This document shows, one piece after another, positions 1-42,809 of a stretch of 42,809 bases of DNA (within the stretch, counting starts at the first letter, position 1; every line of letters starts with the position of its first letter). The notes beneath the pieces were generated by a model, which did not search any database, was not told the DNA's origin, and saw only the letters and a program-made list of their open reading frames with translations. The position numbers and the translations under genes were made by a program. Origin of the DNA: a virus; the IMG/VR virus record IMGVR_UViG_3300035698_024397, positions 1 through 42,809 of that record; one strand, given 5' to 3'.

Positions 1-389
1 ATGTGCACATCAATGTGGGGTCCAACACGATTTGCATCATGATAGACAATCACCATCTGGTAGTGGCCGGGGGTGTAGATCCACCCTCGACCACCAATAC
101 CATTGTATCTGAGTACATGATGATTACTTCGACGCACAACATGGTGCGCCTTGGTAACACGGCTCTTGATCGGCTTGAGCATAAACTTGATCGAGTGAGA
201 TGCCACTCGGTCCGCAACAACCTCATCAAGAGGCTTATGCTTAATAAGATTCTTTACAGCTGTCATTGCTGACATACTATACTTTACAATGGTTCCTGGC
301 CTACCCTTGATCAAGGTCCAATAGCCAGGAGTAAACGAAGTCCAGTAGGGACGAGCGTTGATCAGTTCAGATTCTATTGCGTGAAGCAT
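1..389 (-). CDS. Hypothetical protein, C-terminus cut off by window edge
   Basis: An open frame of about 129 codons runs on the minus strand to base 1 with no stop, so the gene is partial. The ATG at 389-387 has a GAAGGG SD-like sequence six bases upstream and lies just below the stop of the next gene (409), as in the rest of this tightly packed block. The visible protein is basic in the middle (K/R/H-rich) and then has a motif YNGIGGRGWIYTPGHY followed by MVIVYHD and GPHIDVH. The Gly-rich, Tyr/His-rich end suggests a small beta domain, but I do not recognise the family. The plus-strand frame over the same bases is a shadow. Confidence 0.6.
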   Translation of the reverse strand, partial: MLHAIESELINARPYWTSFTPGYWTLIKGRPGTIVKYSMSAMTAVKNLIKHKPLDEVVADRVASHSIKFMLKPIKSRVTKAHHVVRRSNHHVLRYNGIGGRGWIYTPGHYQMVIVYHDANRVGPHIDVH

Positions 390-408
390 CAAGTGCCCTT
401 CGGCAAGA

Positions 409-702
409 CTAGGCAGTGACGAAGTCTCCACGACGTTCGGCACGCCACGATGCTGAGCGAGCAAGGATCATGATTGCGATCACACTGATGATCGGGATAA
501 TCATGGTTGCTTCGATCCACATCGGGAGGGTGAGATAGAACGGGATTTCAGAGAGTAGTGCATTCACGCCTAGCGAAGACAGAATCAGAATGATTATGGC
601 TTCGGTATGGCGAAGACAGCCTTTGACGAAGTCAATGACCTTTTTTGTTGCCAACACCACTACGCGCTTAGAAAAGTCTTTTGCTTTCCTGAGATACTTC
701 AT
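409..702 (-). CDS. Small membrane protein, two TM segments
   Basis: 97 aa. A basic, amphipathic N-terminus (about residues 1-30) is followed by two hydrophobic stretches, about residues 34-52 (AIIILILSSLGVNALL) and 60-80 (LPMWIEATMIIPIISVIAIM), and then a charged Arg-rich tail. This predicts an inner-membrane protein with both ends in the cytoplasm. The start has AGAAAGG seven bases upstream. It is one of at least five small membrane proteins in this early block. Phage proteins of this kind can modify the host envelope or act in superinfection exclusion or lysis timing, but nothing in the sequence picks one role. Function unknown. Confidence 0.7.
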   Translation of the reverse strand: MKYLRKAKDFSKRVVVLATKKVIDFVKGCLRHTEAIIILILSSLGVNALLSEIPFYLTLPMWIEATMIIPIISVIAIMILARSASWRAERRGDFVTA

Positions 703-833
703 GTCCGACCTTTCTGTTTGTAGTTTATATCATTGATTCAAATAACTGTTTATTATTCGGGTTCGACTTCCTTGAACAACTCAGCCTTGAGTTCGATCAT
801 GTTGGATAAAAGCCGACATGATATTTGTTTTCG

Positions 834-996
834 TCAATGGCGCTCATCTTCGATGTCAGCGACAAGAGATGAGGCTGCTCGATAAAGCTTGGTGTAATTC
901 TCTTGCAGTCTAACTATCTTGATTGACAAGTAATACCAAGTAATACACGATCCCGCAAAGGATCATGATTGCAATCAGCTCAAGTACAACGAGCAT
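834..996 (-). pseudogene. Small TM + coiled-coil gene, frameshifted by a 10-bp tandem duplication
   Basis: The ATG at 996 has AAGGA nine bases upstream and opens a hydrophobic peptide (MLVVLELIAIMILCGIVYYL) that now stops at 910-912 after 28 aa. Bases 927-936 and 937-946 are a perfect tandem copy of CAAGTAATAC. Removing one copy restores a 50-codon frame to the TGA at 834-836: a TM helix followed by SIKIVRLQENYTKLYRAASS and an acidic end. The architecture (N-terminal TM, short charged helix) matches the intact neighbour at 1878-2084. I read this as a gene broken recently by slippage, or a phase-variable gene. The 28-aa truncated peptide may still be made. A sequencing or assembly error is the main alternative. 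Confidence 0.6.
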
Positions 997-1047
997 AGTG
1001 ATTCCTTTTTTTTGTGAGTAAAAACGAGTACTATATATTACCACGTT

Positions 1048-1128
1048 TTAGCGAACTGTGTGCGCCCACTTATCCGGCTTAACGCACAAGCTGACAGTAT
1101 AGAAATACTGACCGGTCCAGGCCTTCAT
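1048..1128 (-). CDS. Possible 26-aa peptide
   Basis: A short open frame starting MKAWTGQYFYTVSL and ending TAA. It has no convincing SD (only a purine-rich CGAATCTGA before the ATG). It fits the spacing of the minus-strand block, and nothing else fills this stretch. Low confidence; it could be chance. Confidence 0.25.
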   Translation of the reverse strand: MKAWTGQYFYTVSLCVKPDKWAHTVR

Positions 1129-1450
1129 TCAGATTCGACATGCATATAGAAGGACATTGGGGTAAATCATGCTATGTCTAGAACAGTTTATAAATGTCAT
1201 GTTCAGGAGCTATTAACCATTAAGTAAAGACTTGTATGGGGCAGGGGGTGAACAGCTCCCCTACCCGTTAGGAACACGTAGTTTCCACCGATACAATACT
1301 AAAATCGGCCTTTCACTACTGGCTAGGTAGTGTAGAATGTTAGTAATCTCACGTTATGCCGCCAGGCTACCGTATACATGAAGTGCATAGGGCGGAGATC
1401 GTTGACAATTTTCACCCCCCGGGGGACAAGCCCCCGGAGACGCTCGCAGC
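1129..1450. other. Gene-free stretch with two GC-rich hairpins
   Basis: No gene is visible on either strand. Two inverted repeats stand out. At 1239-1266, GGG-CA-GGGG pairs with CCCC-TA-CCC around a ten-base loop. At 1419-1437 there is a perfect CCGGGGG / CCCCCGG hairpin with a five-base loop, directly after the stop of the 1451-1843 gene. The second is listed separately as a terminator candidate. A structured RNA here is possible but unsupported. Confidence 0.4.
1419..1437 (-). terminator. Perfect 7-bp GC hairpin after the 1451-1843 gene
   Basis: CCGGGGG and CCCCCGG flank a five-base loop immediately downstream of the stop codon of the minus-strand gene. No U-tract follows, so this is a stabilising or transcript-end hairpin rather than a classical Rho-independent terminator. 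Confidence 0.4.
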
Positions 1451-1843
1451 CTAAGTAGGTTTTACATCGCTGCGACGATGTGATCTAGAACTGCATGATT
1501 TCTGGATCAAGTTGACCATTGAGAGAGGAGCACGAGTCTCTTCTCGGATGATGGCCAGCTTCAGGACTTCTTCGACGTCCTCAAGTGTGGTGCCATTGGC
1601 ATCATTGAAATGGGGGATATTACGAAATCCCTTTTCTTCAACGACATCACGAACCCGTTTCATGGCTTCGAACTGAGGCTTGGTGACACTCACAAGGCCA
1701 GGCTGACCATTGCAGATCGCACCCTCAATGCAAAGCGCGTAACCATTGTCAGCGGTCCCCCGCCAATCACCCTTGCCCCAACGCGCCTGAAGGCGCTTCA
1801 GAGCAGTGCGGAGAACCTTCACTGGAGTTTTTGCTTGCGACAT
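1451..1843 (-). CDS. DUF6197-like small protein
   Basis: 130 aa. The centre carries ALCIEGAICNG, and later IPHFNDANGTTLEDVEEVLKLAI. A small-residue C-I-x-G-A turn followed by a F-N-D-x-x-G-x-T-x-x-D-V helix is the pattern I associate with the DUF6197 family of actinobacteria and their phages, whose function is unknown. The start has AAAGGA before an AATTATATC spacer, the same leader seen at 7220. The C-terminus is Ser/Arg-rich. The family assignment is from memory of the motif and was not tested by a search. Confidence 0.6.
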   Translation of the reverse strand: MSQAKTPVKVLRTALKRLQARWGKGDWRGTADNGYALCIEGAICNGQPGLVSVTKPQFEAMKRVRDVVEEKGFRNIPHFNDANGTTLEDVEEVLKLAIIREETRAPLSMVNLIQKSCSSRSHRRSDVKPT

Positions 1844-1877
1844 GATATAATTCCTTTCATCAGTTTTTGCGGTTAGA

Positions 1878-2084
1878 TCATATGGGATTCTGTTTCATGA
1901 AGTGTTCGAGAGCCAAAAGAGGTATATGAACATCTTTTTTAGGATCTTCGATTGCTACCATGAGTGTTTTGGACAGTATCATCAATTCGCCATACTTGAC
2001 CTGGTTGTCAAGTATCCTAGAATAGATTCGCAGCCCAATTATTGCAGCAATCATGACCGTCCACAAGATAATGAAGAAGATCAT
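1878..2084 (-). CDS. Small membrane protein with cytoplasmic helix
   Basis: 68 aa. One N-terminal TM segment (FFIILWTVMIAAIIGLRIY, residues 2-21) is followed by a charged helix of about 45 residues. The start overlaps the stop of the 32-aa gene at 2081 by four bases (ATGA), so translation is probably coupled. The layout is the same as the broken gene at 834-996, which suggests a small family of single-pass proteins in this block. Function unknown; single-pass peptides with a charged tail may bind a host membrane enzyme. Confidence 0.65.
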   Translation of the reverse strand: MIFFIILWTVMIAAIIGLRIYSRILDNQVKYGELMILSKTLMVAIEDPKKDVHIPLLALEHFMKQNPI

Positions 2085-2179
2085 GATACATTGTTCAGTT
2101 CCTTCTTCTCGATGCGTCTGAGGTTGCAGTAAGCAACGGCGGCGAAACCGAGAAGAATCCTAGTAGTTATGCTAATCAC
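2081..2179 (-). CDS. 32-aa membrane peptide, GTG start, coupled on both sides
   Basis: GTG start at 2179 with GGAG seven bases upstream. The start overlaps the macro-domain stop as GTGA, and its own TGA overlaps the next ATG as ATGA. The peptide has a short hydrophobic stretch (ILLGFAAVAYC) and a charged tail (RRIEKKELNN). The double four-base overlap and good SD are what make this short frame believable. Function unknown. Confidence 0.6.
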   Translation of the reverse strand: MISITTRILLGFAAVAYCNLRRIEKKELNNVS

Positions 2180-2634
2180 TCTGATGCTCCTTTGTTGGAA
2201 GGGAAAGTTACGATTATTATATCCTCAATGCCTTCGAGTAGCGGTTCGAGAACGGGCTTCACTTCGGTTTCCCAATCACGATTGCCGTTCCCACAACCGG
2301 GGCGAGGGACAAGCACTCGACCGAGGTTGTGTTTTTCGTGATAGCCGATCAGCTCTTTCATCGAAGTTTTGATGAGTTCGAGGTCAGCTTTGTCAGACCA
2401 GTGATGCTTGACGGGGAAGGTAATCAGATTATGCCGTGTGACAGCGTGCACCCGATTGCCTTCTTCGGCAATGCGCTTGCCGAGATAGAGATTGATACCG
2501 GGATACGTGGTTGCAGCCTGCTTGGCGCAACCACGTCCCATTACTAGAGCGCCGTCCTTGCGGACGGCACCGTTGGTAGTGATACAGCGCCAATCGGCTT
2601 CAAGATCCCAAAGGTTTCCTTCGATTTCTTGCAT
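2176..2634 (-). CDS. Macro domain protein (ADP-ribose binding/hydrolysis)
   Basis: 152 aa, the length of a single macro domain. It shows the expected blocks in order: an N-terminal TTNGAVRKDGALVMGRG loop (the ADP-ribose-binding Asn/Gly segment, about residues 19-35), a middle FPVKHHWSDKADLELI segment (about 73-88), and VPRPGCGNGNRDWETEVKPVL near the C-terminus (about 109-129), the phosphate-binding Gly-rich loop. Macro domains bind ADP-ribose, and some remove it from proteins or process ADP-ribose 1''-phosphate. In a phage it could counter NAD- or ADP-ribose-based defence or handle tRNA-splicing by-products. It is first of a coupled trio with the two membrane genes at 2081 and 1878. Confidence 0.8.
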   Translation of the reverse strand: MQEIEGNLWDLEADWRCITTNGAVRKDGALVMGRGCAKQAATTYPGINLYLGKRIAEEGNRVHAVTRHNLITFPVKHHWSDKADLELIKTSMKELIGYHEKHNLGRVLVPRPGCGNGNRDWETEVKPVLEPLLEGIEDIIIVTFPSNKGASE

Positions 2635-2696
2635 GTTAATGCCTAACTGTGAGAGGGGAGGTGGTCAGTTTTGAATCATGACCAGGATTGGTAACA

Positions 2697-3020
2697 CTAG
2701 GGAATACGAGAAGCGTCAGCCTCTCTCTTTTCGGCACGTAGGGACATGTGGTGGTCCCAATAGACCTTGGTCCTGGCAATCTCCTTGTCGGTGCGAGCAC
2801 CGAAGCCATCCAAGAAGCCGTCGAACTTGTCACCGAAGTTGACTTCGACCTTGTACGTGTCAGCAGATGTCTTGACAGTTGTGACGGTCTCGCGAGCAGT
2901 CTTGACTCGACGAGGTACGGTGGGGATGGCAGAGATGAGATTGCGGGTACGCCGTAAGGGAGTCCAGTGAACGGACGATGTGGAATTGCCGTGATTGTGG
3001 ATTTCGAAATTGAGATACAT
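2697..3020 (-). CDS. Hypothetical protein
   Basis: 107 aa if translation starts at the ATG at 3020, which has AGAAAG seven bases upstream as for other genes in this block. A longer start at 3050 lacks an SD. The N-terminus reads MYLNFEIHNHGN. The middle is basic (RRTRNL, PRRVKTARETV), then comes VEVNFGDKFDGFLDGFGAR, and a charged tail with HH and repeated R/K. No family recognised. It may be a small nucleic-acid-binding or host-takeover protein, but this is only a guess from the positive charge. Confidence 0.55.
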   Translation of the reverse strand: MYLNFEIHNHGNSTSSVHWTPLRRTRNLISAIPTVPRRVKTARETVTTVKTSADTYKVEVNFGDKFDGFLDGFGARTDKEIARTKVYWDHHMSLRAEKREADASRIP

Positions 3021-3124
3021 GATGTAACTTTCTGTTAGGGTCAATTGCATAAGAGAAGTGGTCCCGCCACTACCAAGTGTTTTTTACTACTACTGATGCA
3101 TCAGTAATAAACCAGGTATACCAA

Positions 3125-3565
3125 CTATCGATAGGCTTGGATGGGGTGGAAGATGCAGAAGATAACATGCTTCACACTTGCAACGAAGCGATTGATGCGC
3201 ATACGAGTTTCGTTGTACGCATCGCGCACGGAGATGAAGACAAGCTTCATGTGCGCAATGAACTCTCTGATACTTTTGATCGAGAGTAGGATGCCATTAT
3301 AAATGGCAACGCAGAGTTCCATCAGGCGGAACTTATAGATAACCGCGGTAATGAGAGTACCGAGGATGGCTCCGCCCATGGCAATGGTGCCCGCTGCCCC
3401 AAACAGTCCAGAAATCAGAACTGATAGGGCAATCGAGAATGCAATGCCAGCAAGCCCACCAAAGTTGGTGGTAGTAATGAAACGATAGAGAGGCTTCACT
3501 TTCCATACAATCGAGAGTTCGAATGCAGAGACAGTGAAAGCAAATAGCACAATGGCAGTAACCAT
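3125..3565 (-). CDS. Membrane protein, three to four TM segments
   Basis: 146 aa from the ATG at 3565, which has AGGA six bases upstream; an in-frame TTG two codons earlier is less likely. TM segments are predicted at about residues 2-20, 36-55 and 57-78 (rich in Gly/Ala: LFGAAGTIAMGGAILGTLI), with a further weakly hydrophobic stretch at 85-100. The C-terminal half is a basic amphipathic helix. The Gly-zipper-like middle resembles channel-forming segments, but length and charge do not match a known holin. Function unknown. Confidence 0.65.
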   Translation of the reverse strand: MVTAIVLFAFTVSAFELSIVWKVKPLYRFITTTNFGGLAGIAFSIALSVLISGLFGAAGTIAMGGAILGTLITAVIYKFRLMELCVAIYNGILLSIKSIREFIAHMKLVFISVRDAYNETRMRINRFVASVKHVIFCIFHPIQAYR

Positions 3566-3584
3566 GAACAATCCTATCTGTAGA

Positions 3585-3610
3585 GGGAGGGGAGGGGGGT
3601 GAGAGAGGGG
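3585..3610 (+). other. G-quadruplex-type G-run cluster
   Basis: On the plus strand four runs of three or more G (3585-3587, 3589-3592, 3594-3599, 3607-3610) are separated by loops of 1, 1 and 7 bases, which meets the usual G4 pattern. It lies between SSB and the membrane gene. The minus-strand transcript would carry the C-rich side. Confidence 0.4.
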
Positions 3611-3643
3611 AGCAGTTTTACGACATGCTCCAGGTCGTGATGG

Positions 3644-4195
3644 CTAGAAGGGCTCTTCTTCGCCTTCGGGCAGTTCGTTCACCGTGGAGGTGACGGCCGA
3701 AGCCATCTCCTCTTCGGAGAAGTCCACGTTCTCGGGCTCATCGGAGCTTTCGTCGGTGGCGGGAAGCTGCTCGGTGTTGCCAGCATCCTCGATGTTGGTG
3801 ACGACGCGAGCGCCACCAGTGGCCTGACCCTTGAACAGGGCCGGGCAAGCCGGTCCCTTCGGGTTGGCGGGACGAGCACCAAAGGTGAAGTCCGAAACGG
3901 CAACGGTCTTGACCGCACGACCGGGGCTACCGGCGTACTGACCATTGCGGATGGTGTAATCCTGGATGTCCAGATCACCAGCGAAGCTGACGACCTGACC
4001 GATCAGGAGGTGCTGAGCAGCAGCCACGGCACGAGCGTTCCAGAGAACGACCGTGATGAAGGTGGTCTTGCTACCGGTGCGACCGGTGTCGCAGGCGACG
4101 GGGACTTCGGCCTTGACGGCCTTCTGCCCATCGATGGTGAGTTCGACGAGATCGAACTCCGAGGCCACGCGGCCCATTCCGATGTTCTTCAACAT
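3644..4195 (-). CDS. ssb: Single-stranded DNA-binding protein
   Basis: 183 aa. The first 110 residues fit an OB-fold SSB: GMGRVASEFDLVEL, then KTTFITVVLWNARAVAAAQHLLIGQVVSFAGDLDI, the usual position of 'W-x-A-E..-L-KG..V-V-G-L'. A low-complexity acidic linker follows and the protein ends in PEGEEEPF, an acidic tip with a final Pro-Phe as in bacterial SSB, which docks partner proteins. It coats replicating phage ssDNA and probably works with the phage RecA encoded at 15.7 kb. A good -35/-10 promoter lies about 180 bases upstream on the same strand. Confidence 0.85.
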   Translation of the reverse strand: MLKNIGMGRVASEFDLVELTIDGQKAVKAEVPVACDTGRTGSKTTFITVVLWNARAVAAAQHLLIGQVVSFAGDLDIQDYTIRNGQYAGSPGRAVKTVAVSDFTFGARPANPKGPACPALFKGQATGGARVVTNIEDAGNTEQLPATDESSDEPENVDFSEEEMASAVTSTVNELPEGEEEPF

Positions 4196-4371
4196 GATAT
4201 CATCACTTTCATAATTTCATCAAATAGATGCAGGAACTTTTCCCGCACACTTTTCTGGTGGTTCGCGCCGATGGTCGACGCGACAACCCCTTGTATATAC
4301 CTATATAAGATTAACTATAGGTAAAGGATTATTATCCAAAGGAATTGTTATTTTAACTGATATACAGTTAC

Positions 4372-4400
4372 ATTATATATATTTGTGTAGGTTTACACAA
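4372..4400 (-). promoter_or_regulatory. Sigma70-type promoter for ssb
   Basis: On the minus strand TTGTGT (4400-4395) and TATAAT (4377-4372) are separated by exactly 17 bases. The transcript would have a long leader of about 170 bases before the ssb ATG. That leader carries the CAGAAAAGT element at 4245-4258. Confidence 0.6.
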
Positions 4401-4423
4401 GGTTACATATGTAGGAATGTATA

Positions 4424-4633
4424 TCAGAATGAAGTGTTGTCAGCAGCAGCATCGGCTCTTTGCTTTGCTCCGCCGTTTGCTGTGTTCCAACACGGTTTGC
4501 ACATCCACAACACCCCAGAGGGGATCTCTTCGGTGGGACCGAGGATGACTTTTTCCGAGGTTGGGAACTCCCCTTCGCATGCATCGCACACGAAGGGAGC
4601 AGCCATGATTCGGTTGTAGGTTTCAGCATCCAT
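4424..4633 (-). CDS. Small zinc-finger protein
   Basis: 69 aa. Two CxxC pairs, CDAC (about residues 16-19) and CKPC (about 45-48), are spaced as in a zinc ribbon. The gene overlaps the end of the 46-aa gene upstream by eleven bases and has only a weak SD, so it is probably translated by coupling. The C-terminus is polar and Ala-rich. It may bind DNA, RNA or a protein partner; no target is visible. Confidence 0.6.
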   Translation of the reverse strand: MDAETYNRIMAAPFVCDACEGEFPTSEKVILGPTEEIPSGVLWMCKPCWNTANGGAKQRADAAADNTSF

Positions 4634-4763
4634 GATTTTTTTTCACGAAGGAGTAAGGGACGTTGTCGCAACGATGTGCTACGACAAAGTAGTGCCCTGA
4701 AAACAACGGCAAGAAGCTGTTGCAGTTCGGGCACCTGAAGAAATGCTTGATGGATCTGAGCAT
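4623..4763 (-). CDS. 46-aa protein with a CPNC knuckle
   Basis: ATG at 4763 with AAAGG eight bases upstream, the same AAAGGTAA leader used by the Fic gene. The peptide has one CPNC pair (residues 11-14), then a hydrophobic stretch and a second Cys after VVAHR. Two further ligands could complete a zinc site (H30/C32). It overlaps the next gene by eleven bases. Identified by its SD and overlap; function unknown. Confidence 0.5.
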   Translation of the reverse strand: MLRSIKHFFRCPNCNSFLPLFSGHYFVVAHRCDNVPYSFVKKNHGC

Positions 4764-4774
4764 TGGTTTACCTT

Positions 4775-5284
4775 TCAGTTGTATAACCAGTGGGGTAGGG
4801 AGACGGGGGTGTCAAATGACCCCATGGCTTCGTTGTAGAGCAGAGAAGCCAGGCGTCCATTGCCGTCGGTGAATGGGTGAATGTCGAGAAGCCAGCGAAT
4901 GACATCGCTGACATCACGACGATGCTCACGAAGAGAGCCCATGTCGTATGGCTCGATGGTATCTCGGTTGTGAGCAATGAGATTGTAGTTGTTGATCCAG
5001 CGGATCATGGTGTGTGTTACTTCATTGTGGTTGAGGGCGTGGCCTCCACTCTTGAAGTAAACAGGGGTATCGCGGTACCTGGTGACATCTTCGTTGAGGC
5101 AGCAGATGAGCTGCAATGCCTTGAAGATGATCTCGTGGGTGAGAATGCCTTGCCCGCGAATTGAAAGAAGATGATATGCTTGTACCATACCATCTACATT
5201 TAGAGGACCATCACCTTGAATGTGGACTTCTCGCGCGCAATAAGTCACTACATCACGGTGGATGAAGTCCATTTGGGAAGTCAT
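4775..5284 (-). CDS. Fic/Doc-family protein (putative AMP- or phosphotransferase)
   Basis: 169 aa. It carries the Fic active-site loop HPFTDGNGR at residues 136-144, with the catalytic His136 and the anion-binding GNGR. The usual last Arg of HPFx(D/E)GNGRxxR is replaced by Ser147 (GNGRLAS). Fic proteins transfer AMP or another phosphate-containing group from a nucleotide to a protein hydroxyl; Doc-type members phosphorylate EF-Tu. No inhibitory S/TxxxE(G/N) helix and no antitoxin partner gene is visible. The start has AAAGG nine bases upstream. A likely role is to modify a host target during takeover. Catalytic competence is uncertain because of the Arg to Ser change. Confidence 0.8.
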   Translation of the reverse strand: MTSQMDFIHRDVVTYCAREVHIQGDGPLNVDGMVQAYHLLSIRGQGILTHEIIFKALQLICCLNEDVTRYRDTPVYFKSGGHALNHNEVTHTMIRWINNYNLIAHNRDTIEPYDMGSLREHRRDVSDVIRWLLDIHPFTDGNGRLASLLYNEAMGSFDTPVSLPHWLYN

Positions 5285-5482
5285 GATATTACCTTTCAGT
5301 GATAGAGGAGAAGGGTTCAGCTTCTTTCATATATCGCAAGGGGAACTGGTGAAGATGAGAATTCGAGAAGTCGCCTCGCCCCCCAATCAATTCAATCATT
5401 ACTTATGCTAAAGAATAATAATAAGGAGAAGAAGGAGAAAGACTATAAGGCCCTACGTACTTTTCTGTCGGAAGAAAAGAAG

Positions 5483-5589
5483 ACGTTTTCATCCGAACAC
5501 GTTTTCATCTGAACACGTTTTCTATGTGTCACTTCATTTCTATGAAAGCCTTTGACGAAGTGACGTTTTCTATGTGTTTTCTATGTGTC
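5483..5589. repeat. Iteron-like 16-bp repeats beside parS
   Basis: Three 16-bp units run head to tail at 5483-5498, 5499-5514 and 5515-5530. The first two are ACGTTTTCATCYGAAC and the third is ACGTTTTCTATGTGTC. A fourth unit (ACGTTTTCTATGTGTT) is at 5563-5578, followed by a partial TTTTCTATGTGTC. Between them GTCACTTC (5528-5535) and GAAGTGAC (5557-5564) form a perfect 8-bp inverted repeat. The 371-base gap has no gene. Repeats of this kind bind replication or partition proteins, or repressors; the adjacent parS favours a centromere or origin role. Confidence 0.65.
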
Positions 5590-5606
5590 TCCCCCCTCAA
5601 CAAGAA

Positions 5607-5622
5607 TGTTTCACGTGAAACA
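5607..5622. promoter_or_regulatory. Perfect parS site (ParB-binding palindrome)
   Basis: TGTTTCACGTGAAACA, a perfect 16-bp palindrome. It is identical to the parS sequence bound by chromosomal ParB in actinobacteria and differs by one base from the Bacillus subtilis form. A 16-bp exact match by chance in 43 kb is very unlikely. It lies in a gene-free stretch next to iteron-like repeats, not inside a coding region. No parA or parB is visible in the window. Confidence 0.75.
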
Positions 5623-5655
5623 ATATCGGTACACATTGCTTAAGAACCCTTTATT

Positions 5656-5832
5656 CTATTGGGAATACAGGTTCTGGACGGACTGTAGTGCACAGTTATT
5701 ACGGTGTCCTATACCGTCACATACTGGGCATGTTTCTTCCACTTCTTGATCAGTGGTGCGGCCCACCAATGTGATCTTTCCGGTATCTTTAGCGAGATGC
5801 CAGATACGGTTGTCGGTTCCGTAGATCTCCAT
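5656..5832 (-). CDS. 58-aa zinc-knuckle protein
   Basis: Starting at the ATG at 5832 (AAAGGA seven bases upstream) the protein begins MEIYGTDNRIWHLAKDTGKITLVG, a small beta-hairpin-like stretch. It then has CPVCDGIGHRNNC, a compact Cys-Cys-His-Cys arrangement that could hold zinc. An in-frame ATG seven codons upstream overlaps the SD and is less likely. Small CPVC-containing proteins are common in actinophages, but their role is unknown. Confidence 0.6.
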   Translation of the reverse strand: MEIYGTDNRIWHLAKDTGKITLVGRTTDQEVEETCPVCDGIGHRNNCALQSVQNLYSQ

Positions 5833-5899
5833 TGTAGTCCTTTCATTACTCACGGAGAGTGAGATTATGGGTGAAGTTGTATCGAAATCCCCGGGGAAA

Positions 5900-5931
5900 C
5901 AAAACTTGTAACCCTGAATAAGGGAGTTTTG
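5900..5931 (-). terminator. Hairpin between the 5950 and 5832 genes
   Basis: CAAAACT (5900-5906) pairs with AGTTTTG (5925-5931), and CCCT (5912-5915) with AGGG (5921-5924), with a five-base bulge on one side. On the minus strand the stem is followed by TTTCCCC, a weak T-tract. It probably ends transcripts of the 50-aa membrane gene. Confidence 0.5.
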
Positions 5932-5949
5932 TAGACGGAGAGTGGTATT

Positions 5950-6102
5950 CTAACGAAGAAGTGCTCCAGTGAACACATTCCAGATAATGTTCACGCACAT
6001 GAAGGTAACGATGGCAACGAGAGCCGTTGCTGCAACCGAAGCTGTTTTGCCCATCATGATGATGACGGCCAGAATGGTAGCCAAGAAGGCAATCGGATTC
6101 AT
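5950..6102 (-). CDS. 50-aa membrane protein
   Basis: The ATG at 6102 has AAAGGA eight bases upstream; the longer frame upstream has no SD. The protein is almost wholly hydrophobic, with two TM helices (about residues 4-20 and 24-45) and short ends. This size and shape suits a small holin-like or ion-channel-like protein, but no lysis genes are adjacent. A role in lysis is therefore only a possibility. Its leader contains a CAGAAAAGT element and an AGTGC-GCAA-GCACT hairpin. Confidence 0.6.
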   Translation of the reverse strand: MNPIAFLATILAVIIMMGKTASVAATALVAIVTFMCVNIIWNVFTGALLR

Positions 6103-6476
6103 AACACGTTCCTTTCGTTTAGTGCTTGCGCACTTTTCTGTATGCCCTCGCTGACGCTCGGGCGGTGGTTTAGAATAGGGCTCGCTGCGCTCGCCCACAA
6201 ATCAATCATTAATAATTCTCTTAAGAAAGTCTATAGACACCATAAGAGTAAGGAGGATGGAAACCTCTTATGATGCCTATACACTCTCCACCAGAGAGCG
6301 GGGGTAGAGCGGGGGTTAGGGGTTGCCCTTTCCGCACACTTTTCTGGTAGTTCGCACCGATGTTGGTCGGGCACCGACGTCGAGGCCCAGCGTAAGCGTC
6401 TTGGGGCCGGGTTTAGAATCACGTCATCCAGGACTGAACACGACATCAGCAAAACAGAACCTTTTTGTTATGATCA
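6103..6476. other. Gene-free leader with repeated CRYACTTTTCTG element
   Basis: I see no convincing gene here. The stretch holds two copies of CRYACTTTTCTG (about 6130-6141 and 6334-6345), GC-rich imperfect hairpins at about 6144-6163 and 6178-6196 (GCCCTCGC...GCTCGGGC and GGGCTCGC...GCTCGCCC), and G-rich simple sequence near 6298-6320. The copy at 6334 shares more than 25 near-identical bases with the ssb leader near 4243. It probably acts as a long 5' leader for minus-strand genes. Confidence 0.45.
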
Positions 6477-7220
6477 TCAAACCTCCTTTCCTCCCTGGGC
6501 GAGAAGAGCACTCAGGTCGAGATACTCCTCATCACAGACTGTAGTCCAACGACCACGGATCTTCTTGAGGTACCTACCATCCTTGGTGATATGGTAGGTG
6601 CGGACACGAGTGGGCTTCTTGAGTGTATCCTCATGCCACACAAATGTCTGGTAGATCGCCCCAACATTGAGACCACCATTATCAGAAGCAAATACAGTTG
6701 CACAACGCAGAACAGTGGAACCAACATCACGGTGCCCACAGTACACGTCACGCGAGAAGAAAGCATAGCGATCTCCCTTCTTGGAAGTGCGGACCTCATA
6801 CATCTTTTCGGAAAGCTGCAATGAGTTACTCATGCCCATGTTCTGCTTCCACTTCTTGTATGCCCTCCATGACTGGTAGACACTGAAGTTGTCGGAAGGA
6901 CCACTGTGGGACCAGTTCTCATCGACTGCCTCGTACTTCGTGTAACGGGGATTGTTCTTGCGGATGACTGCTTCGAAGCCATCGATACGGAACTGTTCCT
7001 GAGTCGGGTCATAGATCCACCCGGTATGGGTGTCTACTGCCCAATGATGCTGATTTCCATTGTAGAAACCACCCACCCTCTTGATACGACCATTGGTGTA
7101 TCCAGCCTTGCGGGCCAGATGCACGAAACGGTTCGCACCTTCACGGCAGTAGGGGAAAGGACGCCCATACTTTTCGAGCGTCCAGTTACGTGCTTTGTGG
7201 TTGATTGTTGTCAATAGCAT
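6477..7220 (-). CDS. Transglutaminase/papain-fold-like protein
   Basis: 247 aa from the ATG at 7220, which has AGGAG followed by AATTATATC. The N-terminal 90 residues show a Cys-His-Asp order typical of the transglutaminase/cysteine-protease fold: PYCREGANRF with Cys near residue 24, HHWAVD with His near 58, and WIYDPTQEQF with Asp near 70. The latter two closely resemble the 'H-W/V-x-V...W-x-D-P-T' of transglutaminase-like proteins. The C-terminal 150 residues are basic, with several Tyr/Trp, and unrecognised. It may be a phage protease or deamidase aimed at a host protein. Catalysis is inferred from motif order only. Confidence 0.55.
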   Translation of the reverse strand: MLLTTINHKARNWTLEKYGRPFPYCREGANRFVHLARKAGYTNGRIKRVGGFYNGNQHHWAVDTHTGWIYDPTQEQFRIDGFEAVIRKNNPRYTKYEAVDENWSHSGPSDNFSVYQSWRAYKKWKQNMGMSNSLQLSEKMYEVRTSKKGDRYAFFSRDVYCGHRDVGSTVLRCATVFASDNGGLNVGAIYQTFVWHEDTLKKPTRVRTYHITKDGRYLKKIRGRWTTVCDEEYLDLSALLAQGGKEV

Positions 7221-7288
7221 GATATAATTCTCCTTGGTTGTTGTGTTGCGGGGAGTGATAATCCAGATCCCCACTGGAGTAAGTGAGA

Positions 7289-10060
7289 TCAGACGATCTC
7301 GGTACGGAGCACGGCAATGAGGAGGTCCATCACGGAAGCCTCACCGTCGTGGTTGGGTGCGAACAGGATCCGGTCGATCCCATTCTCACGCTTCCAGGTA
7401 CGGCACTGCTCGCTGTGCTGGTAGAGAGCCACCACCATCTGTGTCGGATCATCACACCCCATGATGGTCTTCACAGCCCTGCGGTTGGCGTCCTGCCAGA
7501 ACTTGCGGGACTCGCGCACCTTGACGAGACGACTGGCCCCGGCGAACCCACCACTCTCGACCTCGTTGAAGTCGAAGTAGGAACGCTTGGGAGCCTTGTC
7601 GGCCAGACCACGGAACCACTTCTCGGCCTTGTCAGCACGATCCATGTACTCCGGGGTCACCTCCATTTCCAGAACGGAATGGTGGATGGGACGACGCTCG
7701 TGGTTGGCCAGCTTGACCAAGAGATTCGAGAACCTCTTCATGTAGTTGGTGTGCACCGTGTACAGGGAAGTCATGTACCCGTTGATGGGCTTGACCTCGT
7801 CTGCCACGATCTTCGGAACACGCGGGTCCAGCAAGAGGAAGAACCTCTCGATGACACCACCCGAGACCAGATTGGCCCAGGTGTTCTTGGTGTCCTGATT
7901 CACAGCCTTGAACCCAGCAGCATTCGTGCTCTGCGTCAAGCAGTCCACGATATCCTCGGTGGGAGCGAGCTGCACACGGCGGAAGTCCCGCATGGTCGCG
8001 TAGTATGCCATCTGGGAGTTGGCCCACGAACCGACACCGGGCGATGAAGCCATGGCGTCGATCACGGACTGAGCATCCGACGGGGCATACCCACTGAGCG
8101 AGGCCACGCTTTCCGGCATTCCGGAGTACGTGACGTTGTGGTTGACCACGTTGATGGGCGGGAGCACCTTCTTGAACTCGGCCACGGTCATACCCATTTC
8201 GGGGATATCACCTTCCGTGTTGTAGAGCACGGGCAGGAACGAGTCCAGGTCGATGTCCACGATGCTGTATTCACCGTAGGCATTCGGGGAACGAAGACCC
8301 ACCGCCTTGATACCATCGGTACCGAAGTTCCGAATCATCAGACGGACGGAATCGTCGAGATCCCAACCACCATGGAAGTTGAACAGCTTCCTGAACAGCT
8401 CACCCGGGTAGGAGATCCGACCGGTTGCTTCGTGATAGAAGACCTTGTCGGTGAAATCCTCCGAGACACGGTGACCTGCGAGGGCCAGCATCTCGTGGGT
8501 GGTGACGTGACCGTAGATAGCCCACGAAATGGGGAAGGCCATCTTTGCTCGCATCTTGTTCAGGAATCCCGTCCCGATGGTGTGCAGGAAGTACGCGCTC
8601 TGGTTGAGTTCGTATCCTTCCAGTGTCCACCGGTTGTACATGGTACGCATGTCCTTGATGATGCCCGGATCGTCGAGATCGAAGGCACCATCGGTGTCTG
8701 CGTAGGACTCCATGTACTTGGGGAAGATCCCCTTGCGGAGATCGGAGAGGACCGAAGTCCCGACACGCCTCAACTCGGTTTCGAGCTGATCGACCGGGAA
8801 CATGACCTCACCCATCCACGACAGGGACTGGTTGTCCGTGACGGGAGCATGGTGATCGTGATGCAGGTTGATTGCACACCACGCGCCATTGTCCACCATG
8901 GACAACTCCTTCTTGACGTTCTCGCTGTGACACATGATGTCGTAGCCAGTGTCGCCAATGATGAAGTCACCCTTGATGTACGCTCCTTCCCACAGGAACT
9001 GGATGTAGCCCGACTTGGCCTCGTGACGCAGGACCATACGATCCTTGTGAGTCCGAGCCGTCTTCTCCAGAAATCCACGGCTGAGCACGATCTGCCCATC
9101 GTAGTACTCCACCGGGACATCGTCGGGAGTGTCGAACACCTTGATGGTGAAGTCACTGTTCCCGAGGTTGTCGGAGGTGAACCTGTTGAAGTAGCGCTTG
9201 ACAGCCGTGATAGCCTTGAGGCGCTTGGCCAGCTTGTTGCTCGGGTTGAGCTTCAAGCCCACCACCTGTTCCAGTGCACCCCAGAACGGGTACTCCGGAA
9301 GGGTGATGACGGTGATCATGGAATCGTCCGCCCATGCCAGAGCAGCATCGGGGTGATTCCTGATGTCGAAGTCCATTCCGACCGGGGTGAACTCCACCCA
9401 GTAGTCGAGATGACCGACGAATTCCTCGATGAACGCCATGGAGTAGTGATCCCCGATGTCGTTTTCGATGAGAGCCTCGTTCTCCTTCAGCTCGTGGCTG
9501 TTGGGAACGTGACCCATGTTCGTCATGACCCGACGGTTGACGACCGGAAGGCCGAACTCGTCGAGCGACATGACCATGTAGTGCATGTGCTTCTTGGTGT
9601 GATTCATGTGATCCTCCTTGGATTCACTGAAGGCCGAAATCATGGCCTGAATGGTCAGTGCCGGATCGACACTGGTTTTTGCCACGTGGTGGTGACAGAG
9701 TAGCTCTGCCTCCTTCACGGGGTTCTTGCACTTACCTCCCTTGAGTGTGGGTGCACCACAGGTGTGGTTCTTCATGGGATCCTCCTTCGGATCGGGGTTG
9801 CGGTTGTACCATTCCTTGACGCGGACACCGGTGATGTCCTCGATGTTCATCTTGTATTCGGATGCGTCGAGATCGGGATGGTCAATCCTGATCCTGGCAT
9901 CCAGTTCACCGGCCTGTTTACCCGTGAGGTCGCCGGGATTGAGGCTCAGTAGAGTCACCGAATCCCTGTCAACGGCAAAGGCAACTTGTGCTAGAACATC
10001 ATTTGTGGTACGGTCGTCGTGCCACTCCAGTAGGAGTTCGACGTGATTGAATTTCTGCAT
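7289..10060 (-). CDS. Putative two-barrel RNA polymerase (YonO/QDE-1-like), N-terminal zinc finger
   Basis: 923 aa from the ATG at 10060, with AAAGGAGG five bases upstream. Residues 101-125 hold a C-x9-C-x10-C-x2-H zinc finger. Residues 321-364 read DGQIVLSRGFLEKTA and then QFLWEGAYIKG, which matches the first double-psi barrel of QDE-1-like polymerases ('DG-x-I-x-S' then 'Q-x-R..G-x-KG', with the catalytic Lys as K363). Residues 564-571, GGWDLDDS, resemble the second barrel's 'GGDLDGD' metal loop but lack the Gly. Residues 675-723 (GVGSWANSQ ... AAGFKAVNQD) resemble the helical region after it. Total length is close to YonO (about 900 aa). Strong internal SD plus ATG sites at 9775 and 9607 could give shorter forms. 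Unusual features: an altered metal loop and a G+C-rich sequence. It could instead be an unrelated virion protein. Confidence 0.45.
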   Translation of the reverse strand: MQKFNHVELLLEWHDDRTTNDVLAQVAFAVDRDSVTLLSLNPGDLTGKQAGELDARIRIDHPDLDASEYKMNIEDITGVRVKEWYNRNPDPKEDPMKNHTCGAPTLKGGKCKNPVKEAELLCHHHVAKTSVDPALTIQAMISAFSESKEDHMNHTKKHMHYMVMSLDEFGLPVVNRRVMTNMGHVPNSHELKENEALIENDIGDHYSMAFIEEFVGHLDYWVEFTPVGMDFDIRNHPDAALAWADDSMITVITLPEYPFWGALEQVVGLKLNPSNKLAKRLKAITAVKRYFNRFTSDNLGNSDFTIKVFDTPDDVPVEYYDGQIVLSRGFLEKTARTHKDRMVLRHEAKSGYIQFLWEGAYIKGDFIIGDTGYDIMCHSENVKKELSMVDNGAWCAINLHHDHHAPVTDNQSLSWMGEVMFPVDQLETELRRVGTSVLSDLRKGIFPKYMESYADTDGAFDLDDPGIIKDMRTMYNRWTLEGYELNQSAYFLHTIGTGFLNKMRAKMAFPISWAIYGHVTTHEMLALAGHRVSEDFTDKVFYHEATGRISYPGELFRKLFNFHGGWDLDDSVRLMIRNFGTDGIKAVGLRSPNAYGEYSIVDIDLDSFLPVLYNTEGDIPEMGMTVAEFKKVLPPINVVNHNVTYSGMPESVASLSGYAPSDAQSVIDAMASSPGVGSWANSQMAYYATMRDFRRVQLAPTEDIVDCLTQSTNAAGFKAVNQDTKNTWANLVSGGVIERFFLLLDPRVPKIVADEVKPINGYMTSLYTVHTNYMKRFSNLLVKLANHERRPIHHSVLEMEVTPEYMDRADKAEKWFRGLADKAPKRSYFDFNEVESGGFAGASRLVKVRESRKFWQDANRRAVKTIMGCDDPTQMVVALYQHSEQCRTWKRENGIDRILFAPNHDGEASVMDLLIAVLRTEIV

Positions 10061-10082
10061 TTGTCCTCCTTTGGACATGTGA

Positions 10083-10143
10083 TATAGGACATTCGCCTAT
10101 AAACACAAAAGAGCCACCCCCTAGTCGCATTAGGGAGTAGCTC
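10083..10143 (-). terminator. Hairpin module: terminator plus leader hairpin before the 923-aa gene
   Basis: On the minus strand a 12-bp-class stem (10143-10111, GAGCTACTCCCTA pairing with TAGGGGGTGGCTC) is followed by TTTT, a Rho-independent terminator for the 82-aa gene. A second inverted repeat, TATAGG/CCTATA (10101-10083), then stands before the SD of the next gene. The flank CTGTAGGCACARCATGAGC is shared with the module at 10,492-10,510. Confidence 0.65.
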
Positions 10144-10159
10144 ATGTTGTGCCTACAGA

Positions 10160-10408
10160 TCAGAACGTGGTGATTTCCCCACGTGTGTGATCTTCGACCT
10201 TGTTGGCCACGGTGTTGATGGCGCGCTTGGTCGAGCTGATGGACTGAGCGGTGGCATCGGTGGACTTCTCGATGGCCTTGTCGTAGCCTTCGAGGGTCTT
10301 GACCTTCGCCTGCCCAGCCAGTTCCTTGGCCTTGAGCTTGGCGGCATCGGGATCGAACGAATCGACCTTGTCAGCAGCCTTGCGCAGGGCATTGGTGAAC
10401 TTGCTCAT
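10160..10408 (-). CDS. 82-aa alanine/lysine-rich helical protein
   Basis: The ATG at 10408 has AAGGAG seven bases upstream. The protein is nearly all helix-forming and rich in Ala, Lys, Asp and Thr (KAADKVDSFDPDAAKLKAKELAGQAKVKTLEGYDKAIEKS). It contains no Cys or Trp and no hydrophobic TM stretch. It resembles amphipathic, apolipoprotein-like or DNA-compacting helices. It stands alone between two hairpin-terminator modules, so it is transcribed as its own unit, which suggests strong, independent expression. Function unknown. Confidence 0.6.
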   Translation of the reverse strand: MSKFTNALRKAADKVDSFDPDAAKLKAKELAGQAKVKTLEGYDKAIEKSTDATAQSISSTKRAINTVANKVEDHTRGEITTF

Positions 10409-10425
10409 GACATTCTCCTTGTGCA

Positions 10426-10510
10426 TGGAAACATTTGTTCCATAAACACAGAAGAACCCTCCATACCTCGACCGAAATCAAGATATGAAGGGCTCATGCT
10501 GTGCCTACAG
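10426..10510 (-). terminator. Hairpin module: terminator plus leader hairpin before the 82-aa gene
   Basis: A 15-bp stem with three G-U pairs (10495-10481 with 10468-10454) around a 12-base loop ends in TTCTGTGTTT on the minus strand. A second hairpin, TGGAA/TTCCA (10426-10442), precedes the SD. The outer flanks match the module at 10,083-10,143 while the stem sequences differ, so the structure is conserved rather than the sequence. Confidence 0.65.
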
Positions 10511-10520
10511 TTTGCCAGGA

Positions 10521-11342
10521 CTAGCAGGTGGTCGGATCGATGATGATCAGGTCCTTGTCCTGGTTCCGTGCGTAGCCGACGCAGTTCGACGTGCCACCGG
10601 TGGAGCCATCCCAGACTCCGATGACGTAATCGGCCTTGTCGACCATGGCCTTGTTGCGGTCCATCATCTTGGAGGCGGAGTAACCCGGCTCGCAGATGTA
10701 GCGGACCTTGGTGCAGGTCTTCAGGAATTCCGCGAGATGATCACGGGACTCTTTGGGCCAGCGGGCATCGAATCCCTCGAAGGGGAGGAACGCCGTGTGA
10801 CGCAGACCGAGGTGATTGGCCAGTTCGGCAGCCCACTGATCGACACCCAGGGCTCCACCCCAGATGATGACGATCCCGTGAGTCTCACCGTAACCATCGA
10901 TGATCTCCTGGACCTGAGCCAGCATGGCCTTCTTGACCCGGGTACGAATCGGGTTCTTGCCGTAGCCACCGAGCTTGTTGGGACGGTGACCGGTGAAGAC
11001 GATGATCTTCAGTGGCTTCTTCATGACATTCTCCTTGTTGAGGTATGCTGAGGCGACGGGGTTGTCGACCCCATTGATTGAGCGCAGCAGTTCTGACGCA
11101 CGCTGAACTCCGGGAATACCAGCCATGACACTGACACGGTCCATTGGCTGGGGAGACGACTGATCGGTCATCTCGATGAGCTGGGGCTCCACGTGGACAC
11201 CGACACGTCCCTTGCGGAACAGTTCGGGGTCGCGGTGAACACCACAGACGTTGTAGCGGAAGTTGTCCACCACGAGGGTGAAGCAACCGTTGTTCTTGCA
11301 AAGCTCACTCTTCTTGGTGAGCGAATCGCATTTGGTATGCAT
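10521..11342 (-). CDS. SLOG-family (YpsA/DUF1273-like) protein with N-terminal zinc finger
   Basis: 273 aa from the ATG at 11342 (AAGGAG eight bases upstream). The N-terminal 40 residues hold C-x9-C ... CGVH, the same finger type as in the 923-aa protein. Residues about 107-273 are a SLOG domain: FTGHRPNKLGGY, then IIWGGALGVDQWAAELA, FLPFEGFDARWP, MMDRNKAMVDKADYVIGVWDGSTGGT. This is the full YpsA/DUF1273 pattern of a Rossmann-like nucleotide-binding fold. SLOG proteins bind or process NAD/ADP-ribose-like ligands. An internal ATG at 11024 has its own AAGGAG, so the 167-aa SLOG domain may also be made alone. Confidence 0.8.
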   Translation of the reverse strand: MHTKCDSLTKKSELCKNNGCFTLVVDNFRYNVCGVHRDPELFRKGRVGVHVEPQLIEMTDQSSPQPMDRVSVMAGIPGVQRASELLRSINGVDNPVASAYLNKENVMKKPLKIIVFTGHRPNKLGGYGKNPIRTRVKKAMLAQVQEIIDGYGETHGIVIIWGGALGVDQWAAELANHLGLRHTAFLPFEGFDARWPKESRDHLAEFLKTCTKVRYICEPGYSASKMMDRNKAMVDKADYVIGVWDGSTGGTSNCVGYARNQDKDLIIIDPTTC

Positions 11343-11362
11343 ATTGCATTCTCCTTGTATGT

Positions 11363-11441
11363 CACCACAGGTGGTGTTACCTATGGATCGTGGGGCAGAA
11401 GGGATCGAACCTTCACTACGTAGCAACCAGCTACTACCCCG
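11363..11441 (-). ncRNA. tRNA-like element lacking an anticodon arm, plus leader hairpin
   Basis: On the minus strand a perfect T-arm (GAAGG-TTCGATC-CCTTC, 11414-11398) is followed by TGCCCCA (11397-11391). That segment pairs at six of seven positions with CGGGGTA (11441-11435). Between them is a perfect GTAGC-TGGTT-GCTAC hairpin (11434-11420). The whole is about 51 bases, too short for a tRNA, and no anticodon arm or CCA is present. A CACCA/TGGTG hairpin (11376-11363) follows before the SD of the SLOG gene. It could be a decayed tRNA or a tRNA mimic used as an RNA-processing site. Confidence 0.35.
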
Positions 11442-11476
11442 GGCGTTATCAGACACCGGGCTGTATTACTGTGAGA

Positions 11477-11623
11477 TTAACCGTGAAGAACCTTAATGGC
11501 CTTCGCGTAATCCCGATCCAGTTCCGCCTTTTGCGTAGGGCTCAGATGGGTTTCCCCATAAGCCAAACGCTCGAAGCGGTTAAGGACCTCGTTAGCCCAA
11601 TTAAGGGCAGCATCGGTAGGCAT
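11477..11623 (-). CDS. 48-aa hypothetical protein
   Basis: The ATG at 11623 has AAAGGAGG six bases upstream, one of the best SDs in the block; the in-frame ATG 14 codons earlier has none. The product is a short, charged, helical protein (MPTDAALNWANEVLNRFERL ... LSPTQKAELDRDYAKAIKVL) with no metal-binding or membrane features. It stops just before the tRNA-like element. Function unknown. Confidence 0.6.
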   Translation of the reverse strand: MPTDAALNWANEVLNRFERLAYGETHLSPTQKAELDRDYAKAIKVLHG

Positions 11624-11634
11624 GCTTCCTCCTT

Positions 11635-11700
11635 TCAGAAGCCAAGCACGTGGTTGAGACGCCACATGCGGTACCGGGTAGCGATACGACGTATGCTCAT
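11635..11700 (-). CDS. Possible 21-aa basic peptide
   Basis: The ATG at 11700 comes one base after the stop of the lipoprotein gene, and its TGA overlaps the SD region of the next gene. It reads MSIRRIATRYRMWRLNHVLGF, strongly basic. The tight fit suggests coupled translation, but there is no separate SD. Confidence 0.35.
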   Translation of the reverse strand: MSIRRIATRYRMWRLNHVLGF

Positions 11701-11701
11701 C

Positions 11702-11854
11702 TCAGCACCCCGTCAGGTTGGTGCACTCAGCAGGAGCCGAGGGCGTGTCGGGCAGCGCAGGGAACGAGAGGTCCCCCAGGCAGGCCTGAACCAGCACCAT
11801 GCAGATCACCAGCATCATGCCGATGATGATGATACGTCCGTAAACGTATGGCAT
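11702..11854 (-). CDS. 50-aa putative lipoprotein or membrane-anchored peptide
   Basis: The ATG at 11854 has AAGGAGG nine bases upstream. Residues 7-24 form a hydrophobic stretch (RIIIIGMMLVICMVLVQAC) that ends in LVQAC, close to a lipobox, with Cys25 as the possible lipidated residue. A short Pro/Ser-rich tail with two further Cys follows. This matches a small secreted lipoprotein; an anchored peptide is equally possible. In phages such proteins serve as outer spanins or superinfection-exclusion factors. It is the first gene of the leftward G+C-rich block. Confidence 0.55.
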   Translation of the reverse strand: MPYVYGRIIIIGMMLVICMVLVQACLGDLSFPALPDTPSAPAECTNLTGC

Positions 11855-11880
11855 TGTATGTATCCTCCTTGGATACTAGG

Positions 11881-11939
11881 CACATACAGGACTATCCTGC
11901 ATGTGAACAACGAACCCCCATACCCGGGTGGGCTCGTTG
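11881..11939 (-). other. Hairpin module before the lipoprotein gene
   Basis: Minus strand: CAACGAGCCC pairs with GGGTTCGTTG (11939-11930 with 11917-11908). A second, almost perfect inverted repeat, CACAT-CAGGA ... TCCTG-ATGTG (11881-11905), then lies upstream of the SD. The order (large hairpin, small hairpin, SD) is as in the modules at 10.1 and 10.45 kb, but there is no T-tract. Confidence 0.5.
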
Positions 11940-11976
11940 AAACCTTCCTCATAACAAGGAAAGTTGTTCTATACCC

Positions 11977-12110
11977 CCCCAAATTTTTATATATATTTAC
12001 TTCTTAAGGGTTCCCCAAATTTTTATATATATCTACCCTTATAAGAAGTCTCCGAAATTTAGAGATTCATAGGTTTTCATACGTTTCGATTGCCCGCTAC
12101 AAATTTTTCC
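11977..12110. repeat. AT-rich direct repeats at the divergence point
   Basis: The 20-mer CCCCAAATTTTTATATATAT occurs at 11977-11996 and again at 12013-12032, with a partial AAATTTTTCCCC near 12100. The second copy is flanked by ACTTCTTAAGGG and CCCTTATAAGAAGT, an imperfect inverted repeat. The region has no gene and separates leftward from rightward transcription. DNA-unwinding or operator function is plausible; no promoter for the leftward block was pinned down. Confidence 0.6.
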
Positions 12111-12132
12111 CCAAAAAATCCACCATTAGGGG

Positions 12133-12161
12133 TTGTAAGATGCTTACAAAGGTGATACTGT
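12133..12161 (+). promoter_or_regulatory. Leaderless promoter with operator-like palindrome
   Basis: TTGTAA (12133-12138), 17 bases, TACTGT (12156-12161), then seven bases to the ATG at 12169, so transcription probably starts at the ATG. The -35 box lies inside a perfect palindrome TTGTAAG-ATG-CTTACAA (12133-12149), a likely repressor site. Confidence 0.55.
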
Positions 12162-12168
12162 TCATTTC

Positions 12169-12360
12169 ATGACCACCGCACCAGAAATACAATTCGCTGA
12201 TTCAAGAATCGGAGAACTCAACGAGATCCTGTTGAATATCGGTTTCGGGATGGTAAATGTAAACATCACCGATGACGTCCACCACTTCACCGAAGCTCAT
12301 CATCGAGTGTTTAGACTTCAAAGTCCAGGGAGCCATGCTCACAGAAGAGGCTTACGCTGA
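12169..12360 (+). CDS. 63-aa hypothetical protein, leaderless
   Basis: The ATG lies seven bases past a -10 box and has no SD, which fits a leaderless message. The protein starts MTTAPEIQFADSRIGELNEILLNIGFGMVNVNI and ends basic (RLQSPGSHAHRRGLR). It overlaps the next gene by 26 bases. No family recognised. The first 45 residues look like a small alpha/beta protein; the tail, lying in the overlap, has less typical composition. Confidence 0.5.
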   Translation: MTTAPEIQFADSRIGELNEILLNIGFGMVNVNITDDVHHFTEAHHRVFRLQSPGSHAHRRGLR

Positions 12361-12595
12361 TCTGCGTTACCGCATGAAACAATCCCTGAATTACGCTATC
12401 GAAAGAGACGGATTCGAAAAAGCCAAGGACATCTGTGAACAGGTTTCCAAAGAAACAGGTGCTAGCATCTCTGAAGTTTCTGAACTGCTTCTGGAGATCT
12501 ACGATGAAACAGAATACCCAGATTTCAAAGGAACTGTTTCGAATATGGCAGGCGGCGCTTACGAAATCGTCAAAATAGATTCAGAAGACCACTAA
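12335..12595 (+). CDS. 86-aa hypothetical protein
   Basis: I place the start at the ATG at 12335, which has AGGGAG four bases upstream; the frame is open back to 12272 but without an SD. The product is acidic and helical (MLTEEAYADLRYRMKQSLNYAIERDGFEKAKDICEQVSKETGASISEVSELL). It ends in an Asp/Glu/His tail. It looks like a small soluble all-helical protein, possibly a regulator. No recognised family. Confidence 0.6.
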   Translation: MLTEEAYADLRYRMKQSLNYAIERDGFEKAKDICEQVSKETGASISEVSELLLEIYDETEYPDFKGTVSNMAGGAYEIVKIDSEDH

Positions 12596-12641
12596 AACCT
12601 ATAAAAAGGTTACAATTATCCAAAGAAATCCAAATTTCCCC

Positions 12642-12670
12642 TTGACACCCTCGGACATGAAGGCTAAGGT
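12642..12670 (+). promoter_or_regulatory. Leaderless promoter, TTGACA-17-TAAGGT
   Basis: TTGACA at 12642-12647, a 17-base spacer, and TAAGGT at 12665-12670 (TAnnnT as in actinobacteria). The ATG of the next gene is nine bases downstream with no SD between. Confidence 0.65.
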
Positions 12671-12679
12671 CAAACGCAT

Positions 12680-12865
12680 ATGGAAATCATCTGTTCTAAC
12701 TGCCTCGAAACAGTGGAGTACGACCCCTCAAATTCAGATTTTCTGAAAAGTACTCGTTGCCCCGAATGCTTAGAATGGGTTTTCCCTAGGAATAGCTTTT
12801 CCCCCACCTTCAATAGATCTACAATGCATACATTCCCACCCAACAAGAAAACACCCCGGAGCTGA
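12680..12865 (+). CDS. 61-aa zinc-ribbon protein, leaderless
   Basis: Two CxxC pairs, CSNC (residues 5-8) and CPEC (27-30), give a classic zinc ribbon in the first 35 residues, followed by a Ser/Thr/Pro-rich basic tail. The ATG follows directly on a consensus promoter without an SD. Small zinc ribbons of this kind often bind nucleic acid or RNA polymerase. It is first of a four-gene run to 13747. Confidence 0.65.
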   Translation: MEIICSNCLETVEYDPSNSDFLKSTRCPECLEWVFPRNSFSPTFNRSTMHTFPPNKKTPRS

Positions 12866-12874
12866 AAAACAATC

Positions 12875-13153
12875 ATGGCAAGTTTCACAAGTAGATATCC
12901 TGATCTACTCACCTCATCTGACCAAATTCCTGTATTAGGAATAAGAATCCTTGCATACTATGATGAATCAAATACCCTCAAATATAAAGTGAAGCATGAT
13001 GTTGCCCTGGAGAACATCCCTGTATCTCAGGTCGTGGGCATCATGGAGATGGCAAAAGCAGAATTGATAATGTCTGCCGCGGCGAACTCCCACAATTCAG
13101 AAATAGACATTCACGACGACGACGAAGAGGACCTTCCCGGTCATGGCTACTGA
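12875..13153 (+). CDS. 92-aa hypothetical protein
   Basis: A mixed alpha/beta protein (LGIRILAYYDESNTLKYKVKHDVALENIPVSQVVGIMEMAKAELIM) ending in a short acidic tail (DDDEEDLPGHGY). The SD is weak. It overlaps the following gene by eleven bases, so the run is probably one transcript. The tail suggests binding to a basic partner; the next gene product is very basic, which makes a pair possible. No recognised family. Confidence 0.6.
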   Translation: MASFTSRYPDLLTSSDQIPVLGIRILAYYDESNTLKYKVKHDVALENIPVSQVVGIMEMAKAELIMSAAANSHNSEIDIHDDDEEDLPGHGY

Positions 13154-13427
13154 AAAGACAAAGAAGCTCAGACAAATCCAACCATCATCACCCTGGCACA
13201 AATGGAAAGCTGGGATTAACAACGGTGATACTCCAGCAGGAAAGAAACGCTTTCCTACTCCAAAAAGAAAGAAGAAAAAATTTTTGGGGTATGATGTAAC
13301 AGACCCCGATAATGTCGTGCCGGTCATGGGATCATGTACAAAGGCCAATACTGCTGAAAGAAAATTTTTAGACCGTCAGGCTCGCCGCCTGCGCCGCAAA
13401 GCCAGAGAAGAAGAGGAAAAAAAGTGA
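13143..13427 (+). CDS. 94-aa strongly basic protein
   Basis: A lysine-rich protein with KKRFPTPKRKKKKF and a C-terminal R/K/E-rich helix (RQARRLRRKAREEEEKK). The charge pattern suits nucleic-acid or ribosome binding. It overlaps the upstream gene by eleven bases and the downstream gene by four (GTGA). No family recognised. Confidence 0.6.
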   Translation: MATEKTKKLRQIQPSSPWHKWKAGINNGDTPAGKKRFPTPKRKKKKFLGYDVTDPDNVVPVMGSCTKANTAERKFLDRQARRLRRKAREEEEKK

Positions 13428-13747
13428 TCAGCGAAAAAGAAGCCATAGACAAACTGGTGCAGGAGCATCTCGACATAGGACAATACGTTCTGTTCGAATC
13501 AGATACCTATCGTCAGCATCTTTTGCGAGAACACCCTAACGTCTGTAGACAGACCAATCGTTATTCACCTCAGTACAAGCTCCATACAGAGCCTTGTGGG
13601 TGCCCGCCTTCTGAAGTGCAGCCCTCGACAGACCCTTTCCTGAATGTATTGAAGGGAAAGTGTTGCTGGACTGTTCAGCCCGTTGGCTCGGCGTGCTATA
13701 TGTGCGATGAGATCGTTGCTGTCGAAGAAATGTTGCAATCAGCGTGA
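13424..13747 (+). CDS. 107-aa Cys-rich hypothetical protein, GTG start
   Basis: GTG start overlapping the previous TGA by four bases. The first 60 residues are helical and polar. The C-terminal half has CGC (about 58-60), CC (about 79-80), and then C-x2-C near residues 89-92, which could hold a metal. Last gene of the unit; a hairpin terminator candidate follows at 13826. Function unknown. Confidence 0.6.
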   Translation: MISEKEAIDKLVQEHLDIGQYVLFESDTYRQHLLREHPNVCRQTNRYSPQYKLHTEPCGCPPSEVQPSTDPFLNVLKGKCCWTVQPVGSACYMCDEIVAVEEMLQSA

Positions 13748-13825
13748 GATCGTGTTATCATTATTGATGTGCAGGAAATACGCACAGTAGAACAATATAA
13801 TGTAATCTCCTTTATGTCCCTGGAG

Positions 13826-13854
13826 GCCCCACTAGTGCAATCAGCTGGTGGGGC
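13826..13854 (+). terminator. Rho-independent-type terminator
   Basis: GCCCCACTAG (13826-13835) pairs with CTGGTGGGGC (13845-13854), ten pairs with one G-U, followed by TTTC. It lies 79 bases after the stop of the 13424 gene. The T-tract is short. Confidence 0.55.
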
Positions 13855-13896
13855 TTTCAGTATTATGGCCTATGATGAAAAAATCGAACAAATCCC

Positions 13897-13926
13897 TTGC
13901 ATTTCAAATGCCGACCATGATAGGTT
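13897..13926 (+). promoter_or_regulatory. Leaderless promoter for the hydrolase gene
   Basis: TTGCAT (13897-13902), 18 bases, TAGGTT (13921-13926), then six bases to the ATG at 13933. There is no SD. Confidence 0.55.
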
Positions 13927-13932
13927 GATCTC

Positions 13933-14574
13933 ATGAAGAACCTCATAGTTACATTACACGGATTCACTCCCCTCAAAGACGATCTCTCCATGCGTTTGTT
14001 GTCCGAGAGGCTGACCAAGCAAGCAGATGTCCTCAAGCTCAATATGACGCACTGTCATTTGAGGTCCATGGATGAAATGGCCGAAAGTGCCAACGAGTAT
14101 ATCAGGCCTCTCAAGAGTGTCTATGACAAGATCGTATTGGTGGGGCACTCCATGGGAGGAGTCCTCGCTGCGAGGATGTTACAGGACGAATCAGAGGGTG
14201 TGGACGCCCTTGTGGGGCTTGCTGCACCCATGAGGGGACATAGATATCCCATACTGTCCAAAATGGGCTTACCGGGGAAGGAAATGAGCCCTGATAGCGA
14301 TTTCATGAACAGCTTAATGACAAAAAGCCCAGTAAAATCACTGGGCCTCCTGTCTCATATCGATTTACTTGTATCCAGAAAATCTGCATCGCGCTTCTTT
14401 CACGAAACGCAATCAATTCCTTGGACTAACCATCTGTCGCTCGTCTTTTCGAGAAGAGCATATGCCGAAATTGCTGCCTGGATCGATTATTCCATCTTTG
14501 ACAAGGATCCTACCGTAGAAGATAAGACTGATGGCGATCTGTTCATCGCAGAAGTGAAAACTTACTCCGTTTAG
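13933..14574 (+). CDS. Alpha/beta hydrolase (esterase/lipase-like)
   Basis: 213 aa, a minimal alpha/beta-hydrolase length. It begins with the oxyanion-side strand LIVTLHGF (residues 4-11). Its nucleophile elbow GHSMGG (Ser near residue 74) is preceded by the usual strand KIVLVGHS. Candidate acid Asp lies in SHIDLLVS (about 144) and catalytic His in WTNHLSLVF (about 168). The substrate is unknown. Actinophage LysB enzymes share the fold but usually have GYSQG, and this gene is far from any lysis module, so an intracellular esterase acting on a host metabolite or lipid is more likely. The message is probably leaderless. Confidence 0.75.
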   Translation: MKNLIVTLHGFTPLKDDLSMRLLSERLTKQADVLKLNMTHCHLRSMDEMAESANEYIRPLKSVYDKIVLVGHSMGGVLAARMLQDESEGVDALVGLAAPMRGHRYPILSKMGLPGKEMSPDSDFMNSLMTKSPVKSLGLLSHIDLLVSRKSASRFFHETQSIPWTNHLSLVFSRRAYAEIAAWIDYSIFDKDPTVEDKTDGDLFIAEVKTYSV

Positions 14575-14575
14575 T

Positions 14576-14992
14576 TCAGTCTTCCTCGAAAGGGTCGATG
14601 TAACCGAACTGTTTCATGTTTTCTTCGTAAGTCATGATGGTTTCCATTCGACCAGCGATGACATCTTCAATGACATCAGGAACTTCATCACCTGATTCTT
14701 CAGCAATCTCGTGTATCATCTTCCACTCGTCTCCGCTGAAGGGAATCGGCACTATCTGGCCCCAAGGAAGAGAAATAAAGATGATACGATTGGACTCATA
14801 GTCCTGATCATTGAAATCAGAGTCATCAGGAAGAATCAGACCAGTCGCTTGGTCCACTTCTGGTTCTTTCTCTGCTTCTTCAGTATCATTCTTTGTTTCT
14901 TTGCGGAACAACGGCATGAAAGCTTCATAAAACCACAGCTTGATGACTTCTAGCGTTGTTTCGACAAAAAGTCTTGCTTTTTCTTTGGCCAT
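14576..14992 (-). CDS. 138-aa acidic protein with hydrophobic N-terminus
   Basis: The N-terminal 35 residues form an amphipathic or membrane-associating helix (ARLFVETTLEVIKLWFYEAFMPLF). A Glu/Asp-rich linker follows, and then a compact alpha/beta part (NRIIFISLPWGQIVPIPFSGDEWKMIHEIAEE). It is last of the leftward recA operon, overlapping the deformylase gene by 43 bases. No family recognised. It converges with the hydrolase gene, with one base between the stops. Confidence 0.6.
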   Translation of the reverse strand: MAKEKARLFVETTLEVIKLWFYEAFMPLFRKETKNDTEEAEKEPEVDQATGLILPDDSDFNDQDYESNRIIFISLPWGQIVPIPFSGDEWKMIHEIAEESGDEVPDVIEDVIAGRMETIMTYEENMKQFGYIDPFEED

Positions 14993-15495
14993 TGTTCAAC
15001 AAACTCCTTATATTGTATTTCGTCCAAATGGTCAACCATCATAGTACCGAGTAAATGGTCATTTTCGTGTTGGATGACTCTTGCGGTCACCTTTTCGGCT
15101 TCTAATTCATAAAAAGAGCCATTTTCATCATATGCCTGTAACAGACAACTGGCTGGTCGCTCAATCGAAAAAAACACGCCTGGAAAAGATAAACATCCCT
15201 CCACGAATTCTGAACTGCCTTCGAATTCGGAAAGAACTGGATTTATTGCAGTTTTCAGTTCTCGATTGTGCATGAACACGAAGACAGATTCAGATTTACC
15301 TATTTGGTTAGCCGCTAAGCCTAAACCGTCATTACCAAGGCAGAGTTCTTTCAAATGTTTCACTAGAGTTAGTGTTTTGTGAGAAATTGACGTTATCTGC
15401 TGAGTTGATGGAGTAGAAGTTTCCAGCCTCACTGAAGAAGTGGGTATTTCCAGCCTCCGGTTGCCATACAGTTTCAGTGAACTTCTCATCATCAA
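14950..15495 (-). CDS. def: Peptide deformylase
   Basis: 181 aa. All three deformylase motifs are present and in order: GLGLAANQ (residues 57-64), EGCLS (99-103), and HENDH (143-147). They supply the metal ligands Cys101, His143 and His147 and the catalytic Glu144. The enzyme removes the formyl group from nascent N-terminal Met. Phage deformylases can favour phage proteins or speed host shut-off in photosynthetic and other hosts. The start overlaps the zinc-ribbon stop (ATGA). Between ssDNA/repair and translation genes it suggests an early or middle operon. Confidence 0.9.
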   Translation of the reverse strand: MMMRSSLKLYGNRRLEIPTSSVRLETSTPSTQQITSISHKTLTLVKHLKELCLGNDGLGLAANQIGKSESVFVFMHNRELKTAINPVLSEFEGSSEFVEGCLSFPGVFFSIERPASCLLQAYDENGSFYELEAEKVTARVIQHENDHLLGTMMVDHLDEIQYKEFVEQWPKKKQDFLSKQR

Positions 15496-15674
15496 ATAGT
15501 TCGATTTGTTGACCCGTAATCTGCCTGAATGTCTTCAATGTAATCATCCCAATCTATTCCGCATGTCCTGCATTTAATAGTTATCATCGTACTGTCTAGC
15601 TTATTGCTTTCCACGACCAGATTCTGTGAACCGCAGTCAATACAAATATCGTAGTATTCGATTTCGTTATACAT
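15492..15674 (-). CDS. 60-aa zinc-ribbon protein
   Basis: CIDC (residues 11-14) and CRTC (35-38) form two zinc knuckles, followed by an acidic end. The ATG overlaps the recA stop by eight bases, and its own stop overlaps the deformylase start by four. It is one of six small zinc proteins in the window. Function unknown; coupling to recA and def suggests constant co-expression with them. Confidence 0.7.
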   Translation of the reverse strand: MYNEIEYYDICIDCGSQNLVVESNKLDSTMITIKCRTCGIDWDDYIEDIQADYGSTNRTI

Positions 15675-16698
15675 TCTCCATCACTTTGTTCTGAATGGCT
15701 TTTGCTAAGTCTAAATCACTAGCAAGATCACGGATAGCTCCGTCTCGACCCTGCGAGAAGGAATCTCCTTCTTCATGGTCTAGTACTGCCTCACCGAACT
15801 TAACCCAGCTCCCTGCCATATTAAAAATTCCCATTTCTATAGCAGCGTCGAAAACACAACCCATTTGGCTAATCCCATGCCCATAGATGATGTCAAATTC
15901 AGCTATTCTGAATGGTGGAGCCATCTTATTTTTTATAACCTTGGTCTTTACACGGATGCCTGCTTCATCAGAACCATCCTTGCCCTTGATCGCTTCTTTT
16001 CTTCGAATATCGATTCGGACAGAAGCGTTGTAGCGTAATGCGCGACCGCCAGGAGTAGTTTCGGGGTTGCCGAACATGACACCGATCTTCTCTCTCAGCT
16101 GATTGATGAAAATCACCACTGTGCCTGTTCTATTGACCGTCGAAACAAGTTTGCGCATTGCCTTCGACATCAGACGAGCTTGAAGTCCCATATGTTGAGC
16201 TTCCATGTCTCCATCGAGTTCAGCCTTAGGAATCAAAGCTGCAACTGAGTCGACAACAATGACTTTTAGGTTCCCAGTGGAAACCAACTTGTCAACAATG
16301 TCAATGGCTTGCTCACCATAGTCTGGTTGGCTGATCAGGAGCTGATCATGTCTTACTCCGATCTTTCTGGCATATTCTGGATCCAATGCATGTTCGGTAT
16401 CCACATAAGCACAAAAATGACCCTTCTTCTGGGCCTCGGCAACCACTGATAGGGCTAGAGTGGTTTTACCAACTCCTTCGGGGCCAAATATCTCAGTGAT
16501 TCTTCCTTCTGGCAAACCACCAATGCCTAGAGCCCTATCAAGGGTCAATGCACCGGTTGAGATCGCTGGCCATTCCAAAGCCTTGTCACCATCGAGCTTG
16601 AATATGGTTCCTTTGCCATATTGCTTGTCGATGGCCCCCATGGCAATCTCTAATTGCTTTAATGTCGTCTCGTTTGAGATCGATTCAGTCTGAGGCAT
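15667..16698 (-). CDS. recA: RecA recombinase
   Basis: 343 aa, full length for bacterial RecA. Walker A is GPEGVGKTT (residues 72-80) and Walker B is VIVVDSVAAL (146-155). The L2/polymer region (NQLREKIGVMFGNPETTPGGRALRY) and the C-terminal IRDLASDLDLAKAI domain are present. It is bacterial-type rather than UvsX-type, so probably acquired from a host. It catalyses homologous strand exchange and supports recombination-dependent phage replication with the phage SSB. The start has AAGAGG six bases upstream and overlaps the previous gene by 14 bases. Confidence 0.95.
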   Translation of the reverse strand: MPQTESISNETTLKQLEIAMGAIDKQYGKGTIFKLDGDKALEWPAISTGALTLDRALGIGGLPEGRITEIFGPEGVGKTTLALSVVAEAQKKGHFCAYVDTEHALDPEYARKIGVRHDQLLISQPDYGEQAIDIVDKLVSTGNLKVIVVDSVAALIPKAELDGDMEAQHMGLQARLMSKAMRKLVSTVNRTGTVVIFINQLREKIGVMFGNPETTPGGRALRYNASVRIDIRRKEAIKGKDGSDEAGIRVKTKVIKNKMAPPFRIAEFDIIYGHGISQMGCVFDAAIEMGIFNMAGSWVKFGEAVLDHEEGDSFSQGRDGAIRDLASDLDLAKAIQNKVMENV

Positions 16699-16915
16699 TT
16701 TTAGCCTCTTGGATTTTTACTTTGTTCTTGATTTCCTTGATTTTGCGCTCGATTCCATCAAGCAGGTCTTCAAGCAGGATTTCTTGTCCATCAAGCAGGA
16801 TTTCTTGGTCTTCGCCATAGTGCTTCTTGACTTTGACCTTGAATTCATAAAGTTTCTTGAGATGAAGCTCCGGACTACGTTCGTATTCCTGGAGTGTTTT
16901 GTTTTGTGTGTCCAT
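16685..16915 (-). CDS. 76-aa charged coiled-coil protein, leaderless
   Basis: The ATG at 16915 lies seven bases past a TATAGT box without an SD; the longer frame to 16996 lies across the promoter and is rejected. The product is Lys/Glu-rich and helical, with an internal repeat QEILLDG-QEILLED caused by a 21-bp DNA duplication (TCAAGCAGGATTTCTTG at 16770-16786 and 16791-16807). First gene of the recA operon. Function unknown. Confidence 0.6.
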   Translation of the reverse strand: MDTQNKTLQEYERSPELHLKKLYEFKVKVKKHYGEDQEILLDGQEILLEDLLDGIERKIKEIKNKVKIQEAKNASD

Positions 16916-16922
16916 AGAGTAC

Positions 16923-16951
16923 ACTATAGTGCATATAGGACGTACAAGCAA
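16923..16951 (-). promoter_or_regulatory. Leaderless promoter of the recA operon
   Basis: Minus strand: TTGCTT (16951-16946), 17 bases, TATAGT (16928-16923), then seven bases to the ATG at 16915. The -10 lies in a near-palindrome (ACTATAGT), so it could serve both directions; on the plus strand only a poor -35 is seen. Confidence 0.6.
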
Positions 16952-16965
16952 CTGAGGAGGTTTAT

Positions 16966-17142
16966 TTGACTGAAGAATACGATCCGTATAGATCAACTAT
17001 TGAGCATGCGAAACATAGGCTTGAAAAAGTCAAAGATATTTCGTATATTTTGAATTTCTGGAAGTGCATCGGGCGAACCCAAATGCCAGAAGTGCCAGAA
17101 TGTGAAAACATTCCAGAATGGGAAAAAAATCTCAATATTTGA
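16966..17142 (+). CDS. 58-aa protein, TTG start
   Basis: TTG start with GAGGAGG five bases upstream, the strongest SD nearby. The product is TEEYDPYRSTIEHAKHRLEK and then a helix with Trp, and a tail repeating M-P-E/V-P-E/I-P-E before WEKNLNI. The gene diverges from the recA operon, and a strong terminator follows 25 bases after its stop. The overlapping minus-strand frame is a shadow. Function unknown. Confidence 0.65.
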   Translation: MTEEYDPYRSTIEHAKHRLEKVKDISYILNFWKCIGRTQMPEVPECENIPEWEKNLNI

Positions 17143-17166
17143 CCATTGTCGACAAGACCTGAAAAG

Positions 17167-17192
17167 CCTCCGTTTTAAACGGGGGTTTTTTT
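17167..17192 (+). terminator. Strong Rho-independent terminator
   Basis: A CCTCCGTTT / AAACGGGGG stem with almost no loop is followed by seven T (17186-17192). It ends the 16966-17142 transcript. Confidence 0.85.
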
Positions 17193-17206
17193 GTTGAAGA
17201 AATCGC

Positions 17207-17235
17207 TTGACGGGACTTGACACGTATGATACCCT
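17207..17235 (+). promoter_or_regulatory. Promoter for candidate small RNA
   Basis: TTGACG (17207-17212), exactly 17 bases, then TACCCT (17230-17235, TAnnnT). No start codon with an SD follows within 150 bases. Confidence 0.6.
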
Positions 17236-17241
17236 ATTAAA

Positions 17242-17352
17242 ACAAACAAGAAACTCTCTTGACCCTAAAGAACGCAAAAACAACTTTTATTCAACTCAGC
17301 AAGCAGCTTCGAGCAAAAACGTTGTTAAGTAAGGGCAAGGGAGTTTTTTTTA
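17242..17352 (+). ncRNA. Candidate structured small RNA
   Basis: About 110 bases lie between the promoter above and an eight-T run (17344-17351). The ends pair over long range: AACTCTCTTGACCCT (17252-17266) with AGGGCAAGGGAGTT (17332-17345), 13-14 pairs with one bulge and one G-U. Inside, AACAAC (17279-17284) can pair with GTTGTT (17321-17326). The U-tract directly follows the closing stem, so this is a terminator whose loop is the RNA body. No coding frame is convincing. It may regulate the late operon that starts 77 bases downstream, or be an antisense or mimic RNA. Confidence 0.5.
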
Positions 17353-17428
17353 TCTTCAAATCCATGTTTTGACGGTATTATTAAGAGTGTAAACTTGTTT
17401 TATAGTTTTCTTGACATGGAGATACAGT

Positions 17429-18814
17429 ATGCAACTGTACGAGATAAAATATTCGGAAATAGACTGTTATGTAAAATTCAAAGCGCTACAGCCTGCAGAT
17501 ATTGAAGAATTCCAAATGTCTTTGGGGGAAGCCACCGAAAAAGACTATATGCATGCTGTGATAAGTCACTTCATCTACAATATCAATACAGATATAAAAC
17601 CTAAGCTTCAATGGGTAAGTCCAGAGGCGGGAAAGCGATTAATCCAAGCCCTGTACCAAGGATGTGTGTTTCTAAACCCAGGACTTGATCCAGACATCTG
17701 GACAACACTTACGTATACCCAGTTAAGTTCTACAAGGGAACTGAGCAAGACTCCTACTGTTGAAAAAGAAAAAAGCGTTGAAATAGAACCAAAACGTAAA
17801 CCAAGAGCTATATCTCGCAGTAAAATCATTTCCCTGAAGGATACTTTGAATGAAAGTGTTGTCGGACAGAACGAAGCCATAGAAATCCTCCATACAGCCC
17901 TCAAGAGGTCACTGACGGGCTTGTCAGACCCAGAGAAGCCTCTCGGGGTGTTCTTGTTCGCTGGCTCGTCTGGGATCGGTAAGACGCATCTAGCAAAAAC
18001 GCTGCATACACATCTTTTCGGCACTAAGAGTAAATTATCACGAATCGATTGCGGTGAATACCAAGAAAAGCATCAAGCACTGACTTTACTCGGTGCTCCA
18101 CCTTCCTACGTTGGCTATGATGATGAAAATGGTGGATTGCTTTCTCAGATCATTGAGAAAAACCCTCAAACGGTTCTTTTGTTGGATGAAGTCGAAAAAG
18201 CGCACCCATCGTTGTGGAATATCTTTTTGAGAATGTTTGATGAAGGAAAAATGACGGATTCTCGTGGAGTCACTCTCGACTTCACAAAATGCATAATAAT
18301 CATGACCACAAACCTTGGAAACAGCAAAGTCGTCAAAGACTTGACTGGAAAGTCAGTAGGTTTCGGTTCTAGAGTAAATACCATCTATAGCACGCAAGAA
18401 TTGCCGGATCACAGCACTGTAACCGAATATGTGAGAGAAGCTGTCAAGGATCACTTCAAACCGGAGTTTATTAACAGAATTGATGATATTATCGTCTTCA
18501 GGCATTTGAACCTTCCAGAATATAATGCGATTGCCAAATTAGAGCTTGATAACACTTTGAAGAAGTTAAGCAATAAAGGCATCGTTGCTCACTTCGATGA
18601 AACGGCTGTTTTGGGGCTTGTCGAAGAAGGAGTGGATACAATCCAGGGTGCTCGTGGCATGACTAAAGTACGCAGAAATAAGATAGAGAATGTGATGGCA
18701 GATCTAATTATTGATTACAATTTAAAGAAGGGAGCAAAATTTACTGTTTCCTATGACACAGACTTCATTATCAATATAGTGATGCCTAAACAGAAAAAGA
18801 AGGCCCAAGAATGA
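17429..18814 (+). CDS. Clp/Hsp100-type AAA+ ATPase
   Basis: 461 aa from the ATG at 17429 (GGAG eight bases upstream). A single AAA+ module of ClpA/B D2 type follows a 130-residue N-terminal domain of unknown type. Walker A is GSSGIGKTH (about 179-187) and Walker B is VLLLDEVEKAHP (249-260). There is a pore loop with SYVGYDDENGG, sensor 1 MTTN, the arginine-finger region FINRIDDIIVF, and a C-terminal GARGM sensor-2 segment. It would unfold or remodel proteins in an ATP-driven ring. With no protease beside it and a place at the head of the virion module, it may act in capsid assembly or in disarming a host protein. The N-terminal domain should select substrate. Confidence 0.85.
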   Translation: MQLYEIKYSEIDCYVKFKALQPADIEEFQMSLGEATEKDYMHAVISHFIYNINTDIKPKLQWVSPEAGKRLIQALYQGCVFLNPGLDPDIWTTLTYTQLSSTRELSKTPTVEKEKSVEIEPKRKPRAISRSKIISLKDTLNESVVGQNEAIEILHTALKRSLTGLSDPEKPLGVFLFAGSSGIGKTHLAKTLHTHLFGTKSKLSRIDCGEYQEKHQALTLLGAPPSYVGYDDENGGLLSQIIEKNPQTVLLLDEVEKAHPSLWNIFLRMFDEGKMTDSRGVTLDFTKCIIIMTTNLGNSKVVKDLTGKSVGFGSRVNTIYSTQELPDHSTVTEYVREAVKDHFKPEFINRIDDIIVFRHLNLPEYNAIAKLELDNTLKKLSNKGIVAHFDETAVLGLVEEGVDTIQGARGMTKVRRNKIENVMADLIIDYNLKKGAKFTVSYDTDFIINIVMPKQKKKAQE

Positions 18815-19179
18815 TAAAAGGCGCTGTAAGAGCAGGTAAAAAAGTTGGTGGTGTTTTTGGCGGTGCTAATGATGTTGCTCGCGGTACAAAGCGTGCAGTA
18901 AAGGGTTTAGTCGGTGGAACGCAAGGTATGGCAAGATCTTCCGGCATGCAGTCTTCTACAGGAAGAAACTATGGTGCAGCTATGAGAGGCAAAGCTGCTT
19001 CTAGAAGAATGCCTCAAACAGTGGATACCTCTGCATCCTTAATGGGTAAGGGTTTGAGCACAATGCGCAAGCACAAAGTAAGAACCGGTATGATAGTTGG
19101 TTCTGGAATGGGCGTTGCCGCAGCGGTGCGAAGCGGTTCAGGAACTGACCGTGGCTCTACCAGTATGTATAGGTACTGA
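18811..19179 (+). CDS. 122-aa Gly/Arg-rich basic protein
   Basis: The start overlaps the AAA+ stop (ATGA). It is rich in Gly, Ala, Arg, Ser and Met, with few acidic residues, and has one weakly hydrophobic Gly-zipper-like stretch (MIVGSGMGVAAAV, about residues 93-105). The composition is like that of the 19182, 23861 and 24292 genes. I infer a virion-internal or membrane-penetrating protein that contacts DNA, but no family is recognised. Confidence 0.55.
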   Translation: MIKGAVRAGKKVGGVFGGANDVARGTKRAVKGLVGGTQGMARSSGMQSSTGRNYGAAMRGKAASRRMPQTVDTSASLMGKGLSTMRKHKVRTGMIVGSGMGVAAAVRSGSGTDRGSTSMYRY

Positions 19180-19181
19180 TT

Positions 19182-19616
19182 ATGCTAGGCATCGGTGCAG
19201 GAGTTAGGGGAGCTAGCAGCCTCATCGGCAGAAAAGTCGGAGCCAGAGTCACCAAACCTGCACGTGCTGCCGCTAGATCGGCTGCAGCGTCTTCATCTCG
19301 CGGAGCCCGGATTGGTAGGACAGAAGCCGCAAAACATCCGGGATACATTATGGACGCAATGCGAGCGGGCAATCGGCAGAATGCCAGAAAAGTAGGACAA
19401 GAAGCTTACAATGCAAGATTTGCTCTAACAAAGAAAAGAATGGCAAGAAACAGTGGCATAATCGGTGCAGGTCTAGCTGTGAATAGTATTGGTGATCAAA
19501 CAAGCACAAATCAGAATACATTTGCCACAAGAAGAATGAGACACCAAAACGTTGGCATCAGTAGTGGTGCCTTACAGACCTTTGACATGTATTCAAGGTC
19601 CATTGGTGGAATGTAA
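19182..19616 (+). CDS. 144-aa Ala/Arg/Gly-rich protein
   Basis: It begins MLGIGAGVRGASSLIG; the 23861 gene begins MLGIG as well. There is a basic middle (RAAARSAAASSSRGARIGR) and a hydrophobic segment (SGIIGAGLAVNSIGD, about residues 90-104). It ends in Ser/Gly/Met. It sits two bases after the 18811 stop. It is likely part of the same virion or ejection set; function unknown. Confidence 0.55.
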   Translation: MLGIGAGVRGASSLIGRKVGARVTKPARAAARSAAASSSRGARIGRTEAAKHPGYIMDAMRAGNRQNARKVGQEAYNARFALTKKRMARNSGIIGAGLAVNSIGDQTSTNQNTFATRRMRHQNVGISSGALQTFDMYSRSIGGM

Positions 19617-19645
19617 ATAAAATATGTAAAATGTTAGGAGTGATT

Positions 19646-20080
19646 ATGGCAAGACGTTCAGATTGGCGATCTTACATAACTGAAAATGGTGATTTTGAAT
19701 TACCGAGTTATCTGTATAGAACCATCAATGAATTGATGAAACAGACTCTAGATATGGGGACAATGATCTCCGATGACAGCGCTAAGCTCAGAGCCTATAA
19801 AGAGCAAGTAAAAAAGACTTTTAAGTCTCGTTGGTACAACCTTGCCGAAGCTTTAGAGCATTTTGAGCTTATCGAACCTTGTGGTTGCGATGAGACAGAT
19901 TTCTGCAAAGTATGTGGTGGATCCAGATACAGATTGAGTGCCTGGCTGAGTCCAGACGAAATGCAGGAAATTTCTATAGCCATAGTGAGTGGCGGAAATC
20001 AAGAGCTTGAAGACAAGCTCCAAAGAGGCCTAGCGGAAGCACTCCATGAGGTGGATAGTGGAATGTCCAGCATGCAATAG
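19646..20080 (+). CDS. 144-aa protein with a CxC-CxxC zinc motif
   Basis: The ATG at 19646 has AGGAG five bases upstream; an in-frame ATG five codons earlier overlaps this SD. Residues about 85-98 read CGCDETDFCKVCGG, a DnaJ-like zinc knuckle. The rest is helical and acidic towards the C-terminus. It is a soluble protein that could be a small chaperone or adaptor for virion assembly. No recognised family. Confidence 0.6.
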   Translation: MARRSDWRSYITENGDFELPSYLYRTINELMKQTLDMGTMISDDSAKLRAYKEQVKKTFKSRWYNLAEALEHFELIEPCGCDETDFCKVCGGSRYRLSAWLSPDEMQEISIAIVSGGNQELEDKLQRGLAEALHEVDSGMSSMQ

Positions 20081-20237
20081 CGAGGCCATTGATCTTGTCA
20101 TAATTCGCAAAACTGAGACAGACAAACAAATATGGACTTATATATGTTATGGATGCTTATCATTCCTTAACCAGTACTATAAGAACGTTGAACTGGTAAA
20201 AGAAGAATGGAGTTCGCTACATGGGCGAAGAGATTGA
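20046..20237 (+). CDS. 63-aa zinc-ribbon protein
   Basis: CPAC (residues 7-10) and CYGC (34-37) form a zinc ribbon. It overlaps the previous gene by 35 bases and the next by 17, typical of this compact operon. The C-terminal 25 residues are charged and helical. No target is visible. Confidence 0.55.
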   Translation: MRWIVECPACNSEAIDLVIIRKTETDKQIWTYICYGCLSFLNQYYKNVELVKEEWSSLHGRRD

Positions 20238-20982
20238 GAAGAAACAACTAGATGATGATCTAGCCAAGAAATTGGAAAAGACCAAGTTTCTTGAAGAGTT
20301 CAGTGAGCTGAGACCAGACCTCTATTTCCCGAAAGAGTGGAATGAAGAGGAACGAGAAATGGCACTGGAAGATCTTCGTCCTTCCAGGACCAAGAACGCA
20401 ATGTTTACTTCTATCCCAATGAAGTGCAAGGCAGAAAAATGTATTTTTCATGACTCCTGCCCCCTACAGCAAAGGGACGCGGCACCGAAAGGCAAGCCAT
20501 GTCCTATTGAAATGTCTTTGATAATGCAATTCACGGAAGACTATATGGAAGAACTACATGTAGAGCCAGACAATCTTGTTGAAGTATCGATGATTAGGGA
20601 CCTAGTAGATCAAGAAGTTCAATACATCAGGAAGTCCAAGATGTTGGCCAAAGAAGACTTCATTCAGGAATTTGTGGTTGGTATTTCGCCACAGGGGGAA
20701 GTCATCACCTCAGAGCGTCTCCATTTGGCGGTGGAGTTGGAAGACAAAATTCATAAGCGCAAAAAAGACCTTAGAAACAGTTTGATGGCTACTCGTGAAG
20801 CTAAAGCCAAAATAGGTCGAGGTCAACTTGATACTGCTCAGTCACTAGCAAATATCTTTGAAGATATCCGTCAAGTTGAATTGGAAAATGAAAGAATGAT
20901 CAGACTCAAATTGGGTACTGGCGCTAAAGACGACTATATCGATGCACAGGTGATATCTGACGATGAGACCGATAACAGGTAA
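20221..20982 (+). CDS. 253-aa helical protein with Cys cluster (possible small terminase)
   Basis: Mostly charged helix, with a central cluster CKAEKC-IFHDSC ... CPIE (Cys near residues 69, 74, 80 and 93) that could hold zinc or an Fe-S cluster. Two genes upstream of TerL a small terminase would be expected. The length and helical content allow that, but I see no helix-turn-helix motif, so this is a contextual guess. The C-terminus is acidic. Confidence 0.5.
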   Translation: MGEEIEKKQLDDDLAKKLEKTKFLEEFSELRPDLYFPKEWNEEEREMALEDLRPSRTKNAMFTSIPMKCKAEKCIFHDSCPLQQRDAAPKGKPCPIEMSLIMQFTEDYMEELHVEPDNLVEVSMIRDLVDQEVQYIRKSKMLAKEDFIQEFVVGISPQGEVITSERLHLAVELEDKIHKRKKDLRNSLMATREAKAKIGRGQLDTAQSLANIFEDIRQVELENERMIRLKLGTGAKDDYIDAQVISDDETDNR

Positions 20983-23860
20983 AATAAGCTTTGGCGAATT
21001 CGATAGAAACCAGAGCGAAGCCTTCTTCCGAAGGATGGAACAATTAGAATCGAAAGTCAGAACTGCCTTCATTGCAACTGGAGCAGAAAACGCTGGCGAG
21101 ATCTTTGACTCCGCTATAAATATGGGAGAAATTCTCGGAGCCTTACCCAAGAATCAACGAGATAGTCTGCTGCGAGACTATAATGAGCTTATAGGCTTCA
21201 ATGAGATGGTAAGTAGACACGGTGCTCAAATTAGCAGGTATACCACTGCTGGAGCAGATCGTGAACTTGGAAAATTCAATGTAGATCTACGACCAGGACC
21301 AGATGGGAAGCTAAATCCTAAAGCTGTTATATTTAACAGAATGACCCTAAATCAGCATTATCAGACAGGAGAGTGGCAGGGCGGCAGAAATATTCTTAAA
21401 TCTTCGCATTTAAGGAACATTTCGCAGGGAATGCCTGAGATCAAAGCCGGTGCAAAGATATTGGTTTTCGATACCGAAACTGCATCCCTCGGACTTGGTA
21501 ATGTGCGTGAAATCGCTGCATATAGGGTGAACAGCAAAATGCTTGATGATGGGAAATTTATAGTCGATTCCCCAACCAAAAAAGTCTTTCACGAGCATCT
21601 GAAGACAACTCCTATGAAGCTCGGTGCAATCACTGATGAGAAGGGCAGGGTCAAGACCCTTGGCCAGGTAATTCAGGATCAGATTGGGTTTCAGTTTGCA
21701 GACGGTGGAGAAGGTGACGGCGATGCATTCGCAAGAGTAATCAAGGATTTCCTGAATGAGATCATTGACTCTGATCATATCGTTGCTCAGAACATTCAAT
21801 TCGATATTGGTCAAGTTTTTCAAGGAGCCAAGAAGACATCGACATATAAGCGCGATGCCAAATTTAGAGCATTAGTGCAACATGCAGAACGTCATATGGA
21901 TGGCAAGATAATCGATACACTGGAATTAGCGCGCATGCATCTTCCGGATTTAGAGGCAGCTCCTGAGATTAGATTTGGTGGAGCTGTTTCTTCTCATTCG
22001 CTTGAGAACCTGCTTTTGCAGACAAATCTGTCTGAATTGATTTCGGACGATATGGGCGAAGATGCTTTCCTTGATATGTTGGGTGCCCGCAAAGGAATGG
22101 GTACGGTTCACGCTGCTGATGTCGATACCCGCATTGAGGGTTATCTCTTTAAATATCTAGCAGAAGATATGAGTGATAAAGACGCACCAAACAGACTTGT
22201 GGAGAAGCGTCTCACGAACATGCACGTAAGGGCTTCGCTGGCTAGATCTTATGCTCCGACTCCTGTGACGGCAATCAACAATATAGGTCATATCGATACT
22301 GCTGTTCAACAGCGTTTGTTTGATAAAAACCTTATAAAGGTGATGGACGAAAACAATAATACCGTAAGTGCCAGAGATTATTATAAGGGCGATATCGAAG
22401 CAATGCGCGCAGATCTCAGCGGGCCAGAAACCCCATTCGCCAAGTTCAGTATCACCCCTATTGAGCAGCAAGCTTTCCTACAGAGAAAACTGGGGGCTAC
22501 TATAGGTGAAGTTGGAGACTTGCGCAAAAGTGGTTCATTTGGCAATAGTTTTGCAAATTTTGCAGGAGCAGATGTAACAGGCAGCGGTTTCTTAAATGCT
22601 ACTGGAGAACTAAGCGCCAAAGGTGAGCTTCCATCTATGGGCGCATATAGTAGGTTCCAACACCAAGCAATGGCTGCGGGCGATCCTCTGAGCGTCCTGT
22701 CTTTACCAGAACGTATGGTCACCGAAGGCATGCATCGAGCTACGATGATGAATCAAGGACTTATGGCATCGTTGCCTGCAGCCGAGCGAGAAGTCGCAGG
22801 ACTCATGGGTGACTTGGGTACATCATATTTTGAACCCACCGCCAAAGCAAAAATCATTGGTAAGAGCAAAAAGGTGGCACTGCCCCTAGAGATTTTGAGG
22901 ATGGCCGAAGAAGCAGGTCACCTTACTGGTACAAATCTGAGACAGGATGCTTCAAGACCCCTTGATATGCTGAGGGTTTCGCCGTTCACATATCCCAAGA
23001 ACAATACACCTGCTGCCAACTTCATGCTGGATATTTCCTCAAGAGATCTCGCTGGTCTTCATGAATACATGATGACAGTTGGGGGAGAAGATAGAGTGAA
23101 ACTCTTGGCTGGATTAGGAGATAATTCCGTTTATGATGTGATTAGCGCGTTGAGCGAATCAGCTGAACAAGGCAAGGCAAGCATTGTAGTTGGCCAATTG
23201 AGTGGAAAAGCAGCAGAAGCAGCGCATAAGGTTCTTGCCCCATTTTCCAACTCACGCCAAATCATGAATGACATGACAGAAATGACTTTCAGGGCACCAC
23301 TTCTTGGCAGTGATGGCGGGACAGTTGGTCGAGTTGGTGCTTTTATGGCGGATAAGCTCATGACTGAGGGTGAGCGAGTACAGGCTTCTGATGTTGCCAG
23401 AAGGGCGTTCCAACGTCAGGGTCAAATGCAAGAATTGGCAGCTGATGGACTTTTGGTCGGCGCAAATGCTGCAGACAGAGCACGCAGATCATTGGGTGGC
23501 GCTGGCTCACAGATGAGAGAAGGACTTTCATTGGGAGCAGCAAGAGGTGCTGATATGGTACAGGCTCTTTCTAAGAAGCTTCCTCTAGTTGGTGTGGGCC
23601 TTGCTGCAGCTTTGATGGCCAAAGTCGGCTATTCTGAGTATAAAGAGCGTTCCCTATTGAATCAGACGTTCGATTTCCAGGGATATGAATCAGGAACCGA
23701 TTACTATAGCTTGCAACAGCAGATAGAAACAAGAGGTTCATCAAGATATGTAGATCCTTTGAGTACAGCTGGTGTTGTGGGCAATATGCATCAAATACAA
23801 CGAAATCATTCAGCGATGGGTCCCAATAAGGATCAACATCTTTTCGCAGGAGTCATTTAA
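20963..23860 (+). CDS. DEDDh exonuclease fused to a long virion-like region
   Basis: 965 aa. Residues about 165-400 form a DnaQ-type exonuclease: FDTET (Asp170, Glu172), AQNIQFDIG (Asp281), and HAADVDT (His383, Asp388), the complete DEDDh set. The remaining 560 residues are Ala/Gly/Met-rich, with one hydrophobic stretch near the C-terminus (LPLVGVGLAAALMAKVGY). They resemble the adjacent Gly/Ala-rich proteins rather than any polymerase. A proofreading subunit would not have this tail. I infer a virion or ejection protein carrying a 3'-5' exonuclease, perhaps acting on host DNA or on DNA ends during entry or packaging. The start overlaps the previous gene by 20 bases. Confidence 0.75.
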   Translation: MRPITGKISFGEFDRNQSEAFFRRMEQLESKVRTAFIATGAENAGEIFDSAINMGEILGALPKNQRDSLLRDYNELIGFNEMVSRHGAQISRYTTAGADRELGKFNVDLRPGPDGKLNPKAVIFNRMTLNQHYQTGEWQGGRNILKSSHLRNISQGMPEIKAGAKILVFDTETASLGLGNVREIAAYRVNSKMLDDGKFIVDSPTKKVFHEHLKTTPMKLGAITDEKGRVKTLGQVIQDQIGFQFADGGEGDGDAFARVIKDFLNEIIDSDHIVAQNIQFDIGQVFQGAKKTSTYKRDAKFRALVQHAERHMDGKIIDTLELARMHLPDLEAAPEIRFGGAVSSHSLENLLLQTNLSELISDDMGEDAFLDMLGARKGMGTVHAADVDTRIEGYLFKYLAEDMSDKDAPNRLVEKRLTNMHVRASLARSYAPTPVTAINNIGHIDTAVQQRLFDKNLIKVMDENNNTVSARDYYKGDIEAMRADLSGPETPFAKFSITPIEQQAFLQRKLGATIGEVGDLRKSGSFGNSFANFAGADVTGSGFLNATGELSAKGELPSMGAYSRFQHQAMAAGDPLSVLSLPERMVTEGMHRATMMNQGLMASLPAAEREVAGLMGDLGTSYFEPTAKAKIIGKSKKVALPLEILRMAEEAGHLTGTNLRQDASRPLDMLRVSPFTYPKNNTPAANFMLDISSRDLAGLHEYMMTVGGEDRVKLLAGLGDNSVYDVISALSESAEQGKASIVVGQLSGKAAEAAHKVLAPFSNSRQIMNDMTEMTFRAPLLGSDGGTVGRVGAFMADKLMTEGERVQASDVARRAFQRQGQMQELAADGLLVGANAADRARRSLGGAGSQMREGLSLGAARGADMVQALSKKLPLVGVGLAAALMAKVGYSEYKERSLLNQTFDFQGYESGTDYYSLQQQIETRGSSRYVDPLSTAGVVGNMHQIQRNHSAMGPNKDQHLFAGVI

Positions 23861-24289
23861 ATGTTAGGTATCGGTCAAGCCATGAAAATTCGTGGCAAAC
23901 TACATAAGCCGCTTAGAGATGCTTCTAGCTTCAGAGGAAAAGCCTTTATGAGTGCAGCTGCGCTTGCTGGTTTTGGCGCTTCAGATCCGATTGAATCCAC
24001 CTTGGCAGAATTTGAAAGATCTGCAATGGGAGATGAGAATTATTCGGAACGCTTGCTTGGTAGGCAAATGGGCGGATATGGGTTTTTAGCAGGTCTAGGC
24101 CCTATTGGCCCATCTGCTACCCATGGTTTTCAGGGAGCAATGCACGGAGCGGTGAGAGGCTCCTACTCTGGTTCTACGCTTGTATCCAATGCAGGCTCAT
24201 ACTCTTCTTATTCTCCCAATACAACGTATTCCACCAATACACCCCCAGGATCGATGGTCTTTGGCATGTTCAATAGTAGAATGTCTTAA
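23861..24289 (+). CDS. 142-aa Gly/Ser-rich protein
   Basis: ATG immediately after the exonuclease stop. It starts MLGIGQAMKIRGK and has a hydrophobic Ala/Gly segment (FMSAAALAGFGA, about residues 27-38). The C-terminal 45 residues are Ser/Thr/Tyr/Asn-rich and probably disordered. It belongs compositionally to the 18811/19182/24292 set. Likely virion-associated; function unknown. Confidence 0.55.
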   Translation: MLGIGQAMKIRGKLHKPLRDASSFRGKAFMSAAALAGFGASDPIESTLAEFERSAMGDENYSERLLGRQMGGYGFLAGLGPIGPSATHGFQGAMHGAVRGSYSGSTLVSNAGSYSSYSPNTTYSTNTPPGSMVFGMFNSRMS

Positions 24290-24291
24290 AA

Positions 24292-25512
24292 ATGGATTAT
24301 AGCGCAAACCAACCAATCACGCCAGTTCAGGGCAATGAGCCATTTGCATTGAGAGCTACGGATTCTATTCCTGGTTTTGTTGTCGGTGCATTTTTCAACG
24401 CAGGTAGAGGTTCTAGGACCATCAGAACTGGTGTCTCCAAGAAGGGTTGGAGCAATACCAGCAGTATGTTCAGAAGTGGTATTCCAAATACGGTTCGTCC
24501 AAAAAACTGGCGACGTTTTGGTCACTATGATGCATTTTATGACGATATGGGCAAGACTTATAGTCCATTTCAGATGTTGGCCAAATTTGGTAATGCTGCG
24601 GCCACAAAAGGCAATCTGAGTGCTGAAGGCAGCAGACTTGGGGGATATGCCACACAGGCACGCAGAGAAGGCCTCCTCACAGCTAAAGGTGATCCGAGAA
24701 TTTTTGGTGCTGGCACTCTTGCTAGATTCAGTGCGCAGACTCAAATAAGTGCAGGTGCTGCAGGTGGAGGACTTTCCAACTTCCTCGGTGATGCAGCCAA
24801 AAGATTTGGTCAGACCGGCGGCAGTAAAGCAGCTTATGGTATATCTGCAATGGCTGCTAGAAATAGTCCTGCATCCAGAGGCGCAGCTGTTGCTATGACG
24901 GCACAGGGCACCATGAGCAGAACTTTCCTTGGTTATTCTGCTGTGGCACATGGAGGCGCTGACATTGGAGCGTCTAGATTAGCTGGGGGTTTAGGCTTTG
25001 GTAGTGTTGCCCAAGGAATGACATCAGCAGCAGACGATCTTGCTAAAGCGGGAATGAGAATTAATTCCGCAGGAAGCATTCAGGTAAGATCAGCTGGTAA
25101 AGCCTTTCTTCAGTCTGGAATGGCAGGGCCAGAAAGTTTTCGCAGAGTAGGTAATACTCGTGCTTTCACTGGAGCATTTCGTGCAGGAAACAAGGCAGGC
25201 ATGAAAGTTGCCGGTACCAGGATGCTTGGGACAGTGGCTCGCAGGGCTCCTGTTATTGGTCAGGCTATGATTGCCTATGATGTCATGAAGCTTGGTGGAG
25301 AGGCTATGAAGTCTGGAGTTTCTTTTGCTGGAGATGCAGTTGAGTCATTCCAGGGTTCAATTCAAAAGCCCATATTTGGTATGGGTTATAAAGATACACA
25401 ATTTGCTGCAACCTCTAGAGCGAGAGGAGTTATGGCAATTCAGAATAGTCGTCTAAACGCTAGAAGTATGATTGGAAGTGAAGCGGGAGCCATGGCTGCC
25501 CATTTCGGATAA
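24292..25512 (+). CDS. 406-aa Ala/Gly/Arg-rich protein
   Basis: Very rich in Ala, Gly, Ser and Arg with Met, and poor in acidic residues. Several short hydrophobic stretches (FVVGAFFNAG near the start, VGRAPVIGQAMIAYDVM-like near residues 320-335) suggest membrane interaction. The stop overlaps the TerL start by one base (TAATG). Such large basic, glycine-rich proteins beside packaging genes may be internal virion proteins released with DNA. No family is recognised. Confidence 0.55.
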   Translation: MDYSANQPITPVQGNEPFALRATDSIPGFVVGAFFNAGRGSRTIRTGVSKKGWSNTSSMFRSGIPNTVRPKNWRRFGHYDAFYDDMGKTYSPFQMLAKFGNAAATKGNLSAEGSRLGGYATQARREGLLTAKGDPRIFGAGTLARFSAQTQISAGAAGGGLSNFLGDAAKRFGQTGGSKAAYGISAMAARNSPASRGAAVAMTAQGTMSRTFLGYSAVAHGGADIGASRLAGGLGFGSVAQGMTSAADDLAKAGMRINSAGSIQVRSAGKAFLQSGMAGPESFRRVGNTRAFTGAFRAGNKAGMKVAGTRMLGTVARRAPVIGQAMIAYDVMKLGGEAMKSGVSFAGDAVESFQGSIQKPIFGMGYKDTQFAATSRARGVMAIQNSRLNARSMIGSEAGAMAAHFG

Positions 25513-28364
25513 TGTTAGATATTAGAAAATCCCACAAAGAATTTAGAGCAAAACTTGAGGCCCTCAGTAGAGAAGACCTGCTCGAAATTATCGAGGCTCA
25601 AGATCCAGAACTGATCAAGGGCATCAATAGAATTGAATGGGTGTTCGCTAACAAGCTGCAGCACCTCAATTGGTCGACAGGCGAAAGAATTGAAGGTCGA
25701 GATCTCACCAAGAGAGAACTGGCACTCCTGGTAGACATTCCCTTTGAATTCTCTGAAGAGCTGTCCAAAATGGGACTAAGCGAGAGACAACAGAGAGATC
25801 TTCACGTTGCTTCGGATCCGATTCTATGGGCGAGAAGCTATCTCAGTGCAAAGCCCAGAGTTTATCAGATCATGATCCTTAGAGATGAGTCTCCTTTCCG
25901 GATCCTGCGAGCAGGACGACGACTCGGGAAAACTTGGACGATGGCTGTTCTGTTATTGTGGTATTCTTACATAACAAACAATGGCAAGAGCCTAGTAGTA
26001 ACTCCTATGAAGTCCCAGGCTGGTCTAATTTATGATGAATGTATTAGTCTTGCTAAAGCAGGTGGAATTGTCAATGAATCCATAACACGTTCAGTTATGA
26101 GCCCAAACCCTGAAATTAATTTCTCTAATGGCAGCTCGATACGATTCTTCACCTCTGGCATGAAATCCAATAACAAATGTTTTACCCCTGATCATGATGT
26201 TTTGACTGCAGATAGTGGTTGGAAATCTATTGTGGATCTTGAGGCTGGTGAGCAAATCATGTCTTTTGATCCTGAAACAAATGATATGGTTTGGAAGACC
26301 GTAGAGCATATGTGGGAATATGAATATGACGGAGAGATCATAGATTATAGTGGTAGACAAGCATCTTATGCTGTAACCCCAAATCATAAAATGATATGCA
26401 AGACAAGAAGCCCAAATAGTCAATGGAGCTTTAGGGAAGCAAAAGACATGATCAACAATCTTGTATTACCATCTGTATCAGGAAAGATTGTTCAAGATGA
26501 AACAAACCAATTTTCAAAAGAAGAACTGGAACTTTGGGGCTGGTGGCTAGCAGAAGGTTCTGGCTTTATAGGTAAAATGGTTCGACTATCTCAGAGTAAG
26601 GAAGATGGACGAAACCGAATGATAGAATTAGCTCAAAAAATGGGTTTGCACTATACTACTCCCAAAAAAGAAATCAGGATAGAATGGAAACCTCCCATTT
26701 TTAGCGGCATCAATGCATACGATAAATTTATACCCAGAGAATTATTGGTAGAAAAGAATAGGCAATCGCTACTTGACGGATTGATTGGCGGAGACGGCTG
26801 CCCCATGCAAAATGGATGGTCTTATGGTAGTTCTTCATGGGCACTGATCAATGGAGTTCAAGAACTTGCTATTTCTTTGGGTTATAAGTCTAACATGAAT
26901 AAACAGAAAATAACTTATGAATATTTGAGAAATGAGCCCTCTGATCATTGGCGTGTTTCAATTATGGAAGGTAAGCAGGAAACTTTTACCAATATTGAAA
27001 ATCAAGAGATAGTACACTATAAAGGTCAAGTATATTGTCCAACCGTTCAAGACACCGGAGTGCTTTTGGTCCGTCGAAACGGCAAAATTCATATCAGTGG
27101 GAACAGCGATGTTACTCGTGGTCAGGAAGCCCACTTGATCGTTTTGGACGAGCTTGATTACATGGGTGAAGATGACATGGACGCACTTCTTGCTATGCTT
27201 CAGAGAACGGATGAGAATCAGCCAGAGAAGATGCTTGTTGCTGCGTCGACCCCATCAGGTCGTAGAGCCAAGCTGTGGGAGTGGGTTAATTCTAGTCGAT
27301 TTAAGGATTACTGGTATCCTTCGTATTGCAACCCATATTGGAGTCTCGATCAAGAAGAGTATTTCAGAGAACTGTATAGTGAGATAGGTTACCGACACGA
27401 AATTGAAGCAGACTGGGGCGAAGATGCAGATGGTGTCTACCCCAGAAAGTATGTTGATAGGTGTTTTGTACCAGATCTATCTGATGATCCAGAACAAGAA
27501 GATAAGAGTTGGGAATATCAAGTTCCAGCCCATAGGTTCAATGATCCAGGATCCTTTACTGTGTTTGGTGTTGACTGGGATAAGTATGGGGCCGGGACCA
27601 ATATTGTAGTCCTACAGATGTTCGAAGCCGGATATCACGATCCCGCTTTGGCCGGAAGTATGAAATTACTCTACAGAGAAGAAACTGCTAGAGAGGAATA
27701 TACTCTTACCAAAGCTGTTGATCGACTGATAGAAATGAATAAGATCTTCCAGCCTCACTACATCTATGTGGATAGAGGATTCGGTGAAGCACAAGTTGAG
27801 CTTCTGAAGAAGTATGGAACACAGAATCCCCATACGGGTCTAGCTACAAAGGTCATTGGTGTCTCATTTGCTGAGACTATCGAAATGCCTGATCCTTACA
27901 CCGGTGTTAAACAGAAAAAGGAAATCAAACCTTTCATGGTTGACACATTGCGTCAATACCTGGAAAAGGAAGCAATTTCATTCTCAGGTAGAGACGAAGA
28001 GCTTTATCTGCAGTTGATATCTTATATTGTAGCAAGAGTTACCCCAACAGGTAGACCGGTCTTCGAAATGGCTGGTTCTAGTGCAGATCACTGTCACGAC
28101 GCTTTGATTTTGGCCACTTTGGCAATCAAGCAAAACTATGATGATTTGATGATGTATAAGTCAACAAATTATGTCAGAACCATAAGAAGTAATATCATAG
28201 ATCCCCTTATTGCGTTGTCTACGAATTCTTCAGAAAGATCTGCGGAAGAAGATCTCATAGAGGAAAGATTCGAGTCAAAAAGTATGGCTCCTGTTAAGAT
28301 AAAGAGATCTAATACAGTACGACGTGCCAAGATAAGAAAAGGCATATCTAGGAGAATGTTCTGA
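25512..28364 (+). CDS. terL: Large terminase subunit, interrupted by an intein
   Basis: 950 aa in one frame; 641 aa after intein removal, normal for TerL. The ATPase has Walker A RAGRRLGKT (residues 133-141) and, after the intein, Walker B LIVLDELDYM. The RNase-H-like nuclease shows VFGVDWDKYG, YIYVDRGFG and DHCHDALILA with its metal-binding Asp residues. TerL pumps DNA into proheads and cuts concatemers. The intein sits just before Walker B, a highly conserved place, so ATPase activity depends on splicing. The start overlaps the previous stop; the end overlaps the next start (TGATG). Confidence 0.92.
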   Translation: MLDIRKSHKEFRAKLEALSREDLLEIIEAQDPELIKGINRIEWVFANKLQHLNWSTGERIEGRDLTKRELALLVDIPFEFSEELSKMGLSERQQRDLHVASDPILWARSYLSAKPRVYQIMILRDESPFRILRAGRRLGKTWTMAVLLLWYSYITNNGKSLVVTPMKSQAGLIYDECISLAKAGGIVNESITRSVMSPNPEINFSNGSSIRFFTSGMKSNNKCFTPDHDVLTADSGWKSIVDLEAGEQIMSFDPETNDMVWKTVEHMWEYEYDGEIIDYSGRQASYAVTPNHKMICKTRSPNSQWSFREAKDMINNLVLPSVSGKIVQDETNQFSKEELELWGWWLAEGSGFIGKMVRLSQSKEDGRNRMIELAQKMGLHYTTPKKEIRIEWKPPIFSGINAYDKFIPRELLVEKNRQSLLDGLIGGDGCPMQNGWSYGSSSWALINGVQELAISLGYKSNMNKQKITYEYLRNEPSDHWRVSIMEGKQETFTNIENQEIVHYKGQVYCPTVQDTGVLLVRRNGKIHISGNSDVTRGQEAHLIVLDELDYMGEDDMDALLAMLQRTDENQPEKMLVAASTPSGRRAKLWEWVNSSRFKDYWYPSYCNPYWSLDQEEYFRELYSEIGYRHEIEADWGEDADGVYPRKYVDRCFVPDLSDDPEQEDKSWEYQVPAHRFNDPGSFTVFGVDWDKYGAGTNIVVLQMFEAGYHDPALAGSMKLLYREETAREEYTLTKAVDRLIEMNKIFQPHYIYVDRGFGEAQVELLKKYGTQNPHTGLATKVIGVSFAETIEMPDPYTGVKQKKEIKPFMVDTLRQYLEKEAISFSGRDEELYLQLISYIVARVTPTGRPVFEMAGSSADHCHDALILATLAIKQNYDDLMMYKSTNYVRTIRSNIIDPLIALSTNSSERSAEEDLIEERFESKSMAPVKIKRSNTVRRAKIRKGISRRMF
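26178..27104 (+). mobile_element. Intein with LAGLIDADG homing endonuclease, in terL
   Basis: 309 residues (223-531 of the ORF). It begins at Cys223 (CFTPDHDVL, block A) and has a block-B TPNH (290-292) motif. The two endonuclease helices are LWGWWLAEGSG (341-351) and LLDGLIGGDG (420-429). It ends with HISGN before Ser532. The usual penultimate His of inteins is Gly here, with the His three residues before the terminal Asn, so block G is atypical. The acid residues in both LAGLIDADG helices are kept, so the endonuclease may be active. A spliced TerL would have Lys222 joined to Ser532. Confidence 0.85.
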
Positions 28365-29902
28365 TGTCACGTGATGATGATATAAATTATTCTGGTCCAA
28401 AGAAAGAATGGGGAGCGCTTCCAGGCGGCGATGCACCCTTTTTCACTAATAGAAGAAGAATTCGAGAAGGCAAATATTCTAATTTAAATTTATTGAAAAG
28501 AAATCTTGAAATTCTCATCAACGAGACAACAGATACAATTATCGAATCAGAGAAGATTCTAAGAGATTATAATCTCAGTATTCCCGAAGGTGGTGAACTA
28601 GAAAAAGCACAAGCAGCTGAATGGCCAGATGCACTTGGAACTCCAAAAGATTATATCACTTTTGCTGAACATAAAACAATGAATTACAGAAGTACCAGGG
28701 GTTCCAATTTTATCAGGAAAGAATACAATAATGCGGTTCGAGGTCCTTGGGGGACGACCGCAGCAGATGTAGCAAATGGATCCGAAAATCTCAGAAGTGA
28801 AGCAGTTAGAATATCTAATTTTATAGACAACTACATACCTCAGGAGACAAATGAGCCGAGCGAGCATCGTGCAATCGAACTATTCCAAGACTGGACGCTC
28901 CAAGCGATTGAGAACTCAGGGCAGTTCAGGTATCTCATCGCAGCGAAGGATAAGGCACCGGAACGCTATTCCAGATCCGAATTGGATAAGACATCACCCG
29001 CCGAAGCTAGAAACTACCAAGCTATTCTTCAAGTACAGCTAAACCAAGCATCGATTGAAGTAGATAAGCTACAGGAAGATCTCGGAAAACATCTTGGCAC
29101 GAATGCAGAACTTTTCTACGATTCCTATCTAGGGCCATCTTTAGAGTTCAGAAAACAGGTCTCAGCTAATATGCCCGAAAAGGGTACTGGTGTTTTGGGA
29201 TCTGATATGGCTCATGCATCGAGAGTCTTTGATGAAGATGCTAAATCCATGCTATCTGATCTTATGCGTAGGAATGAAATCTTCATACACAAGTCAGGCA
29301 CTTTGATTGCAAGAATCGCTGAATCTGACATGCGCCGCAAGACAATTCAGAATCTGGCCCTCAAAGGCTCAATGCCGACAAATCCATTTGTATCGAATGA
29401 TCTTATTACTGCAGATATAGATCACTTTGAAATCGAGTACGAAGGATGGATTGACGAACTTGAAGATCAAGCTACTCCCAATTATGTAAATCCCATATAT
29501 AAGACTTCCACTGATAATAGATTCAAATCAGAACATAATAAAATCACAGGCAGAGATGTGGACGATGCACACTCTCAATATTTACTCAGAGACAATGGAT
29601 CCATAACCGGAGACATCTATGTCGCATCAGGTGCCAAGATTGACGGTGTTGACCTAAATACGCACACACATAGTGGAGCTGATGGATCTGCCCGGATAAG
29701 TGGTTCCTCAATTATTACTGGATCACTGCCAACAAGTGCTTTTGATAACACTGATATCTTAGACGGAATTGCTAATTTTAGACTAATAGGCTATAGTACT
29801 ACTATATCTCCCATCACTGGAGAGACAGTATATGAAGCCACCATTGGTTGGGCAGGCGAAGACGGTAAGCAGTTTGAGGTTCAAATAGCGAGGGTAACAT
29901 AG
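28364..29902 (+). CDS. Virion structural protein with fibre-like C-terminus
   Basis: 512 aa. The N-terminal 350 residues are helical and polar, with coiled-coil-like segments near 200-250. The C-terminal 130 residues contain a NGSITGDIYVASGAKIDGVD stretch followed by LNTHTHSGADGSARISG. This is the pattern of phage adhesins, where His/Ser/Gly-rich loops lead into a beta-structured fibre. It is probably a baseplate or tail-fibre-attachment protein. The next two genes continue the same theme. Confidence 0.65.
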   Translation: MSRDDDINYSGPKKEWGALPGGDAPFFTNRRRIREGKYSNLNLLKRNLEILINETTDTIIESEKILRDYNLSIPEGGELEKAQAAEWPDALGTPKDYITFAEHKTMNYRSTRGSNFIRKEYNNAVRGPWGTTAADVANGSENLRSEAVRISNFIDNYIPQETNEPSEHRAIELFQDWTLQAIENSGQFRYLIAAKDKAPERYSRSELDKTSPAEARNYQAILQVQLNQASIEVDKLQEDLGKHLGTNAELFYDSYLGPSLEFRKQVSANMPEKGTGVLGSDMAHASRVFDEDAKSMLSDLMRRNEIFIHKSGTLIARIAESDMRRKTIQNLALKGSMPTNPFVSNDLITADIDHFEIEYEGWIDELEDQATPNYVNPIYKTSTDNRFKSEHNKITGRDVDDAHSQYLLRDNGSITGDIYVASGAKIDGVDLNTHTHSGADGSARISGSSIITGSLPTSAFDNTDILDGIANFRLIGYSTTISPITGETVYEATIGWAGEDGKQFEVQIARVT

Positions 29903-30747
29903 TGACTTGGTGGAATAATTCATATCTGTTCAGGCGAGAACTTACACTTGACACAATCAGCAGTGATACATCCCCAATTTCTTCTCTGGTCGAAATTTCT
30001 CTGAATCTTTCTACTCTTATCGCGAATGGAACCATGAGGAGCGATACAGAAGATCTGGAAATCATTTATGAAACAGATGATGCCACTCCTTCTTACAATG
30101 TCCTGGGAAGACTGACAACACAACAGGGTTTTGGCCCTGATCCTACTCTTCATCAATGGATAATTCGATTTCAGACTTCTACGGAGATTCCAGATGCAGG
30201 TAAGGTTTATATGTATTATGGGAATCCAGACTTATCCGATCAACCATCACGTCCTTCATATAGCAACTTGGAAAGACCAATTGATGTATTACCAGACGAT
30301 CCTAAGGTCTCGTATACAAGACCAGGAGAAGATTGGATAGATGGAAGTTCATATATTCCAGGTGCTGTCGCAACATTCTCGTTTTTTGGTCTTTCTGCGG
30401 GTGTAGTCTTGGCAACAGGACAAGAAAAAGGTATTGCCAGAGTGACCGCTTTTCCCAATGTTCCACCTTCTCCAAGTATTGTTGATGTGGATACTTTTAT
30501 ACAGGTGCCAGTTATTAATGATGAATACATAGAGCAATTTTCTGCAACAATCAATGTGGCTACAGATAATGCTTTGGACAGACATGAAATGACAGTAGAA
30601 GTTTTGGGAGAGAAAAATCCTTCATCCCTATCAGAACTCATTGTGATTTCATCATTTACTTATAGCGGTGACGTGATTGCCACAATAGGTTTGGAAGAAT
30701 TAAGACTTGAGAATTGGACTAGTTATGTGGGAGGAGGAATAGAATGA
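29902..30747 (+). CDS. DUF2341-like virion protein, GTG start
   Basis: 281 aa. The N-terminus WWNNSYLFRRELTLDT followed by a beta-rich stretch and YMYYGNPDL (about residue 95-103) fits the DUF2341 domain of secreted and adhesion proteins. The remainder is beta-rich and Ser/Thr/Pro-rich. The GTG start overlaps the previous stop by one base, and the end overlaps the next ATG by four. Likely a receptor-binding or fibre component; no catalytic site is seen. Confidence 0.65.
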   Translation: MTWWNNSYLFRRELTLDTISSDTSPISSLVEISLNLSTLIANGTMRSDTEDLEIIYETDDATPSYNVLGRLTTQQGFGPDPTLHQWIIRFQTSTEIPDAGKVYMYYGNPDLSDQPSRPSYSNLERPIDVLPDDPKVSYTRPGEDWIDGSSYIPGAVATFSFFGLSAGVVLATGQEKGIARVTAFPNVPPSPSIVDVDTFIQVPVINDEYIEQFSATINVATDNALDRHEMTVEVLGEKNPSSLSELIVISSFTYSGDVIATIGLEELRLENWTSYVGGGIE

Positions 30748-32501
30748 CCACTAATTATACAAGAGTTCTGCCTGGATTGGTGCCGGGAGAAAAGTATGTC
30801 ATCAGAGCCAGGACATTGAACGAAAACAATGTGACGTCTGAGTGGACTGACTCTATTCAGCTCACCATCCCATCTAGCGCAGATGAACTATTCGAAGTTC
30901 AGAATATTACAGTGATACCGGGTATCAAGATTCTATATTTGAGTTTTGATCCCAATACAGAAGCCGGACTTGTCGGATATGATATCTATGTCTCAGATAC
31001 TCCTGGTTTTACAGCAGATGCAAATACCTTTGTTAAGACAATCCCACCTACTGATCTGACAGCCGTTGAATTTTTTGCTTACACAGACGCAGCAACTCCT
31101 GGATTATTCCCAATGGAGTCCGGCACAACCTACTATGTTCAATTATATGCTCGTGCCTTCAGTGGTGCTATCTCAGGTTCGGCAACAGAGGTTTCAGGCA
31201 CCCCAGGACAGGTAGATAGCAATACAGTAGAAAGCCTTGTGATTGACAAGCTTCTGGCTGGCAACTTGAATGTTGCTATGACTCTTAATGCAGGTATTAT
31301 CCAAACTGCTGAGACCGGCCAAAGATTCACTATTGATGGAAATAACTTTTATGGATACAGAAGTGATGGAACTACAATTTGGTATGATCTTGATGTTCCA
31401 TCTGAGTCTCTTACTTTTTATTCCAACGAAGCAAGTCCTTCTACTCTGACTATTGACACTAGTGGAATAGTTTTGAATGGCAGCCTAAAAACAGCACTGG
31501 CTGGTTTGCGAACCGAAATAACAACAGGTGTTTTCACGGATAATGATCTACCAGGTGATTTTTTTACTGGCGTAAGATTTCTAACTGGATCCGATATCGA
31601 AACGACCAGTGGATATATTGCTACTAAAGCAAGAGGCTCCACACTAAATCCTTTGATAATGTTTATTAAGGGTCCTTCACTATCAACCATTGAAGGACCA
31701 AGTATAACACTTAGTACTTTAAGTGACTTCGGAAGCAGTATTGGAAACATAGCCATCAACGCTGGTACTCTCAGTGTAGGTGGCCAAATTTATCCCGCAG
31801 GTGGTTCGCAGTCAGCTGCCTTACCCGGTATTCGATTGTCTGGTAGTTTTTTTAACACAGGTATCTATGATGATGGTTTCAATTCAATAGGTTTCACTTT
31901 CCAGGGTACCAAAAGAGGGGCTATGACCAGTGCGGGTCTAAGAATGCTGAATGGTGATGCGACAGCCCCCGCATACTCATTTACTAGCGATACCGATAGT
32001 GGTATGTATTTTTTTAGTGCTAACCGAATCGGATTTGCCACGGCCGGAACCGCCCGCGTCACTATCGGCAATAATGCCCTATCACCCGCCGTCGACAATA
32101 GCTGGGACCTCGGATCAGGAAGCCTCCGCTACGACAACATTTTCGCCACCAATGGCACCATCCAAACCTCTGACCTGCGAGAGAAGACGTTGGTCGACGA
32201 CGTGCTTGGACTCAGCTTCCTTCGCCGCTTGGACTCAATCGCCTACCGTTGGACCGAGGGCGGCATGCGCATCCACCAGAGCTACGGCGCACAGCATGTT
32301 CGTGATGCACTGTGTGCCGAGGGCCACGACCCGGCTGATCATGGAATGTGGATCGTTGCAAGCAATGAAGATGGAGTGATTGATCCTGACGGACGACAGG
32401 GTCTAAGGATGACCGAGATAATCCCGGTGATCGGTCGTTCCGTGGTTGAATTGGAAGATCGCATTACAGCTCTTGAGGAAGCATTAAGATCGAGAGAATA
32501 G
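30744..32501 (+). CDS. Tail-fibre protein with S74 chaperone domain
   Basis: 585 aa. The N-terminus contains FN3-like beta strands (PGLVPGEKYVIRARTLNEN; later TYYVQLYARAFSG). A beta-helix-like middle with repeated Gly/Thr/Ser follows. Residues about 472-585 are a Peptidase_S74 intramolecular chaperone: TSDLREKTLVDDVLGLSFL ... LDSIAYRW ... YGAQHV, ending in a coiled coil (VVELEDRITALEEAL). The domain trimerises the fibre and then cuts itself off at the Ser of SDLREK. Bases near 32,040-32,350 are far richer in G+C than the rest, which suggests the chaperone was acquired separately. Confidence 0.85.
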   Translation: MTTNYTRVLPGLVPGEKYVIRARTLNENNVTSEWTDSIQLTIPSSADELFEVQNITVIPGIKILYLSFDPNTEAGLVGYDIYVSDTPGFTADANTFVKTIPPTDLTAVEFFAYTDAATPGLFPMESGTTYYVQLYARAFSGAISGSATEVSGTPGQVDSNTVESLVIDKLLAGNLNVAMTLNAGIIQTAETGQRFTIDGNNFYGYRSDGTTIWYDLDVPSESLTFYSNEASPSTLTIDTSGIVLNGSLKTALAGLRTEITTGVFTDNDLPGDFFTGVRFLTGSDIETTSGYIATKARGSTLNPLIMFIKGPSLSTIEGPSITLSTLSDFGSSIGNIAINAGTLSVGGQIYPAGGSQSAALPGIRLSGSFFNTGIYDDGFNSIGFTFQGTKRGAMTSAGLRMLNGDATAPAYSFTSDTDSGMYFFSANRIGFATAGTARVTIGNNALSPAVDNSWDLGSGSLRYDNIFATNGTIQTSDLREKTLVDDVLGLSFLRRLDSIAYRWTEGGMRIHQSYGAQHVRDALCAEGHDPADHGMWIVASNEDGVIDPDGRQGLRMTEIIPVIGRSVVELEDRITALEEALRSRE

Positions 32502-32574
32502 TTTAACGCATGTTGCCTTATTATGGTCAAGGCGGTAAAATTAAGTTTGACTTATATATGTTTGGAGATTAAAA

Positions 32575-32748
32575 ATGTCAAAAGAAGAAGAAGTTATAGA
32601 AAAAGAACAACCAGCATTTGCAATTTTTTTATCAAATGATACTTTTGGGTACGAAACAAATATGACCCCAGAGGAAAGCATTTTCTGGTTGGATGTTGTG
32701 AAGACAAGTATTCTTAGTAAGGTGATCGGCGGTAATGAAGATGAGTGA
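32575..32748 (+). CDS. 57-aa acidic protein
   Basis: The ATG at 32575 has GGAG seven bases upstream. It is a Glu/Lys-rich start (SKEEEVIEKEQPAFAIFLS) followed by an aromatic, acidic helix (PEESIFWLDVVKTS). It overlaps the next gene by 14 bases. Identified by SD and overlap only; function unknown. Confidence 0.55.
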   Translation: MSKEEEVIEKEQPAFAIFLSNDTFGYETNMTPEESIFWLDVVKTSILSKVIGGNEDE

Positions 32749-32935
32749 ACAGGTTACAGAACTTAATATTGATGCGGTGATGGAATCTTATAATCAGCGG
32801 ATTTCTGATCTCACCCGTCAACTCATCATGACTAACGCTCAACTTATACAGGTTAAGAAGGAAAATGAAGAACTTTTACAGGTTCAGAAAATGATGAAAG
32901 AAGAAAAGCCGCCCACACAATCAATTAGTGGCTAG
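32735..32935 (+). CDS. 66-aa coiled-coil protein
   Basis: A continuous amphipathic coiled coil (ITDLTRQL- and NAQLIQVKKENEELLQVQ-like heptads, residues 14-55) with a short Pro/Ser tail. The ATG at 32741 is an alternative start. Small coiled coils of this kind can act as fibre-attachment or scaffolding factors. It precedes the portal unit and is followed by a GTTCCTG-T-CAGGAAC hairpin (32935-32949). Confidence 0.55.
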   Translation: MKMSEQVTELNIDAVMESYNQRISDLTRQLIMTNAQLIQVKKENEELLQVQKMMKEEKPPTQSISG

Positions 32936-32971
32936 TTCCTGTCAGGAACATTCAGAGTAACATATCACATA

Positions 32972-32980
32972 TTACTATAA
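32972..32980 (+). promoter_or_regulatory. Late promoter-like element A (portal)
   Basis: TTACTATAA followed by A, 36 bases before the portal ATG. Preceded by a GTTCCTGTCAGGAAC palindrome; an AAACCC/GGGTTT hairpin lies just downstream. No -35 box at the usual distance. The same 9-mer occurs three more times before late genes (see 36273, 39926, 40816). Confidence 0.55.
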
Positions 32981-33016
32981 ACCCGAACGAGTTCACTGGG
33001 TTTTATAGGGGTTTAT

Positions 33017-34636
33017 ATGGCTTTAGCCGACTTTCTACCATTTAGAAGTTCCCAGACAAGGTCTGTTCTAGAAGATCTTGATCCAGAAGAGCGCAAACAG
33101 ATAAGTACTGTTATGCGTATAGCTTCTCTCGCCTTGGGACAGAATAATACGCTGACTTCTTTCCATTCCGGCAGAAGAAGAGTCTTTGAAGAACCAGAAC
33201 AAGACCTCAGTCGTATATACAATGCAATCGATGCTGACTCATATGCAAAAAGAGCTTTCGGGAAATACAATGAACTCTTTTGGAAAGAAGGCTGGGAGAT
33301 AGTCAGCGAAAACTCTGATGCTGTTGATTATCTCTGGCAACGAATAGATTACCTTGAAATCGCGATGAAGCGACCTTTCCAAGAGTTTTTGATCGAGGCA
33401 ATTGATCAACTCATCAAATTCTCCAATGTCTTCATTGTCAAAGCAAGAGGCGACCTCAATCCATACTATCCCGGTAAGCTGCGTTCCCCAGAAGGCAAAG
33501 AAAACATTGCTGGCTATTATGTACTGCCTACAGAAACCATTGAGATTCTGAGAGACAGACATAATCGACCCATTGCCTATAGACAAAATACGACTTTGAG
33601 CGAGAGTTCATATTCGAACAACAGAATGCCAAGATGGCCAGCTGAAGATGTAATACATATACACATTGATAAAAAGCCTGGTCGAGCATTCGGAACTCCT
33701 TTCGTCTCGGCTTCGCTGGAAGACATCATTGCCCTCAGACAAATTGAGGAAGATATTCAGAATCTCATACATAGAGAACTCTTCCCCCTATATAAATACA
33801 AAATAGGCACAGACGATAGGCCAGCATCAAAAGATGAGATCGACCAAGCCGAGATAGAGCTTGAGTCACTCAGAACCGAAGGTGGCTTGATCATGCCACA
33901 TCGTCATGATCTTGAAGCTGTTGGGGGACAAGAAAATGTTCTAGATATAGATCCTTTCCTTTCCCACTTCAAGCAGAGAGTCGCAATTGGTCTTGGTGTT
34001 TTCCCTCATCATTTGGGTATGACCATGGATGGTGGCAATAGGTCATTGACTGATCGACTTGATGCATCTCTTTATGATTCAGTAAAGCATATTCAAAAGA
34101 TAGTCGCTGACAATATCAGATTCCATATATTTAATGATCTTTTATGGGAAGGTAATTATGATCCTTTCGTCAGTCCGCACAGGAGTGACATGTCAGATCG
34201 TTGTGAATTAGAATTTAACGAAATTGATATCGATACTATGGTCAAGAAAGAGACTCACACCATTCAGAAGTTCTCATCTAATCTGATTACCGGTGAAGAA
34301 GCAAGACTGCAACTTAATATGAAGCCTGAATTGGATGAGTCCAAAACACAGGCTGCTTTAATGGCTAGAATGATGCCCGACCAGCCCAGTAAAACTTCTG
34401 GTGAGGGCGGCGGGGAGCCTAAGATTATAGACGTGACTCCCACATCAGCCAAGAGAACTCCCTCAATAGGTGGAGCACCCAATGCTCCCAACACGAACAA
34501 AGGAGCAAACAATATAATTAGACCAGCTAATCAGTTTGGCAGAAGAAATTCTCCAAATATTAGACGTTCGGAAGATGAACTTGATATCCTGGAAGAAGTT
34601 ATAAGTTTACTAGATGAAGATGATTTTGAGGAGTGA
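33017..34636 (+). CDS. Portal protein
   Basis: 539 aa. It has the portal fold's typical run: long polar N-terminus, YVLPTETIEILRDRHNRPIAY, the DVIHIHIDKKPGRAFGTPFVSAS clip/stem part, a helical stem (EDIQNLIHRELF), and DIDPFLSHFKQRVAIGLGVFP with a downstream LDASLYDSVKHIQ. The C-terminal 100 residues are low-complexity and acidic at the end. Portals form the dodecameric ring through which TerL pumps DNA. The SD is AGGGG, and a late promoter element is 36 bases upstream. Confidence 0.88.
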   Translation: MALADFLPFRSSQTRSVLEDLDPEERKQISTVMRIASLALGQNNTLTSFHSGRRRVFEEPEQDLSRIYNAIDADSYAKRAFGKYNELFWKEGWEIVSENSDAVDYLWQRIDYLEIAMKRPFQEFLIEAIDQLIKFSNVFIVKARGDLNPYYPGKLRSPEGKENIAGYYVLPTETIEILRDRHNRPIAYRQNTTLSESSYSNNRMPRWPAEDVIHIHIDKKPGRAFGTPFVSASLEDIIALRQIEEDIQNLIHRELFPLYKYKIGTDDRPASKDEIDQAEIELESLRTEGGLIMPHRHDLEAVGGQENVLDIDPFLSHFKQRVAIGLGVFPHHLGMTMDGGNRSLTDRLDASLYDSVKHIQKIVADNIRFHIFNDLLWEGNYDPFVSPHRSDMSDRCELEFNEIDIDTMVKKETHTIQKFSSNLITGEEARLQLNMKPELDESKTQAALMARMMPDQPSKTSGEGGGEPKIIDVTPTSAKRTPSIGGAPNAPNTNKGANNIIRPANQFGRRNSPNIRRSEDELDILEEVISLLDEDDFEE

Positions 34637-34638
34637 AC

Positions 34639-34977
34639 ATGATCAATCTCAAAGACAGTGGTGCTAGACCAGGTAGAAATCCGGCTGCAGTATACCAACT
34701 CAGAGATGATAAGTATGAAGGTTTTGTCATAGCAGTTGAGAACAACCAGACGCAGTTGGCAGTTGAATACGCAGCTCATCTTGTGCGAGAACTTATTGTA
34801 GAAGTCAATGCGCTTCGAGAAGAAGTTGACCAATTGAAGCCTCCCGCCGAAGAAGAAACTCCTGAAGAATCGAAGCCTAAGGCCACAAAAGCTACTAAAG
34901 CCACGAAGGCCACGAAGAAGACAGCAGCTTCTGCATCTAAAACAGAAGAAGAATCAGAACCGGTAGATGAGAGTTGA
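34639..34977 (+). CDS. 112-aa protein with KAT repeats
   Basis: The ATG at 34639 has GAGGAG seven bases upstream; an earlier GTG lies inside this SD. The first 65 residues are a small alpha/beta domain ending in a coiled coil. The last 45 residues are disordered and contain KATKATKATKATKK followed by an acidic end. It may be a head-assembly or connector accessory protein. The tail repeats suggest slippage-prone DNA. No recognised family. Confidence 0.6.
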   Translation: MINLKDSGARPGRNPAAVYQLRDDKYEGFVIAVENNQTQLAVEYAAHLVRELIVEVNALREEVDQLKPPAEEETPEESKPKATKATKATKATKKTAASASKTEEESEPVDES

Positions 34978-35197
34978 GTTCTTAGGAGGCCCTAGAGACG
35001 GAGACTATACGTATCAAAACTATAGTCCTCCGACCCTTTTCTATATGCCCGCTTCTCAAGAAGTATCATCCTTTTATAGGAAGCCGGTTTCTCAGGAAGC
35101 GACATATATGTTTGCTGAATATTATGTTTATGAGCTTTCCGAACCGGTAGAGGGACATTCATATACCTATAAATATATAGGAATGAAAAATGGCTGA
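34967..35197 (+). CDS. 76-aa beta-rich protein with GGPRDG motif
   Basis: It begins MRVEFLGGPRDGDYTYQNYSPP and continues with many Tyr/Ser/Glu. Short phage proteins with this 'L-x-GGP-x-DG' beginning are common among actinophages. They are beta-rich and of unknown function. It overlaps the upstream gene by eleven bases and the downstream by eight. Confidence 0.6.
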   Translation: MRVEFLGGPRDGDYTYQNYSPPTLFYMPASQEVSSFYRKPVSQEATYMFAEYYVYELSEPVEGHSYTYKYIGMKNG

Positions 35198-35498
35198 TAG
35201 AAGACATCTCGTGGAGTCCGAACTGAAGTCGAGTTTCATTCTTGAGATTTCACAGGCAGAGATCAAACTGCTCTTGCAATTAGTCTTACTTTATCAAGCT
35301 GATAAACCAAATTCAGAATTGGCCAAGATATTTTTGACCAATATCAGACAACAGACAGATATACCAACAAGCCGTATTCTAAATAATGTTTATACAAAAA
35401 TTCTAGAAGTTGATTTGAGAAGTAATAGACATTTATGTAAACTGGAATCTGTACCGTACATCCCATATGAAGAGTGTGAAAAAGAATGCCAAGATTGA
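35190..35498 (+). CDS. 102-aa helical protein
   Basis: It has AGGA seven bases upstream of the ATG. The protein is helical, Leu-rich (AEIKLLLQLVLLYQADKPNSELAKIFLTNIRQQTDI), and ends in a Cys/Glu tail (YEECEKECQD). No recognised family. It is coupled to the glycosyltransferase gene by a 13-base overlap, so a role together with it is possible. Confidence 0.55.
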   Translation: MADRRHLVESELKSSFILEISQAEIKLLLQLVLLYQADKPNSELAKIFLTNIRQQTDIPTSRILNNVYTKILEVDLRSNRHLCKLESVPYIPYEECEKECQD

Positions 35499-36247
35499 TA
35501 ATAGGTTGTCCGGTTTTTAGAAGAGAGTGGATTTTACGTTATTGGTTCGAGTGTATAGAGAACCAAACTTTTCCTTTGTCAGATATGGGTTTCATATTTG
35601 AATTAGGGCCAGACGACGATGCAACTCATAATATTATCTTTGATTGGCAGGCGCAACATCCTGAAGTTTCAGTCTTCGATGCACGCATAGATACAAGTGG
35701 AGAACACCACGAACATCCTGAAGGACATCGTAAGTGGAGCTATCCCAAATATCAAAAGATGATAGAGATGCGGAATAATCTCTTGGAGAGAGTTCGTTGT
35801 ATAGGTCCCGAAAAATACTTTTCATTGGATTCAGATATATTACTGCAAGACAAGACAACAATAGAACAGCTTTGGGAACTCACAGAACGTGAACACATAG
35901 ATGCTGTTTCACCACTGATGTACATGACCCCCAAAGGTACAGAATATCCATCGGTAATGAGCTGGGTACCCGGTCCTCCCGGCAAAGCTAGAAGAGTACA
36001 TGAGCAATATAATATCGGAAAACTTTTCCAAGCAGATGTAATTATGGCCGCAAAGATGATGTCTAAGCCAGTTTACAATACTATTAACTATAGTTTCAAC
36101 AAACAAGGCGAAGACCTAGGTTGGTCTGAAGAGTGCGCAAAAAACGACTTCAAGCTTTGGAGTGCCTCCTATTTACACGGTGCACATATCATGTCTAGGA
36201 ACGATTTAGAAAGATTTCTTATACATGGTGATGAGAGAATCCCATAA
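35486..36247 (+). CDS. Glycosyltransferase, GT-A/Anp1-like
   Basis: 253 aa. It opens with LIIGCPVFRREWILRYWFECIENQ, the N-terminal Rossmann-like strand and helix of GT-A enzymes. It has MRNNLLERVRCIGPEKYFSLDSDILL, where DSD is the metal-binding DxD. A C-terminal EDLGWSEECAKNDFKLW holds the acidic catalytic region. The closest motif match is to Anp1-type transferases. It would add a sugar from a nucleotide-sugar to a protein or base. Lying between portal and capsid genes, it may glycosylate virion proteins; DNA-base glycosylation is an alternative. Confidence 0.75.
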   Translation: MPRLIIGCPVFRREWILRYWFECIENQTFPLSDMGFIFELGPDDDATHNIIFDWQAQHPEVSVFDARIDTSGEHHEHPEGHRKWSYPKYQKMIEMRNNLLERVRCIGPEKYFSLDSDILLQDKTTIEQLWELTEREHIDAVSPLMYMTPKGTEYPSVMSWVPGPPGKARRVHEQYNIGKLFQADVIMAAKMMSKPVYNTINYSFNKQGEDLGWSEECAKNDFKLWSASYLHGAHIMSRNDLERFLIHGDERIP

Positions 36248-36272
36248 AAACTTATATAACGAATAACGATTA

Positions 36273-36281
36273 TTACTATAA
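36273..36281 (+). promoter_or_regulatory. Late promoter-like element B (protease/capsid operon)
   Basis: TTACTATAA followed by T, 33 bases before the protease-scaffold ATG. AT-rich sequence upstream, no -35 box seen. Confidence 0.55.
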
Positions 36282-36314
36282 TGCTTAGTCCTTTATATCA
36301 TTTGGAGATATTTC

Positions 36315-37988
36315 ATGGCTGGATATGAATTTACGGAGCACGTCACATACAAGGTGCCCGACGTATTTGAAGAATTGAATTCCTTCAATGAAGGCACGTT
36401 TGCTGAGAGCCATGGGCTGCTTATTGAGATCGCAGCTATTCATGAAGGCCTTACGCAGAACTATACATTCTATACCGAACAGGAATTGGAAGCATCTCTT
36501 ACAAGCTGGACCAATCCTTATCCGAAACCAATTATTATAAACCACGATCTTAATGGGGATCCACTTGGCCGAATAATGGGAGCGAGAGTTGCCAAAGAAG
36601 CCGATGGAACCCCATTTGTGCAATTGCAGGCCGCTATTACTAGCGTTGAAGCAATGCAGAGAATCAAAGACAGACGTTACTTGACTGGTTCTGTTGGCGG
36701 AAAAGCCGAAGAGGCAGTATGTAGTATCTGTGATGTCGACTGGGCAAGTGAATCCCAGAAGCGCTGTAAGCATAAGCGAGGCCAAGTCTACTCCGGTAAA
36801 TTAGCCGCTCTTCATATGCGAGGGATTCAATGGAAAGAGTATTCTTTCGTCAATGCTCCCTCAGACATGCGTTCTGGAGTGACTTCTGCATCTGTTAATG
36901 AGTCCGAGAATAATCAGGATTGGGTGCGCCCAATTCGGTTCATCGTTTTGGACTTGGATAATCAAGATGTTGTGCAACTCAATGAATCTGCAGCAAGTAC
37001 AGATGTTTTGAGCACGCTCAAGAAAAAAGATATGAATCCAATGTACTTAGGACTCAAAGGCTCTTACCTTTCCGTAATGGCCGTTGAGGAAAGTTTAAGT
37101 GAAAATATTGATAATTCCGATACCTCTGATACTACAGGTAATGAGGTTGATATTCAATCACAGGAGAACCCCATGCCAAAAGCAGTTTCAGAGGAAGCCG
37201 AAATCGATCAAGATGATGACATCTTGGCCGCGGTCGAATCCCTAGAAGAGGAAGTAACCGATCCTGTCGAAGAAGCTGAAGTCGAGGCTGAGGCTGAGAT
37301 TGTTTCGGAAGACGAAGATTCTGAGTCAGTAAAAGAAGATGAACAAACCGAGGTTACCTCAGAAGAGGAAGCCGTTAATGAGGATGTTGATTCTGACAAT
37401 ACTGATGATGAGACCACATCAGAAGAGTCCGAGAAGTCTGAAGATGACGAGTCTGAAGACGTGACTGAATCCGAAGTTGCCGAAGAGGCAACCGAGGAAG
37501 TCACTGAAGAGGAAACTGATGAGGAAGAAATTCAAGAACCAGTAGAAGCAAGTGAGCAGGCTGATGAGACAGAACTCGAAGAGGAAGACCCCGTTGAGTT
37601 ACCAGTTGAAGAGCTAAAGTCACGAGTTGAAGTTCTTGAAGATGAAAACGCCCGGTTAAAGAGGCTTGTCAAGCGTCATCTGGTTGAAGATGTCGTCAAT
37701 CGCAAGATCTCTGTGGGCATTGTCAATCCCGAGGATCGCAAGGAAGCTATTGAAGAACATTTCGAAAGAACTGCTTCGTCTCTAGTGGATACAATGCGTG
37801 ATCTTGAGGGTATGACTTCTATTGAAAGGGAAGCTGGTACAGTTCCTCAGATAGAAGAAACATCTATTGCACTAAATCAAAAGAACGCATCATTCGTTGA
37901 TGAGGCTGAAGAAGATTCACTAGACCCCAATGAGAAAGCTGAAAACTTCCTCGTTGATGTCTTGATGGGTCGTAAGCAGCTCCCGTAA
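36315..37988 (+). CDS. Capsid maturation protease fused to scaffold
   Basis: 557 aa. Residues 1-200 look like a prohead protease: PKPIIINHDLNGDPLGRIMGA with a candidate His, and RRYLTGSVGGK with a candidate Ser. A CSICDVDWASESQKRCKH insertion could hold zinc. Residues about 280-480 are an extremely acidic, repetitive Glu/Asp/Val/Ser region, followed by a coiled coil (VEELKSRVEVLEDENARLKRLV) and a helical end, as in scaffolding domains. Scaffold is cleaved and lost when the capsid matures. GGAG lies seven bases before the start. An internal start is annotated separately. Confidence 0.72.
   Translation: MAGYEFTEHVTYKVPDVFEELNSFNEGTFAESHGLLIEIAAIHEGLTQNYTFYTEQELEASLTSWTNPYPKPIIINHDLNGDPLGRIMGARVAKEADGTPFVQLQAAITSVEAMQRIKDRRYLTGSVGGKAEEAVCSICDVDWASESQKRCKHKRGQVYSGKLAALHMRGIQWKEYSFVNAPSDMRSGVTSASVNESENNQDWVRPIRFIVLDLDNQDVVQLNESAASTDVLSTLKKKDMNPMYLGLKGSYLSVMAVEESLSENIDNSDTSDTTGNEVDIQSQENPMPKAVSEEAEIDQDDDILAAVESLEEEVTDPVEEAEVEAEAEIVSEDEDSESVKEDEQTEVTSEEEAVNEDVDSDNTDDETTSEESEKSEDDESEDVTESEVAEEATEEVTEEETDEEEIQEPVEASEQADETELEEEDPVELPVEELKSRVEVLEDENARLKRLVKRHLVEDVVNRKISVGIVNPEDRKEAIEEHFERTASSLVDTMRDLEGMTSIEREAGTVPQIEETSIALNQKNASFVDEAEEDSLDPNEKAENFLVDVLMGRKQLP
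37173..37988 (+). CDS. Nested scaffold protein (internal start)
   Basis: Met287 of the protease-scaffold ORF (37173) has AGGAG seven bases upstream, where a random position would not. Initiation here yields 271 aa of the acidic and coiled-coil part alone. This is the same arrangement as lambda C/Nu3, where a nested in-frame start provides extra scaffold without protease. The acidic composition, coiled coil and C-terminal helices fit a scaffold core. Confidence 0.6.
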   Translation: MPKAVSEEAEIDQDDDILAAVESLEEEVTDPVEEAEVEAEAEIVSEDEDSESVKEDEQTEVTSEEEAVNEDVDSDNTDDETTSEESEKSEDDESEDVTESEVAEEATEEVTEEETDEEEIQEPVEASEQADETELEEEDPVELPVEELKSRVEVLEDENARLKRLVKRHLVEDVVNRKISVGIVNPEDRKEAIEEHFERTASSLVDTMRDLEGMTSIEREAGTVPQIEETSIALNQKNASFVDEAEEDSLDPNEKAENFLVDVLMGRKQLP

Positions 37989-38007
37989 CTAAAATAGGAG
38001 AATTAAA

Positions 38008-38781
38008 ATGACTCTAGGTCAATTCCGCAAAACATATGGCAAGAACGGTTCCGGTCGCTTCGTAGTCTCTGAGGGTGTTGCACCTTCGGCCTACCTGCTT
38101 CCTCACCCGGGTCTGCCCACATGGTACCTTGACATTGAAGACGATCGTTTCGAGACCGTCATCCCCAAGGGTACTATTCTCTCGGTCGTCAGAGATTCCA
38201 ATGATGACTCCCGTATTGTGCCAGCTAATGGTACTGCAGTCGCCCAGGTTTGGGGAGACGCCGATACCGTGAACCTGCAAACAGGTGCAACGCCTACTGA
38301 CGTTTCTGGTGACACTGATACTGTTACCGTTCCTGCTCGCTCCGTTCCAATCGGTTGCGCACAATATGACCTGCACCGTCCTTTCGATAAGGGCACCTCA
38401 CAGGGCGCAGGCTGGATCACCCATGGTTATGTCGAGTGGCCGATGGTTCAGTCCATCCACAATGACATCCAGGTTGGCGATCTTGTCCGTCCTGATCACA
38501 TGGGGCGTGCAGTTCCAGTTGCACCAACTGCTCTCGGTAACAACACCGAACTCTCCAACTATCCGTATCTTGCCGTTGGTAAGGTCATTGAGACGGAGTA
38601 CTTTGCGACCAACTTTGATGATGGTCTCTTGAGCTACATGCAACTACCTTCTGATCCTGGTGCGCTTGCCACAGTGTTTGAGCTTACCAAGATTGGACCG
38701 AATACAGGCAAGCTCGGCATTCGTGCCAATCTTGACACCGCTGATGTTATCGGCGCATTCCGAGTCTCACTGACTCTCTGA
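38008..38781 (+). CDS. Putative capsid decoration or head protein
   Basis: 257 aa with AGGAG seven bases upstream of the ATG, between scaffold and major capsid genes, the usual place for a decoration protein. It is beta-rich, with few charged runs (VPKGTILSVVRDSNDDSRIVPANGTAVAQVW) and several Gly-Asp turns, consistent with a compact trimeric cement protein. A head-stabilising role comes from position and composition; no family signature is recognised. Confidence 0.6.
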   Translation: MTLGQFRKTYGKNGSGRFVVSEGVAPSAYLLPHPGLPTWYLDIEDDRFETVIPKGTILSVVRDSNDDSRIVPANGTAVAQVWGDADTVNLQTGATPTDVSGDTDTVTVPARSVPIGCAQYDLHRPFDKGTSQGAGWITHGYVEWPMVQSIHNDIQVGDLVRPDHMGRAVPVAPTALGNNTELSNYPYLAVGKVIETEYFATNFDDGLLSYMQLPSDPGALATVFELTKIGPNTGKLGIRANLDTADVIGAFRVSLTL

Positions 38782-38810
38782 TCATAATTCAAATAGGAGG
38801 ATATAATATA

Positions 38811-42809: not shown

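Follow-up and report, generated by a model that had tools for sequence, protein, structure and literature searches.

QDE-1 and plant RDR2, RNA polymerases of eukaryotic RNA interference, consist of a single chain, and RDR sequences carry the same DGxGxIS, KG and post-barrel helical motifs as the phage protein analyzed here. The catalytic barrel of such enzymes is thought to be older than LUCA, and few features of cellular transcription are as conserved as the D-x-D-x-D loop, the motif described for the two-barrel superfamily. Single-chain two-barrel enzymes have also been described in phages, including jumbo phages, and so have pairs of them (PMC5467207, PMC7824862, PMC10770324). YonO of Bacillus phage SPbeta is a single chain of about 100 kDa with DG, R, KG, R-x-P and Asp motifs, and in these features it resembles our protein (PMC5467207). 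The virion RNA polymerase gp66 of the crAss-like phage phi14:2 is likewise a single-chain two-barrel enzyme with an R-x-P-N motif, but it is much longer (2180 aa). Phages that have two two-barrel RNA polymerases are known to package one and to make the other after infection (PMC10770324). P23-45 has gp64 (non-virion, 616 aa) and gp96 (virion), and this number of two enzymes per phage is the same as in most near-full-size relatives of our protein; RNA synthesis by gp64 has been proven (PMC10770324).

The DNA analyzed here (the window) is a linear 42.8-kb IMG/VR record of 42,809 nucleotides, and its minus strand contains at 7289-10060 a candidate gene for a single-chain two-barrel RNA polymerase of 923 aa, the paralogue at position A, which was recognized from its open reading frame, ribosome-binding site, fold, alignment and tree. 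The longest open frame runs from 10078 to 7289 and encodes 929 aa. The ATG at 10078 has no Shine-Dalgarno-like site, unlike the ATG at 10060, which is preceded by AAAGGAGG (10065-10072, minus strand), so the start at 10060 with 923 aa is right. An earlier note on this DNA therefore had the correct span (7289-10060) and the correct numbering of K363 and D567/D569/D570. Residue numbers below are those of the 929-aa frame unless stated otherwise, and they are obtained by adding 6 to the 923-aa number. All motifs quoted in the note were found in the protein with the same spacing, namely YYDGQIVLS at 325-333, IQFLWEGAYIKGD at 359-371, HGGWDLDDS at 569-577 and PGVGSWANS at 680-688.

Neither Pfam, PHROGs nor the PDB sequences gave a match, whether they were searched with the window protein or with the family profile. 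No relative was found in annotated phage genomes by tblastn with three family members, and a direct scan of IMG/VR with the window protein alone found nothing. The terminase and portal of the window are related to those of Moorella phage MTATph1, Bacillus phage KLEB27-3 and Acinetobacter phage ME3, and when contigs chosen by a related portal were searched with the window protein, relatives appeared in 3 of 30 (best E 5e-17 to 3e-23). The alignment of these first relatives led to 39 loci, and single-protein scans added more. The relatives are about 20% identical and occur in many IMG/VR contigs, the largest of which are 160-216 kb long. Searching bacterial and archaeal genomes with the family profile gave 141 pattern matches and 0 relatives. 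Comparison by hhalign with YonO relatives or P23-45 gp64 gave nothing significant (probability 0.6% for YonO), which would place the window protein outside the YonO family by profile homology. Sequence and profile searches together gave no significant tie at the sequence level between the window protein and any known RNA polymerase, QDE-1 and RDR2 included. Within the family, two relatives with a DxDGD loop have additional N-terminal parts: L091:4098-7301 has a NADAR domain fused in frame (E 1.2e-22), and L115:3480-6836 has about 250 extra residues with a sub-threshold match to a 2OG-Fe(II) oxygenase (E 0.035).

Conservation was read from an alignment of 27 sequences, the window protein and 26 relatives that are 19-22% identical to it. 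D327, G328, K369, G370, K389, E391, D573, D575, R596, P598, N599 and G602 were invariant, as were G683, D712 and R753, and N687 was nearly so. This invariance indicates that the quoted motifs are not chance strings, and the residues are of the kinds that a two-barrel polymerase would be expected to keep; the invariant set of YonO relatives consists of DG, R, KG, R-x-P and Asp. The presumed first barrel (DPBB-B, beta-like) covers residues 312-405 approximately (8864-9145, minus strand), with boundaries deduced from the strand pattern of the model and the motif order, and its order of DG, KG and K is the same as in YonO. It contains YYDGQIVLS with the invariant D327 and G328 (9080-9106, minus strand; compare DGCGMMLP of YonO), IQFLWEGAYIKGD with the invariant K369-G370 (8966-9004, minus strand; SFMVRLPWVKGLLV in YonO) and NVKKE with the invariant K389 and E391 (8906-8920, minus strand). 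K369 and K389, the two conserved basic residues of this barrel, are the presumed first and second active-site lysines. The presumed catalytic barrel (DPBB-A, beta'-like) was placed at residues 515-609 approximately (8252-8536, minus strand) from model strands and fold matches, again with inferred boundaries; according to the alignment it holds the metal loop HGGWDLDDS with D573, D575 and D576 (8348-8374, minus strand; D567/569/570 in the 923-aa numbering) and RSPNAYGEY with the R-x-P motif (8267-8293, minus strand). In alignment and model, PGVGSWANS (8015-8041, minus strand) begins the helical part after the catalytic barrel, at a bridge-helix-like position. The beta-like and beta'-like motif sets thus sit in one chain, unlike in the multisubunit RNA polymerase of jumbo phages. 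The added finger that the earlier note had proposed is present as a motif, C107-x9-C117-x10-C128-x2-H131 (9686-9760, minus strand), and the window protein is the only member of the 27-sequence alignment that has it; the AlphaFold2 model is unreliable there.

The AlphaFold2 model of the window protein, built on the 27 sequences, had a mean pLDDT of 66, with residues 215-820 mostly at 70-90 and residues 1-212 unreliable. Its matches in the PDB at ranks 1-19 were all two-barrel RNA polymerases, led by QDE-1 (E 2.4e-10, probability 1.00) and the RDR2 of maize and Arabidopsis, and including gp64 and gp62 of P23-45-type phages (E 1.7e-4 for gp64 of a close P23-45 relative) and gp96. Isolated double-psi barrels came after rank 19 with weak scores, and crAss gp66 was absent among the PDB matches listed. 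The significant matches in BFVD were P23-45 gp64 (E 1.6e-4) and two uncharacterized proteins of uncultured Caudovirales, A0A6J5M9G6 and A0A6J5NTF7 (E 5e-41 and 7e-38), which, compared by fold, probably belong to the same family as the window protein. A second AlphaFold2 model, of a DxDGD paralogue and built on 19 sequences, reached a pLDDT of 84.5 and a pTM of 0.83. Its PDB matches were RDR2 and QDE-1 (1.8e-7, best fold matches as for the first model) and gp64, followed after the polymerases by expansins, FwdD, aspartate decarboxylase and designed double-psi barrels. Since the underlying alignments overlap, the models are only partly independent of each other. Against the solved polymerases with significant matches, global TM-scores were low (mostly 0.2-0.4, rmsd 10-17 A), so the domains are either placed differently relative to one another or poorly modelled. 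As far as fold recognition goes, the models place the window protein in the two-barrel RNA polymerase superfamily. Structure prediction and fold comparison gave the answer that the earlier note had predicted; neither a confident structure without double-psi barrels nor a clear virion-protein homologue appeared.

Among the records searched with the family profile, exactly two copies of the gene, on the same strand and 11-15 kb apart, occur in most near-full-size relatives, those larger than 200 kb; several contigs below 200 kb have a single copy, and contigs may be incomplete. In these paired relatives copy A is upstream and copy B is downstream. A tree of 34 sequences was divided into clade B (19) and clade A (15), each with support of 100/100, and clade A consisted of the window protein as the deepest branch, a group named after L097 and the DxDGD group. 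Because the window protein forms a long branch, its precise position in the tree is less certain than the division into A and B. Two neighbouring genes served as positional markers. The SLOG-family (YpsA/DprA-like) gene at 10521-11456 (minus strand) has homologues directly upstream of paralogue A in two relatives, and in four relatives homologues of the small ORF at 3125-3571 (minus strand) are found on the upstream side of paralogue B or close to it. From these positions and the tree, the window protein is most likely copy A, and its partner copy B is probably located beyond the left end of the window. Contig G010 has a like arrangement of exonuclease, AAA, RecA and copy A. The earlier note, whose fold reading itself stands, did not see this second copy per genome, nor the reversed order of metal loop and R-x-P described below. 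In several relatives an ORF of 333-347 aa also recurs between copies A and B, in much the same position (L151:5643-6650, L152:9927-10964, L157:7302-8342). The one from L152, the only member tested, had no match in Pfam or PHROGs; it has no RecA domain, and the RecA of the window matches another gene, so the identification of this ORF as RecA was dropped.

The metal loop divides the family in a different way. The consensus is GGxDxDD in copy B and the L097 group, the window protein has GGWDLDD, and the third A group has DQDGD or DSDGD. DxDD is thus fixed in three lineages, which are copy B and two of the three A lineages, and the canonical DxDGD is found in one A lineage; the changed loop DLDD that had been noticed in the earlier note is real, and the loss of Gly that it had proposed agrees with the alignment, where one residue fewer keeps the next basic position in register. 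By comparison, the loop is DLDGD in QDE-1 and RDR2, DNDGD in YonO, DYDGD in P23-45 gp64 and DFDID in phi14:2 gp66. The window protein has D-x-D-D in place of D-x-D-x-D, whereas relatives at the same genome position have D-x-D-G-D, and by its loop we would file it as a variant rather than as a canonical member of the superfamily.

The position of R-x-P also differs from that in the described enzymes. In RDRs and cellular beta', R-x-P comes before the metal loop. The order is the same in YonO, P23-45 gp64, P23-45 gp96 and crAss gp66 (RIPN in phi14:2 gp66), with a separation of about 40 residues, but in every family member seen R-x-P is downstream of the loop. The distance from the loop to R-x-P is 19 residues in the window protein and 22-24 in clade B and the L097 group, and in the DxDGD group R-x-P is further downstream, behind an insert. 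Family members had no conserved R-x-P upstream of the metal loop; an upstream R-I-P-I-P of the B copies was rejected as a candidate, since it is part of the first barrel strand and the A copies lack it. The downstream position suggests a rearranged catalytic barrel. In the model, the strands are compatible with the order of strands 1-2, helix, strands 4-5, helix, metal loop, strand 6 and R-x-P strand, where the numbering is our own. A simple circular permutation of the barrel does not fit this strand order and was rejected, and the relocation of one strand pair fits better; alternatively, RSPN may be a convergent motif with another role. That the family is a lineage with the R-x-P strand after the metal loop and with RNA synthesis by a shortened D-x-D-D site is a tentative reading, to which we give a little less than even weight.

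The best explanation of the locus is a single-chain two-barrel DNA-dependent RNA polymerase of a large tailed phage, copy A of a pair, and our confidence in it is high; the enzyme is most likely phage-specific and probably of the non-virion kind. In known phages with two such enzymes, one is a virion and the other a non-virion form (PMC10770324, PMC7598289), so the window protein could also be the member of the pair that is packaged in the virion and injected to transcribe the first genes. We consider this unlikely, because the gene is in a minus-strand block of replication type outside the structural operon and, unlike P23-45 gp96, is not fused to a tape measure protein. A catalytically dead state of the DxDD copies, which would then support an active DxDGD copy in a structural or regulatory role, could be proposed from the broken D-x-D-x-D spacing and from some phages that have one DxDGD and one DxDD copy. 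The three Asp and both Lys are kept in the DxDD copies, and seven relatives (G036-G039, G042, G049, G050) carry only L097-type and B-type copies, with DxDD in every such copy whose sequence was read. These contigs with DxDD copies only mean that DxDD is probably catalytic, and we give the dead state a low probability; the DxDD copies are probably active.

A two-barrel polymerase with another substrate or template, such as an RNA-dependent enzyme (RDR/QDE-1), a primase or a DNA polymerase (PolD), is still less probable. QDE-1 and RDR2, which copy RNA or DNA templates, are the best fold matches, but such matches track the fold and not the template, and both YonO and gp64, the known phage relatives, depend on DNA (PMC5467207, PMC10770324). 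We see hardly any chance for a non-polymerase double-psi-barrel protein whose fold match is an artefact of shallow alignments. The low global TM-scores and the models built on 27 and 19 sequences would be in keeping with it, but two models with different queries, though with overlapping alignments, gave the same enzymes and no other folds, and the conserved residues coincide with active-site motifs of polymerases. As for other polymerase types, the Rpb1-type multisubunit domain PF00623 was absent in the 13 records tested, with a positive control in 14 genomes; for the T7-type PF00940 the window protein had no Pfam match, and a genome-wide search, run with no positive control, was also negative.

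The analysis shows the family, the conservation of its motifs, the predicted fold, the pairing of the gene in relatives and its position in the window. For the window protein we infer catalysis, a DNA template, metal binding by DxDD, the class of genes transcribed and the barrel topology. In the preferred reading, a DNA-dependent RNA polymerase, the first double-psi barrel would provide K369 and K389 for stabilizing the NTP phosphates, and D573, D575 and D576 of the second would hold Mg. The model has helices at 681-696, 707-716 and 720-740 after the catalytic barrel, and this helical part, with the invariant G683, D712 and R753, may act as bridge helix and trigger loop. RecA, SSB, peptide deformylase and SLOG genes share the minus-strand block of the polymerase gene, and the structural genes are on the opposite strand, an orientation also found for P23-45 gp64. 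This placement suggests a non-virion enzyme made early. Because pairs are known to be split into virion and non-virion forms and because the gene is placed in the minus-strand block, as gp64 is, we favour the non-virion role, in which the enzyme would be made early after infection and stay outside the virion. Since the window protein is most likely copy A of an A/B pair, the phage probably has two enzymes for different gene classes, and it would use them as P23-45 uses gp64 and gp96.

The window gene very probably encodes a single-chain RNA polymerase with the fold of cellular and RNA-interference polymerases. It belongs to an unnamed family that is carried in pairs by large phages and has, at the predicted active site, a metal loop of unusual shortness and a changed order of motifs. 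In the literature accessible to us we found no description of the family, of the D-x-D-D loop or of the reordered barrel, and the supplements of a 2024 survey might list members. Neither Pfam, PHROGs nor profile comparison picks the family up, so a search built on D-x-D-x-D would overlook the majority of its members. Three lineages with a stable D-x-D-D, and a relative that has D-x-D-G-D at the same place in the genome, provide a natural comparison for the purpose of the spacing, and the changed motif order, if true, would be a rare rearrangement of the catalytic barrel. The family also hints at a possible way for a group of large, uncultured phages to transcribe their genes independently of the host polymerase.

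Several other features of the window were recorded. TACTATAA occurs five times in the window, on the plus strand at 20175, 32972, 36273, 39926 and 40816 and nowhere else, and four of the five sites are TTACTATAA. Each site is followed, about 38-46 nt further on, by a plus-strand gene (20221, 33017, 36315, 39965 and 40862), and TACTATAA is a candidate late phage promoter, with no obvious -35 element; its reading by either polymerase is speculative. Relatives lack the motif, and TTACTATAA was rejected as a group-wide promoter, since portal relatives show no enrichment beyond permuted words. The gene of the terminase large subunit (25512-28364, plus strand) is interrupted by an intein with a LAGLIDADG-type endonuclease domain. 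The minus strand contains a phage-encoded peptide deformylase (14950-15495, E 1.1e-31) and a weak Fic/Doc domain protein (4775-5284) near an SSB-like gene (3644-4195). Two strong terminator-like hairpins on the same strand (10111-10143 and 10454-10495) have a common 19-nt repeat and flank a small ORF upstream of the polymerase gene. At 11977-12036, in a long intergenic stretch between divergent genes, there are two 24-nt AT-rich direct repeats of CCCCAAATTTTTATATATATTTAC, 36 nt apart.
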